Positions 1-54,138 of a stretch of 54,138 bases of DNA are shown here, in pieces. This DNA is from Nitrospira sp. (GTDB lineage Bacteria; Nitrospirota; Nitrospiria; Nitrospirales; Nitrospiraceae), in NCBI GenBank assembly GCA_023248215.1, contig JAHFEW010000022.1, forward strand, positions 1 through 54,138. The letters run 5' to 3'. Below the pieces are notes generated by a model. It was given only the letters and a program-made list of their open reading frames with translations. It was not told the DNA's origin and searched no databases. Within the stretch, counting starts at the first letter, position 1, and the number at the start of each line of letters is the position of its first letter. The position numbers and the translations under genes are program-made.

Positions 1-179
1 TGGCGCTGACCGAGGATATCCCTGATCGCGGCTTGCTGCGCGGACAAGTGGGGACTGTGGTGGAATCGCTTGGTCCAGGTGTATTTGAGGTGGAGTTTGT
101 GGATAATGAAGGCCGAACATACGCCATGCTCCCGTTGAGAACCAATCAATTATTAGTCCTGCACTACCAGCCGGCGTAA
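1..179 (+). CDS. DUF4926 domain protein, C-terminal part (5' end outside window)
   Basis: An open frame runs in from the left edge (first full codon at base 3) and stops with TAA at 177-179, giving 58 residues. It reads as a small beta-rich domain with the pattern DRGLLRGQVGTVVE...FEVEFVDNEGRTYA, which I recognise as DUF4926, a short family often found next to toxin-like proteins and suspected to act as antitoxin or immunity partner. The start codon is missing, so total length is unknown; family members are usually 60-80 residues, so little is lost. The neighbouring nuclease-like/DUF2283 pair downstream is also of toxin/antitoxin type, which suggests a small accessory cluster. The function is inferred from family context only. 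Confidence 0.65.
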   Translation, partial: ALTEDIPDRGLLRGQVGTVVESLGPGVFEVEFVDNEGRTYAMLPLRTNQLLVLHYQPA

Positions 180-350
180 CGAGCCCTCAAGCGTCTATCA
201 GAAGACACAGACAGTGCCGGCATCTGATCTCCTCTCCCTTCCAGCAATTCCTACCAGTCGCAATGCCTCAGCCTGCAGGCGATTCGACAGCATGTTGGTA
301 CCAGCCTAGGGGTCTCCACTCCTTCCTCATTTCTGCAGTGCATGAGCCGC

Positions 351-435
351 GTCTATCTTCACCCACATCACCCCGCCACAGAAGGCGATGAGCGCGGCGA
401 CCAGCAACGACGCCGTCCAGCCCCAGTGATCGGCG
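351..435 (-). repeat. Duplicated tail of the MFS transporter gene (remnant)
   Basis: These 85 bases are almost identical to 1281-1365, the 3' end of the MFS transporter gene, in the same orientation. The first ~75 bases match without a mismatch, then the copies drift apart. No reading frame of useful length is left, so this is a gene-end remnant and not a gene. The rest of 180-687 holds no gene I can support: the open frame running through 487-687 is read as non-coding because its sequence is unlike any protein domain and a better start lies at 688. The repeat pair flanks the nuclease/DUF2283 genes. Confidence 0.85.
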
Positions 436-687
436 AGCGAAAAAGCGAAGAAGCTACTGCTAGGCCTTTCTTTTTGTCTCTGCAGTATGATTCAAGAGCT
501 ACATACCCTTGATCAAACAGCTGTTCTCCGCCTGCCATATCACCTCTTCAATGCCATTCCCACCTCACGCGACCACGCAAACCAACACTTTCCAAACCAT
601 CCTCGTCGATGTATCCTGCCGCGGCTGCTTGAGGAAAAACACTCGCAGTGTTTTCATTTTCAGCCACAGCTTCCAGGAATCACCTTC

Positions 688-1011
688 ATGAATTTGGATT
701 GTCCTTATCTGAACACTCACGTCGAACTGTCCGAGGAGCGCGAAGCGCATATTCGAGATAAGCATCCGGATCTCTTGCCCGCTCATCGTGATTATTTGTC
801 CCAAACCGTTCGGGATCCTGATGAAGTGCGAAGGGACCCGCGTTTCACAAACAGCCTGCTGTTTTCGCACTGGTTTCCTGACCTCAAAGGGGGTAAATTT
901 GTCGTAGTGGTTGTAGTTGCCGATCCCCCTCCCGCCGATCGCTATTGGATAGTGACTGCGTATGTGGCACGGCAACTCTCAGGAGGAACTGTGACATGGA
1001 AACGTCCCTGA
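688..1011 (+). CDS. PBECR-like (barnase/EndoU/RelE-fold) putative nuclease toxin
   Basis: A 107-residue protein starting MNLDCPYLNTHVELSE. The pattern of an early VELSEEREAHIRDKHPD segment, DPDEVRRDPR in the middle, a very hydrophobic strand (KFVVVVVVADPP) and WIVTAYVARQLSGGTVTWK at the end resembles the small PBECR-type nuclease-fold proteins that are commonly encoded next to DUF2283 proteins. The early His (in IRDKHP) and the C-terminal Thr-Ala-Tyr strand are the likely active-site region; this is inference from the fold family. The frame is open from 487, but the upstream 67 codons do not look like protein; ATG at 688 follows an AGGAAT element. It overlaps the next gene by 16 bases, as in a toxin/antitoxin pair. 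Family assignment is from pattern memory, so moderate. Confidence 0.6.
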   Translation: MNLDCPYLNTHVELSEEREAHIRDKHPDLLPAHRDYLSQTVRDPDEVRRDPRFTNSLLFSHWFPDLKGGKFVVVVVVADPPPADRYWIVTAYVARQLSGGTVTWKRP

Positions 1012-1235
1012 CGGTTGAATACGACAAGACCGGTGACATTCTCTATCTTGGGAAGACCAAGCCTTATCCAGAACAGGACTCCGAGGAATTGAGCTATGGG
1101 GTCGTCGCTCGACTCAATCCCGAGACGCACGATCTTGAAAATCTGGAAATCCTTTTTTTCTCTTCCCGGGTTGCCAAGGGGGAAACCTTCCAATTGCCGG
1201 TGACTGCAGAGTTTCATCTACCGAAAGCTGGATGA
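996..1235 (+). CDS. DUF2283 domain protein (putative antitoxin partner)
   Basis: A 79-residue protein. Its first 35 residues show the DUF2283 signature: TVEYDKTGDILYLGK followed by a short acidic turn and the strand YGVVARLNPETHDLENLEIL. The start at 996 is chosen because a full AGGAGG ribosome site lies at 981-986, nine bases upstream; the longer frame from 945 lies inside the preceding gene. The reading frame overlaps the end of the nuclease-like gene by 16 bases, so the two are very likely cotranscribed and translationally coupled. DUF2283 proteins frequently pair with PBECR or DUF4258 type toxins; that role here is inferred, not shown. Confidence 0.75.
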   Translation: METSLTVEYDKTGDILYLGKTKPYPEQDSEELSYGVVARLNPETHDLENLEILFFSSRVAKGETFQLPVTAEFHLPKAG

Positions 1236-1256
1236 CGCATAGCCAGGATATTTTCC

Positions 1257-2501
1257 TCACTCCTCCAACTTTTGGCTCGCGTCTATCTTCACCCACATCA
1301 CCCCGCCACAGAAGGCGATGAGCGCGGCGACCAGCAACGACGCCGTCCAGCCCCATTGATCGGCCAGCCAGGGGGTCAAGCTGGGAGACACGACGCCTCC
1401 CACATTCGCGCCCATGTTCATCACGCCCGACAACGTCCCCGCATGGGTCTTGGAGAGGTCGGTCGTCACGCTCCAATAGGCCCCGACCGTAAAATATAAC
1501 CAGCCGGCGCCGAGGGAGAGACAGGCGATGGCGACCGCTTGCGAATCCACCCAGGCGCCGAGTGCAATCAGCCCCCCGGCTAAGACCATGCCGATCATGC
1601 CCACCGTCATTCTGGCCCTGGTCAGACCGAGGGTCGGGACCAGACGATCCGTGGTCCACCCGCCGAGCGGGCAGAACACAAGAATTGCCACAAAGGGCGC
1701 AGCAGCCAGCCAGCCGCCTCGCAACAGATCGATCCCTCGCACATTTACCAGGTAGAGATAGAACCAGGACATGTAGATGTAGGCCACGTAGCCGAGGCAG
1801 GCATAACTCACCACCAGCCAGCGAAGGGACGACGAACGGACGAATTGTCTCCAAGGAATCGCTGTACGCAAAGGAGCTGATGAGCCTCCGTCCGCCGCCA
1901 CCCGTTCGCGAGAACAGAGCACCCACAACAGGGCCACCACGATGCCCACCAATGCCGAGAGGTAGAACACCGTCTGCCAGCGGTAGTTCACCATCACCCA
2001 GGAGGCGAGGGGAGGCGTGATGGCGGCTCCGACTCCGATACCTCCGATGGCAATGCCGATCCCGAGACCGCGTTGCGCCGGCGGCATCCAGTCGGCCACG
2101 GCCCGATTGAAATTCGGCAGGGCCACGGCTTCTCCCACACCGAGAAAAAATCGCACCAGGATGAGCGCCCCGACCGTCCCGACCATCGCGGCCAGGGGAA
2201 GGGTCGCGGCCAGTGCCGTCAAGGCCGTGAAGAACGACCACCAGAGCAACGCGCCCGTCAGCACCACTCGGGCACCCCAACGATCCCCCAGCCACCCGCC
2301 GGGAATCTGGCAGAGGGCATAGCCAAAGACGAAGGCGGAGAAAATGTATCCCATGTCCTGATCCGTCAGGCCGTAGGCCGGCATCATCTGTCGCGCCGTC
2401 ACGGAGATGTTGACCCGGTCCATGTAGGTCACCGCGCTGATCGCGAACAACAGGCCGAGAATGCCCCATCGCGGTTGTCGCACGGATATGCCCAGGTCCA
2501 C
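1257..2501 (-). CDS. MFS transporter, anion:cation symporter (ACS)-like
   Basis: A 414-residue polytopic membrane protein with about twelve hydrophobic segments in two six-helix halves. The first helix region contains VTYMDRVNISVTARQM, typical of the ACS family (hexuronate, glucarate, phthalate or inorganic anion uptake driven by a cation gradient), and the loop after helix 2 contains GGWLGDRWGARVVLTG, the MFS signature A. The second half has a related GGWTTDRLVPTLGLTRAR loop. GTG at 2501 is the start: AGGAGG lies five bases upstream on the minus strand. The substrate cannot be told from sequence; organic acid anions are likely. The last ~85 bp of the gene are duplicated at 351-435. Confidence 0.85.
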   Translation of the reverse strand: MDLGISVRQPRWGILGLLFAISAVTYMDRVNISVTARQMMPAYGLTDQDMGYIFSAFVFGYALCQIPGGWLGDRWGARVVLTGALLWWSFFTALTALAATLPLAAMVGTVGALILVRFFLGVGEAVALPNFNRAVADWMPPAQRGLGIGIAIGGIGVGAAITPPLASWVMVNYRWQTVFYLSALVGIVVALLWVLCSRERVAADGGSSAPLRTAIPWRQFVRSSSLRWLVVSYACLGYVAYIYMSWFYLYLVNVRGIDLLRGGWLAAAPFVAILVFCPLGGWTTDRLVPTLGLTRARMTVGMIGMVLAGGLIALGAWVDSQAVAIACLSLGAGWLYFTVGAYWSVTTDLSKTHAGTLSGVMNMGANVGGVVSPSLTPWLADQWGWTASLLVAALIAFCGGVMWVKIDASQKLEE

Positions 2502-2518
2502 AGTGTCCTCCTGATCTC

Positions 2519-2695
2519 TTAACCCGGACCATTCATGAATACCTGCTATGTCGTCCGATCCTCTCGCCCGGCGGGGCTTTTCTCGTTCGGCCTCCTCGAC
2601 GGACTGTCAGTACGCCTCCGTCGGCCTTACTTGTGAGAAGTCCCGGCGGGCTTCGGTCTCGAACGTCTCGCGACGGCATTCATGAATAATCCGGG
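2519..2695. repeat. 177-bp palindromic dispersed repeat, copy A
   Basis: A second copy of the same length lies at 18511-18687 with roughly 85-90 percent identity by eye. The outer ends are inverted repeats (CCCGGACCATTCATGAAT at the left, ATTCATGAATAATCCGGG at the right) and an inner pair (GCCCGGCGGGGCTTTTCTC and GAGAAGTCCCGGCGGGC) is also inverted, so the whole element can fold into a long hairpin. No open frame of interest lies inside. It fills most of the gap 2502-2843 between two divergent genes. It resembles a MITE or REP/BIME-type element; no transposase for it is visible. Confidence 0.85.
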
Positions 2696-2843
2696 CTCTT
2701 ACCGTGCACGAAAGCTGCGCATTATAGAGCGCGCAGGGGAGCGCCACCAGTCGTACCCCAGAAGGCGACCGGACAGGCACTGTATGGATTTCCCTCTGGC
2801 TCATCCAGTACACTAACCTTTTGACCTAGTTCGTGGAGGTGGA

Positions 2844-5800
2844 GTGAGGGTTCGTCCGCGCGCAGTGGTGTTGTCTCTGCTCGGCCTCCTTGTCGTGGGT
2901 GCGCTCCTCCTCCTGTATTCCCGGGAACTCTTCGGCGTCGACGTCATCAAGAATTTCTTCCTGCAACAACTCGAAGCAAGCCTGCGGCGCAAGATCGAGG
3001 TCGATCGGATCAAGCTCGTGCTGCTGCCGAGCATCCGGCTTGAACTCACCAACATCGGCGTGTATGGCCACGACGACCCGACGCACATCGTCTTCAAGGC
3101 CAAGGAAATGGACATCGTGTTGCGTCTGCTGCCCCTGCTGAAGCAGCAGGTCGTGGCGAAGCGGTTATTTCTCGACGAGCCGACCGTGACGCTGATTCGC
3201 AATCGTTCCGGCCATTGGAACATCCTGGCAGGGCTTCCGTCCGCGGCCAAAGACGAATCGGCCTACCAGATGTTCAGCCGGTTGCTGCAAATCCGTGAAG
3301 CGACGATTCAAAATGGCCATGTGACGATTACGGATGAAGCGCGGTCCGACGGCGCCCGGACCGCCATGCTCGAGTCGGTTGAGATGGCCTTGAAGGTCTA
3401 TCCGGGAAAAGCCCAGGGAGATTTGCATGTCTCCGCCTCCTTGCCCGCCGAGGGGGCTCCTTCAGCTTTTTCGCTGACCGGCACCATCAGCTTGAGCGAG
3501 TCCTCATCCTCCTTAGCCGCCGAGGAGCCCTACTCGGTCCACCCCGCCTTTCAATTCGATGGGGAGATCGAAACCGCCAACCTCCGCCTGCGCGAAGCCG
3601 CCGATTTCTTCGGACCCCGGCCCGTGCCTGATCAACTGCAAGGCGGAGCGAATCTGAAAAGCCGCATCCGCGTCGCGCCGGGTGTCGCTGGTTATGACGT
3701 GGTCCTCACCGAGATCGCGGCCAATGTGGATCAGCTGGCGGTCACGGGCAAAGCCAACCTGGCGGGACTCCTGACCTCACAACCCACGTTTTCGATCACC
3801 TTTGCCTCGCCCTCGATCGATCTCAAGAAACTGTTCGCGCGCATGCCCGCACAATGGATTCATCCGCAATTGCCGGGAATCGTCGAGCAGCGCCAGTTGG
3901 GAGGGACCGTTGAAATCCTCTCCGCCACGTTGACCGGCGCGACGGAGCCAAGCCCGCAATTGTCGCTCACGGGTGATTTTCGCATTGAGAAGGGCACCGC
4001 CCTCATCGGGAGCGACCTTGTCCCGACGCAAGATTTGGCCGCTACCGTCTCCGTGGAGCCCGGACGCATCCGGGTAGGCAAGGTGACGGGCACCTACGGC
4101 ACCCTTCAAATGACGGACGGCAAGGCCGTCGTGTCCTTCCTTGACGAAGGTCCTTGGATGGAGTTGGATATCAGCGGCAACATGACGGCGGCTGATCTGG
4201 TGAAGTTTCTGATTAAAACGATTCGCGCAGACCGGCTCACGTCGCTCCTGGCACAATCGCACGAGATCGAGGGTCAGACGCATCCGACCTTCCGCCTGGT
4301 CGGACCGCTGGACCAGCCGGAAGGCATTACCTTCGCAGGTGGGGAGGTCCTGGCCGAGCAGGTCAGTCTCACGAACCCCTCGTTGCCGCAACGGCTCACC
4401 GCCATGCGAGGCCGCATCGTCTTTTCACAAACCGGCGGCGCGCAGTTCGATCAGGTCACGGCCAATTTGGGAGAGGCGCAGCTCCAGTTCAACGGACAGA
4501 TCAGCGGAGGCACACCGAGCGTCTTTCAGGACTTTGTCATCCGCGCAAAGGGCAACGCAGCCCAGCTCCGCCAGATGGTGTCCGCCGGCACGTTCCCGGA
4601 CGATCTGCTTTCCGGTATCGTCAACGCCAAGGTTCAGCTCTCCGGTCCTTCCGGCGCCCCGCATTTGCGAGGGGAGATCGGCCTGAACGATGCGAAGCTG
4701 GTGCTTCCATCGGTGGGTGAAAAGCCGCCCGGTTCACCGGCTTCATTGGAGCTCGACGCCGATGTCACGCGCGGAGTCGGCCTGACGATTTCGCGTCTGG
4801 AACTCGTGGTACCGCCGTTGCGACTCCCGCTGAAGGGACGCATCACCCTCGGCGACCGGTTTACGATCGACGCCTCTCTCGCCTCGGGCACCGTGTCGAT
4901 TTCAAGCCTCCCCGAATGGATTTACAAGAGCGGGCTTGAAGCCGGGAATCTTGAAGTCTCCATGGACGTGAAAGGCACGGATGCCGAGTGGAAAAATTGG
5001 CGCTCGAGCGGGTGGCTGGCGCTCACCAACGGATTGATGACGGTCAAGGGCGTGGAGGGCCCCGTCGAGGATATTTATCTCCGGCTGAAGTTTTCTAAAC
5101 ACATCGCCGACATTAAGCAGCTCTCGTTTCGCATCAAGGACAGTGATGTCAGCCTGTCGGGAGCCCTGAAGAACTGGACCACTAAACCGGTCATTGCGGT
5201 CAAGCTCGAATCAGCCCAAATGGACCTCGACCTGCTCATCCCGAAAGGGCAACGCTCGCCGATCCGGGAACTCCTTGAGACCTTGGCCTCGACCAGTCAA
5301 GTCAGCGCGACCGCCACGATTGAGAAGGGACTCTACAAACATTTGCGGTTCGGAGGGCTCTCCGGGCGGTTGACGATCCAAGATGGCCTGTTGGATCTCG
5401 ACCGTGTTGTCGGCCAGTCGGGAACCGGCCATGTAGCGGGACGCATGGTCGTCCGGCTTCCCAAGGGACAGCCCGCCGAAACCGAAACCTCGGTCAGGAT
5501 GACGGGCATTCCCTTTGAAGCCGTGCTGCCGCTGCTGGGCGCACACGACCAGCCGCTCACCGGCGACCTGAAACTCACCGGCGCCCTGCGCGGGCATGGG
5601 CGCAATCCCCATGGTGTTCTGCCGACCTTGAATGGGAAGACCGAGCTGGTGGCGCAAGAGGGACGCATTCTCAAAACAGAGAAGCGCGCCATCTGGAAGA
5701 TTCTCTCCATTCTGAATCTCCCGGCCGTGTTGCAAGGCAAAGTGGATCTGGAAAAAGAAGGATTGCAGTACAATCGAATGACCGCAACCGTGACGATTCA

Positions 5801-6254
5801 AAACGGCCTGATGAAAACGCAGAATTTCATCCTCGATAGCCCCGTGCTCAAAATCTCAGCCGTCGGAAGTTATGATATGCCCACCGACCAGCTGGACATG
5901 ATCTGGGCCGTCAGCCCGTTCGGTTCCTATTCACAGTTCTTGAAATCGATTCCACTCTTCGGGCGACTGGTCGCCGGAGACCGCAAGGGCCTGGCCACGG
6001 CCCTGTTCCAGGTCAAAGGCTCCATCGACGATCCGCAAGTGACCTACATGCCGATGAAGTCGTTCACCACAGGACTGACCGGTGTTGCACAACTCGCGTT
6101 CGACTTGCTCAAGAACACCGTCATGCTGCCGATCGATATGCTGGCCCCGCAGGAGGAAAAGGATCCCATGTTCGACCCGTCGCTGGAAATCCAGACACCT
6201 CCTTCGCCGCCCCCCGCTGAACCTCCCATCGCACCGGCACCGGCCACGCCTTGA
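2844..6254 (+). CDS. AsmA-family envelope protein (AsmA/YhdP-like)
   Basis: A 1136-residue protein with one N-terminal membrane helix (about residues 8-25, VLSLLGLLVVGALLLLY) and a very long periplasmic part built of repeated beta-strands. The segment after the helix (residues 30-100) reads as an AsmA N-terminal domain, and the last third (about 870-1080) resembles the AsmA-like C-terminal region with the pattern of QLDMIWAVSPFGSY and a SIDDPQVTY end. The tail is proline-rich (PPSPPPAEPPIAPAPATP). Such proteins are now thought to bridge inner and outer membrane and move phospholipids. GTG at 2844 is supported by GGAGG five bases upstream. The gene is followed 15 bases later by the M24 peptidase and may be cotranscribed with it. 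Confidence 0.8.
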   Translation: MRVRPRAVVLSLLGLLVVGALLLLYSRELFGVDVIKNFFLQQLEASLRRKIEVDRIKLVLLPSIRLELTNIGVYGHDDPTHIVFKAKEMDIVLRLLPLLKQQVVAKRLFLDEPTVTLIRNRSGHWNILAGLPSAAKDESAYQMFSRLLQIREATIQNGHVTITDEARSDGARTAMLESVEMALKVYPGKAQGDLHVSASLPAEGAPSAFSLTGTISLSESSSSLAAEEPYSVHPAFQFDGEIETANLRLREAADFFGPRPVPDQLQGGANLKSRIRVAPGVAGYDVVLTEIAANVDQLAVTGKANLAGLLTSQPTFSITFASPSIDLKKLFARMPAQWIHPQLPGIVEQRQLGGTVEILSATLTGATEPSPQLSLTGDFRIEKGTALIGSDLVPTQDLAATVSVEPGRIRVGKVTGTYGTLQMTDGKAVVSFLDEGPWMELDISGNMTAADLVKFLIKTIRADRLTSLLAQSHEIEGQTHPTFRLVGPLDQPEGITFAGGEVLAEQVSLTNPSLPQRLTAMRGRIVFSQTGGAQFDQVTANLGEAQLQFNGQISGGTPSVFQDFVIRAKGNAAQLRQMVSAGTFPDDLLSGIVNAKVQLSGPSGAPHLRGEIGLNDAKLVLPSVGEKPPGSPASLELDADVTRGVGLTISRLELVVPPLRLPLKGRITLGDRFTIDASLASGTVSISSLPEWIYKSGLEAGNLEVSMDVKGTDAEWKNWRSSGWLALTNGLMTVKGVEGPVEDIYLRLKFSKHIADIKQLSFRIKDSDVSLSGALKNWTTKPVIAVKLESAQMDLDLLIPKGQRSPIRELLETLASTSQVSATATIEKGLYKHLRFGGLSGRLTIQDGLLDLDRVVGQSGTGHVAGRMVVRLPKGQPAETETSVRMTGIPFEAVLPLLGAHDQPLTGDLKLTGALRGHGRNPHGVLPTLNGKTELVAQEGRILKTEKRAIWKILSILNLPAVLQGKVDLEKEGLQYNRMTATVTIQNGLMKTQNFILDSPVLKISAVGSYDMPTDQLDMIWAVSPFGSYSQFLKSIPLFGRLVAGDRKGLATALFQVKGSIDDPQVTYMPMKSFTTGLTGVAQLAFDLLKNTVMLPIDMLAPQEEKDPMFDPSLEIQTPPSPPPAEPPIAPAPATP

Positions 6255-6269
6255 CCACCTCCCGCACGC

Positions 6270-7475
6270 GTGATAGCATCCGAAATACGTGACCGCATCC
6301 ACTTCATGAACCAGTCCACTGTGCACAGCACCCATCCAGACCAGACCGCGACGCTCTTCGTAGCCGCCAGCGAAACAGACTCGAATCTGTATTACGCCAC
6401 GCGGTTCATTGCGCCCGATCCCTTCATCTATCTCGAGGTGAAGGGCGAGCGGCTCATGATCATGAGCGACCTGGAAGTCGATCGGGCGCGCCACCAGGCG
6501 ACGGTCGATCGCGTGTTGTCCTATTCCGATCTGGAACGGCGCGCCAAAGCGCAAGGCCTGAAGGATCCCGGCACGATCGACGTCATCCATCTCGTGTTGC
6601 AGGACGCCGGTCTCACAGATATTTTGGTTCCCTCAACCTTTCCCTTTCTCCATGCGAGCCGGCTGCAGGAACTGGGCTATCGACTGCGCACCAAACGCGA
6701 GCCTTTTTACGAACGCCGTGTCGTGAAATCGGACGAAGAGGTCCGGCACATCGAAGCCGCTCAAAGGGCCACTGAAACGGCGGTCGCCGCCGCGCACCAG
6801 AGCCTCCGTCGCGCCGAGATCCGCGACAATCGCCTCTGGCTGGACGGGGAACTCCTCACCTCGGAGCGCATCAAGAAACTGATCAACGTCGCGTTAATGG
6901 AATGCGATTGCGTCGCCCAACATACCATCGTGGCAGGCGGGGAGCAGGCCTGCGATCCTCACGACGAAGGCAGCGGACCGCTTCCGGCCCATCGCAGCAT
7001 TATTTTTGACGTCTTTCCTCGATCGGCCGGCTCACGCTACTTCGCCGACATGTCCCGCACGGTGGTACGGGGGCAGGCCTCTCCGGAATTGACGCGGCTC
7101 TATCATGCGGTCAAGGACGCCCAGGAAGAAGCCATCACCAAGATTCGTGACGGCGCCGACGGCGCGGCGATCCATCAAGGTATCTGCGATCGCTTTGAGA
7201 AAGCCGGTTACAAGACCGGCCTGGTCAACGGACGGATGCAGGGCTACTTTCATGGCACCGGCCACGGCGTCGGATTGGACATTCATGAGTCGCCCCGCAT
7301 CAGCCGCACCGGCTCGTTGCTCCAGGAGGGGCATGTGGTCACCGTCGAACCGGGGCTCTATTACCCAGGACTCGGCGCAGTCCGCATCGAAGACATGGTC
7401 CTCGTCACCAAGGACGGCTGCCGGAACCTCACAAACTTTCCGAAAGTCTTCGAACTCGACTCTACCCGGGGCTGA
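6270..7475 (+). CDS. M24 family metallopeptidase (Xaa-Pro aminopeptidase-like)
   Basis: A 401-residue cytoplasmic protein with a creatinase-type N-terminal domain (about 1-160) and a pita-bread catalytic domain (about 165-395). All five metal ligands of the M24 fold are visible: Asp247 (IIFDVF), Asp260 (YFADMSR), His332 (GTGHGVGLDIHE), Glu360 (TVEPGLYY) and Glu374 (VRIEDMV). It should cleave an N-terminal residue preceding proline from peptides, using two divalent metals. The start is uncertain: neither GTG 6270 nor ATG 6306 has a clear ribosome site, and the first twelve residues look weak, so 6306 is quite possible. It follows the AsmA-like gene by 15 bases. Confidence 0.85.
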   Translation: MIASEIRDRIHFMNQSTVHSTHPDQTATLFVAASETDSNLYYATRFIAPDPFIYLEVKGERLMIMSDLEVDRARHQATVDRVLSYSDLERRAKAQGLKDPGTIDVIHLVLQDAGLTDILVPSTFPFLHASRLQELGYRLRTKREPFYERRVVKSDEEVRHIEAAQRATETAVAAAHQSLRRAEIRDNRLWLDGELLTSERIKKLINVALMECDCVAQHTIVAGGEQACDPHDEGSGPLPAHRSIIFDVFPRSAGSRYFADMSRTVVRGQASPELTRLYHAVKDAQEEAITKIRDGADGAAIHQGICDRFEKAGYKTGLVNGRMQGYFHGTGHGVGLDIHESPRISRTGSLLQEGHVVTVEPGLYYPGLGAVRIEDMVLVTKDGCRNLTNFPKVFELDSTRG

Positions 7476-7549
7476 GGACTGTGAGGTTATTGAACATCGA
7501 CCATTGAACATTGAAAATTTTCTAGTTTCCGCCCCAGTCCCAACCTGAC

Positions 7550-8524
7550 ATGCGTCTTACCTTCACCATCCAGCGCTTCAACCCCGAAACAGACCAGCAC
7601 CCGCATCAGGAAGACTATCGTCTCGACATCGGACGAGGCATGACCGTTCTTGAGGCCTTGATCCGCATCAAGAACGAACTCGACGGCAGCCTGTCCCTGC
7701 GGTATTCCTGTCGCTCCGCCATTTGCGGGTCCTGCGCCATGCGCATCAACGGCACGGAGAAACTGGCCTGCCGCACCTCGATTCGCAAAGAATTCGAGCG
7801 CCACGGCAGGATCTCGATCGACCCGCTGCCGAACCTCCCCCTCATCAAGGATCTGGTCGTCGATATGTCCCCGTTCTGGGACAAGATCGGCGCCGTTACC
7901 CCCTGGCTGACCGCCGTGACGTATCCCAGCAAGCGGTACGGATCATCCGGGCAACTTCGACTCCTTCCGGACACCTATCAGTTTCACAATGTGGATGCCT
8001 GCATCATGTGCGGAGCCTGCGTGGCCGCCTGCACCTCGCATGAAGTCTCACCGGGTTTTCTTGGCCCGGCGGCACTCGCGAAGGCAGAACGATTCGTCGC
8101 CGACCCCCGGGAGCCGGCCGGCGCCAAGCAGGCGCGACTGACGGCCCTCCAGGAGAGCCATGGTATCTGGGATTGCACCCGCTGCAACATGTGCGTCCAG
8201 GTCTGCCCCAAAGATGTCCAGCCGATGGAGGCGATCATCCGATTGCGCCGCTCCGCACTCCAGCATGGCTTGACCTCAACCGAAGGAGCCCGCCACATCA
8301 CCGGCTTCGTCGACCTCGTCGGGCATGAAGGACGCCTGAATGAAGCGCTGATGCCGTTGAAGGTCGTCGGGGTGAATATTCGGCGGCTGCTCAGCGTGAT
8401 GCCGCTGGGCATACGGATGTGGCTGAAAGGCAAGGTGCCGTCGCCCTTCGGCCAGGCCATCCCGGGCATCGAGCAGATCCGCGGCATCTTCGCCGCCGCA
8501 CGCCGTCTGGCTCGACGCGTCTGA
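7550..8524 (+). CDS. sdhB: Succinate dehydrogenase/fumarate reductase iron-sulfur subunit
   Basis: A 324-residue protein that passes electrons between the flavin subunit and the quinone or partner site. The 2Fe-2S domain has Cys54, 59, 62 and 74 (YSCRSAICGSCAMR). The second domain has Cys151, 154, 157, 161 (CIMCGACVAAC) and Cys209, 212, 215, 219 (CTRCNMCVQVCPKD). Classical SdhB has no Cys at the position of Cys212, where it builds a 3Fe-4S cluster; the extra Cys suggests a 4Fe-4S cluster as in TfrB and archaeal-type (class E) enzymes. It is also longer than the usual ~240 residues, with a C-terminal extension. No flavin or membrane subunit is adjacent. In a reverse TCA cycle organism it would serve fumarate reduction. 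No clear ribosome site precedes the ATG. Confidence 0.85.
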   Translation: MRLTFTIQRFNPETDQHPHQEDYRLDIGRGMTVLEALIRIKNELDGSLSLRYSCRSAICGSCAMRINGTEKLACRTSIRKEFERHGRISIDPLPNLPLIKDLVVDMSPFWDKIGAVTPWLTAVTYPSKRYGSSGQLRLLPDTYQFHNVDACIMCGACVAACTSHEVSPGFLGPAALAKAERFVADPREPAGAKQARLTALQESHGIWDCTRCNMCVQVCPKDVQPMEAIIRLRRSALQHGLTSTEGARHITGFVDLVGHEGRLNEALMPLKVVGVNIRRLLSVMPLGIRMWLKGKVPSPFGQAIPGIEQIRGIFAAARRLARRV

Positions 8525-8529
8525 CAGGC

Positions 8530-8970
8530 ATGCCCGGCACGTTCAGATTCCTCGACGATATCGCGCTGGCCGATATGGCGTTCGACGCCGAAGGAGATTC
8601 TCTCTCAGCGCTCTTCGACGCCGCGACAGAAGCCCTCCTCGAAAGCCTGGCTGATCCGACCAGCGTTGCCCAAACCTGGCGGCACGCGATCGATATGGAA
8701 GAGCCGGACATCCCCACGCTCCTCTTCGAGTGGCTGGGACGACTGGTGTATCTGAAGGACGCACATGGCGTGGTCTTTCACCGGGTCTCATTGTCTCTGG
8801 AGCAGCGGCCCAAGCAATCCTCCTGGCATCTCCATGCCGACGTGATTGGGGCCCCGGTAAATCCTGCGACACAGGAATTACGATCCGATGTAAAAGGTGT
8901 CACCAAACATCTCTACGCCGTGACCCAGGACGGAACCACATGGAAGGCAAGGGTGGTGCTGGACGTATGA
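8530..8970 (+). CDS. Archease
   Basis: A 146-residue protein beginning MPGTFRFLDDIALADMAFDAEG, with the archease pattern: an early F-LDDIALADMAF segment, DSLSALFDAATEALLESL, EEPDIPTLLFEWLGRLVYL and a C-terminal DVKGVTKHLYAV strand. Archease is the activating factor of the RNA ligase RtcB: it helps guanylylation of RtcB and lets it turn over many times. The first position, often His in DHTAD, reads LDDIALAD here, so the canonical DHTAD motif is altered. The start at 8530 follows the stop of the iron-sulfur subunit by five bases, so the gene is probably translated from the same message. RtcB is encoded 166 bases downstream, with a dispersed repeat in between, which strongly supports this call. 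Confidence 0.85.
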   Translation: MPGTFRFLDDIALADMAFDAEGDSLSALFDAATEALLESLADPTSVAQTWRHAIDMEEPDIPTLLFEWLGRLVYLKDAHGVVFHRVSLSLEQRPKQSSWHLHADVIGAPVNPATQELRSDVKGVTKHLYAVTQDGTTWKARVVLDV

Positions 8971-9005
8971 GCGATCACCACGCGACACACAACCTTCAAT
9001 GAGAA

Positions 9006-9124
9006 GATGCTCAAAAAGGATCGCCAACTAGGCCGCAGGGAACGAAGGCCCTGAGGCGTACCCAGTACCGTACGTCGAGGAGGCTGGGCGACTGAGAACG
9101 ACGTTGGAGGCCTTTTTCAGCATC
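9006..9124. repeat. Dispersed repeat with GATGCTCAAAAAGG termini, copy 1
   Basis: The element starts GATGCTCAAAAAGG and ends CCTTTTTCAGCATC, an imperfect inverted terminal repeat with one mismatch. The inside is GC-rich with a segment GAGAACGACGTT that reappears inverted in the copy at 50172-50291. It fills the gap between archease and rtcB. It has no coding potential and can fold back on itself at the ends. Related elements lie at 10969-11228, 21568-21880 and 50172-50291. Confidence 0.8.
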
Positions 9125-9136
9125 TGAAATGGACGT

Positions 9137-10588
9137 ATGAAGCTGCAAACAGACATGCAGGTCCATCGGATCAACGACTACCTCTGGGAAATTCCGCCGT
9201 CGGAAAAACCGGGGATGCTGGTCCCGGCAAGGATCTATGCCAGCGCAGCCATTCTCACGGCGATGGATCGTGGAGTCTTCGACCAGGTCACTAACGTGGC
9301 CTGCCTGCCCGGCATCCATCGTCACGCGCTCTGCATGCCGGACGGCCATTGGGGCTATGGGTTCCCCATCGGCGGCGTCGCCGCGTTCGACCCCGAGGAC
9401 GGCGTGATCTCTCCCGGCGGCGTCGGGTATGACATCAACTGCGGCATGCGATTGATTCGCACGGATCTCTCCCTCTCGGAAGTACAACCGAAACTCGAGC
9501 TCTTGATGACGGAATTATTTCGCCGTGTCCCGGCCGGAGTCGGATCGAGAGGCTTTGTCAACCTGACGCGACGCGACTTTCGAGACGTCATGCAGCAGGG
9601 TGCCGCCTGGTGCATTGCGAAGGGATATGGCTGGGACGAAGACCTCGAACGGATTGAGGAACGAGGTCGTTTGCAAGGGGCCGATCCCTCGCATGTCACG
9701 GACTACGCCGTCGAACGCGGCATCAATCAACTCGGCACCTTGGGATCCGGCAACCACTACCTTGAGGTGCAGGTGCTCTCCGACAAGGGCCTCTTTGACC
9801 GCACGGTGGCCGCCGCCATGGGTCTAACCGGTCGCGACCAGATACTCATCATGGTCCATTGCGGATCGCGCGGCTTCGGCCATCAGGTCGCCAGCGACTA
9901 CCTCAAAGTGTTCGAAAAGGCCATGCGCCGTTATGGCATCGCGGTGAAAGACCAGCAGCTCGCCTGCGCTCCGTTTCGCTCGCCGGAAGGGCAGGACTAT
10001 TTCGCGGCCATGAACTGTGCCGCCAACACAGCCTTTGCCAATCGACAGGTCATCACCCATCAAATCCGGGAGGCATTCACGGCAGTATTCGGTGAGAGCG
10101 CCCATGCACTCGGCATGCACCTCGTCTACGACGTGGCGCACAACATCGCTAAGGTCGAGCGTTATCCGGACGGGGAGTGGCTCGTGCACCGCAAGGGCGC
10201 CACACGCGCGTTCGGGCCCGGCAGTCCCGAACTCCCGGACTGTTATCGCGCGATCGGCCAGCCGGTGATCTGCGGCGGTTCGATGGAAACGGGCTCCTAT
10301 CTCCTGGTCGGAACGGATCGCGCCATGCAGGAGACCTTCGGTTCGACGATGCACGGCTCCGGCCGGACCATGTCTCGCGCACAGGCCAAACGCACCGTGC
10401 GGGGAGACCAACTGCTGCGCGACATGAAACAGCGCGGCATTCTGGTCAAGGCCGTCTCGATGTCAGGCTTGGCCGAAGAGGCCGGATTCGCCTACAAGAA
10501 CATCTCGGATGTGGTCGACAGCGTGGATCGCGCGGGAATCACAAAAAAGGTGGCGGAACTGAAACCGATCGGCAATATAAAGGGCTAG
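9137..10588 (+). CDS. rtcB: RNA ligase RtcB (3'-phosphate/5'-hydroxyl)
   Basis: A 483-residue protein, close in length to the archaeal RtcB type. It joins RNA ends carrying 2',3'-cyclic or 3'-phosphate to 5'-hydroxyl ends, using GTP and Mn2+. Metal ligands by motif: Asp99 and Cys102 (GYDINCGMRL), His207 (GSGNHYLEVQ), His241 (VHCGSRGFGHQ) and His335 (YDVAHNIAK). The guanylate-accepting His is most likely His406 in MHGSGRTMSR; HRKGATRAFGPG (from 351) is the conserved nucleotide/RNA-binding stretch. The C-terminus YKNISDVVDSVDRAGI is typical. The ATG at 9137 is the only workable start, since the one at 9128 hits a stop at once. Archease upstream is its cofactor. Role could be tRNA repair, RNA damage repair or rRNA processing. 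Confidence 0.95.
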   Translation: MKLQTDMQVHRINDYLWEIPPSEKPGMLVPARIYASAAILTAMDRGVFDQVTNVACLPGIHRHALCMPDGHWGYGFPIGGVAAFDPEDGVISPGGVGYDINCGMRLIRTDLSLSEVQPKLELLMTELFRRVPAGVGSRGFVNLTRRDFRDVMQQGAAWCIAKGYGWDEDLERIEERGRLQGADPSHVTDYAVERGINQLGTLGSGNHYLEVQVLSDKGLFDRTVAAAMGLTGRDQILIMVHCGSRGFGHQVASDYLKVFEKAMRRYGIAVKDQQLACAPFRSPEGQDYFAAMNCAANTAFANRQVITHQIREAFTAVFGESAHALGMHLVYDVAHNIAKVERYPDGEWLVHRKGATRAFGPGSPELPDCYRAIGQPVICGGSMETGSYLLVGTDRAMQETFGSTMHGSGRTMSRAQAKRTVRGDQLLRDMKQRGILVKAVSMSGLAEEAGFAYKNISDVVDSVDRAGITKKVAELKPIGNIKG

Positions 10589-10611
10589 CTCTTTATTCCC
10601 GTGACATCACT

Positions 10612-10968
10612 ATGGACCAACGCCGGCATCCGCGTTTTCCCGTCCGGTTTCACAGTTCTTTCAGCTCCGTAAACCTGGTCGCAGGTGACGGGATCGTTGT
10701 CGATCTGTCGTTACGAGGATGCGGCATCCTCAGTTCTATCGACATCCTTCCAGGCACTACGCTCGAACTCCGCATTTATACGCCAAGCAGCGAGGGGCCA
10801 CTCACGGTCGGGCAGGCGGTGGTCCGCTGGTGTCGCAGCGCCCGTGTGGGCCTCGAATTCCTCTCGCTGCAACCAGGGGAGTGGGCACGCCTCCAGGAAG
10901 TCGTGAAAGAACTCAATCGACAACCCTACGAACGGACCAGCGAGGATGGGGAAGGCGCCGGCACCTAA
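10612..10968 (+). CDS. PilZ domain protein (c-di-GMP binding)
   Basis: A 118-residue single-domain protein. The PilZ signature is complete: an N-terminal RRHPRFPVR (the RxxxR arm that wraps the ligand) and DLSLRGCGI (the D/NxSxxG motif), followed by the six-stranded barrel with VRWCRSARVGLEF. It should bind cyclic di-GMP and pass the signal to a partner. The start ATG at 10612 is chosen because the family begins just before the RxxxR arm; the longer frame from 10177 is a shadow of rtcB. It follows rtcB by 23 bases. Diguanylate cyclase/phosphodiesterase and HDOD genes nearby make a signalling neighbourhood. Confidence 0.9.
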   Translation: MDQRRHPRFPVRFHSSFSSVNLVAGDGIVVDLSLRGCGILSSIDILPGTTLELRIYTPSSEGPLTVGQAVVRWCRSARVGLEFLSLQPGEWARLQEVVKELNRQPYERTSEDGEGAGT

Positions 10969-11228
10969 CAGGCTGCGGAAAAACTCTATGGGCATGCCGG
11001 AATTTCACTGGTCAGCACGTCTGGGATGAACAGAACCACCACGCAGGATGCTCAAAAAGGCGACCTTCTTACCCGCCCAACCCTGGCACGCCAAGACGCG
11101 CCTTGTCCCAGGCAAGGCCGCAGCGAGGCGCAAGGCGAGTGGATTAACGAGCGCCACGTTTGCGCAGGGGCGCGAGTCGGTGAGCGCCCAGTGTCTCCAC
11201 AAGGCTGGCAGATTTTTTCAGCACCTGC
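10969..11228. repeat. Dispersed repeat of the CAGG-TGC-AAAAA family, copy 2 (composite)
   Basis: It begins right after the PilZ stop with CAGGCTGCGGAAAAA, contains an inner start CAGGATGCTCAAAAAGG near 11044, and ends TTTTTTCAGCACCTG. The termini are imperfect inverted repeats of one another. The stretch GGCCGCAGCGAGG is shared with the copy at 21568-21880. No gene lies inside; short frames through it are chance. It occupies nearly all of the gap 10969-11262 before the membrane sensor gene. Confidence 0.8.
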
Positions 11229-11262
11229 TAGACGCACCCCTGCGTATTGAGGAGGATTCAGA

Positions 11263-11988
11263 ATGGCTCATGCGCCCGTCAATACATCCGGATTGCCTCA
11301 CACATGGCTCCCGGCGATGCTGATCAGTTTCGTCGTCTCCATGCTGTGCGCCGCAGCACTCTACTACGTGCTGGCTCAACATGATCGTTCGCTCGTCACC
11401 CAGCGCAATGCGGCTGCGATCACGGCTGTCGAGCAAAGTGGGCGGGCCATGGCGCGAACGGTGGCCTGGTTCGGTGAGTCGCTGCTCAGCGAACATCTCG
11501 CCACCGTCCAGCAGGCTCTTGAGGGACAGTCCTCACAAATCGATCTCCTCGATGCCGCCGTGATCACGGAAGACAACCTGATTGTGGCGGCACGCAACCC
11601 TGCCGCAATCGGTCGGCGGCTCCAAGACCCCGGGTGGTTGGCCGCGCGCAGAAGTCCGAACGGGTCCATTACTCCAGGCCTCGAACAGGGACGCCACGCG
11701 CTGATCGTGGTCGAACCATTCCGTCAACAGGAGCACGTCGTCGGATGGATTCGAATGGTCTTCGCCACCCCTCCGGACGTTGCGACACTGAGGTCGACCG
11801 ACGACCTGGCGCGCGACGTGGCGCTCGCAGTCGTGCCGCTCTTCCTCCTGATGACCACGCTGCTGATCCTCACCCTGCGCGGGATCATGAGCCAGGTCCG
11901 ATCACTCATCGGCCGCATCCTCCTGGAGTCGATGGACGAGTCTCAAGACCCGGAAGGGAGAGCCGCCGAGATGTCCAAAGCTGGATGA
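11263..11988 (+). CDS. Membrane protein with periplasmic sensor-like domain
   Basis: A 241-residue protein with two membrane helices: about residues 16-38 (LPAMLISFVVSMLCAAALYYVL) and about 188-210 (DVALAVVPLFLLMTTLLIL). The ~145 residues between them lie outside the cytoplasm and end in a strand-rich part (DAAVITEDNLIVAARNP, HALIVVEPF, VGWIRMVF) that resembles a single-Cache/PAS-like sensing fold, as in two-helix input modules of histidine kinases and cyclases. The cytoplasmic tail is only about 30 residues, so no output domain is attached. GGAGG at 11251-11255 supports the start. The REC-PAS-GGDEF-EAL gene follows after 262 bases with no gene in the gap, so the sensor may feed that protein; this is inference. 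Confidence 0.75.
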   Translation: MAHAPVNTSGLPHTWLPAMLISFVVSMLCAAALYYVLAQHDRSLVTQRNAAAITAVEQSGRAMARTVAWFGESLLSEHLATVQQALEGQSSQIDLLDAAVITEDNLIVAARNPAAIGRRLQDPGWLAARRSPNGSITPGLEQGRHALIVVEPFRQQEHVVGWIRMVFATPPDVATLRSTDDLARDVALAVVPLFLLMTTLLILTLRGIMSQVRSLIGRILLESMDESQDPEGRAAEMSKAG

Positions 11989-12250
11989 TTGCCTCCGAGT
12001 AGCGCACTTCCCTGCCGCGTCAGCACTTCCAGCCTTCCCTCCGACCGGCTCACTCTGCTTGCCTCAGACGTCTGTCTTACCACTCAGTAAGTGCTATTTA
12101 TGTAGCGCTTATCCGGAAGTTTGATACTCTCACATCGGAGCGAAGCAGGCCGAGCGAAACGCCCTCGACCGCACCGTCGGTCCTTGGAAGCAGGGGGCAG
12201 GCCCAGCTTGTGCCTCTGCTGAGTGTTCACGTTCAGCCGAAGACAACTCC

Positions 12251-14377
12251 ATGACTCAAGCTCGTCCCGTCATCCTGGTTATCGACGACGACCCTGTCGC
12301 GCGACTCTTTGTCCGAAGTGCATTGGAACCGGCCGGGATGGTCGTGACCGAGGCCGCGGGGGGGCGAGAAGCGCTGGCGATGTTCGAGACCCTCAGTCCC
12401 GATCTCCTGGTGCTGGATCTCATGATGCCGGAGATGGATGGTTATCTGACCTGCTCACGCATCCGTTCCCTTCCTCGCGGCAAGCGCATCCCCATTTTGA
12501 TCATGACAGGGTTGGACGACGCGAACTCCATCGCCCAAGCCTATGAGCACGGCGCCACGGACTTCATCAACAAACCCGTCAACGCCACGATTCTCTGCCA
12601 CCATATCCGGTACATGCTCAGAACCAGCAACGTTCTCCAGGCGCTGCTCCGAAGCGAGTCCCGCCTGGAATTGGCCCAACGCATTGCGCGTATCGGCAAC
12701 TGGGATTGGAATCCCCGAACAAATCGTTTTGCCATGTCGAATGAACTCTGTCGCATGGTCGGCATTCGTCCGCAGGATTTTTCCGGTACCTTTGAAGCCT
12801 TCCTCCGTCTCGTCCACCCGGACGACCGCTTGAGGGTGAAGGATGCGGTGGAAAAATTGATCAGCCAGCGGACCCCCTGCGATATCGACCACCGCATTGT
12901 CCTGCCGAACGGAACGGACTTCACCATTCACCTGCAAGCTGAGGGGGTGCGCGAAGAAGGGACGGAAGAACTGACGGTCATCGGCACGGCACAGGACATT
13001 ACCGAACGCAAACAGGCTGAACGGGCCATCCATCGCTTGGCCTATTTTGACAGTCTGACTGGCCTCGCCAATCGTGTGTTGTTCAAAGATCGATTATCGA
13101 ACGCCCTGTCGTATGCCGAACGCCACCACCTGCACCTCGCAACGCTGTTTATCGACTTGGATCGTTTTAAAGTTATCAACGATACGTTGGGACATACGGT
13201 GGGGGATCTCTTGCTCACCCATGTCGCGGAGCGGCTCAGTGAATCCGTTCGCCAGAGCGACTCGGTCAGTCGTCATGCCGACCATGAACCGTCGCATGCG
13301 CTCGCCCGCCTCGGCGGGGATGAATTCACTATTCTCCTGACGGCGTTGCCGCACCCGGAAGATGCCGGTAGAGTGGCGCGGCGGATTCTCGACGCGCTGG
13401 CCCACCCATTCAGCATCGACGGGCATGAAATCTTTATCTCGGCCAGCATCGGCATTTCAATTTATCCGTCGGACGGCGCCACGGTGGAGGCCCTCCTGAA
13501 GAATGCCGACACGGCGATGTACCACGCCAAGGAGCAGGGTCGAAATAATTGCCAGTTTTATTCGTCGGGCCTGAACGCCGCCGCCGCTGAACGGCTAGAC
13601 CTCGAAAGCGATCTCCGGCGCGCCTTGGAACGACAGGAATTCGTCGTCTACTATCAGCCCAAGCTCAATATCCACTCTCGAAAAATATTGGGCGCTGAAG
13701 CCCTGGTGCGCTGGAAACATCCGAAGCGCGGCCTCGTGCCACCCGGGGTCTTCTTGAATGCGGCGATTGATACGGGACTGATCCGCCCGATGGATGAGTG
13801 GGTGCTGCGCGAGGCCTGCCGCCAGGTCAAGGCTTGGGAGCAGACCGGACTGCCGGCTATTACTGTGTCCGCCAACGTCTCAAACTCCCTGTTCCACGGG
13901 CGCACGCTGCCTGGAACGGTGGCCGATGCCCTTCGCGACTCCGGCCTGAATCCATGCCAGCTTGAGCTGGAATTGACGGAATCCATCGCCATGCGGGACG
14001 TCGAAGCCTCCGTGACCATGCTGGAAGGACTTCGCACGATGGGCGTCCGCCTCTCCATCGACGACTTCGGAACCGGCTATTCCTCCCTCAGCCATCTGCA
14101 GCGGTTTCCCCTCAGCCGGTTGAAAATCGATCAGTCGTTTGTCAGAGACCTGTTGACGAACGAGAACAACGCGAAGATCACCAAGGCCATCATCGCGATG
14201 GCACACAGCCTGAATCTCTCGGTGCTGGCGGAAGGGGTGGAAACAGAAGCGCAGTTTGCACGGTTGCGAGAGGAAGGGTGCGATGAGGTGCAGGGGTACT
14301 TATTCAGCCGTCCTGTCTGCGCCAAGGATTTTGAAACCTTGCTCAGGATCGATGTCGATGCCCGTACAGCAGCGTGA
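12251..14377 (+). CDS. Response regulator with PAS, GGDEF and EAL domains
   Basis: A 708-residue cytoplasmic signalling protein. Domain order: receiver (about 5-125, phosphorylated Asp56 in LLVLDLMMPEMDG, Lys in INKPVN), PAS/PAC (about 140-260), GGDEF (about 265-430) and EAL (about 445-695). The cyclase site is intact (ARLGGDEFTILL), as is the phosphodiesterase site: GAEALVRW, ELELTESIAM, DDFGTGYSSL and AEGVET all carry the usual metal and catalytic residues. It can therefore in principle both make and break cyclic di-GMP. No cognate histidine kinase is adjacent. Its 3' end overlaps the convergent TPR/oxygenase gene by 35 bases. The PilZ protein upstream is a possible receptor. Confidence 0.93.
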   Translation: MTQARPVILVIDDDPVARLFVRSALEPAGMVVTEAAGGREALAMFETLSPDLLVLDLMMPEMDGYLTCSRIRSLPRGKRIPILIMTGLDDANSIAQAYEHGATDFINKPVNATILCHHIRYMLRTSNVLQALLRSESRLELAQRIARIGNWDWNPRTNRFAMSNELCRMVGIRPQDFSGTFEAFLRLVHPDDRLRVKDAVEKLISQRTPCDIDHRIVLPNGTDFTIHLQAEGVREEGTEELTVIGTAQDITERKQAERAIHRLAYFDSLTGLANRVLFKDRLSNALSYAERHHLHLATLFIDLDRFKVINDTLGHTVGDLLLTHVAERLSESVRQSDSVSRHADHEPSHALARLGGDEFTILLTALPHPEDAGRVARRILDALAHPFSIDGHEIFISASIGISIYPSDGATVEALLKNADTAMYHAKEQGRNNCQFYSSGLNAAAAERLDLESDLRRALERQEFVVYYQPKLNIHSRKILGAEALVRWKHPKRGLVPPGVFLNAAIDTGLIRPMDEWVLREACRQVKAWEQTGLPAITVSANVSNSLFHGRTLPGTVADALRDSGLNPCQLELELTESIAMRDVEASVTMLEGLRTMGVRLSIDDFGTGYSSLSHLQRFPLSRLKIDQSFVRDLLTNENNAKITKAIIAMAHSLNLSVLAEGVETEAQFARLREEGCDEVQGYLFSRPVCAKDFETLLRIDVDARTAA

Positions 14378-16052
14378 TGTTGATACGCCGGTTGGTCAAC
14401 CCTTCCTTGAAGGCGATGTCGTCGGTCTCGTGAAACAGATCTGAGTTGAATACCACCGCTCGGTTGGCACGATAGGGAATCTTGATTTCCCGTGCCCCCT
14501 GTTGCGTCAGCCATTCGTAAATCCTGCTTCGATTCTTGTCGCTGTTGTACGTTTTGAAGTCCCACTCCCTCGGCGCCTCTTTGTCCCACACCACCAGGCC
14601 ACCGCTGTCAGGATTCAGGTTCGCGTCGTCCGGCGTGATCCAGAAGTTGACGTTCACCGCTGCGGCATCGGCGTGAATATTCAACCCGCGCCTGGCGCTG
14701 TCATGTTTGAACGCCCAGGCCTGGGTCAGGCGATGCTCGCCGAAAATGCGCGGCAACCGACGCCGCAGCTCATCCGCAATTTGTAGCAGGAGGGGAGACG
14801 CGAACCCATCGCCGAGAAAGGCCCCGATATACCCATTTTCATAGTCTTTCTTCCAGATCGTCGAGGCCCAGCAGAAATGCCGCAACCGCCGCAGCGCTTC
14901 ATCCGTCAGCAGCCCGTCGATGTATGTCACTTCAGGCTCTGTCGCATGGTACCGAGCCTCGATCCCAGCGGCATCAAGGCCGGCATTCAAGGCGCCTCCT
15001 GCGATCGCCTCACAGGGCGCAACATAGAGCAGGCGATTAAAGGAGGCCGCGATGGGCTGAAGATCGGCAGGCGCCAGCGGCACACGATTCGGAGCCGCAG
15101 TCGCGCCGGTCGACGAAGGCTCCACGTTCGCCCGCACTCGATTTAACGCCTCATAGTAGGGACGCCATGCGTCGCCCACCAGCCCTGACTCGAAGAGAAA
15201 CTGGAGTTGTTCGGCATCATGCTTGAGACGAGAGCGAAAGACCGCTGTGTCTGTGATCGGGCGACCATGATCGTGTTTGGTCCGAGCGGTGTCGGCAAAG
15301 CAGCGCAGGGCACGAGGAATATCCTCATGCCATATCGCTGCGATCCCAAGATTGTAGAGAGCCGTGCCATAGCCGGGGAGAATCTGAAGGGCCCGCTCGA
15401 AACAATGGATGGCTTCCTCCAACCGACCTTGCTCCATCAGGACCAGCCCTAAGTTGTTCTGGGCCTCCGCATGGGTCGGCTTCAATGCGATAGCCCGCCG
15501 GTATGCTTCTGCGGCGGCATCCAAGCGGCCCTGTTCTTTGAGGACGACGCCGAGATTATTGTGCGCTTCCGCATGATCCGGGTTGATCGCCAGGATCTGC
15601 TCATAGGCCGCTTGCGCGTCCGCGAGTCGGCCCATCTCTTTATAGGCATTGCCGAGATTCGTACGGGGTTCAATGTAGCGTGGATTGAGCTGGATGGCCT
15701 TGTTATAGGCCTCGATGGCGTCGGCGAGCAGACCGGCACGTTGCAGGACGACGCCGTGGTTGAACCAATAGACCGGATTGCGAGGACCGGCGGCACAGGC
15801 TTGGGCGAGCCACCCGATGGCATCCTTGACGTTGCCCCGCCGGTAGGTCAGCAGACCCAAGCCATGGAGAGCCTCCGCCTGCGCCGGCACGCGATCCAGA
15901 ATCAGACGGTAGCCCCGTTCCGCCTCGTCCAACCGACCGGCCTGATGATGCATCTGCGCCTCGCGAAGGAGTGCTAACGCCGCCGCGCCATCGGCGCTCC
16001 CGGCTCTCCTCGCGAGCACCTTTTCCTCGCGACGGCGCTCCTCGCGATTCAC
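14343..16052 (-). CDS. TPR protein fused to 2-oxoglutarate/Fe(II) oxygenase domain
   Basis: A 569-residue protein. The N-terminal ~250 residues hold six or seven tetratricopeptide repeats (patterns such as NLGNAYKEMGRLADAQAAYE and NNLGVVLKEQGRLDAAAEAY). The C-terminal ~200 residues look like a prolyl-4-hydroxylase-type double-stranded beta-helix: His460 and Asp462 in NIHADAAAVNVNFWITPDD, His541 in SDLFHETDD and Arg556 in NRRINITLLYG would bind iron and 2-oxoglutarate. The predicted activity is protein or small-molecule hydroxylation; the substrate is unknown. Similar fusions occur next to glycosyl or peptide modification genes. GTG at 16052 is preferred because GGGAGGAG stands seven bases upstream; the TTG at 16121 lacks one. 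It converges on the GGDEF-EAL gene with 35 bases of overlap. Confidence 0.85.
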   Translation of the reverse strand: MNREERRREEKVLARRAGSADGAAALALLREAQMHHQAGRLDEAERGYRLILDRVPAQAEALHGLGLLTYRRGNVKDAIGWLAQACAAGPRNPVYWFNHGVVLQRAGLLADAIEAYNKAIQLNPRYIEPRTNLGNAYKEMGRLADAQAAYEQILAINPDHAEAHNNLGVVLKEQGRLDAAAEAYRRAIALKPTHAEAQNNLGLVLMEQGRLEEAIHCFERALQILPGYGTALYNLGIAAIWHEDIPRALRCFADTARTKHDHGRPITDTAVFRSRLKHDAEQLQFLFESGLVGDAWRPYYEALNRVRANVEPSSTGATAAPNRVPLAPADLQPIAASFNRLLYVAPCEAIAGGALNAGLDAAGIEARYHATEPEVTYIDGLLTDEALRRLRHFCWASTIWKKDYENGYIGAFLGDGFASPLLLQIADELRRRLPRIFGEHRLTQAWAFKHDSARRGLNIHADAAAVNVNFWITPDDANLNPDSGGLVVWDKEAPREWDFKTYNSDKNRSRIYEWLTQQGAREIKIPYRANRAVVFNSDLFHETDDIAFKEGLTNRRINITLLYGHRHRS

Positions 16053-16147
16053 AGTGACTCCTCCCAGCAACGGTGTGACCGGCCGGCTCAGAGAGTATCG
16101 TACATGCTGGGTCAGGGTCAAAGTGGGAGACTGGAGGGGAGACGGCC

Positions 16148-17569
16148 CTACGCGGCTTTGGCGGCGCTGTGCTGCTTTCGGCGTTGTCCGAGGATATCGA
16201 GAGCAGCGACACGATAGGCTTCGGCAAAGGTGGGGAAGCTAAAAATGGTATCGATAAACCGATCGATGGTCGCACCATCTTGTAAGGCCATCTGCCCGAG
16301 ATGTATCAACTCGGTCGCATCCTCGCCGACAATCTGCACACCCAGCAGGCGCTCTCCGGAAGGGTCGGCGATGAGCTTTAAGAGTCCGTCGCAGGCGCCT
16401 GTGATCTGCCCCTTGGCAATTTCCATGAAACGCGCGCGGCCCACCAGCGGGCTATGATAGCGCGCACTGGCCTGCTCCTCATCGAGCCCGATAGAAGCGA
16501 GCTCCGGAATGGTATAGATCCCGATCGGCACCTGGTGGCTCGAATCTCCGACCGGAAGACCAAGCGCATAACTCACGGCGCGACGACCTTCCTCCATCGC
16601 CTGAGACGCCAAGGCCGGGGGCCGGCCCAACATGTCGCCCGCCGCAAAAATATGCGACACCATGGTTTGTCCGTATTCGTTGACAGGGATTCGGCCCTTG
16701 TGATCCAGCGACAATCCTGCCGCCTCAAGATTCAACTCTTCAACATTCGGCTGCCGACCTAACGCCACCAGCATTTTTTCACTTTTGACCGCCATCCCGT
16801 TCTGGAGCCTCGCGACGACGGAAGACACGCCGTCCCAGGCCACCTCTTTGACGGTCTGTCCGACATAAAATCGTCCGCCTTGCCGTTCGAGGCTGCGCTG
16901 GAAAACCTCCACGACCTCCTTATCCAGGAAGGACAGCGGTCGTTCGGCCCTGTCGATGACCGTGACTTCGACCCCCAGCAGCGCAAACGTCGCAGCATAT
17001 TCGCAGGCAATGACGTCGCCGCCCAAGACCGTCAGCGAGCGCGGCAAGTAAATCATCGAAAGGATCGAATCGCTATCGAGTATGTGTTCATGGTCGATCG
17101 GGATCTCAGGAATCGAACGCGGGCGCGACCCCGTCGCCAGCACGATGGTGTCGGCCAACAGCGTCTGACAGGCGCCATCCACCGCCTCTAACTGGACCTC
17201 ATGCGGCGAGAGAAGCCGGGCGCGGCCGTGCCGGTAGGTGACGCCATTGCGCGCGAGTTGATTGGCCATGTAACACTCGTGCGCCTTGACCACCTCCTCC
17301 AACCGATGCAGCAGCACGGACATGGGCAGATCGAGACGCAACCGTCCTTCGAACACCTCAGTCGACCGTTTGAGGCGCTCGAACTGCACCGCCGTTTCAC
17401 GGAGTGTCTTGCTGGGAATCGTGCCCCGATACACGCAGTTTCCGCCGACGCCCTGTTCCTGCTCGATCAACACCACTCGTTTGCCGGCCTTGGCGCCTTG
17501 AATGGCAGCCTTCTGGCCCGCCGGACCGCTCCCAACCACGACAATGTCATAGGCGTGGGCCGGCATCAC
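16148..17569 (-). CDS. sthA: Soluble pyridine nucleotide transhydrogenase
   Basis: A 473-residue FAD protein of the dihydrolipoamide dehydrogenase fold that exchanges hydride between NADPH and NAD+. The FAD motif is VVGSGPAGQKAA near residue 11; the redox region reads GGNCVYRGTIPSKTLRE, with one Cys only. Lipoamide dehydrogenase and similar disulfide enzymes have two Cys here (CLNVGCIPS), so the single Cys and GTIPSK point to SthA. A second nucleotide motif (about 180-200, LTVLGGDVIACEYAA) departs slightly from GxGxxG. The gene starts inside the stop of the HDOD gene: GTG 17569 (4-base overlap) or ATG 17566, with GGAGG about ten bases before the GTG. The two are surely coupled. Confidence 0.9.
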   Translation of the reverse strand: MMPAHAYDIVVVGSGPAGQKAAIQGAKAGKRVVLIEQEQGVGGNCVYRGTIPSKTLRETAVQFERLKRSTEVFEGRLRLDLPMSVLLHRLEEVVKAHECYMANQLARNGVTYRHGRARLLSPHEVQLEAVDGACQTLLADTIVLATGSRPRSIPEIPIDHEHILDSDSILSMIYLPRSLTVLGGDVIACEYAATFALLGVEVTVIDRAERPLSFLDKEVVEVFQRSLERQGGRFYVGQTVKEVAWDGVSSVVARLQNGMAVKSEKMLVALGRQPNVEELNLEAAGLSLDHKGRIPVNEYGQTMVSHIFAAGDMLGRPPALASQAMEEGRRAVSYALGLPVGDSSHQVPIGIYTIPELASIGLDEEQASARYHSPLVGRARFMEIAKGQITGACDGLLKLIADPSGERLLGVQIVGEDATELIHLGQMALQDGATIDRFIDTIFSFPTFAEAYRVAALDILGQRRKQHSAAKAA

Positions 17570-18444
17570 AACGGCATCGCCTCCACGACCTTGCGGACCT
17601 GCTCCTTGAGGGCCAACAGGGCTTCGATATCTTTGGGATACAAGTTCAGGTCGGCGAACACCCCATGGTCTCGCACCGCCTCCTCATTGAACCCCTCAGG
17701 ATCGAGAAAATGCCGGGCCAGCCGATCGGCCAGACAGGTCGTCATGCACTCTTGCTTGGCCGTTTTGGCATATTGGTAATCGGCGTGAAAACCAATCGAC
17801 TCCACCACCGGCGGCGGGAGGCCCCAGTCCTCAGCGACGAGCAGGCCTACCTGTGTGTAATAGCCCTCCAGCAGTTGGTGCAGCAGCTCCTGCGACAAGG
17901 TACTGCCTTGTTCCTTGGCCAATACGACCATCGTCTGCAACACGACCGGTTTGCCGATCCCATGCAAGAGTCCGCAGAGATAGGCGCTTTCGACGTTGAA
18001 CCGGCGCATCCGCGCAATTTCTTTGGCATAGGCACCGCTGGCCAGCGAATGCTGCCACAGGCGCTTCACGTCAGCATCCCACCCCGGCACCTTGAATGCG
18101 CTGCCTTTGAGCGAGGCGGAGAACGCCAGTTCCGACATCAAATTCATGCCCAGCATCGACACCGCATGTTGCAGCGAGACCACCGGATTGCGTGTCATAT
18201 AGGCCGGCGAGTTGGCGATTCGGATGACGTGGGCTGCCAGGGCCTGGTCCTGATGGATGAGGGCAGCCAGTTTAGCCGCTTCCGCATTCGGATCGTAGAC
18301 CATGCCCAAAATCCTGCTGGCCACCTGAGGCAGCAGCGGCAGCTCAATGGCTCCCTTCCGAATGCGCTCGATTAAAAGTTGTTCCAACGGTTCAGTCGAT
18401 GCCGCGTCCGTCGCCTGGGGAATTTCAGGGCTCATAGGGCTCAC
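17566..18444 (-). CDS. HDOD domain signalling protein
   Basis: A 292-residue protein whose central part (about 28-225) is an HDOD domain: the pattern begins IELPLLPQVASRILGM and continues with LIHQDQALAAHVIRIANSPAY, QHAVSMLGMNLMSELAFS and YLCGLLHGIGKPVV. HDOD proteins are HD-superfamily relatives without phosphohydrolase activity that help regulate signalling, motility or gene expression. Here GLLHGIGK replaces the HD pair, as expected for HDOD. The start could be GTG 18444 or ATG 18435; no clear ribosome site separates them. It lies upstream of sthA with a 4-base overlap, an unusual pairing of signalling and redox genes. Confidence 0.88.
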   Translation of the reverse strand: MSPMSPEIPQATDAASTEPLEQLLIERIRKGAIELPLLPQVASRILGMVYDPNAEAAKLAALIHQDQALAAHVIRIANSPAYMTRNPVVSLQHAVSMLGMNLMSELAFSASLKGSAFKVPGWDADVKRLWQHSLASGAYAKEIARMRRFNVESAYLCGLLHGIGKPVVLQTMVVLAKEQGSTLSQELLHQLLEGYYTQVGLLVAEDWGLPPPVVESIGFHADYQYAKTAKQECMTTCLADRLARHFLDPEGFNEEAVRDHGVFADLNLYPKDIEALLALKEQVRKVVEAMPL

Positions 18445-18510
18445 ATCACACGTAAGGGTTGTTGGATTGTCTGCGTTGTAGATCCTTGTCGGCTCATTCC
18501 GCTGAAAACC

Positions 18511-18687
18511 TTAACCCGGACTATTCCTGAATACCTGCTCCGTCGTCCGATCCTCTCGCCCGGCGGGGCTTTTCTCGTTCGGCCTTCTCGACGGACTGCA
18601 AGTACGCCTACGTCGGCCTTACTTGCGAGAAGCCTCGGTGGGCTTCGGTCTCAAACGTCTCGCGACGATATTTATGAATAATCCGGG
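18511..18687. repeat. 177-bp palindromic dispersed repeat, copy B
   Basis: Same length, orientation and ends as 2519-2695 (left TTAACCCGGACTATTCCTGA, right TTTATGAATAATCCGGG), with scattered substitutions. Like copy A it sits between two genes transcribed away from each other (HDOD and the coiled-coil protein), so promoters for both must lie in or next to it. Nothing else is visible in the gap 18445-18804. Confidence 0.85.
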
Positions 18688-18804
18688 TTCACCGCCCATC
18701 CTGATCGGTGATGCGAGAGGCAGCGCCGAGGTCATGAATGTTATAATGCGACCCGCCATAGAGTGATCGCTGTATGCCCACTGAAACCCTGGAGGATGGA
18801 CCCT

Positions 18805-19251
18805 ATGACCGCTGGAAAAATGGTGTTGACGCTGTGGGCGACGGGAACTCTGCTGACGATCACGCCCTGGACGGCGACCGCCGGCGACCAGCCACAGCCC
18901 TCTGCGACCGACAAGATGGTGCGGGACACCAAAGACGCCGTCGAGGCGACGAAACAATATACGATTCAGCAGAAAGAGGCCTTCCAGAAAGCCATTCAAA
19001 ACGAACTGAACGAGATGCAGGTCAAGATTGCGGACCTGCAAAAGAAAACGAGCGCCGCTTCCGTGGAAGCCCGCGCAGAGATGCAGAAGGCGATTCAAGA
19101 CCTCGAAAAACAGAAGGACGAGGCGAGAAAGAAGCTCGATGAAGTGAACGCATCGACCAGCTCGGCCTGGAGCAAACTGAAAGACGGCATGAACACGGCG
19201 GTTGCAGACCTCAAGAAAAGCTACAAGGAGGCCGTCTCAAAACTCCCTTAG
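18805..19251 (+). CDS. Secreted coiled-coil protein of unknown function
   Basis: A 148-residue protein starting MTAGKMVLTLWATGTLLTI, with a signal peptide likely cut after TATAG (about residue 28). The rest is a nearly continuous amphipathic helix (about 35-148) rich in Lys, Glu, Gln and Ala with heptad spacing, for example NEMQVKIADLQKKTSAASVE. Such periplasmic coiled-coil proteins are sometimes annotated as apolipoprotein-like or stress-related, but I see no named family. ATG 18805 is chosen because GGAGG at 18791-18795 stands nine bases upstream; the frame is open further back to 18763. It is probably monocistronic: the next gene lies 217 bases on. Confidence 0.8.
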   Translation: MTAGKMVLTLWATGTLLTITPWTATAGDQPQPSATDKMVRDTKDAVEATKQYTIQQKEAFQKAIQNELNEMQVKIADLQKKTSAASVEARAEMQKAIQDLEKQKDEARKKLDEVNASTSSAWSKLKDGMNTAVADLKKSYKEAVSKLP

Positions 19252-19468
19252 GCAAGACCGCTTCGCACAATTATTGAACCGGCCCATCGAGAATCATCGG
19301 TGGTCCTTCCTCCGTACCCAACAGACCGAAAGACCAACTGTATGCGGCGTAGCCTGCACCAAACATGCAGCCTGTCGACAATCATGGAATCCAGCTGCAT
19401 GCTGTTCATCGAGGGGTGAAATACGCTATGGTGGCAGGCACAGGCCAGATTGAGAGGCGACCGAACTG

Positions 19469-20392
19469 ATGCCGCTAAAATTTGCCCTTTACCCCGGTTG
19501 CGCAGCCAAGGGCGCGACCCCTGAACTCTATCAATCCACCATGGCCATCATCGGCCGATTGGGTATCGAGGTGGTCGAACTCGCCGCCGCCTCCTGCTGC
19601 GGCGCCGGCGTGATCGGCGAAGCCGATCCCGACCTGGCACTCGCCTTAAACGCCAGGAATTTTGCGCAGGCGGAACGGCTTGGACTGGACGTGATGACCA
19701 TCTGCGGCACCTGCCAGGGTGTGATGAGCGCGGCCAACCGGCGCCTGAAAAATGAACCGGCCACGCTCGATCGGATCAATCAAATTCTGTCGCTGGATGG
19801 GATTGCCTACCATGGCGGCGTCCAGGTGAAACATCTCCTATGGATTGCCGTCCGGGATATCGGTCTCACGCGCGTGACTGAGACGGTACGATCTCCATTT
19901 CGGGACTTTCGCATCGCCCCGTTCTATGGATGTTATATGCTACGGCCCTCCTGGGAGCTGGGGTTTGACGATCCGGAAAATCCAACCTCACTGGAAAAGA
20001 TCATTCGCGCGGTCGGCGGGGAGCCGGTCGCCTATGCGGGTCGGACGAAGTGTTGCGGGTTTCCCATCATCCTTGAAAAGGAGGCCATCGCGGTCGCCAT
20101 GGCCGGGACCAACATGAAGGACGCGCGGGACCACGGTGCCGACTTCATGGTGACACCCTGTCCACTCTGTCATATGAGCTTGGATATCTACCAGGAACGG
20201 GCCGGACAAGCCGTCAAGACTGCCCTTAACCTGCCCATTCTCCATCTCCCGCAACTCCTCGGTCTCGCGATGGGAATCCCCGCGCAGGAGTTGGGACTCT
20301 CGCGCCATCTGATCTCGGTAGAGAGTATCGTCACACGCATGCAGACACAAGACACACACCATTCATCATTACCCGCGGAGCCCACGATATGA
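19469..20392 (+). CDS. HdrB-like protein with two CCG domains (SdhE/HdrB-type)
   Basis: A 307-residue protein with two complete cysteine-rich CCG domains: Cys11, Cys43-Cys44-Gly, Cys79, Cys82 and Cys155, Cys195-Cys196-Gly, Cys231, Cys234. In heterodisulfide reductase subunit B these bind non-cubane 4Fe-4S clusters; in class E succinate:quinone reductases the related SdhE/SdhC protein takes the place of the haem membrane anchor. No transmembrane helix is visible. Because the window also holds an SdhB subunit with an extra cluster Cys (7550-8524), a role as partner of fumarate reductase/succinate dehydrogenase is attractive but inferred; an Hdr-like role is the alternative. It overlaps the following cupin gene by four bases (ATGA). 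Confidence 0.85.
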   Translation: MPLKFALYPGCAAKGATPELYQSTMAIIGRLGIEVVELAAASCCGAGVIGEADPDLALALNARNFAQAERLGLDVMTICGTCQGVMSAANRRLKNEPATLDRINQILSLDGIAYHGGVQVKHLLWIAVRDIGLTRVTETVRSPFRDFRIAPFYGCYMLRPSWELGFDDPENPTSLEKIIRAVGGEPVAYAGRTKCCGFPIILEKEAIAVAMAGTNMKDARDHGADFMVTPCPLCHMSLDIYQERAGQAVKTALNLPILHLPQLLGLAMGIPAQELGLSRHLISVESIVTRMQTQDTHHSSLPAEPTI

Positions 20393-20706
20393 AGGCGATC
20401 TCACTGTCCGATTTTCAGCAGTTCAGCCACGAGAAGATGAAAAAGAATAACCTCTTCCAGACCCCCCGATTTTTCTGCGACATCTATTGCTTCGAACCCG
20501 GCCAGGAGCAGAAGGGCCATATTCACGGCGAACAGGATAAGGTCTACATCGTGCTGGAAGGAGAAGGGACATTTCAGGTCGGGTCTGAGAAACAAGTACT
20601 GGGACCGGGCCAAGGCACCATGGCTCCGGCCGGCGATGAACATGGGGTGAAGAACCATACCGGCCAGCGGTTGAAGGTGCTGGTGTTCGTCGCGCCAAAC
20701 CCGTAA
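20389..20706 (+). CDS. Cupin domain protein
   Basis: A 105-residue single-domain cupin. Motif 1 reads GQEQKGHIHGEQDKVYIVLEGEG, with His at GHIHGEQ and the following Glu as probable metal ligands; motif 2 is PGQGTMAPAGDEHGVKN, with a His in DEHGVKN. The metal site therefore looks complete. Small cupins of this kind bind a divalent metal and may act as sensors or isomerases; no substrate can be named. The gene starts inside the stop of the HdrB-like gene (ATGA overlap), so the two are cotranslated, suggesting a link to its redox function. Confidence 0.88.
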   Translation: MKAISLSDFQQFSHEKMKKNNLFQTPRFFCDIYCFEPGQEQKGHIHGEQDKVYIVLEGEGTFQVGSEKQVLGPGQGTMAPAGDEHGVKNHTGQRLKVLVFVAPNP

Positions 20707-20778
20707 TCGACGTGCCTCGCGAAGCGTAACGCGCTGGCGCCTTGAACCGAGCAGCGCTCCATCATCAGAATTTCGCAG

Positions 20779-21540
20779 TCAACGTGTTTCACGCAGCGGC
20801 GCGGTCACCGTGATGGCCCCGGCGAGGTCGCCTTCCTTGTGCCCTTCCTTCGGATAGCCGGAGATGTCGAGGTCGCCCTTCGGTTCACCATGACAGGTTA
20901 AACAGTCTTTGGCATAGTAGATCGGCATCACCACCCGCAACGTGCGCCCCTCCTCAGTCAACTCACTGACATAGGCTTCTGCGCGCGGCCGGCCGGCAAG
21001 CCACTTCAACACCGACGCCTCATATTCATCCGGCTCGTTTTTTGGATTCCTCGGCTCAATGGTCGTCTGTTTCAGGCGCACGTGGGCTGACTTCGAGAAC
21101 CGGGCCGAGGCCTGGCTGCCATAGGTGGCCGGAATGAAGTTTTTATACCCGATGCCGCGCTGGTTGATGACCACTTGCGCGTCGCGGATGACCTCCCGGC
21201 TGGCCTGCACCAACGCGGGCAAGAGTTCCTTGGCCAGCGGCGGGATGATGATGGAAACCGGTGCCTTGGGCAGCGCGGTCAGATCAATCCCGGTCCTGCT
21301 CCGGAACTCCTGCACCAGTTGTTGTTCGAACAGCTCCGGCGTGAACCCCTTCTCCCCTTTGTGGGGGTCATCGATCAACGATTGGTTGCGCTCGATCACC
21401 ATGCGCCCGGACTGCAGCAGTTTGGCCAGCAACCTAGCGGTCTCCTCCGCTTCTGCCCGCTCGACCGCATCCGCTCTGAGCGGCTGACCGATCATCAATA
21501 GAACCGCGATTGCCAGGATGAGAAACACGTGACCGCTCAT
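20779..21540 (-). CDS. DUF3365 (Tll0287-like) periplasmic c-type haem protein
   Basis: A 253-residue protein with a signal peptide (MSGHVFLILAIAVLLMIGQPLRA) and a sensor-like domain of the DUF3365/Tll0287-like family. One haem c site is present near the C-terminus, CLTCH at residues 213-217 (YAKDCLTCHGEPKGD). The middle contains the typical GIGYKNFIPATYG segment and EYEASVLKWLAG. Such domains have a PAS-like fold and are thought to sense redox state or gases, or to carry electrons. The start at 21540 has GGAGG just upstream on the minus strand. It lies downstream of the solute-binding lipoprotein, separated by a dispersed repeat, at the end of the group led by the Crp/Fnr gene and nirK. Confidence 0.85.
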   Translation of the reverse strand: MSGHVFLILAIAVLLMIGQPLRADAVERAEAEETARLLAKLLQSGRMVIERNQSLIDDPHKGEKGFTPELFEQQLVQEFRSRTGIDLTALPKAPVSIIIPPLAKELLPALVQASREVIRDAQVVINQRGIGYKNFIPATYGSQASARFSKSAHVRLKQTTIEPRNPKNEPDEYEASVLKWLAGRPRAEAYVSELTEEGRTLRVVMPIYYAKDCLTCHGEPKGDLDISGYPKEGHKEGDLAGAITVTAPLRETR

Positions 21541-21567
21541 GATCGTCCTCCCGTCTGGAAAATTGAG

Positions 21568-21880
21568 TAGGCTGCGGAATAACTATTCTGCACCCCTGTG
21601 AACGCGACGTGTCGGACATCTGAAACCACGGATCAATTTCCCCGCAGGATGCTCAAAAAGGCCGTCCAGCAAGGCCGCAGCGAGGTCCACGGCGCGAAGA
21701 ATAATGAGCGCCACGTGTGTGGACGCCGGCGAGACGGTGAGCCGGCAGTGTCTTGAGCCGAGCCGTGACGTTCTTACCCGCCCGCCCCACGCCTGCCGAG
21801 ACAGGCTCTTTTCCCATGGGGGGTACGGTGAGGGTCTGAACGAGGCGAGAACGCCGCTGGCGGACTTTTTCAGCATCCTG
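21568..21880. repeat. Dispersed repeat of the CAGG-TGC-AAAAA family, copy 3 (composite)
   Basis: Opens with TAGGCTGCGGAATAACT, like the start of the 10969 copy, has an inner terminus CAGGATGCTCAAAAAGGC near 21644 and ends CTTTTTCAGCATCCTG, touching the stop codon of the solute-binding gene. The segment GGCCGCAGCGAGG is shared with copy 2. It fills the gap 21541-21880 and holds no gene. Position between two minus-strand genes could let it act as a transcription attenuator or mRNA end, which is inference. Confidence 0.8.
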
Positions 21881-22942
21881 TTAGGGCTCCGGCTTGATGC
21901 GGCAGGTCCCCTGGGTGTAATGGGCCGCCATCTTCTCGACATCGAAGGGCAACCCCTCCAGCGAAGCCCGCCGCGGAAACGCATACTCCTCTTCGAGCCA
22001 GCGCTTCCGCATCTCATGAAGCCGGCCCGACTCGTCCAATTTCAACAACAGGTCGTTCACCAGCCAGCGCAGCCGGTAACTCTCCTCGGCCATCGCAACC
22101 GCATAATGTCCCTTCGTGAAGAACAACGGGGTTCCATTCTCGCGAGTCAGCAGGGACCAGTCTTTGCGAACTCTGGTGACCATGTATTCCAGCACCGGTT
22201 GAGCGCCCAGAATGACGTCGATTGGTGGATTCGCCTGCGAGTCCGCATATTCAAAGGCGGCCGGAAGAGAATCACAGACGATCACCCGGCTGGCACTCAG
22301 ATTCGCCGCCGCATAATGATGCGCACTGGTGCCGTCCTGAACCGCGATCGCCACCCCGTCCAAGGCATGCCTGGTCGCTGCCAGCCTGTCGGGATACGGA
22401 GGGATCGCCTGATCCCGGAGATTCGCCTGCACCCGGTCGAGCACCTCACGATGCCTCGCAATGCCGCCGATCCCACCATCATAGAAATAGGGAATTGAAT
22501 AGGCGACGCCGGCTCGATCCGGCGCAGGGATATTGGTCGCCACCGCAGATACGAACCAATCCAGCTGCCCCTCGTTCAGTAATCTGAAGAGATCTCTGAA
22601 CCGCACCAGATGCAAGACGGGAATCACAGGACGACCACATCGCCGGGACAATTCGTCGGTCATCGCGCGCACGAGTTCGACATCCAGGCCGGTAACGCGA
22701 GCCCCCTCGTCGGTCCAGATGGTCGGAAACACGAACGGGCGAAAGGGTTCCATGGCCAAGCCGACCTGCACCCGCTCGCGGGTACAGATGGCATCGACTT
22801 TGTTGCCCGTCACAGGCCAGACCTGCTCGACGGCATCGATGAGCAAGCCGCAGCCCGGCAGGAGCAGGCAGAGGACCGCCGTACATCCCAGCCAACCTCT
22901 CGAAGCACCCGTTAGAATCGAACGCCGGTCAGGAATACCCAT
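21881..22942 (-). CDS. Solute-binding lipoprotein, family 3 type
   Basis: A 353-residue protein with a lipoprotein signal: a hydrophobic core and the lipobox LLLPGCG, giving Cys31 as the lipid-carrying residue. The remainder reads as a type II periplasmic binding fold of family 3 (amino-acid/polar solute type): VGLAMEPFRPFVFPTIWTDE, TGLDVELVRAMTDEL, FRDLFRLLNEGQLDWFVSA and a late ATRHALDGVAIAVQDG segment. No ABC permease or ATPase is adjacent, so it may act as a sensor or have lost its transporter. The start overlaps the upstream outer-membrane gene by 31 bases; a shorter start is not obvious because the signal peptide would be lost. Confidence 0.8.
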   Translation of the reverse strand: MGIPDRRSILTGASRGWLGCTAVLCLLLPGCGLLIDAVEQVWPVTGNKVDAICTRERVQVGLAMEPFRPFVFPTIWTDEGARVTGLDVELVRAMTDELSRRCGRPVIPVLHLVRFRDLFRLLNEGQLDWFVSAVATNIPAPDRAGVAYSIPYFYDGGIGGIARHREVLDRVQANLRDQAIPPYPDRLAATRHALDGVAIAVQDGTSAHHYAAANLSASRVIVCDSLPAAFEYADSQANPPIDVILGAQPVLEYMVTRVRKDWSLLTRENGTPLFFTKGHYAVAMAEESYRLRWLVNDLLLKLDESGRLHEMRKRWLEEEYAFPRRASLEGLPFDVEKMAAHYTQGTCRIKPEP

Positions 22943-23541
22943 TGTTGCGCCTGTCCCGCCTCGCCGCGAAAATCCACGCCGTACTGCGTATACTGTACGC
23001 CGATATCGACCGAAAGACTGCGTGCGACCGGAAACCGCACCCCGACTTGACCTCCGATCAAATGGCCCGGCGCATGGTTTCCCGGTCCGGGCAGCACCCC
23101 TCCCGCGAGGAGCCCCACATACGGCACCGCCCGGTCTTCCAACGGACCGAACAACAGATGCCTGATGATCCGGTTCAAAGGTTTGTGTGTGGGAAAGTCC
23201 AGAATATCGATGAAGTTGTTCCAGCGCGGGTTGAGAAAGACTGAATGTTGATCAGTTCTGAACTCTTGAGTATGAATGCTGAAGTATTGATAGCTGGCTC
23301 GAACTTCCAGATTACCATACCGCAGCGCCGTGATCCCGACTTGCACGCCGATCTCTCGATCGTCAGGTGCAAACGTCTGCTGCCGCAGCATCACATCCAC
23401 GTTGAAGGGCCGGATGGGGAATTCGAGCATCGCCTCTTGGGCAGACAGGGGAGCAACGGGCAGGAGAGACGCCCCTCCTATCACGAACAGGCACCACACC
23501 AGACCTGTCCTTCTTTGGCCCATGATGCCAGTAGTCCGCAT
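22912..23541 (-). CDS. Probable outer-membrane beta-barrel protein
   Basis: A 209-residue protein with a signal peptide (about 1-35, ending PLSAQEA) followed by alternating strands rich in Tyr, Phe, Val and Gly, such as IGVQVGITALRYGNLEVRASYQYF and PYVGLLAGGVLPG. It ends in VRF, the aromatic terminus used by the BAM machinery. These features point to an eight- to ten-stranded barrel. The layout recalls PagL-like acyloxyacyl hydrolase relatives, but I cannot see the His-Ser pair clearly, so no enzyme name is given. It overlaps the downstream lipoprotein gene by 31 bases and is preceded by the HMA-like gene. Confidence 0.7.
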   Translation of the reverse strand: MRTTGIMGQRRTGLVWCLFVIGGASLLPVAPLSAQEAMLEFPIRPFNVDVMLRQQTFAPDDREIGVQVGITALRYGNLEVRASYQYFSIHTQEFRTDQHSVFLNPRWNNFIDILDFPTHKPLNRIIRHLLFGPLEDRAVPYVGLLAGGVLPGPGNHAPGHLIGGQVGVRFPVARSLSVDIGVQYTQYGVDFRGEAGQAQQWVFLTGVRF

Positions 23542-23603
23542 GACAGATCTTCGGGTGAGCGTTGCCCAGTCTGTCTGAATAGTCGGACGGTCGCAAGCGC
23601 CGT

Positions 23604-23951
23604 CTAACGATCCGACGGGAAGGGGTTTGCGGAGATACAGGACTTCATGATCTCAACTTGGCACTGTGTGTTGGGCGCCAAGCGCCGTGCCACAGCCGCC
23701 ATGAGCTCTTCGGGCGTGACAACGCCGGTGACCACATCAACGAGCGCATGGTCCGGAACGCTGTCCAGATTCACGTGCGTGACGCCGGGAACCTGTGCCA
23801 ACTCCGCAGCGATGGTCTGGCGGAGAGAAGAACAATCTTGGCCTGACAAGGAGAGCGCCACGCGCTCGTGCGAGATGTCGGCAATAACTGGGCTCACTGG
23901 GCATCCGACGAACAGGAGCACACAGCACAGCATCATCCCACGATATCGCAT
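23604..23951 (-). CDS. Secreted HMA-like domain protein with incomplete metal motif
   Basis: A 115-residue protein with a signal peptide (MRYRGMMLCCVLLFVGCPVSPVIA). The next ~70 residues follow the heavy-metal-associated fold: VALSLSGQDCSSLRQTIAAEL, VPGVTHVNLDSVPDHALVDV and TPEELMAAVARRL. The metal loop reads GQDCSSL where HMA proteins have GMxCxxC, so one of the two cysteines is missing. It may bind copper with other residues or have a structural role. ATG 23951 is preferred (GGGAG six bases upstream); ATG 23957 directly abuts that site. It lies directly downstream of nirK, after a strong hairpin, so a copper-handling role for NirK is possible but inferred. Confidence 0.75.
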   Translation of the reverse strand: MRYRGMMLCCVLLFVGCPVSPVIADISHERVALSLSGQDCSSLRQTIAAELAQVPGVTHVNLDSVPDHALVDVVTGVVTPEELMAAVARRLAPNTQCQVEIMKSCISANPFPSDR

Positions 23952-24016
23952 CAGCATCTCCCAGAAACCACAATGCTTGGGTCAATCGAGCTGTCATCAT
24001 GACTCTTCCTGCAAGG

Positions 24017-24044
24017 TCCGGCCGGCCCGTCTGGGCCGGCCGGA
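24017..24044 (-). terminator. Strong GC hairpin after nirK
   Basis: A perfect 12-bp stem, TCCGGCCGGCCC paired with GGGCCGGCCGGA, closes a 4-base loop (GTCT). It lies 22 bases past the nirK stop. No T-run follows on the minus strand, so it may stop transcription only partly or protect the 3' end of nirK mRNA while letting some transcripts go on into the HMA-like gene. Confidence 0.7.
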
Positions 24045-24066
24045 TGTCTCGGTGAAACAAATTGAC

Positions 24067-25038
24067 TTACTTGGCCGGCAATTCCCAGGGCACCATCGGC
24101 ATCAATGGAGCCGTCTTCGCATCCGGTCCTGCCAGCAAGACCGCAATGGCGCCTCGCAGCGCACCCGTCAGTGAATGGGTGACCAACGGATAGGCTCCGG
24201 CGGACTCCACCACGACATCAAAGGTCGCCGCGCTGCCCGGACCGACCACGTAGGTCTGGACGCCCTTCAGGTTGTTGGCAGGATTGCCGCTCTCGTACAC
24301 ATTGTCCCAAATCTCACCGATGGGGTGAAACGAGGAAAACTCGTTAGGACCGGCATTGACGAAATAGATCCGGACGCGTTCGCCGGGCTTGGCATCGAGC
24401 TTCCCCCCGCCGGTCACGAACGGGTGGTATTTGAAAATCCCACCGTTGAACAGCATGCCGTCGTACTTGCGATCGAACATCGCCTGCACATCGTTCGGAT
24501 TCTTGAAAAACTCGGACTGCACCAGAACATATTCACGATCAGCCTTCGGCCAGACCTTGACATCCTTCGGATCGACGATGATCGCCCCGAACATGCCGCG
24601 CGCCACGTGCTGGATCATGGGAGGCGCGCCGCAGTGATAAAAGAACACTCCGGGCTTCTTGGCTACGAACGTGAAACTGATCGTTTCACCCGTATTGACC
24701 GCCCGATAGTTTTTTAAGAAATCGATCTCCGCGGCGTGGAAGTCCATCGCGTGCGGATTCTTGTTGGTGGTAGGGTTCGTCAAGGTGAAATTGATGGTAT
24801 CGCCTTCCGTCACCCGCACCACCGGACCGGGAAACTGCCCGTTAAACGTCCAAGCGGCATACTTTTCACCGCCGCCGTCGATGATGATGTCCGTCTCCAC
24901 CGCCGTCATCTGGATGTCGTGGGTCTTGGCCTGGACGGGCAATGCCAAACTGGCCATCACCCCCAGCGCCATCCCTAACAGCGACGCCGTCTTGCACCGA
25001 CCGCGTCCTTGATTGTGCTGCCCTGCTCGCTCTTGCAT
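24067..25038 (-). CDS. nirK: Copper-containing nitrite reductase
   Basis: A 323-residue secreted two-domain cupredoxin protein that reduces nitrite to NO in the periplasm. The signal peptide ends near VQA (residue 37). Type 1 copper ligands: His96 (NPHAMDFHAAEID), Cys136, His144 and Met149 (FYHCGAPPMIQHVARGM). Type 2 copper ligands: His101, His135 and His288 (YPLVTHSLTGALRG). The catalytic pair Asp99 and His238 (SSFHPIGEIWD) is also present, so all key residues are intact. The protein is shorter than classical NirK near 360 residues. AGGAGG lies six bases before the ATG. A Crp/Fnr gene and a perfect palindrome lie upstream; an HMA-like protein lies downstream. Its role in nitrite oxidisers is unsettled. 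Confidence 0.93.
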   Translation of the reverse strand: MQERAGQHNQGRGRCKTASLLGMALGVMASLALPVQAKTHDIQMTAVETDIIIDGGGEKYAAWTFNGQFPGPVVRVTEGDTINFTLTNPTTNKNPHAMDFHAAEIDFLKNYRAVNTGETISFTFVAKKPGVFFYHCGAPPMIQHVARGMFGAIIVDPKDVKVWPKADREYVLVQSEFFKNPNDVQAMFDRKYDGMLFNGGIFKYHPFVTGGGKLDAKPGERVRIYFVNAGPNEFSSFHPIGEIWDNVYESGNPANNLKGVQTYVVGPGSAATFDVVVESAGAYPLVTHSLTGALRGAIAVLLAGPDAKTAPLMPMVPWELPAK

Positions 25039-25128
25039 GTCTGCCTCCTATGATTGAATCCGCGCTTCCCAGCTATTCGTTTCCCTCTCACATCATTCGT
25101 AGCGCTCGAATGCTGCTGATCTGCCTGC

Positions 25129-25176
25129 ACCATACGGCAGACCGATATCAATAAAACATGACAATTGTCATGTTTT
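25129..25176 (-). promoter_or_regulatory. Candidate Crp/Fnr operator and promoter of nirK
   Basis: A perfect 24-bp palindrome spans 25153-25176 with the core ATGAC-AATT-GTCAT, i.e. two 5-base half-sites spaced by four bases, the geometry of Crp/Fnr-family boxes. On the minus strand a weak -10 (TATGGT, 25134-25129) lies 33 bases from the centre. That puts the site near -42 of the predicted start, the class II activator position, with an 85-base leader before nirK. The regulator gene next door is the obvious candidate to bind it. The palindrome has no loop, so it is not a typical terminator. Confidence 0.75.
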
Positions 25177-25205
25177 TAAAGATAGTCTATTTGTCGTGAA
25201 ACAAA

Positions 25206-25934
25206 TTACGTGGAAGCCAGGTGTTTGAGCCTAGCGAGGTCGCGAATGACGAGGCGAGCGGCGGTTCCGGACACCAGACGATCCTTCTTGAAGCGCGCCA
25301 TGATCCGGATGGCGGTTTCGGTCGTCACCCCCACCATATTCGCCATATCCTGACGAGTGAGGCGAACGGAGAGCCGAATCCCGTTTGGCTCCTGCACGCC
25401 AGTACGCTCGGCCAAACTCGCCAGCAGAGAGGCCAATCGTTGATCCGCACGATCAAGGGCGAGGATCTTGGCTTTTTCCTGCGCTTCGTTGAGGCGGTTG
25501 CCCAGATAGCGGATGACTTCCATCGCGGCATCGGGGTTACCCCGCAACATCTTAAAGTAGGCCTCTTTCTTCATCCGTAGCACACTGACGTCGCCCATCG
25601 GTTGAGCCGTTCCCGGATGAGAAGCCCCATCGAATGCCGAGGCATCGCAACAAAATAGATCGCCCGGCATGAGCACTTTCAGCGTGCATTCCTTCCCGTC
25701 GAGAGAAGATTTGACACACTTGACCGACCCTTCTTTGACGATATGGAAGTATTCGGTGGGATCACCTTCGCGGAAAATATACTGACCCTTCCCGTAGTGG
25801 GTTTCCGTCATCTCGCCCAGGACCTGTTGGCGGTCCTGGGCGCTGAGGATCTTGAGGAGTGGAATCTGGTTCAATCCAAGAGGAAGCCCAGAGGTGGGCT
25901 GTTCAGCGGAGGATTTCTTTGGCCGCTTCGACAA
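25206..25934 (-). CDS. Crp/Fnr family transcription regulator
   Basis: About 242 residues. The N-terminal half is a cyclic-nucleotide-binding-type sensor barrel (ETHYGKGQYIFREGDPTEYFHIVKEGSVKCV, LKVLMPGDLFCCDAS), then a long dimer helix, then a Crp-type winged helix with recognition region LTRQDMANMVGVTTETAIRIMARF. The Glu and Arg of ETAIR match the DNA-contacting pair of Fnr. Two adjacent Cys (LFCCDA) sit in the barrel; there is no N-terminal Cys cluster as in Fnr, so the ligand is unknown. The start is uncertain. The frame is open to 26000, but TTG 25934 has GGAG nine bases upstream and leaves a 32-base overlap with the transketolase end. It is expected to control nirK through the palindrome at 25153-25176. 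Confidence 0.85.
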   Translation of the reverse strand: MSKRPKKSSAEQPTSGLPLGLNQIPLLKILSAQDRQQVLGEMTETHYGKGQYIFREGDPTEYFHIVKEGSVKCVKSSLDGKECTLKVLMPGDLFCCDASAFDGASHPGTAQPMGDVSVLRMKKEAYFKMLRGNPDAAMEVIRYLGNRLNEAQEKAKILALDRADQRLASLLASLAERTGVQEPNGIRLSVRLTRQDMANMVGVTTETAIRIMARFKKDRLVSGTAARLVIRDLARLKHLAST

Positions 25935-27777
25935 TCGTGCGTACTCCAATTCCGAAATGATCGACGAGTTCCTCCGGCTTCCCGCTACGCGGAATCTCAC
26001 GCACGGCCAACTTATGGACCCGCACGCCTTCTAACGCCAGCGCACTCAGGACAGTGTCGCCGATTCCACCATGGGCGTAATGATCCTCGACAGTCAAGAA
26101 GCGCCCACCGGTCGCCCGCGCACAGTCGAGGAGCGTCGCCCGATCCACTGGCACGATGCTGTACAGGTCCACGACGCGCGTCGCAATCCCGGCGGCCTTC
26201 AACTGGTCGTGCGCCTTCAAGGCTTCGAACAGAGTCACGCCTGCGGCGACGATCGTCAGCTTATCGACCGCACTCTGCCGGACGACCTTGGACCCGCCGA
26301 TGCGGAAGGTTTCGTCGGGACCATAAATAACCGGCGTCTTCGGACGGCCTGCCCGGAGATACACCATCCCCTTGTGGGCCGCGGCGACTTCGACCAATTT
26401 GTACATCGATAGGGCATCCGAGGGATAGAGCACCGTGACACCAGGCTGCGTCGACATCATGGCTAAATCTTCAAGCCCCATCTGTGAAGGGCCGTCTTCA
26501 CCGATGCTGACGCCGACATGGGTTCCCACTAGCTTGATGTTCGACTGGCTGATGGCCGCCATGCGAATGAAATCGTAGGCTCGGGTGAAGAAGGCGGCAA
26601 AGGTGGCGACAAAAGGAATTTTTCCGCAGGCGGCGATACCGGCCGCGGCGCCCAGCATATTCTGCTCGGCGATAAAGTTTTCAAGGAACCGGTCGGGGAA
26701 CCGTTTACCGAATTTGTCGCTATAGGTGGAGTTCTTCACATCGGCGTCGAGTGCGACCACGAGCGGGTTCGCCTCGCCGAGCGCTAGAAGCGCAACTCCG
26801 AAGGCTTCCCGAGCTGCGGCTGAGTCACCGAGCTTGTAGGGCGGGGGCGCCATCGTTCCCTTGGAGGTGGCGGGAACCTTACCCGCCGTAGGCAGTTTCA
26901 TCTGAGGCTGCGCCGACGTAGGCTTCAGTTGACGCGTCAATTCATCCAGGGCCTTCTGAGTCTCTTCCCCCTTCTTCAACGGTTTCCCATGCCATTCCGG
27001 ATGATTTTCCATAATGGAAATGCCGCGCCCCTTGAAAGTCTTCGCCAGCAGGACCGTCGGCCGGCCTTTGGTCCGTCCCGCCTCGTCAAACGCCGCCACG
27101 AGCGCACCGACATCATGGCCATCCACCACAATGGCATGCCAGCCGAATCCAGCCCAACGGACTCGATAGGCTTCCATATCGTGTTGCAGCATGGTGGGAT
27201 CGCTTTGTCCCAGTCGATTGACGTCTATGATCGCACAAAGGTTGTCCAAGCTGGCATGGCGAGCGACTTCAGCCGCCTCCCATACCGATCCTTCGGCGGA
27301 TTCGCCATCGCCCATCAACACGTAGGTGCGGTAGTCGGTCTTCTCGATAGACTTCGCATTGAAGGCGAGACCGACTCCGGCCGGCAATCCCTGGCCCAAC
27401 GATCCGGTCGCCATATCCACGAACGAGAGGCGGGGAGTCGGATGGCCTTCGAGATCGGAGGCAAGAGTGCGAAGTTTCAGCAGCTCCGACTTTGCAAACA
27501 GGCCGGCCTCCGCCCAGGCCGCATAGAGCAAGGGGGCCGCATGGCCTTTCGATAGGACAAATCGATCACTGTTGGGCAACTTGGGATTCTTCGGGTCGTA
27601 CCGCATCACCGAGAAAAATAATACGGCAACGATGTCCGCAGCTGAGCAACAACTGGAGGGGTGACCGCTCCCGGCCTCGCTCGTCGCCTTGACACTCTCG
27701 ATGCGAAGTTGTGTGGCTTTATTAGACAGGACGGTCAGGAGCTCAGGCGTGGCTGCAGTAGCGGTAGAGGATGTCAT
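25903..27777 (-). CDS. tkt: Transketolase
   Basis: A 624-residue thiamine-diphosphate enzyme that moves two-carbon units between sugar phosphates in the pentose phosphate pathway. The N-terminal TPP domain has SEAGSGHPSSCCSAADI, SKGHAAPLLYAAWAEAG and the MGDGESAEGSVWEA ... DVNR Mg/TPP motif (about residues 155-190). The pyrimidine domain (about 315-480) has the catalytic Glu in NFIAEQNMLGAAAG, then a C-terminal domain. Size and motifs fit the shorter TktA/TKTL2-like group rather than the 660-residue E. coli type. Start ATG 27777 is supported by AAAGGA eight bases upstream; the frame runs open to 27939. Its 3' end overlaps the Crp/Fnr gene. The divergent pyr operon lies upstream. Confidence 0.93.
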   Translation of the reverse strand: MTSSTATAATPELLTVLSNKATQLRIESVKATSEAGSGHPSSCCSAADIVAVLFFSVMRYDPKNPKLPNSDRFVLSKGHAAPLLYAAWAEAGLFAKSELLKLRTLASDLEGHPTPRLSFVDMATGSLGQGLPAGVGLAFNAKSIEKTDYRTYVLMGDGESAEGSVWEAAEVARHASLDNLCAIIDVNRLGQSDPTMLQHDMEAYRVRWAGFGWHAIVVDGHDVGALVAAFDEAGRTKGRPTVLLAKTFKGRGISIMENHPEWHGKPLKKGEETQKALDELTRQLKPTSAQPQMKLPTAGKVPATSKGTMAPPPYKLGDSAAAREAFGVALLALGEANPLVVALDADVKNSTYSDKFGKRFPDRFLENFIAEQNMLGAAAGIAACGKIPFVATFAAFFTRAYDFIRMAAISQSNIKLVGTHVGVSIGEDGPSQMGLEDLAMMSTQPGVTVLYPSDALSMYKLVEVAAAHKGMVYLRAGRPKTPVIYGPDETFRIGGSKVVRQSAVDKLTIVAAGVTLFEALKAHDQLKAAGIATRVVDLYSIVPVDRATLLDCARATGGRFLTVEDHYAHGGIGDTVLSALALEGVRVHKLAVREIPRSGKPEELVDHFGIGVRTIVEAAKEILR

Positions 27778-27921
27778 GCACGATCCTTTCACGGTCGGAA
27801 CCGATGATGTTGGATGACGAGAGGACAGACCGGCTCTCAATGGCACGAAGCTAACAAATGGCATGCAGGGAGTCAATGAAGAGCTTGCACCAGACTTACT
27901 CGCTGAGCCATCCCGCGATTC

Positions 27922-27950
27922 TTGACACGGTACAGGCAACTCGTTAAGAT
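27922..27950 (+). promoter_or_regulatory. Sigma70 promoter of the pyrimidine operon
   Basis: TTGACA at 27922-27927 and TAAGAT at 27945-27950 are separated by exactly 17 bases, one mismatch from consensus in the -10. Transcription should begin near 27957, giving a leader of about 135 bases ahead of pyrR at 28093. This region is also the 5' side of the divergent transketolase gene. Confidence 0.85.
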
Positions 27951-27968
27951 CTCATCGCCTTTAATGCT

Positions 27969-28653
<685 letters not shown>

Positions 28654-28667
28654 CCGGAGACAATGTC

Positions 28668-29588
28668 GTGGGGCTCAAACGGAAAGACCTGCTCAGCTTG
28701 ACCGTCCTTTCGGCGGACGACATCATGTTGATCCTGGACACAGCGGATTCCTTCAAAGAGGTCTCCGGGCGAGAGATCAAAAAGGTGCCGGCATTGCGAG
28801 GCAAGACGGTGGTGAACCTCTTCTTTGAGCCAAGCACAAGAACCAGGACGTCCTTTGAGTTAGCCGCCAAACGATTGAGCGCCGATGTCATCAATTTTTC
28901 TCCGTCCTCCAGCAGTGTCGTGAAGGGCGAAACGTTATTGGACACGGCCCGCAATATCGAAGCCATGCAGGCAGACATCATCGTGCTGCGACATTCCTCA
29001 GCCGGTGCGGCGGAGACCCTCGCGCGAGGCGTCAAATCGTCCGTCATCAATGCTGGTGACGGCTGGCATGAACACCCCACACAGGCCTTGCTGGACCTGT
29101 ACACCATCCGTGGCCGGGGGATGGGTTTCGCTGGGCTCCGCGTGGCGATTGTCGGCGATGTGGCGCATAGCCGCGTCGCCCGTTCAAATATTTTCGCCTT
29201 AACGAAACTCGGGGCGGAGGTGCGGGTCGTAGGGCCTCCGACCATGATGCCCTTGCATATCGACCAGCTCGGCGTGCGGGTGTACCACAACCTGGACGAA
29301 GCCCTTCGGGGCGTCCATGTGATCATGATGTTGCGGCTTCAACTTGAGCGGCAGGGCCGTGCCCTGTTCCCGACGATCCGTGAATATGCGTGGCAGTTCG
29401 GATTGACGAGCGAACGGGTCAAACTGGCCGAGCCCGGCGCTATCGTGATGCATCCCGGCCCCATTAATCGAGGTGTCGAAATTGCGCCGGACGTAGCGGA
29501 CAGTATCTCGTCCGTCATTCTTGATCAGGTGGCCAACGGCGTGGCGGTGCGCATGGGCATTCTCTATCTCATGTCCGGGACGGGATGA
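28668..29588 (+). CDS. pyrB: Aspartate carbamoyltransferase catalytic subunit
   Basis: A 306-residue enzyme making carbamoyl-aspartate from carbamoyl phosphate and aspartate, the committed step of pyrimidine synthesis. The carbamoyl-phosphate motif reads [19 protein letters not shown] (from about residue 52), with [11 protein letters not shown] further on ([10 protein letters not shown]) and the aspartate-binding loop LRLQLERQ later. No separate regulatory subunit (PyrI) is in the window, in keeping with PyrR control. GTG 28668 follows CCGGAG by eight bases. pyrC follows after 57 bases. Confidence 0.95.
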
Positions 29589-29645
29589 GAACACCGAATA
29601 CGCGGTCCTTATTCCTTTTACCTTTTTTTCTTCTATGAGTGAACG

Positions 29646-30938
29646 ATGGCCATATTGATTCAAGGCGGACATGTGATCGATCCCGGACGGTTCAATGGCG
29701 TCGCGGATGTTTTGATCCAGGACGGGAAAATTTTAGCGATAGGGCCGACGCTCGCTGCACCGGCCGACGCGACGGTGATTCGAGCGGTCGGCCAGTTGGT
29801 CGTGCCTGGCTTCGTCGATCTCCACGTGCATTTTCGAGAGCCTGGATTTGAGTATAAAGAAACGATTCAGTCGGGAACCGCTGCAGCCGTCGCAGGCGGC
29901 TTCACCTCCGTCTGCGCCATGCCCAATACCAATCCCGTGAACGACAATCAGTCGATTACCGAATTTATGATTGATCGGGCAAGGGCCGCCGGCAATGCTC
30001 ATCTGTATCCGATCGGCGCCATCACCAAGGGGTCGGAAGGGAAGGAATTGGCGGAAATCGGCGACCTTCGCCGCGCCGGTTGTGTCGCGATCTCCGATGA
30101 CGGGCGCCCGGTCATGAATAGTCTCGTGATGCGGCGCGCGATGGAATATGCCCGAGCCTTCGATGTGCCGGTCGTCGATCATTGCGAAGATTTGCACCTC
30201 TCCGAGGGCGGCTGCATGAATGAAGGATTAGTGTCGACTGAGCTCGGACTGCCCGGGATTCCCTCGGCAGCGGAGGATGTGATGGTGGCACGCAATGTCT
30301 CCCTCGCGGAGCTCACCGGAGCCCGGCTGCATCTCGCCCACATCAGCACCGCCGGCTCGGTGCGAATGGTGCGGGAAGCGAAATCACGTGGGCTCAAGGT
30401 CACGGCTGAAGCCTGTCCGCATCACTTTACCCTCACCGAAGAACTCACGCGTGGATACAACACCCACGCGAAAATGAATCCTCCGCTAAGGACCTGGCAA
30501 GACGTGCAGGCGATCAAAGAGGGGCTCCGTGACGGGACCATCGACGTGATTGCGACAGACCATGCTCCGCATGCCACACAGGAAAAACAGCAAGAGTTTA
30601 CCGAGGCGCCGTTCGGCATTGTCGGCTTGGAAACGGCCTTGTCGTTGACACTGGCACTGGTGGAGGAAGGCGTGCTCACCATCGAGTCGGCAGTGGAGAA
30701 ACTCGCCACGGCCCCGGCGAAAGCCTTCAGCCTCGACGCCGGAACCTTGGCGGTCGGCGCCCCGGCCGACGTGGCGATCGTCGATCCTCACGCACAGTGG
30801 GAAGTCGATCCCTCACGGTTTCGCTCCAAGAGTCGCAATACGCCGTTCGCCGGCTGGAAAGTGAAGGGGCGGGTTACCACGACCATCGTTGCTGGTCGAG
30901 TGGTCTTCGAGCTTGAGCAGCCCGGACGACAGGCGTAG
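29646..30938 (+). CDS. pyrC: Dihydroorotase
   Basis: A 430-residue amidohydrolase of the long (class I) type that closes carbamoyl-aspartate to dihydroorotate. The zinc motif is DLHVHFREPGFEYKE near residue 58, later metal ligands lie in DHCEDLHLSEGG and HLAHIST, and the catalytic Asp is in ATDHAPHATQEKQQ (about residue 305). All look intact, so it is an active enzyme and not the inactive PyrX form. The final sheet domain is complete (SRNTPFAGWKVKGRV). The ribosome site is weak. It ends ten bases before the next gene if that starts at 30949. Confidence 0.95.
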   Translation: MAILIQGGHVIDPGRFNGVADVLIQDGKILAIGPTLAAPADATVIRAVGQLVVPGFVDLHVHFREPGFEYKETIQSGTAAAVAGGFTSVCAMPNTNPVNDNQSITEFMIDRARAAGNAHLYPIGAITKGSEGKELAEIGDLRRAGCVAISDDGRPVMNSLVMRRAMEYARAFDVPVVDHCEDLHLSEGGCMNEGLVSTELGLPGIPSAAEDVMVARNVSLAELTGARLHLAHISTAGSVRMVREAKSRGLKVTAEACPHHFTLTEELTRGYNTHAKMNPPLRTWQDVQAIKEGLRDGTIDVIATDHAPHATQEKQQEFTEAPFGIVGLETALSLTLALVEEGVLTIESAVEKLATAPAKAFSLDAGTLAVGAPADVAIVDPHAQWEVDPSRFRSKSRNTPFAGWKVKGRVTTTIVAGRVVFELEQPGRQA

Positions 30939-30948
30939 GGCGAAGATT

Positions 30949-31458
30949 TTGCGTCAAGGATTGATCGCCTGTATCACCTGTGAGTTGCTGGCCCTGGCAA
31001 TATGGATCGGTGGTTTGATCGTGCTGGTCGCAGCGGTAATCCCAGCCGTGTTCAATACGTTCGGTGGGCAGGATTCCGGCGGCTTCTTTCTGACACGCGC
31101 CTTCGATGGGTATAATCGATTGGTCCTCGGTGCCGCGACCATATTGATTTTGGGGATTACGTGGCGGGCCTGGTTGGTCCAACAAGGGAAAGCAGATGAT
31201 GAAATTTCACGAACCGAATGGCTGCTGCTCGGGGGAATGCTCCTCACTGCCGGCGTCATCACATTTGTGCTGCATCCCCAAGCCGCGGCCCTGCAGGCGC
31301 AGGCCTTTGCCTCAAAGGGAGACGAAACGAGGAAGGCGGCTTTCGAAGCGTTTTTTCAGATGCACAAACCGGTGCGGGTTCTTTATATCGTGAATGTGGG
31401 ACTCGGAATCGCATTGCTGACCGTGCGCGTGCGATCCTGGATCTTCGTTAAGGAGTGA
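30949..31458 (+). CDS. DUF4149 membrane protein
   Basis: A 169-residue membrane protein with four hydrophobic segments, at about residues 2-30, 60-80, 95-112 and 148-165 (for example [25 protein letters not shown] and [19 protein letters not shown]). The pattern fits DUF4149, related to the TMEM205 family, of unknown function. The start is probably TTG 30949, with AGGGCGAAG before it; the frame is open to TTG 30889, which lies inside pyrC. It lies between pyrC and carA, its stop overlaps the carA start, and it is thus part of the pyrimidine transcript. No link to pyrimidines is known to me. Confidence 0.7.
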
Positions 31459-32642
31459 TGGTGAAGAAAGCGATTCTTGCACTCGCCGATGGAACCTGGT
31501 TCGAAGGGCGGGCCTTGGGGGCAGAAGGCGAGACCGGCGGCGAAGTCGTGTTCAACACGGCCATGACCGGCTACCAGGAAGTGCTGACCGATCCCTCCTA
31601 TCGAGGACAGATCGTGACCATGACCTGTCCACACATCGGGAACTATGGGGTGACCCCGGAAGACATCGAGTCGAATCGTATCTGGGCGGAGGGGTTCGTG
31701 GTCAAGGAGTCCAGCCGGGTGGCGAGTAACTGGCGCAGCAGGGCGACGCTCCAAGAATATTTGCAGACGGCCAACATCGTTGCGATCGAGGGGGTCGATA
31801 CCAGAGCGCTCACGACGCATTTGCGGGAAAAGGGCGCGCAACCGGGTGTGATTTCGCATATTGACCTCGACCCTCGCCGTCTGGCGGAAAAGGCCCGGCA
31901 AGCGCCCAGCATTATTGGTCGCGATCTGGCCGCCACCGTGACCTGCAAACGCCGCTACACCTGGACCACCGGAACCGGAAACTGGGCGCCTAAGCTGGAG
32001 ATGCCAGACCGCGCCACCACTCGCGCGCGGACGACTTGGCGCGTGGTGGCCTATGATTTTGGAATCAAACAGAATATTTTGCGGCGACTGGTCGATGTCG
32101 GGTGCGAGGTCACCGTAGTGCCGGCTTCTACCTCGGCGAAGGATGTGTTGGCCCTCAATCCCCACGGGTTGTTCCTCTCGAACGGTCCCGGCGACCCGGA
32201 AGGCGTGCCCTATGCCATGACCGCCCTGCGAGAGTTGATTGGCCGGTTACCGATTTTCGGCATTTGCCTGGGTCACCAATTGCTCGGCTTGGCGTTCGGT
32301 TTCTCCACGTACAAATTGAAATTCGGTCACCATGGTGCCAATCATCCGGTCATGGATCTTCGGACGGGAAAGGTCGAAATCACGTCCCAGAACCATAACT
32401 TCGGCGTGCGCTTCCCAACCGATCGGCCACAGCGAGGACAGGAGCTGCCGATCGCGGACACTCCGTTCGGTCGCGTGCAGCTGACTCATACCAGCCTCAA
32501 TGACGGGTCCGTTGAGGGCATGGTCTGCCTGGATCGCCCTGTCTTTTCCGTGCAGTATCATCCGGAAGCCTCTCCAGGCCCTCACGATTCAGCCTATCTC
32601 TTTGAGCAATTTGTCGACTTGATGGAGAAACAACATGCATAG
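31458..32642 (+). CDS. carA: Carbamoyl phosphate synthase small subunit
   Basis: A 394-residue glutamine amidotransferase. It removes ammonia from glutamine and sends it to CarB. The N-terminal domain has the typical [15 protein letters not shown] and [16 protein letters not shown]; the class I GATase domain carries the nucleophile Cys in [11 protein letters not shown] and the His/Glu pair in [11 protein letters not shown]. Possible starts are GTG 31455, ATG 31458 and GTG 31461 behind AGGAG 31451-31455; the last has the best spacing. It overlaps DUF4149 at the start and sppA by eight bases at the end, so translation is coupled. Confidence 0.95.
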
Positions 32643-33603
32643 TCCTTGGCAACTCTGTACCGGTTTCGCTGTCCTGGTTCTCGCCCTCATGCAGGCAGCT
32701 TGTGTGACGATCAACCTGCCTCCGGGGCCAGGAACTCTCGAGGAACATAAGGTCAGCGGAACCGGCAAGGACAAGGTCTTGCTGATGGATATCTCGGGGG
32801 TCATCAGTTCAGAGAACAAGGACGGTTTTTATTCGTCACCGGGAATGCTTGCCACCGTCAAGGAGGAATTAGAGCGTGCCGGGAAGGATGAGCGAATCAA
32901 GGCGATTGTGATCCGAATCAACAGTCCGGGCGGCACGGTCACCGCCTCGGACATCATTTACCACGAATTGAAGTCATTCAAGAACACCCGAAAGATTCCC
33001 GTTGTGGCCGAGATCATGGATGTCGGCGCCTCCGGCGGCTACTACATCGCGGCGGCAGCCGACAGCGTCATGGCCCATCCCTCTTCCGTGACCGGCAGTA
33101 TCGGCGTGATTATGCTGACCGTCAATGCCAGGGGACTCTTGGAGAAGGTCGGTGTCGAGACGAATGCCGTGACATCCGGACCACGCAAAGACATGGGATC
33201 ACCGTTCCGGGCGATGCTGCCGGAAGAACGCGCGATTTTCCAAGGGGTGATCGACGGCTTCTACCAACGCTTTCTCCAGATCGTGCAAGAGGGGCGACCA
33301 AACTTGTCCGGCGATACCATTAGGAAACTAGCCGATGGCCGTATTTATTCCGGCGAGCAGGCCAAGACGTCGGGATTGGTCGACGAGATCGGCTATCTAG
33401 ACAACGCCATCGAACTGGCCAAAAAGAAAGCCGGCCTGGCGGAGGCGCGGGTCGTCACCTATCGCCGGCCGGGCGAATACCAAAATAACGTCTACTCGCG
33501 GATCGCTGGACCGGGACCGAGCCTCGCCAATCTGGCGAACATCGATCTCCTCTCGATGGTGCGAGGCGGGTCGCCGCAGTTCATGTATCTCTGGATGCCT
33601 TGA
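32635..33603 (+). CDS. sppA: Signal peptide peptidase SppA-type S49 protease (lipoprotein)
   Basis: A 322-residue protein with a lipoprotein signal ending LMQAAC (Cys23). It is a single-copy S49 domain of the short type: the catalytic Ser133 sits in [13 protein letters not shown] and the general-base Lys185 in [22 protein letters not shown] forms the conserved oxyanion/structural loop. It should cut leftover signal peptides or membrane peptides on the periplasmic side. It overlaps carA by eight bases, so a protease gene is inserted between carA and carB; the M48 lipoprotein gene follows after 50 bases. Confidence 0.9.
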
Positions 33604-33653
33604 GCCGGTGAGTTGCATCCTGCGCGCGGTGCTGATTGAATGGAGTGGACGTT

Positions 33654-34634
33654 ATGCATCTATCGTCGAATCATTCAATCGAAGCGATGCTCACCACACC
33701 ATTGGGGCGACGGGCGGCCCTGGCACTGGGTGTGCGCGCGGCCTATCTCCTCTCGACCACGATGGGACTGGGAGCAGCGGCGGGCTTGCTGCAATCGATC
33801 GCAGGCTGTCAACGGGCACCGGGCACGGCGCGAGACCAGTTCATTTTCCTGTCGGAGGAAAAAGAAATGGCGATGGGACTCTCGGCCTTTCGCGAAGTGC
33901 TCCGGCAGGCACCCCTGAGCGAAAATCCGGAAGTCAACGAAATGGTGCACCGGGTGGGGGACCGGATCGCCAAGGCGGCGAACAAGCCGGAGTATCAGTG
34001 GGAGTTCGCGGTGATTCAGGACGATCGCACCATCAACGCCTTCGCGCTCCCTGGAGGCAAGGTCGCGGTGTTCACCGGGATCTTGAAAGTGACGAAGAAC
34101 GAGGATGGGCTGGCGACAGTGATGGGCCATGAGGTCGCGCATGCCTTGCAGCGCCACGGAGCGGAACGAATGAGTCGCGGCATTCTCGAACAGATCGGTC
34201 AGCTCGCCGCGTTGGGAGCGGGTGCGGCCACGGGGCGTCCGGATGCGGCCATGGCGGCCATGACGGTGTACGGCGTTGGTGTGTCATTGCCGTTCGACCG
34301 TCGGCAGGAATCGGAAGCGGATCAAATCGGGCTTCGATTGATGGCGCAGGCCGGCTATGATCCGCGCGAGGCCGTTGCCTTTTGGGAACGGATGAGTGGC
34401 TGTCCGCGGGCGATGATCAATAAGCTTTGCTTTCGTTCACAGCAAGCCATTCCAGAATTTCTCTCGACACATCCTTCAGATGTCACGCGTATCAATCAAA
34501 TTGAAGCCTGGATCCCGGATGCATTGAAGTACTATCACCCTTCGGGAAAGACCCCGGCATTCCCCATCGGTCCCATCCAGCCCTACCGGCCGCCGGTGGG
34601 GCCTATGCCTGAGGCGCCCCTGCCGACTGGATAA
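33654..34634 (+). CDS. M48 family metalloprotease, probable lipoprotein
   Basis: A 326-residue zinc protease. The zinc site HEVAH is at 159-163 and the third ligand Glu is in ESEADQIGLRLM (about 222-233). The N-terminus has RR followed by a long hydrophobic stretch (AALALGVRAAYLL...) and a lipobox-like SIAGC with Cys52, so it may be a Tat-type or unusually long lipoprotein signal; this is uncertain. Family relatives such as LoiP and BepA act in outer-membrane quality control. The C-terminus is Pro-rich. ATG 33654 follows GGAG by eight bases; the frame opens earlier at 33636. It sits between sppA and carB. Confidence 0.88.
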   Translation: MHLSSNHSIEAMLTTPLGRRAALALGVRAAYLLSTTMGLGAAAGLLQSIAGCQRAPGTARDQFIFLSEEKEMAMGLSAFREVLRQAPLSENPEVNEMVHRVGDRIAKAANKPEYQWEFAVIQDDRTINAFALPGGKVAVFTGILKVTKNEDGLATVMGHEVAHALQRHGAERMSRGILEQIGQLAALGAGAATGRPDAAMAAMTVYGVGVSLPFDRRQESEADQIGLRLMAQAGYDPREAVAFWERMSGCPRAMINKLCFRSQQAIPEFLSTHPSDVTRINQIEAWIPDALKYYHPSGKTPAFPIGPIQPYRPPVGPMPEAPLPTG

Positions 34635-34657
34635 CTTCTCTTTATTAGAGGTCAATC

Positions 34658-37600
34658 GTGCCACGACGGACAGACATCCGCTCCATTCTTTTGATCGGTT
34701 CCGGCCCCATCGTCATCGGGCAGGCCTGCGAGTTCGACTACTCGGGCACACAAGCCTGCAAGGCCCTCAAGGAAGAGGGCTACCGCGTCATCCTGATCAA
34801 CAGCAATCCCGCCACGATTATGACGGATCCGGATTTTGCCGACCGCACATACATCGAACCGATCACCCTGGATGTGGTGGAAAAAGTGATCGAGTGCGAG
34901 CGGCCGGATGCGCTCTTGCCGACCATGGGCGGTCAGACCGCGTTGAACACGGCGATCGGATTGGCCAAGCGGGGCGTGCTGGAGAAGTACGGCGTCAAAC
35001 TGATCGGCGCGTCGATCGAAGCCATCCATAAAGCCGAGGACCGGGATGCCTTTCGCCAGGCGATGTGGAAAATCGGCCTGCGCGTACCGGACAGCGGCGT
35101 GGCCACTTCGCTCTGGGAAGCCGAGGAACAAGTCAAACGGGTTCAGTTTCCGGCTATTGTACGACCGTCGTTTACGATGGGGGGAACCGGCGGCAACATT
35201 GCCTACAACATCGAAGAGTTTCGCGCGCATGTGGAATGGGGACTGTCCATGAGTCCGGTCCGCCAGGTGTTGATCGAGCAGTCCGTCATCGGCTGGAAAG
35301 AATTCGAGCTCGAAGTCATGCGCGACCTCAAGGACAATGTGGTCATCGTCTGTCCGATCGAAAATCTGGACCCGATGGGCGTACACACCGGCGACAGTAT
35401 CACCGTGGCTCCAGCCCTCACGTTGACCGACAAAGAATATCAGATGATGCGGGACGCGGCCGTGCGCATCATTCGCGAGATCGGCGTCGATACCGGCGGG
35501 GCGAACATTCAGTTCGGCATGAATCCCGTCAACGGCGAGATGGTCGTGATTGAAATGAACCCGCGGGTCTCCCGGAGTTCGGCCCTCGCATCGAAAGCAA
35601 CGGGGTTCCCCATTGCGAAAATTGCGGCCAAGCTGGCCGTCGGTTATTCCCTCGACGAAATCACGAACGACATTACCGGGGTGACGAAAGCCTCGTTCGA
35701 ACCGACGATCGACTATGTGGTCGTCAAGATTCCGCGCTTCGCCTTTCAGAAATTTCCCGGCGCCGATCCCACGCTGACCACACAAATGAAATCGGTGGGC
35801 GAGGTGATGGCGATCGGGCGGACCTTCAAGGAATCGCTTCAGAAGGCGATCCGTTCCATGGAAGTCGATCAATTCGGGTTCAGCTCGAAAATGGGCCTCG
35901 ACCTGGGAGTACCGTCGAATCTGAACCGAGAAGAGGCGACGGAACAGGTTCGGAAAGCCGTGCGCACGCCGCTTCCCGACCGGCTCTGGCGGCTGGCCGA
36001 CGGCATGCGGCTCGGAATGACCAACCAGGAACTCTTTGCCCTCACGAAAATCGACCCCTGGTTTCTTGAGCAGATCCGCGAACTCCTGGATTTCGAACGA
36101 CGACTTGTCGCAGAACGCGGGGTGATCGGCGCCACGGGCCTCAACCCGGAGCTCTTGCTGGAGGCAAAAGCATTAGGATTTTCCGACGAACGTCTGGCTC
36201 AGCTCCTGGGCGTGGAACAACACACTGTCCGCGGCTGGAGGCTGGCGCTGAGCCAGGGACCTCAGCCCCGCGGTGTGACCTATAAACGTGTCGATACCTG
36301 CGCGGCTGAGTTTGAAGCCCACACGCCCTATCTTTACTCGACGTACGAACGGGACTGTGAGGCTCGACCCACGAACCGAAAGAAAGTCGTCATTCTCGGC
36401 GGCGGTCCGAACCGGATCGGGCAGGGGATTGAATTCGACTACTGTTGCGTACATGCCGCGATGGCATTGCGTGAAGAACAGATCGAAACCATCATGGTCA
36501 ATTGTAATCCCGAGACGGTCAGCACGGATTATGACACTTCCGACCGCCTCTACTTCGAACCGTTGACGGAAGAAGACGTGCTGAACATCGTCCGGCGGGA
36601 ACAGCCCATGGGCGTGGTGCTGCAATTCGGAGGACAGACGCCCTTGAAACTGGCACTCTCCTTGTCCCGCGCCGGCGTGACGATTCTCGGCACCAGCCCG
36701 GACGCGATCGACCGCGCAGAGGATCGAGCACGATTCCGCGAGCTACTCGATAAGCTCGGCTTGCGTCAGGCGGAAAGCGGCATGGCTCGTTCCGTGGAGG
36801 AAGCCTTGAAGATCGCCGCCGACATTACCTATCCGGTGATGGTGCGGCCGTCGTATGTCCTTGGCGGACGGTCTATGCAAATCGTCTACGATGAGGCGGG
36901 GCTGCTCGCCTACATGAACACGGCGGTCAAGGCATCGGACAAACATCCCGTCCTGATCGACAAGTATTTGCGCGATGCCATCGAAATCGATGCCGATGCC
37001 ATTTCTGACGGCACCACCGTGGTGGTGGCGGGGATTATGGAGCACATCGAGGAGGCGGGTGTCCACTCGGGCGACTCAGCCTGCTCGCTTCCCCCCTATA
37101 CGTTGGATGCGTCGATCATCGAAGAAATCCGGCGACAAATGACCGCGCTGGCACTGGAGCTCGGGGTCATCGGCCTCATGAACGCGCAATTTGCCGTGAA
37201 GGATCAGACGATCTATGTCTTGGAGGTCAATCCGCGCGGGTCGCGGACCGTTCCGTTCGTCAGCAAAGCGATCGGGGTACCCCTCGCAAAATTGGCGATG
37301 AAGGTGATGGTCGGAAAGTCGCTTCAACAGCTGGATTTCACCACCGCTCCGAAGCCGGCGCACCTCTCGGTCAAGGAAGCGGTGTTCCCCTTCACCAAAT
37401 TCGCAGGCGTGGATGTCCTGTTGGGTCCCGAAATGAAATCGACCGGGGAAGTGATGGGGATCGACAGCGATTTCGGATGGGCCTTCGTCAAGGCCCAGGC
37501 CGGCGCCGGCGCCATCCTGCCGACCTCTGGCACCGCCTTTTTCAGTGTCAAGAGTGAAGATCGCGCGGGGGCCTACGATGTCGCCCGTCGGCTCGTTGCG

Positions 37601-37927
37601 TTGGGGTTTCGTATCACGGCGACATCCGGCACAGCGGTCCATCTGAGCGAGCAGGGGATGTGCGTAGACGTCGTCAACAAGGTGCAGGAAGGGCGCCCGC
37701 ACATCGTCGACCATATTAAGAATGGAGAAGTCGCCTTAGTCGTCAATACGGTGCGGACCGCTTCCGCCCAGACCGACTCCCTTTCCATTCGGCGTGAAGC
37801 CTTGCATAAGGGCGTCCCCTATTACACCACCATGCGAGGGGCCTTGGCCGCAGTGATGGGGATTGAAGCGTTGGTGAAAAAGGGGCTTGCCATTCGAGCG
37901 TTGCAGGAGTATCACCGGAAGAACTGA
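34658..37927 (+). CDS. carB: Carbamoyl phosphate synthase large subunit
   Basis: A 1089-residue enzyme with the standard two-half layout: two ATP-grasp units (about 1-400 and 560-940), an oligomerisation domain between them ([16 protein letters not shown] then [20 protein letters not shown]), and a C-terminal MGS-like domain (about 950-1080) where UMP and other effectors bind. It makes carbamoyl phosphate from bicarbonate, ATP and CarA-derived ammonia. Nucleotide-binding motifs [20 protein letters not shown] and [17 protein letters not shown] are both present. GTG 34658 has GAGG about seven bases before it. Length is normal. greA follows after about 97 bases. Confidence 0.97.
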
Positions 37928-38024
37928 ACGACTGGGGCTCTTCGTTATTGAGCCGAGGACGTCCGGTGAAGAGCGAGTAGCACAATGGTGGAAACCATGT
38001 TCCATGGTCATCTTGGGGGGAGGC

Positions 38025-38501
38025 ATGCCGACACCGATCACGCGAAAAGGGTATGAAGCACTGAAAGCCGAGTTGGATCGATTGCATAAGGTCGAGCGGC
38101 CACGGGTGATTGAGGCCATTGCGGAAGCCCGTGCGCACGGCGATCTGAGCGAGAATGCCGAATACGATGCGGCCAAAGAGCGTCAGGGCTTCATTGAAGC
38201 GCGGCTGGCGGAGCTGAAAGGCAAACTCGCCGACGCCCGAATCATCGACATCGCAGGGCGGATCAGCGAGACCGTGGTATTCGGTGCTACAGTGGTGTTG
38301 ATCGAGCAGGAAGCGCAGGAGAAAAAACAATATACCCTAGTGGGACAGGATGAGGCGGATCTGAAGTTCTCCCGTATCTCCGTCCAATCGCCGGTCGGCC
38401 GTGCACTCATCGGCAAGCGGGTGGGTGACCTGGTGGAGGTGAACACGCCCGCCAAAGTCGTCGAGTACGAAGTGATGGAAATTCGCTTCGAAGAACTGTA
38501 G
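38025..38501 (+). CDS. greA: Transcription elongation factor GreA
   Basis: A 158-residue factor that makes stalled RNA polymerase cut back its transcript. The N-terminal coiled coil has the typical start [19 protein letters not shown] and the tip motif [18 protein letters not shown], whose acidic residues reach the active site. The C-terminal FKBP-like domain ends [21 protein letters not shown] 38025 is preceded by GGGGGGAGG; the open frame begins back at 37887 inside carB. carB-greA adjacency is common in bacteria. Confidence 0.95.
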
Positions 38502-38581
38502 GCGCCGATGTCTATGCATTGTTCCTCTTGGCTCTCGTCCCGGCGTGAACGGATGCTGAGCCTGCCGAAGTTGGCACCTCC

Positions 38582-39382
38582 ATGCCGTTAGCCATTCCCC
38601 TCATCACGTTGTTGACGGATTTCGGCGAGCGCGACTATTTCGTGGCGAGCATGAAAGGCGTCATCCTTAACATCAATCCCCAGGCCAACATTGTGGACCT
38701 CTCCCACCATGTCACGGCGCATGATGTGGCGGATGCCGCATACTTGCTGAAATCCTGCTACCGATATTTCCCTGACGGCACCATCCATGTTGCAGTCGTC
38801 GATCCGGGGGTGGGCAGCCAGCGGCGACCGTTACTCGTCTCCTCGTCGCGCTATTTTTTCATTGGGCCGGACAATGGCCTGTTCACCCACGTCTGTCAGG
38901 AAGAAAACGGCGTCGAGGTGCGACAGATCGAAAACCGCCAGTATCGGCTGGATTCCGACGGCGCGACGTTCGATGGGCGCGACCTCTTCGCTCCGGCGGC
39001 AGCTTGGTTGACAAAAGGCCAGCCTATCGGATCCTTCGGACGGCTCGTACCGAATTACGAACGCTTGTCGATTACCGAACCGGCCTGGGACAAGCATGTG
39101 ATGGTGGGACAGATCGTCTACGTCGACCGTTTCGGCAACCTCATCTCCAATCTCACCGCCTACCATCTCAAAGAAGTCCGCAGTCTCACCAAACGCTCCG
39201 AGCCGTACATTCGTATCGGCGGACTCACGCTCGACGGGATGGTACGGAGTTATGCGGAGGGCTCACCCGATCAGCCGCAGGCACTGATCAATAGTAACGG
39301 CTACGTGGAAGTGTTCCTCAAAGAAGGACGTGCGGCTGACCGATTGAACGTTGCCCGGGGAACACGCGTTGAACTCTGTTAG
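38582..39382 (+). CDS. SAM hydrolase (DUF62) family protein
   Basis: A 266-residue protein of the family that adds water to S-adenosylmethionine to give adenosine and methionine, related to the fluorinase and chlorinase. The motifs ITLLTDFGERDYFVASMKG, VVDPGVGSQRRPLLV (Asp74 and Arg81/82) and FIGPDNGLFT are present, with FVDRFGNLISNL-like YVDRFGNLISNLT in the C-terminal half. In the published hydrolases a third residue, His, lies in FHGRD; here it reads FDGRD, so Asp131 replaces it. Activity may therefore be altered. The halogenase-specific residues are not assumed. It ends the co-directional pyr group 80 bases after greA. A short palindrome CTCCTCATGAGGAG follows at 39394-39407. Confidence 0.85.
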   Translation: MPLAIPLITLLTDFGERDYFVASMKGVILNINPQANIVDLSHHVTAHDVADAAYLLKSCYRYFPDGTIHVAVVDPGVGSQRRPLLVSSSRYFFIGPDNGLFTHVCQEENGVEVRQIENRQYRLDSDGATFDGRDLFAPAAAWLTKGQPIGSFGRLVPNYERLSITEPAWDKHVMVGQIVYVDRFGNLISNLTAYHLKEVRSLTKRSEPYIRIGGLTLDGMVRSYAEGSPDQPQALINSNGYVEVFLKEGRAADRLNVARGTRVELC

Positions 39383-39448
39383 TTAAACAACGCCTCCTCA
39401 TGAGGAGCCCGCCGAGGACGTTCACAACCTCTGCCCATCCCACCTCAA

Positions 39449-39478
39449 TTGACAGGTCGAAGATGTCGATGTTTTAAT
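39449..39478 (+). promoter_or_regulatory. Promoter ahead of the secreted protein and RND adaptor genes
   Basis: TTGACA at 39449-39454 and TTTAAT at 39473-39478, 18 bases apart, differ from consensus only in one -10 base. Transcription should begin near 39485, which argues that the first gene starts at ATG 39528, not at 39477. Confidence 0.65.
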
Positions 39479-39527
39479 GACATCGGTATCGAGTCGTGCA
39501 GGACCAATCACCTTGTCGCCCCGGAAC

Positions 39528-39872
39528 ATGCTGATTTCCTTACATAGCTATCCACGAATCGATCGAGTCACAGTATTTCTGGTTGTCCTCGTGGTCTGTT
39601 ATCTGCCCTCTCGGGCAGATATTGCCTTCTGCCATGAACTATCTCCTGTGGCCCTTCCATCGGAGATTTTTGCGGATGGCGAGGAACGTGACCCCTCTGA
39701 GCCTCTCGCCGGATCCGACTCCTCGCAGGATTGTGCGCTGAACCATCAACTTTTGTCGTCGCCTGAAACCTTCGATCACAGCGCGCCTACCGGTGAGGAT
39801 CCTGCCGCTCAAGGGGTATCCGGCATGACACTGTCCAGCCTGACCTCCCGGCCTCCGCCCTATGCAGGGTAA
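39528..39872 (+). CDS. Small secreted protein of unknown function
   Basis: A 114-residue protein starting MLISLHSYPRIDRVTVFLVVLVVCYLPSRADIA, which looks like a signal peptide (cut near ADIA). The mature part is low in hydrophobics, rich in Ser, Pro, Glu and Asp, and has two Cys. I recognise no family. The frame opens at 39477, but that lies in the promoter -10. It precedes the RND adaptor by about 150 bases, and a gene of this kind is often found in front of metal-efflux operons; that link is inference. It could also be chance, since coding signs are weak. Confidence 0.45.
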   Translation: MLISLHSYPRIDRVTVFLVVLVVCYLPSRADIAFCHELSPVALPSEIFADGEERDPSEPLAGSDSSQDCALNHQLLSSPETFDHSAPTGEDPAAQGVSGMTLSSLTSRPPPYAG

Positions 39873-40025
39873 CGATGCCCACTGACCGCTCATCGAGGTG
39901 TGAGGACTCATGGGTGGACCTTCACGAGAGAGACTGCTAGGAGGAGCCCTGAACCACCCGCCCTCGCGGCAGGCTTCACTTCCGATGCTCATAGACCGAT
40001 ACGAAACGGGAGGGAACGGAGTGCC

Positions 40026-41174
40026 ATGAAACATCCCCTGTGCCGGCTGTCGGCGATCATCTTGGCCCTGGCCCTCGCGGCCTGTACCCCCCCGGATCCG
40101 CCGGCACCATTGGCCGAAACGGTCCCGGCGCCGGTGGCCGCGAACCGTCATGCGGATATTCAGACGATGCTCGTCGAAGCAGCGCCCTCCAGCCCAGCCT
40201 TGACCCTGTCGGCTCGGATAACCTATGCCGAGGACGGGTTTTCCAAGATTTCTTCCCCCCTCCAAGGACCGGTGCTGGACGTCCGGGTCAAACTCGGCCA
40301 GGCGGTCAAAGCCGGTGATGTCTTGATGGTGATCGATGCGGCAGATATCGCCAGGGCCTATGCTGCCTACGTCGAGGAAATTTCTGAATTGGGGCTTGCC
40401 GAACGTAACTATGAATTAACGAAGGATTTGTACGATGCCCAAGCCATGTCCCTCAAGGATCTCGAGCACGCGGAAAACGACTTGAACCGTGAACGGGCCG
40501 AATTCAAACAGGCCAAAGGACGGCTGCTGTCACTTCGCGTGCCGACTGCCGAACTGAGCAAGCCCCTGGCGCAGCAGCAGATTACCTCGCGATTCGAACT
40601 GCGAAGTCCGTTGACGGGAACGGTGGTCGAACGCAACGTGACGCCGGGGCAAATCGTCGGGCCTGCCTCGGACGCCCCGCTATTTACCGTGGCCAATCTC
40701 GGACGGCTGCAGGTGGTCGCTGACGTGTATGAGCACGACCTGTCGGGAATCCAGATCGGGGCAGTCGCGACGATGACGGTCGAGGCCTACCCGGGCATCG
40801 AATTTCCCGCCACCATCGCGGTGATTGGCGATGTGGTCGATCCGGCGACGCGAACCATTAAAATTCGCGCGTCCGTCTCGAATGAAGACCGACGCCTGAA
40901 GCCGGAAATGTTTGCGCGATTGACCGTCGCTGGTCACAGCATGCCTCCGAAGATTGTGATCCCCAAACAAGCGGTCGTCGAACGGTCCGGCAAACATTGG
41001 ATCGTGGTGCAGCATGACAAGGGCCGCTTTGAGGAGCGTGTGGTGAATATCGACAGCGTGGCGGGCAATCAGGTGACGATTCGAGAGGGTCTCACCACCG
41101 GAGAACGGATCGTCCTCTCTCCTTCGACCATCAACCGGGTCGCAGCAGGTGAAACATCAGCCGATGGGGTGTAA
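40026..41174 (+). CDS. RND-type efflux periplasmic adaptor (membrane-fusion protein), orphan
   Basis: A 382-residue lipoprotein: a signal ending ALAACTPP with the lipid Cys at about residue 20. The body has the CzcB/HlyD layout: barrel-sandwich half (SSPLQGPVLDVRVKLGQAVKAGD), a long alpha-hairpin (about 120-200, YAAYVEEISELGLAERNYELTK), the second sandwich half (FELRSPLTGTVVERNVTPGQIV), a beta-barrel and a C-terminal membrane-proximal domain. It usually joins an inner-membrane RND pump to an outer-membrane channel, but neither gene is adjacent: the next gene is on the other strand. Substrate is unknown; the CzcB-like style suggests metals. ATG 40026 has GGAG nearby. Confidence 0.85.
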   Translation: MKHPLCRLSAIILALALAACTPPDPPAPLAETVPAPVAANRHADIQTMLVEAAPSSPALTLSARITYAEDGFSKISSPLQGPVLDVRVKLGQAVKAGDVLMVIDAADIARAYAAYVEEISELGLAERNYELTKDLYDAQAMSLKDLEHAENDLNRERAEFKQAKGRLLSLRVPTAELSKPLAQQQITSRFELRSPLTGTVVERNVTPGQIVGPASDAPLFTVANLGRLQVVADVYEHDLSGIQIGAVATMTVEAYPGIEFPATIAVIGDVVDPATRTIKIRASVSNEDRRLKPEMFARLTVAGHSMPPKIVIPKQAVVERSGKHWIVVQHDKGRFEERVVNIDSVAGNQVTIREGLTTGERIVLSPSTINRVAAGETSADGV

Positions 41175-41198
41175 CGACAGGCAGTATCCGGCACCGCA

Positions 41199-42425
41199 CT
41201 ACAGCGCCGCGATCAGAATCCGCACCAACCCGGAGAGATCCTCACTATCAACCCCAGCCACCACTCGGTTCGTCGTATTGGTGTAGGCTGCTTCCAGTGA
41301 AATCGTGGTGGGATGGCCATAGATCGGATCCAAGTGGAACGCAAACATCCCCTTGCCCACGATACTTTCCGTCTCAATCAGTCCATCACTGGACGTCGTG
41401 CTCGTGTACCCTCCCATTGCACTCAGTAACAATCGCTGGCTTTGTTTGTACAGCAACGACAAGGAGGCCACGGGTGTCTGAATCTTTGCACCGGACCAGC
41501 TCTGGGTTTCCGTCCGGTAGCTGAGCGTTGGAGCGATGGTCAAGGTATTGATGGGGCGAAACACGCCGGTCAATGTCTGGGCAAGCGCCGTCGCCTCGGC
41601 GCCACCGCTGATGGCGTCGTTCGTCAGGATGAGGCTCGACGAGAGCCGCGCGTTCCACGTGAGCCCGGTGTAGGCAAGGGCAGCTTCCATACTGTTGCTG
41701 TGACTCCGTTGCGGAATCGTTCCCGTGGGGTCGAAGGTGCTCGCCATGGTGCTACGTGAATAGGTCAAGCTGAGTTCAGGCCAGGCCGGCTGGACCAACG
41801 CGATCCCGATACGATTGAAGCTCTGTTGGATGCGTGAACGGGCAGGATCTAGATCCACATTGTTCCAGGTTTGGCCGACCGAACTCCGAAGCTTGGCGAT
41901 ACCCAATCCCCACTCGCCCCACATCTCCCGCACCGTCTGATCCGGCGAATTAAAAAACGCTTTTCCCGCCGACCGATAGTTGATCCCGTATCGAAACTGA
42001 CCGTTGGTTCCCACTAGCGCCATACGCACCATGCGTTTGGACCCATCTTCACGTTGATCAATGCGAGAAGGAATGCCCGCGTCATTCGTCGCGTTGTTGG
42101 CGACTTCGCCTTCTGCTATGAACTGTCCTTTGAGCCAGCTGGAGGCAGCAGCGATACCCTTGGTCTGTGGCCGGTCTGAATCAGGGACCAGGTCTTTCAG
42201 GCGATTCGACGTCGTCGGGGGGGCGAAAGACGTCGCCTGAAAGGAGGTATGGAGAACCGGAGACGCGATCGAAAAGGGAATGGCCGAGGTGCCCGACTCG
42301 CGGGCGGTATCGGTGAATTGGATGCGATGAAGGAGGAGATCCGATTGGTGAGGCACTTCCGCCTGGGCCGTGAACGGCAGACTGAGGATCGTGAATAGAC
42401 TCCAGACAACCCAGTGACGCTTCAT
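41199..42425 (-). CDS. Probable outer-membrane beta-barrel protein of unknown function
   Basis: A 408-residue protein with a clear signal peptide (MKRHWVVWSLFTILSLPFTAQA). The middle and end consist of alternating polar/apolar strands with many Thr, Ser, Tyr and aromatic residues, e.g. FRYGINYRSAGKAFF, LTIAPTLSYRTETQSW and AYTNTTNRVVAGVD, typical of a beta-barrel of 12 or more strands. The C-terminus does not end in an aromatic residue. No enzyme motif is seen. It is convergent with the RND adaptor gene, with 24 bases between their stops, and an inverted repeat at 42467-42485 lies upstream. Confidence 0.75.
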   Translation of the reverse strand: MKRHWVVWSLFTILSLPFTAQAEVPHQSDLLLHRIQFTDTARESGTSAIPFSIASPVLHTSFQATSFAPPTTSNRLKDLVPDSDRPQTKGIAAASSWLKGQFIAEGEVANNATNDAGIPSRIDQREDGSKRMVRMALVGTNGQFRYGINYRSAGKAFFNSPDQTVREMWGEWGLGIAKLRSSVGQTWNNVDLDPARSRIQQSFNRIGIALVQPAWPELSLTYSRSTMASTFDPTGTIPQRSHSNSMEAALAYTGLTWNARLSSSLILTNDAISGGAEATALAQTLTGVFRPINTLTIAPTLSYRTETQSWSGAKIQTPVASLSLLYKQSQRLLLSAMGGYTSTTSSDGLIETESIVGKGMFAFHLDPIYGHPTTISLEAAYTNTTNRVVAGVDSEDLSGLVRILIAAL

Positions 42426-42466
42426 GACGCGAAACCCGTCAAATAAATGGCGTGTCGCAGCATGAA

Positions 42467-42485
42467 ATCAAGTGTAGCACTTGAT
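42467..42485. promoter_or_regulatory. Inverted repeat upstream of the outer-membrane gene
   Basis: ATCAAGTG-TAG-CACTTGAT, perfect 8-base arms with a 3-base centre, lies 42-60 bases before the ATG of the outer-membrane gene and 115 bases past the bioA end. No T-run follows on either strand. An operator is more likely than a terminator, though both are possible. Confidence 0.45.
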
Positions 42486-42600
42486 ATTTAAGCTACATGT
42501 CGATGCAATACATGCCCAAAACCGTCCTAGTCGCGTTCGGAAGTGAACGCCGGACAGTTCTCGGACAAGACGTCGAATCGGGGTGTATTGAAAGGAAAAT

Positions 42601-43983
42601 TTACGAGGAGGCGCTGCGGTCTTCGGTCGCCTGAACGATGGCTCTGTGCAAAATTGCCACCATCTTCGTCAACTCTCGAGGACGAACGGAGAGGGACGGG
42701 ACCAGCACAAGGATATTGCCGAGCGGTCTGAGCAACAGCCCGGCGGCGCGGCAGGCCTGAGCCACGCGATGGCCGATGCGCAATTCAAGAGGATAGGGGC
42801 TCCTCGTCTGCCGATCCTGCACCAATTCGATGCCGACCATGAAACCGCATTGACGGATGTCGCCCACATGAGTCAGCGAGACCAATGGCCGCAGGAGGCG
42901 GGCGAGCAGTCTGGAGTGCTTCCGAACCTGTGGGAGGGTCTTCTCACGCCGGAAGACCTCGAGGTTAGCGAGCGCCACCGCACAACCCAAGGGATTTCCC
43001 GTATAGCTGTGTCCATGAAAGAAGGTTTTCCAGTCTTCGTACCGGCCTAAGAAGGCGCGGTAGATCTCTTCTGTCGTCAAGGTTGCCGCTAAAGGCATGT
43101 ATCCGCCCGTCAACCCCTTGCTGATCGCCATGAGATCCGGAGTCACGCCCTCGTGCTGGCAGGCGAACATCTTACCGGTGCGGCCGAACCCGGTCGCCAC
43201 TTCATCGGCAATCAAGAGTACGTGGTACCGGGTACAGAGGTCGCGGACTCGCTTGAGGTAGCCGTGAGGTGCGGTAATCATTCCGGCAGCAGCTTGGACC
43301 AGCGGTTCGAGAATAACGCCGGCCAACTCACGTTGGCGTGTTTTCAAGATCGTTTCGAGCGGATCGATGCAGGCCATACCACAAGACGGGTAGGTAAGAC
43401 TGAGCGGACAACGATAACAATAGGGCGGATCAACCTCAAGCGTCGGAAACAGAAGGGCCTTGAACCGCGCATGGAAGAGCTCGATGTTCCCCACGCTGAC
43501 CGCACCGACCGTATCCCCATGGTAGGCCAGTTTCAAATGGAGAAAGGAATGCTTGGGCCCCGCCGTCGGATGCTGCTGTTGCCAGTATTGCACCGCCATC
43601 TTGAGCGCCACCTCGACCGCTGTCGAGCCATTGTCGGAATAGAACACGCGTTGTAGGCCTTTCGGCGCAAGACGAATGAGTTCTCGAGCCAATCGGATCG
43701 CCGGTGGATTGGAGAGGCCGAGCAGCGTCGAATGTGCAATATTCCGGAGCTGCGCCGTCAGGGCGCGATCCAATTGGGGATGCCGATGACCATGCAGATT
43801 GACCCAGATGGAGGAGGTGCCGTCGAGATACTTCCGCCCCTCCGTGTCGATGAGGTACGAGCCTTTGCCCTTCTCAATGATCAGCGGAACGTCCTGTTCC
43901 CACTCCTGCATCTGCGTGAACGGATGCCACAGATATGCATGGTCCCAGGCGGCGAGTCGGGCAGTCTTGGAGGACGTAGTCAT
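42601..43983 (-). CDS. bioA: Adenosylmethionine-8-amino-7-oxononanoate aminotransferase
   Basis: A 460-residue PLP enzyme (class III aminotransferase) that turns KAPA into DAPA in biotin synthesis, using SAM as amino donor. Typical N-terminal pattern DHAYLWHPFTQMQEW; the PLP-contacting stretch VFYSDNGSTAVEVALKMAVQYW; the Asp in LLIADEVATGFGRTG; and the Schiff-base Lys in DLMAISKGLTGGYMPLAA are all present, and TYTGNPLGCAVALAN-like HSYTGNPLGCAVA follows. The HPFTQM start is a good marker of BioA over other class III enzymes. No other biotin gene is adjacent. It is divergent from lepA, with 142 bases between the starts. Confidence 0.93.
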   Translation of the reverse strand: MTTSSKTARLAAWDHAYLWHPFTQMQEWEQDVPLIIEKGKGSYLIDTEGRKYLDGTSSIWVNLHGHRHPQLDRALTAQLRNIAHSTLLGLSNPPAIRLARELIRLAPKGLQRVFYSDNGSTAVEVALKMAVQYWQQQHPTAGPKHSFLHLKLAYHGDTVGAVSVGNIELFHARFKALLFPTLEVDPPYCYRCPLSLTYPSCGMACIDPLETILKTRQRELAGVILEPLVQAAAGMITAPHGYLKRVRDLCTRYHVLLIADEVATGFGRTGKMFACQHEGVTPDLMAISKGLTGGYMPLAATLTTEEIYRAFLGRYEDWKTFFHGHSYTGNPLGCAVALANLEVFRREKTLPQVRKHSRLLARLLRPLVSLTHVGDIRQCGFMVGIELVQDRQTRSPYPLELRIGHRVAQACRAAGLLLRPLGNILVLVPSLSVRPRELTKMVAILHRAIVQATEDRSASS

Positions 43984-44078
43984 GGATGCGTGAGCGTATT
44001 GAAATGATCGTACGGTAGGAGATTGCTGCGTGCGTGAAACGCCGCGTCACGCGCGGATTATACCGGTGGGCGATTTCT

Positions 44079-44107
44079 TTGACAACCTTGGAAGCGGCCA
44101 CTATAAT
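44079..44107 (+). promoter_or_regulatory. Perfect-consensus sigma70 promoter of lepA
   Basis: TTGACA (44079-44084), 17 bases, TATAAT (44102-44107). Both boxes match consensus and the spacing is ideal. The start of transcription should be near 44114, only about 12 bases before ATG 44126, leaving room for GGGGA as ribosome site. It probably drives the long lepA-to-plsY run. Confidence 0.9.
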
Positions 44108-44125
44108 GAACCGATTTTTGGGGAC

Positions 44126-45937
44126 ATGAGCCAGGATTTGCAAAGTCTCATCCGAAATTTCTCGATCATCGCCCATATCGATCACGGTAAATCGACCCTC
44201 GCTGACCGGTTCCTAGAAGCCACGGGCGCTGTCACAGCCCGAGAGTTCAAAGAACAGATCCTCGACGCGATGGACCTTGAGCGTGAGCGTGGTATCACGA
44301 TCAAAGCTCACGCGGTGGCCATTCGCTATCGGGCTCAGGACGGGAAGACGTATTTACTGCATTTGATCGATACGCCCGGCCACGTCGATTTCACCTACGA
44401 GGTGTCGCGCAGCCTCGCGGCTTGTGAGGGTTCACTGCTCCTCGTCGATGCAACGCAGGGGGTGCAGGCACAGACCATTGCCAACGTGAATTTGGCGATG
44501 GGGAACCATCACACCATCATCCCCGTCATTAATAAAATCGACCTTGCCAGCGCCGACGTGGAGGGCACGAAACAACAAATTTCCGAAGTGCTCGCCCTGG
44601 ACGCCAGTGATGCCATGTTGGTGAGCGCGAAGGAAGGACGCGGAGTGCCGGAGGTGCTCGAGGCGATCGTCAACCGCATTCCGCCGCCGTCCGGTGATCC
44701 GACTCGTCCCCTCAAGGCATTGATTTTCGATTCCTGGTTCGACAATTACCAAGGGGTGATCGTGCTGACCCGCATCGTCGACGGATCCGTGCGGCCAGGG
44801 ATGAAAATCAAGGTCATGTCTAATGACCGGTTGTTCGAAGTCACGGAGGTCGGACAATTCACACCGAAGCGGACCAAGGGCACACAGCTGATGACGGGAG
44901 AGGTCGGGTATCTCTGCGCGAACATGAAAGAAGTGGCCGACGTGAAAATCGGGGACACCTTGACCGATGCCCTGCGACCCACGGAGCAGGCGTTCCCTGG
45001 ATACAAAGAGGTCAAGCCGCTGGTCTTTTGTGGCCTCTATTCGACGGACACGGCCAAATATGAGGATCTTCGCGATGCCTTGCTGAAGTTGCGGCTGAAC
45101 GACTCGTCTTTCATCTATGAACCGGAAACCTCGTTGGCCCTGGGATTTGGCTTCCGTTGCGGCTTTCTCGGTCTGCTGCATATGGAAATCATTCAGGAGC
45201 GGTTGGAACGAGAATACGAGCTGACACTCATTACTACGGCCCCGACCGTCATCTACCGCATCCTCACCACGAAAGGCGAGGTGTTGGAGGTCAACAACCC
45301 GGCGGATCTTCCGGAGCCGAGTTCAATCGCCTCGTTCGAAGAACCGTTCATTTTGGCCACGCTCATCTCACCGGAGCGGTATGTCGGCACCCTCTTACAG
45401 TTGTGCCAGGAGCGGCGCGGCATTCAGCGCAGCATTCACTATCTGGATCCCACGCGTGTCATGATCAGCTATGAGCTGCCGCTCAATGAAGTCATCCTGG
45501 ATTTTTACGACAAGCTGAAATCGAAGACGCAGGGGTATGCGTCGCTGGACTACGAACTCCTCGGCTATCGGGAATCCGACTTGGTGCGTCTCGACATTTT
45601 GCTCAACAGTGAGCCGGTCGATGCGTTGTCGTTCATCACGCATAAAGATCGTGCCTATCAGCGGGGCCGACAGGTGGCCGAAAAGATGAAAGAGCTGATC
45701 CCCAAGCAGATGTTCGAAATCGCCATTCAAGCGGCCATCGGCAACAAAATCGTCGCCCGCGAGACCATCGGCGCCATCAAGAAAAATGTCACGGCCAAGT
45801 GTTACGGCGGAGACATTTCTCGCAAGCGCAAGCTGTGGGATAAACAGAAGGAAGGCAAAAAACGCATGAAGGCGGTCGGAAAAGTGGAAGTGCCTCAAGA
45901 GGCGTTTTTGGCGATCCTCAAGGTGAGCGACGAATGA
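44126..45937 (+). CDS. lepA: Elongation factor 4 (LepA)
   Basis: A 603-residue translational GTPase that can back-translocate or remodel ribosomes. GTPase motifs: [30 protein letters not shown] and NKIDLASAD; then EF-G-like domains II, III and V and the LepA-specific C-terminal domain, with [26 protein letters not shown]. The start is set by the promoter: the frame opens at 44030, but ATG 44126 lies just after the predicted transcription start and GGGGA. It overlaps lepB by four bases (ATGA), a classical pairing of EF4 with signal peptidase. Confidence 0.97.
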
Positions 45938-46725
45938 GTGGAGAGCCCACCTCATCTCGTCCCGACGAGTCCTCTTCGACGACCGGACCGGTGGTAGCTC
46001 CCGCTCCATCCGAAACGGCTGCCGGCGTGCCACAGGCTGGAACCGCTGCACGCGCCGCCCAACCGGCCCACAAATCGATCGTACGCGAGTATGCGGAGGC
46101 GATCATCATCGCCATGTTGCTGGCCTTTGCCATCCGCGTCTTTGTCGTGCAGGCATTCAAGATTCCTTCCGGGTCGATGATTCCCACGCTGCTGGTTGGG
46201 GATCACATCTTGGTAAGCAAGCTGTCCTACGGGCTGCAATGGCCGACTGACTGTCAGATCAAGCCGGGATTTCCTCCGATCACCTGTTACTCCTCGCGAA
46301 CGCTCATTCCGTTCGGGACAATCCAGCGCGGCGATATCATCGTCTTTCGGTTTCCCGAAGATGAAGACAAGGATTTCATCAAGCGGGTCATTGGCTTGCC
46401 CGGTGATACCATCCAGATTCGGAACAAAATCGTGCATGTGAACGGAACGCCGTTTGAGGACCACGCCTTTACACAGCACACTGATCCCCCCGTTCATGAT
46501 GGGCACATCAGTCCGCGCGACAATTTCGGCCCGGTCACGGTCCCTGACGATGCCTATTTCGTGATGGGAGATAATCGGGATCACAGTCTCGATAGTCGCT
46601 TCTGGGGCTATGTCCGCACCGAAAAAGTTCGTGGCAAAGCCTTTCGCATTTATTGGTCGTGGAGCGGTCAAGGATCATGGACCGAATGGGTACGATGGGA
46701 AAGGTTAGGAAAAGCCATCCAGTAG
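45934..46725 (+). CDS. lepB: Signal peptidase I
   Basis: A 263-residue membrane protease that removes signal peptides from exported proteins. A long disordered N-terminal stretch of about 50 residues, then one helix (about 55-75, [19 protein letters not shown]). The catalytic Ser81 is in [11 protein letters not shown] and the general-base Lys150 in [25 protein letters not shown] is the conserved box E. All catalytic elements are intact. It starts at the stop of lepA (ATGA overlap) and its end overlaps the hldE1 frame. Confidence 0.95.
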
Positions 46726-47759
46726 CGCGATCCGGGAACTCCGGACCGTCGAGCGCGCAGCAAGGCGACGGGGCGTCGGATGAACCGGCCACCCTCGGCG
46801 CCTACATCCAGCGCTTCTCCAGAGCCAGCGTGCTGGTCATCGGAGATCTCATCCTCGATCACTATGTATGGGGACGTGTGAGCCGGATTTCTCCGGAAGC
46901 GCCGGTTCCGGTCGTCCACGTCGAGTCGGAATCGCTCAAGCTGGGAGGGGCGGCCAATGTCTTCAACAACATTCTGGCCCTCGGCGGACAGGCGGATATC
47001 TGCGGCGTGATCGGAGCCGACGAAAGCGGGCGGCTGCTCCTGAAAGAACTGGATGGGCGGCGGCAGGGTCGCGGCGGCGTCGTCATCGATCACAACCGAC
47101 CGACGACGCGAAAATCCCGCGTGGTTGCGCACAATCAACAAATCGTTCGCTACGATGTGGAGCGTCGGACGGAACTGACGGCACTGCTACAGCGCCGCAT
47201 TCTCCGATATGTCGAGTCTCGGTTGAAGGAACTGTCCTGTCTGGTTGTGTCGGACTATGCCAAGGGCGTGGTCACGGCCTCGCTGATGACCGAGTTGACT
47301 CGGTTGGCGGGGCAGCGCAAGATTCCCATCGTGGTGGACCCCAAGGTCGAACATTTCAGCTATTACAGAGGCGTGACGGTCGTCACCCCCAACCATCTGG
47401 AAGCCACCCAGGCCGCCGGTGTGCATGGCGAAGATGATCAGGCAATCAACAAGGCCGGCACGATCCTCCGCCAGCGGTTGGGATGTCAGACGGTGCTGGT
47501 GACCAGGGGCGAACGAGGCATGAGTGTCTATCAAGGCCATGGCGACCACTGGCATATCCCCACACGCGCACGGCAGGTGTATGACGTCACAGGGGCGGGA
47601 GATACCGTCGTCGGCACGCTGGCGCTCGCACTCTCAACCGGTGCCACGATGCGGGAAGCCGCGGTGCTCGCCAATCAGGCGGCGGGTGTGGTGGTCGGGA
47701 TGATCGGTACCGCCACCGTCACGGCGGCACAACTGACTGATTCCCTAGGACAGGGCTGA
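46677..47759 (+). CDS. rfaE1: D-glycero-beta-D-manno-heptose-7-phosphate kinase (HldE kinase domain type)
   Basis: A ~360-residue PfkB/ribokinase-family enzyme of ADP-heptose synthesis for LPS core. Motifs: VLVIGDLILDHYVWGRVSRISPEAPVPVV, LGGAANVFNNILALGG and the catalytic DVTGAGDTVVGTLALAL with the general-base Asp (TGAGD). The nucleotidyltransferase half of HldE is missing, so a separate RfaE2 must exist elsewhere. The start is uncertain: ATG 46677, 46686 and 46695 are all within the end of lepB and none has a good ribosome site. It overlaps lepB by 49 bases at 46677. kdsB follows with a one-base gap. Confidence 0.9.
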   Translation: MDRMGTMGKVRKSHPVARSGNSGPSSAQQGDGASDEPATLGAYIQRFSRASVLVIGDLILDHYVWGRVSRISPEAPVPVVHVESESLKLGGAANVFNNILALGGQADICGVIGADESGRLLLKELDGRRQGRGGVVIDHNRPTTRKSRVVAHNQQIVRYDVERRTELTALLQRRILRYVESRLKELSCLVVSDYAKGVVTASLMTELTRLAGQRKIPIVVDPKVEHFSYYRGVTVVTPNHLEATQAAGVHGEDDQAINKAGTILRQRLGCQTVLVTRGERGMSVYQGHGDHWHIPTRARQVYDVTGAGDTVVGTLALALSTGATMREAAVLANQAAGVVVGMIGTATVTAAQLTDSLGQG

Positions 47760-47760
47760 C

Positions 47761-48525
47761 GTGACTCGGTCGGTCACGATCGTGATTCCGGCTCGGTACG
47801 GGTCCTCTCGGTTTCCTGGGAAGCCGTTGCTCGAATTGCTGGGCAAGCCGATGATTCAACACGTCTATGAGCAGGCCAAGGCCTGTCGCGTTGTCAATGA
47901 CGTCTTGGTTGCCACGGATGACGAGCGCATCAAGGCGGCGGTCGAGCGATTCGGCGGACGAGTCGTGATGATGACGGAGCCCTATCGCACCGGAACCGAC
48001 CGCGTGGCCGGCGTCGCACAAACCCACGCGAGCGACTGCTTTGTAGACCTGCAGGGAGACGAGATTCTGCTCCATTCCGATCTCATCACGGACTTGGTGG
48101 AGCCGTTCCTGGCGAGCGACGCGGCCATGGGAACGTTGAAACGACGGATCGATTCGGATCAGGATCTGCACAATCCGGGAGTGGTCAAAGTGACGACCGA
48201 TCGTGAGGGCTACGCGCTGTACTTTTCGCGTGCGCCGATTCCTGTGGTTCGGGACGACCCGCGGCGGGCCGCCGTGCCAGGATTACATTTCATCCACCTG
48301 GGCCTCTATATCTATACGCGCGAGACGTTGATGCGTCTTACCGCATTCCCCACGGGGGTCCTCGAAGAGGCGGAGAAACTCGAGCAACTACGCGCGCTGG
48401 AGCAAGGCATTCGTATCCGCGTATGGGAAACCGCCCATCCCTCATTGCGCATCGATAGCCCGGAAGACGTACCCAGCGCATTGGAACGGCTTCGCAACCG
48501 TGAGACCGGTCGCTGCATCGCTTAA
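47761..48525 (+). CDS. kdsB: 3-deoxy-manno-octulosonate cytidylyltransferase
   Basis: A 254-residue enzyme that makes CMP-Kdo from CTP and Kdo. The CTP-binding N-terminus is IVIPARYGSSRFPGKPLLELLGKPMIQHV; then DDERIKAAVERFGG, MTEPYRTGTDRVAG and FVDLQGDEILLHSDLI, and YLFSRAPIP-like ALYFSRAPIPVV. These are characteristic of KdsB. GTG 47761 follows rfaE1 at once. pyrG, the source of CTP, is the next gene (40 bases on). Confidence 0.95.
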   Translation: MTRSVTIVIPARYGSSRFPGKPLLELLGKPMIQHVYEQAKACRVVNDVLVATDDERIKAAVERFGGRVVMMTEPYRTGTDRVAGVAQTHASDCFVDLQGDEILLHSDLITDLVEPFLASDAAMGTLKRRIDSDQDLHNPGVVKVTTDREGYALYFSRAPIPVVRDDPRRAAVPGLHFIHLGLYIYTRETLMRLTAFPTGVLEEAEKLEQLRALEQGIRIRVWETAHPSLRIDSPEDVPSALERLRNRETGRCIA

Positions 48526-48565
48526 CAATCATGACGCTAGGCCGCATTCATAAGAAGGTGCAACG

Positions 48566-50167
48566 ATGAGCAAATTTATATTTGTGACCGGCGGTGTCGT
48601 GTCGTCGCTCGGAAAAGGGCTGGCCTCCGCTTCTATCGGCAATTTGTTGGAAAGCCGCGGGCTAAAGATCACGTTCTTGAAGCTCGACCCCTACATCAAC
48701 GTCGACCCTGGGACGATGAATCCCTACCAGCATGGAGAAGTCTACGTCACGCAAGACGGGGCGGAGACCGATCTGGACCTCGGCCATTACGAGCGCTATA
48801 CGTCGCTGACGCTCACCCGCGAGAACAACTACACCACGGGCCGCATCTACCACTCCGTGATTACGAAGGAGCGCCGCGGGGACTATCTGGGCGGAACCGT
48901 GCAGGTAGTGCCGCATGTCACGGATGAAATTAAACAATGCATCATGCGGATCTCCCAGGGCATGGATGTCACGATCGTCGAAATCGGTGGGACAGTCGGC
49001 GACATCGAGAGCCTGCCGTTTCTCGAAGCCATCCGGCAAATTCCCTACGACGTGGGACGCGACAACGTGCTCTACGTGCATCTCACCCTCGTGCCCTATA
49101 TCGGAGCCGCGGGAGAACTGAAAACTAAACCGACGCAACATTCGGTCAACAAGCTCCGTGAAATCGGCATTCAGCCGAACATCCTGTTATGCCGGACTGA
49201 TCGGTATCTCCCGCCTGAACTGAAAGGCAAGATCGCCATGTTCTGCAACGTGGAGAAGGATGCCGTCATTACGGCCAAAGATGTCGAAACCATCTACGAG
49301 GTGCCGATCGTGTTCCGCAAGGAAGGATTGGATGAACTGATCGTCCGCCTGCTCAAGCTGGAAACCGGCCCACCGAATCTCCGCGAATGGGATGCGATGG
49401 TGCAGAAGATCAAACATCCTAAGCACGAGGTCTCGATCGCGCTGGTCGGCAAATATGCCGGACTGAAGGAATGTTACAAGAGCCTGGGGGAAGCCCTGGT
49501 GCATGGCGGCATCGATCATGAAACCCGCGTGAATATCACCTGGATCGAATCCGAGGACGTGGAGCGTCAAGGCACGGAGCGCATCCTGCGCGATGCCGAT
49601 GCGATTCTCATCCCGGGCGGCTTCGGTGCGCGGGGAATCGAAGGCAAGATCGTGACCATCCAATATGCGAGAGAGCATCAGGTCCCATTCCTCGGCCTCT
49701 GTCTGGGTATGCAGTGCGCCACCATCGAATTCGCGCGGAATGTCGCCGGCCTGACGGGCGCCAACAGCGCAGAGTTCGACGAGCGGACACCGCATCCGGT
49801 GATTCACTTGATGTCGGACCAGCAGTCGGTCAGCGACAAAGGCGGCACGATGCGGCTCGGCTCCTATGCTTGCAAGCTGGAAGAAGGGACGCTGGCGCAA
49901 AAAATGTACGGGCTCAGTGAAGTGCGCGAACGCCATCGTCATCGGTACGAGTTCAACAACGCCTATCGCGACCAACTGACGGCGAAGGGACTTATTTTAA
50001 GTGGATTGTCGCCCGACGGACGGCTGGTGGAGATCGTGGAGCTACAGAACCATCCCTGGTTCCTGGCAACGCAGTTCCATCCGGAGTATAACTCGCGGCC
50101 GCATCGTCCGCACCCCTTATTCACGGGGTTTGTGGGGGCTGCCCTCCGCCGAAAGTGCGGCCACTGA
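48566..50167 (+). CDS. pyrG: CTP synthase
   Basis: A 533-residue enzyme converting UTP to CTP with glutamine. Synthetase domain (about 1-270): [65 protein letters not shown]-type motifs. GATase domain (about 290-530): nucleophile Cys in [17 protein letters not shown] and His/Glu in [11 protein letters not shown]. It stands in the middle of the Kdo genes, as often seen with kdsA. The ATG 48566 follows GAAGGTG by about six bases. A dispersed repeat separates it from kdsA. Confidence 0.97.
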
Positions 50168-50171
50168 GCAT

Positions 50172-50291
50172 GGGATGCTGAAACTGCCTTTCAACGTCGT
50201 TCTCGACTCGGCACAATCCTCGACGTAGCTCCGCTACGCCTCCGGTTCTGCCTCGTCTGCGGCCTTGCTGAAAGATCAGTTTGAGCATCCC
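50172..50291. repeat. Dispersed repeat with GATGCTSAAA termini, copy 4 (inverted)
   Basis: Starts GGGATGCTGAAA and ends GTTTGAGCATCCC, again imperfect inverted ends. The inner AACGTCGTTCTC is the reverse complement of the matching segment in the 9006-9124 copy, so this copy is in the opposite orientation. It lies between pyrG and kdsA and shows that the long kdsA frame from 50265 is not the true start. Confidence 0.75.
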
Positions 50292-50318
50292 ACGAACACG
50301 CAAGACTCATGGAAGACT

Positions 50319-51152
50319 ATGGCATACGAAGTAGATCTCGGACAGTTTAAGATCGGGGCGGGGAATCGACCGTTTCTAATCGCAGGGCCCTGCGTGATTG
50401 AAAGCGAACAGCTCGCGATGGACACAGCGGGACGCATCGCCGAGATCACCAAGTCCCTTGGCATGCCCTACGTCTTCAAATCGTCTTACGATAAGGCCAA
50501 TCGCACTTCCATCACGTCCTTTCGTGGACCAGGGCTGGAAAAGGGTCTCGCCGTGCTGGCCAAGGTCAAGCGACAGGTCGGCGTGCCGATCCTGACCGAC
50601 GTGCATTCGGAAGAACAGGCGACGGAGGCCGGCCGCGTCGTGGATATTCTGCAGATTCCCGCCTTTCTCTGCCGCCAAACGGATCTCTTGATTGCCGCAG
50701 CCAAGACCGGCAAAGTCGTCAATATAAAAAAGGGGCAGTTCCTGTCGCCGTTGGAAATGGCCAACGCTGTTAAGAAAGTAGAGGAGTGCGGCAATCGGCG
50801 CATTGTGGTGACTGAACGGGGCTCTTCCTTCGGCTACAACAATTTGGTCGTCGACATGCGTGCGTTTCCGATCATGCGGCGGTTCGGATACCCGGTGGTC
50901 TTCGACGCGACCCACAGCGTACAACTCCCGGGCGGGGGCGGCACACAATCCAGCGGTCAGCGAGAATTCGTCGAACCCTTAGCCTGTGCGGCGGCGGGAG
51001 CCGGCTGCGACGGGTTCTTCATGGAAGTGCATCCCGATCCGGACTCTGCCTTGTCGGACGGGCCGAACATGGTCCCTCTCCACGCGCTTCAATCGCTTCT
51101 CGAACGGGTACTACGCATATGCGACGCAGCCGCAACACAACAGGTTCGGTAA
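50319..51152 (+). CDS. kdsA: 3-deoxy-8-phosphooctulonate synthase, probable metal-dependent class
   Basis: A 277-residue enzyme that condenses PEP with arabinose-5-phosphate to Kdo-8-phosphate. Motifs: [13 protein letters not shown] (Cys25), [27 protein letters not shown], and [22 protein letters not shown]. The Cys in GPCVIE is the mark of the metal-dependent class (Asn in the E. coli enzyme), together with the usual His/Asp ligands. ATG 50319 is chosen because GGAAGA lies five bases upstream and the longer frame runs into the repeat. kdsD overlaps the 3' end by 34 bases. Confidence 0.93.
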
Positions 51153-52156
51153 CACGCACGGAAACCAAGCGAGTCCTTCGCCAAGTCCCGCTCGATGCCA
51201 GCGTGCAAGAGGGGAGACGCGTCTTGGAAATCGAAGCGCGCGCGGTGCAAGACCTGATCACTCGTCTCGATGAACGGTTCGCTCGCGCCGTCAACTTTCT
51301 GTATGAATGCCAGGGGAAGGTCGTCATTTCCGGCATGGGGAAATCCGGATTGATCGGCCAGAAAATTGCGGCGACGTTGGCCAGCACCGGCACCCCCTCA
51401 TTCTTTTTGCATCCGGCTGAAGGCGTCCATGGTGATTTGGGCATGTTGGCCAAGCAGGATGCGCTGATCGCGATTTCCAACAGCGGCGAGACGCAGGAGG
51501 TACTTCAGCTGCTTCCCTTCGTCAAACGCCTGAACGTTCCTGTGGTGGCGCTGACAGGCAACATGACGTCTACCTTGGCGAAGAACAGCGATGTGACGCT
51601 GGATATTTCCGTCAACGAAGAGGCCTGCCCATTGGGCTTGGCGCCGACTGCGAGCACGACCGCCACCCTCGCCATGGGAGATGCCCTGGCGGTCGCCCTG
51701 CTTCAGAAGCGCGGGTTCAAGCAAGACGATTTCGCGCAGTTCCATCCGGGCGGCACATTGGGGCGTCGCCTTCTCGTGAAGGTCCGGGATCTTATGCAGC
51801 ATGGAGACCACCTGCCACGCGTGCGGCAGGATGCCTCCGGGTCGGACACGATTTTGGAGATGACGTCTAAAAAGCTCGGCATGACCACAGTCGTGAACGG
51901 GAAGGGCGCCCTGTATGGGATTGTCACCGACGGAGACTTGCGCCGTTTCATTCAAGGAGGCGGGGACTTCAGCAAGGTGACTGCGGGTGACCTGGCCAGC
52001 CGCCGTCCGAAGACCATTGGGCCGGACGAACTGGCCACGACGGCCGTGGCGCTGATGGAGCGGTTTTCGATCACGGCGCTGGTGGTCTTGGAGGCCCCGA
52101 ATCGCCTGGCCGGCGTCATTCACTTGCATGACCTCTTAAAAAACGGCATTGTGTAG
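51119..52156 (+). CDS. kdsD: Arabinose-5-phosphate isomerase
   Basis: A 345-residue enzyme interconverting ribulose-5-phosphate and arabinose-5-phosphate, the sugar used by KdsA. The SIS domain (about 45-190) reads [29 protein letters not shown] and [16 protein letters not shown]; two CBS domains follow (about 215-345) that may sense nucleotides, with [11 protein letters not shown] and VIHLHDLLK. It overlaps kdsA by 34 bases, so the first ~20 residues are uncertain. kdsC, the phosphatase next in many operons, is not in this window. Confidence 0.95.
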
Positions 52157-52188
52157 GGGAACCACCGGGGGCGCGAGCTGAGGAGACC

Positions 52189-52803
52189 ATGGGAGAGAAC
52201 TGGAAACAAGCCGGACTCGTCCTGATGCGGTCGGCGGGACAGGAAAGCAATATCAACCTGCCCAACGTCTTGACGCTCGTCAGGATTCTGCTGATACCGG
52301 TGTTCGTCATGCTGCTGATCAATCCCACGCCGGATCGCGCCTTGTCCGCCGCCATCGTGTTTGTCGTCGCGGCAGTGACCGATCTGCTTGACGGGTATGT
52401 GGCAAGGAAAACGGGCCAGATCACGAAACTTGGGCGCCTGCTGGACCCGATCGCGGACAAGTTGTTGGTGCTCTCCGCGTTAATCTTGCTGGTACAAGTC
52501 GATCGCGTCAGCGCGCTGGTCGCCATTCTGATCATTGCGCGGGAAGTGGCAGTGACCGGTATCCGTGCGATTGCGGCCACCGAAGGATTGATCATGTCCG
52601 CCGAAGTCACCGGCAAGTATAAAATGGCCTTGCAGGTCATCGCCATCGTGCTCCTGGTTCTTGAAGGAACCGTGCTGGAAGCCATCGGCAATCTCCATCT
52701 CGCAGGCATTGTCACGCTGTATCTCTCTCTCATCCTGGGCTATGTGTCCGGCGCGCAGTATGTCTGGAGCTTCTGGCGTCAAGTCGGGGCGAAAGGGCTG
52801 TAG
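52189..52803 (+). CDS. pgsA: CDP-diacylglycerol-glycerol-3-phosphate 3-phosphatidyltransferase
   Basis: A 204-residue membrane enzyme of phosphatidylglycerol synthesis. The CDP-alcohol phosphotransferase motif DGxxARx(8)GxxxDxxxD is complete (DGYVARKTGQITKLGRLLDPIADK, written here in parts DGYVARKTGQ and LGRLLDPIADK). About five membrane helices. The N-terminal 20 residues before NLPNVLTLVRI are an extension; a GTG/ATG further on could be the true start. It lies 32 bases after kdsD and 47 bases before plsY, joining LPS and phospholipid genes. Confidence 0.93.
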   Translation: MGENWKQAGLVLMRSAGQESNINLPNVLTLVRILLIPVFVMLLINPTPDRALSAAIVFVVAAVTDLLDGYVARKTGQITKLGRLLDPIADKLLVLSALILLVQVDRVSALVAILIIAREVAVTGIRAIAATEGLIMSAEVTGKYKMALQVIAIVLLVLEGTVLEAIGNLHLAGIVTLYLSLILGYVSGAQYVWSFWRQVGAKGL

Positions 52804-52850
52804 CCGGATTGCGTCGTCGGCACCTGAATCCGACATCCGGTTAATAACTG

Positions 52851-53453
52851 ATGGACAGTCCCTGGCTCATCGGGTTCCTCACCCTTCTCGGCTACCTCAT
52901 CGGGTCGATCCCTTTCGGCGTCGTCGTGTCACGTCTCCTGGGTGTCACGGATCCACGATCGGCAGGTAGCAGGAATGTGGGATTCACAAATGTGTTGCGG
53001 GTCAGTGGGAAAAAGGCCGGGATCCTGACGTTGATCGGCGACATTGGAAAGGGGTGGTTCGTCGGGTGGATAGGCACCCTATTATTCCATCAAGAATCCG
53101 CCATCCTACTCGTGGCCATGGCATCGATCGTCGGCCATCTCCACTCGGTGTTTCTCAATTTTAAGGGGGGGAAAGGCGTGGCCACAGCGTTAGGGGCGGT
53201 GTTGGGGGTCGCCCCCTGGATCGGGCTCACACTTATGGGCGTATGGGTGGGAGCGGTCTTTTTGTGGAAATATTCTTCCGGTGGTGCACTCTTCGCCTTT
53301 GGATTGTTTCCGATTGTGGCACTGATGTTTCATCGATCCTGGCTCTTTGTGGGATTTGCCTGCGTCGTCAGCCTGTTGATTTGGGGCAGGCACAAAGAGA
53401 ATTTGATTCGACTGTGGAGTGGAACTGAATCGCGAATCGGACATGCAAGTTGA
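52851..53453 (+). CDS. plsY: Glycerol-3-phosphate acyltransferase PlsY
   Basis: A 200-residue membrane enzyme that transfers acyl groups from acyl phosphate to glycerol-3-phosphate, the first step to phosphatidic acid. The conserved motifs are visible: YLIGSIPFGVVVSRLLG, DPRSAGSRNVGFTNVLR (GSGNxGATN type), HLHSVFLNFKGGKGVATALG and the last-helix FLFVWGRHKENLIRLW-like LLIWGRHKENLIRLW. About five to seven helices. It provides the substrate stream for pgsA. A TTGACA (53450-53455) lies at its end. Confidence 0.95.
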   Translation: MDSPWLIGFLTLLGYLIGSIPFGVVVSRLLGVTDPRSAGSRNVGFTNVLRVSGKKAGILTLIGDIGKGWFVGWIGTLLFHQESAILLVAMASIVGHLHSVFLNFKGGKGVATALGAVLGVAPWIGLTLMGVWVGAVFLWKYSSGGALFAFGLFPIVALMFHRSWLFVGFACVVSLLIWGRHKENLIRLWSGTESRIGHAS

Positions 53454-53482
53454 CATAATATTTCTTATCAGACATTATTACG

Positions 53483-54121
53483 ATGCTGTCCTTTGAGCTC
53501 CTGGCGCGATTCCGCAAAGAACTCTCCCTCACCGGCAGCGCGCTCTATGAGACGATTGTCGCCATCGCAGAACGCGTCAATCGCAAGGTGCATGTACTCC
53601 GTCTCCATGGTCAGGCCACGACGATTCTGAGTCACATCCATGCCATTCACCGGCATATCGGCCAACGCGTGGCTGATCTGGCCGCCAAGCCCATCGGAGT
53701 CGCAGAGTCGGATTCTCGCCCCACGCGGCTCCCGCTGGAAGATGCCCTCCGCACGGCCTCAGACCGCATCAAGGGACAGCGAGCGGCCTTGCAGCAAGTC
53801 GAAAGCCATATTCGCGACCTGAAAGTCGAACTAGCCCAGGAAGAGCTGCTCACTATGCAGCGCGAGTTGGGCTTGCGCGACGCCGCCATCGAGCGCGTCG
53901 TGGTGGCCCAAGGCGCGCCAGTCATCGGCCATCCGATCGGCGAATTCGATCTGCCTGCGACGACGCGCATTGTCGCAGTCTTTCGAGGACCATTCCTGTT
54001 CCCCCTCTCCGACTCCATGACGCTCCGGCCCGACGACATTGTGATTCTTGCCGGACTGCGCCACGATCTTACCCATTGGCTCCCGCATTTTCAGAGAGCC
54101 GTCGCATCGAAGACGGCCTAA
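53483..54121 (+). CDS. TrkA_C (RCK_C) domain protein with coiled-coil
   Basis: A 212-residue soluble protein. The last ~70 residues (about 135-207) read as an RCK_C/TrkA_C domain: AIERVVVAQGAPVIGHPIGEFDLPATTRIVAVFRG, PLSDSMTLRPDDIVILAGL. The part before it (about 85-130) is a helical coiled-coil; the first 80 residues match no family I know. RCK_C domains bind small ligands (for example c-di-AMP) and gate potassium channels or other partners, but there is no transmembrane segment or NAD-binding RCK_N half here. The start is unsure: TTGACA-N17-CATTAT is placed so that transcription would begin at or near the ATG. It is the last complete gene; 54122-54138 holds nothing. Confidence 0.7.
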   Translation: MLSFELLARFRKELSLTGSALYETIVAIAERVNRKVHVLRLHGQATTILSHIHAIHRHIGQRVADLAAKPIGVAESDSRPTRLPLEDALRTASDRIKGQRAALQQVESHIRDLKVELAQEELLTMQRELGLRDAAIERVVVAQGAPVIGHPIGEFDLPATTRIVAVFRGPFLFPLSDSMTLRPDDIVILAGLRHDLTHWLPHFQRAVASKTA

Positions 54122-54138
54122 GTCGCTCCTTTCGCTGC

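What the first reader, a model, noticed from the sequence alone, without database searches (positions are those of the whole stretch)
25129..25176. Perfect 24-bp palindrome at the class II position of nirK
The palindrome has ATGAC-N4-GTCAT, the 5-4-5 geometry of Crp/Fnr boxes, and its centre is 33 bases from a -10-like TATGGT on the minus strand, matching activation at about -42. The Crp/Fnr gene lies right beside it. The half-site differs from Fnr (TTGAT) and Crp (TGTGA), so this may be a distinct NO- or nitrite-responsive specificity.
Basis: partly seen in the sequence, partly recalled or inferred. Interest (0 to 1): 0.65.

Follow-up and report, generated by a model that had tools for sequence, protein, structure and literature searches.

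The report
Dedicated nirK switch in Nitrospira
A perfect DNA palindrome in front of a nitrite-reductase gene is very probably the docking site of the regulator encoded next to it, and this gene-regulator-site trio is kept across much of the Nitrospira family, which gives a direct handle on the unexplained job of this enzyme in nitrite-oxidising bacteria.

Summary
The palindrome is real: AAAACATGACAATTGTCATGTTTT, window 25153-25176, the only perfect palindrome in the window with arms over 8 bases. In all 27 congeneric genomes where the region can be read, the gap between the Crp/Fnr gene and nirK carries AAAYATGAY-N4-RTCATRTTT. Across the family its centre lies 29-30 bases before a TANNNT -10 element (88 of 90), i.e. 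about -41.5/-42.5, the class II activator position. The site tracks the regulator: 80 of 83 genomes with the Crp/Fnr orthologue have it; genomes without it are at chance level, and 0 of 48 nirK upstream regions examined there carry it. In the genus the only recurrent targets are nirK and an unlinked second nirK. The half-site ATGAY differs from CRP, FNR, DNR, NnrR and HcpR boxes; in one related clade with Glu at recognition-helix position 180 the box is TTGAY instead (one evolutionary event). Best reading: a dedicated, nearly single-target Crp/Fnr regulator activating nirK from a class II site. Binding, activation and signal are untested; 'NO- or nitrite-responsive' remains a guess. Earlier work noted the Fnr-type gene upstream of nirK; no description of the site was found.

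The parts
25153..25176 (.). 24-bp perfect palindrome, predicted operator of the adjacent Crp/Fnr regulator
25158..25171 (.). core ATGAC-N4-GTCAT (5-4-5 half-sites)
   Evidence: ATGA/TCAT nearly invariant in 94 oriented sites, fifth base Y/R, central four bases free
25129..25134 (-). -10-like TATGGT, predicted nirK promoter
   Evidence: TANNNT at 29-30 bases past the site centre in 88 of 90 sites
25206..25928 (-). Crp/Fnr-family regulator gene; start codon uncertain (in-frame TTG at 25874, 25934, 25949 and GTG at 26000); its upstream end runs into the transketolase gene
25290..25331 (-). recognition helix of the regulator (GVTTETAIRIMARF)
24067..25038 (-). nirK, copper nitrite reductase, predicted target
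   Evidence: (TIGR02376, 194.9 bits, under the 296.3 cut-off)
25040..25049 (-). ribosome-binding site AGGAGGCAGA of nirK
   Evidence: sequence; aligned

Best explanation
The palindrome is the operator of the Crp/Fnr-family protein encoded immediately upstream. The dimer binds the two ATGAY half-sites with its centre at about -41.5/-42.5 of the nirK promoter, where the site takes the place of a -35 element, and activates nirK as a class II activator. The regulator is dedicated: in the genus its only recurrent targets are nirK and, where present, an unlinked second nirK copy. Shown by sequence comparison: the site, its conservation, the fixed spacing to a -10, co-occurrence with the regulator, the nirK-only target set. 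Inferred: physical binding, activation rather than repression, and the signal (perhaps redox, NO or nitrite, sensed through invariant Cys/His residues).
For: Site in 27 of 27 readable crp-nirK junctions of the genus with a diverged spacer around it. Centre 29 or 30 bases before TANNNT in 88 of 90 sites across the family. 80 of 83 genomes with the orthologue have the site at up to 2 mismatches against 17 of 92 without, near the reversed-pattern control rate; the three exceptions are two weaker sites (L078, L081) and one regulator broken by stop codons whose site is gone (L100). 48 nirK upstream regions from orthologue-negative genomes: none with the motif at 3 mismatches. Unlinked nirK2 copies carry the site with the same -10 spacing in 10 of 11 readable cases in the genus, the eleventh at 3 mismatches. 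The other three HTH_Crp_2 proteins of this genome have different recognition helices. Related regulators with a TEET helix have TTGAY boxes instead.
Against: No binding, expression or start-site data. Site and regulator gene are physically linked at the main locus, so their co-occurrence is partly plain co-inheritance, and the counts are not phylogenetically independent. Two nirK2 copies in other genera that have the regulator lack the site (L144, L145). Two UBA-like marine relatives with the regulator show no clear box (L155, L159).
Confidence: 0.8

Rival explanations
1. The same regulator binds the site but represses nirK by blocking RNA polymerase at the -35 region.
For: A site in the -35 region could also block polymerase; no expression data were available. 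nirK copies of N. moscoviensis are described as constitutively transcribed (PMC6606698).
Against: The promoters lack a recognisable -35 other than the site, and the 29-30 base spacing is held strictly, as class II activation needs. Repression would tolerate more positions.
Confidence: 0.1
2. The palindrome is an intrinsic terminator or other RNA hairpin at the end of the crp transcript, conserved as RNA; or it doubles as one.
For: It follows the crp stop by 22-68 bases, can fold as RNA (z -3.3; -11.2 kcal/mol with flanks) and ends in a short T run; upstream genes of nirK2 also point the same way.
Against: Stem has few G-C pairs and is not called by the terminator scan. Among non-complementary symmetric positions (-3 and -8) in 69 distinct sites, 22 are unpairable C-A and 27 pairable wobbles, so RNA pairing is not protected. 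Hairpin energy ranges from -10.1 to -0.6 kcal/mol. Does not explain the fixed spacing to a -10 or loss of the site where the regulator is absent.
Confidence: 0.04
3. Another DNA-binding protein, not the neighbour, uses the site.
For: No binding data; Nitrospira genomes hold several Crp/Fnr homologues.
Against: Site absent where this orthologue is absent, even in front of nirK (0 of 48); site lost where the regulator is broken (L100); the other Crp/Fnr proteins of this genome have different recognition helices (CSRETVS twice, ARREVVS).
Confidence: 0.05

Closest known systems
FNR (TTGAT-N4-ATCAA) and DNR (CTTGAT-N4-ATCAAG)
   Same: Crp/Fnr fold, 5-4-5 palindrome, E181 and R185 equivalents kept, class II position; DNR also controls denitrification genes.
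   Different: First base of the half-site is A, not T; the N-terminal FNR cysteines are absent; about 25% identity to solved FNR structures; nearly one target.
HcpR1 of delta-proteobacteria (wyTTGAC-N4-GTCAArw, or wTGTGA)
   Same: Local regulator of one main target, 5-4-5 box ending in AC; flanking A/T.
   Different: A instead of T or G at the discriminating base; different target; PMC1274295 motifs do not include ATGAY.
NnrR (ctTTGcg-N4-cgCAAag), predicted for a Nitrospira MAG in PMC8510549
   Same: Crp/Fnr regulator proposed to answer NO and to act on nitrite reductase genes.
   Different: The box here does not fit the NnrR matrix; whether that paper's NnrR is this protein was not established.
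Fnr gene upstream of nirK in Nitrospira (PMC5596200)
   Same: Gene adjacency noted in UW-LDO-01, N. moscoviensis, N. defluvii and OLB3, with a suggestion of nirK control.
   Different: No binding site, promoter geometry, target set or specificity given in the passages read.

Membership tests
Crp/Fnr family | N-terminal cNMP-binding-type beta-barrel plus C-terminal Crp-type HTH | tested here: met
   PF00027 and PF13545 above cut-off; predicted fold matches GlxR, MtbCRP, FNR, TM 0.8 or better
Crp/Fnr family | Palindromic site with two half-sites of about 5 bases separated by 4 or 6 | tested here: met
   ATGAY-N4-RTCAT conserved
Crp/Fnr family | Signal-dependent DNA binding | not testable with these tools
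   needs purified protein
FNR (oxygen-sensing) | N-terminal cysteine cluster ligating 4Fe-4S | tested here: not met
   no Cys before residue 71; Cys only at 71, 81, 93, 94
FNR / DNR | Box TTGAT-N4-ATCAA | tested here: not met
   half-site is ATGAY in the family; a TTGAY box is seen only with TEET-helix relatives
CRP (cAMP-dependent) | R180 in the recognition helix with TGTGA half-site | tested here: not met
   position 180 is T, V or P in the family
CRP (cAMP-dependent) | cAMP pocket (GEL ... RTS) | tested here: not met
   replaced by FCCDA ... HPGT in the alignment to GlxR/MtbCRP
NnrR | Box TTGCG-N4-CGCAA | tested here: not met
   site compared with the consensus in PMC1274295
Class II Crp/Fnr-activated promoter | Site centre near -41.5 | tested here: met
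   deduced from -10 spacing, 88 of 90
Class II Crp/Fnr-activated promoter | Mapped start site and regulator-dependent transcription | not testable with these tools
   needs 5' end mapping and a mutant or reporter

The most novel reading that the evidence does not exclude
A previously undescribed Crp/Fnr subfamily serves essentially one gene, nirK, in nitrite-oxidising and comammox-type Nitrospira. Its ATGAY half-site is set apart from an FNR-type TTGAY box by recognition-helix changes (position 180 among them) inside one regulator lineage, and its sensor uses invariant Cys71, Cys93, Cys94, His62 and His104.
Probability: 0.5. Interest if true: 0.65.

Novelty: new variant of a known kind. Interest (0 to 1): 0.52.

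Why it matters
NirK is present in all analysed Nitrospira, yet its function there is called unknown (PMC8115632, PMC6606698). A nearly single-target regulator kept from N. defluvii to N. moscoviensis suggests that nirK expression itself is under selection; finding what the regulator senses would show when these cells want to make NO. The half-site also adds a class with A as first base to the Crp/Fnr DNA code, with a related TTGAY clade for comparison.

Tried and rejected
Terminator or RNA hairpin: rejected as the main role on mismatches, energies and spacing. Large nitrogen regulon: not supported; the bare 14-mer has 9 places in this genome against 2 for the reversed control, but only one fits the extended motif at up to 2 mismatches, and the 3-mismatch extras are mostly not palindromic and look like chance. 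Repeated independent switches between TTGAY and ATGAY: rejected, the TEET proteins form one clade. The literal motif ATGACNNNNGTCAT was not found in the paper library.

Full report
Observation. The 24-base palindrome at 25153-25176 is exact, with ATGAC-N4-GTCAT at 25158-25171. It is the only perfect palindrome in the window with arms of nine or more bases; the expected number with arms of twelve or more is 0.005. On the minus strand it lies between the stop of a Crp/Fnr gene (25206) and nirK (start 25038), with TATGGT at 25134-25129.

Neighbours. The regulator has cNMP_binding and HTH_Crp_2 domains and scores far below the cut-offs of every named NCBIfam Crp/Fnr model. nirK resembles copper nitrite reductases (TIGR02376 at 194.9 bits, below the 296.3 cut-off); its best solved match is 4kns/4knt/4knu at 347 bits. 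The alignment keeps the His and Cys residues of the copper sites (read from the alignment with knowledge of the family). Named relatives of the regulator are in 'Candidatus Nitrospira defluvii', N. moscoviensis, N. lenta and other Nitrospira bins, so the window is most likely from a Nitrospira.

Conservation. In 29 genomes of the genus, a nirK orthologue is found in 28 and the crp-nirK junction can be read in 27. All 27 carry AAAYATGAY-N4-RTCATRTTT (one with one mismatch) at the same place, followed by a conserved -10 element, with diverged sequence around them. In the genus 40 places match at up to two mismatches, and 37 of them lie before a nirK gene: the syntenic copy (27) or a second copy about 60% identical elsewhere in the genome (10). 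The reversed control gives 5. With the 18-base core, only two further exact matches appear in 29 genomes, each in one genome (G006, G012), and the control gives one. In the window's own genome only one place fits with up to two mismatches.

Promoter geometry. Over the family, the first base of a TANNNT hexamer is 29 bases (59 sites) or 30 bases (29 sites) past the site centre, 88 of 90 (the -10 was searched between 24 and 36, and a few loci were fetched twice). That puts the centre at about -41.5 or -42.5, the class II position. This is deduced from the -10, not from mapped transcripts.

Link to the regulator. Of 175 family genomes, 83 hold the orthologue at E <= 1e-60 and 80 of these have a site at up to two mismatches. 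Two of the exceptions have weaker sites (L078, L081); the third has a regulator broken by stop codons and no site (L100). Of 92 genomes without the orthologue, 17 have a match somewhere, close to the rate of the reversed control. The Fisher p-value (1e-28) ignores phylogeny and linkage and should be read as descriptive. Stronger is that 48 nirK upstream regions from orthologue-negative genomes have no site even at three mismatches, while nirK2 copies unlinked to crp have it in 10 of 11 readable cases in the genus, and at three mismatches in the eleventh. Two nirK2 copies in other genera lack it (L144, L145).

Other targets. In a few relatives the site after crp precedes other genes: cytochrome c plus a cupredoxin/beta-propeller protein (L075, L088), or carbonic anhydrase, cytochrome c and a more distant nirK (L071). 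L087 has a site before a ferredoxin-thioredoxin-reductase-like gene, seen once.

DNA specificity. The family proteins have T, V or P at CRP position 180, E at 181 and R at 185. PMC1274295 ties position 180 to the discriminating base of the half-site and 181 to the A. E181 with A is kept here, but the discriminating base is A rather than G or T. In the next family of the order, beside more distant nirK genes, proteins with GLTVETATR, GLTKETTSR or similar helices also have ATGAY boxes, one group (GLTLETTSR) a hybrid or unclear box, and proteins with TEET have TTGAY-N4-RTCAA. The TEET proteins form one clade (support 100/99), so this is one event and not replicated evidence. Position 180 cannot be the only determinant: FNR has V there (alignment) and reads TTGAT.

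Sensor. H62, C71, C93, C94 and H104 are invariant in 50 aligned orthologues. The N-terminal FNR cysteines and the cAMP pocket are absent. The model is an ordinary Crp/Fnr fold (mean pLDDT 79.6). What it binds is unknown.

RNA alternative. Hairpin stability varies from -10.1 to -0.6 kcal/mol among sites, non-complementary symmetric positions are nearly as often unpairable as pairable (22 and 27), and the terminator scan does not call it. A second, weak role as terminator is not excluded.

Literature. PMC5596200 (2017) noted an Fnr gene upstream of nirK in four Nitrospira. PMC8510549 (2021) predicted an NnrR in a Nitrospira MAG, using a binding matrix from other organisms. No description of this site was found, in a library that lacks most subscription papers. 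The function of NirK in Nitrospira is stated to be undetermined (PMC8115632; PMC6606698).

Verdict. A well-supported but experimentally untested prediction: a dedicated Crp/Fnr regulator with an ATGAY half-site acting on nirK from a class II site.

Noticed in passing
window 25092-25114 (minus strand, nirK leader): A short stem-loop in the 5' leader of nirK (AGCAT-TC...GA-ATGCT type) is kept across the genus; 5 of 7 pairs have compensatory changes, but the covariation term is small.
   Followed up: partly
window 25903-27939 and 25206-25928: The crp reading frame runs into the 3' end of the transketolase gene, on the same strand, so crp may be transcribed and translated together with it; the same neighbour is seen in L088.
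   Followed up: no
L088 346-2125; L075 4144-6101: In two relatives the regulator and its site precede a cytochrome c gene and a cupredoxin plus YVTN beta-propeller protein instead of nirK, perhaps a functional replacement.
   Followed up: partly
L075 1023-2128: A second site near an extra crp copy has a -10 at the right spacing on the other strand, about 500 bases before a cyanase-like gene.
   Followed up: no
L016 (G019:C998): nirK has an internal TAA and the operator has a G-to-T change in one half-site; decay of both, or an error in a fragmented assembly.
   Followed up: no
L166 and L167, about 190-220 bases after crp: Before the nirK of another clade lies a long different palindrome (CTAATTAGATACATG-GC-CATGTATCTAATTAG type), besides a TTGAY box nearer to nirK.
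   Followed up: no
L087 2522-3080: One genome has the site with correct -10 spacing before a ferredoxin-thioredoxin-reductase-like gene.
   Followed up: no
window 23604-23957: A small exported protein just downstream of nirK weakly matches a CopZ metallochaperone model (24.4 bits against a cut-off of 85).
   Followed up: no
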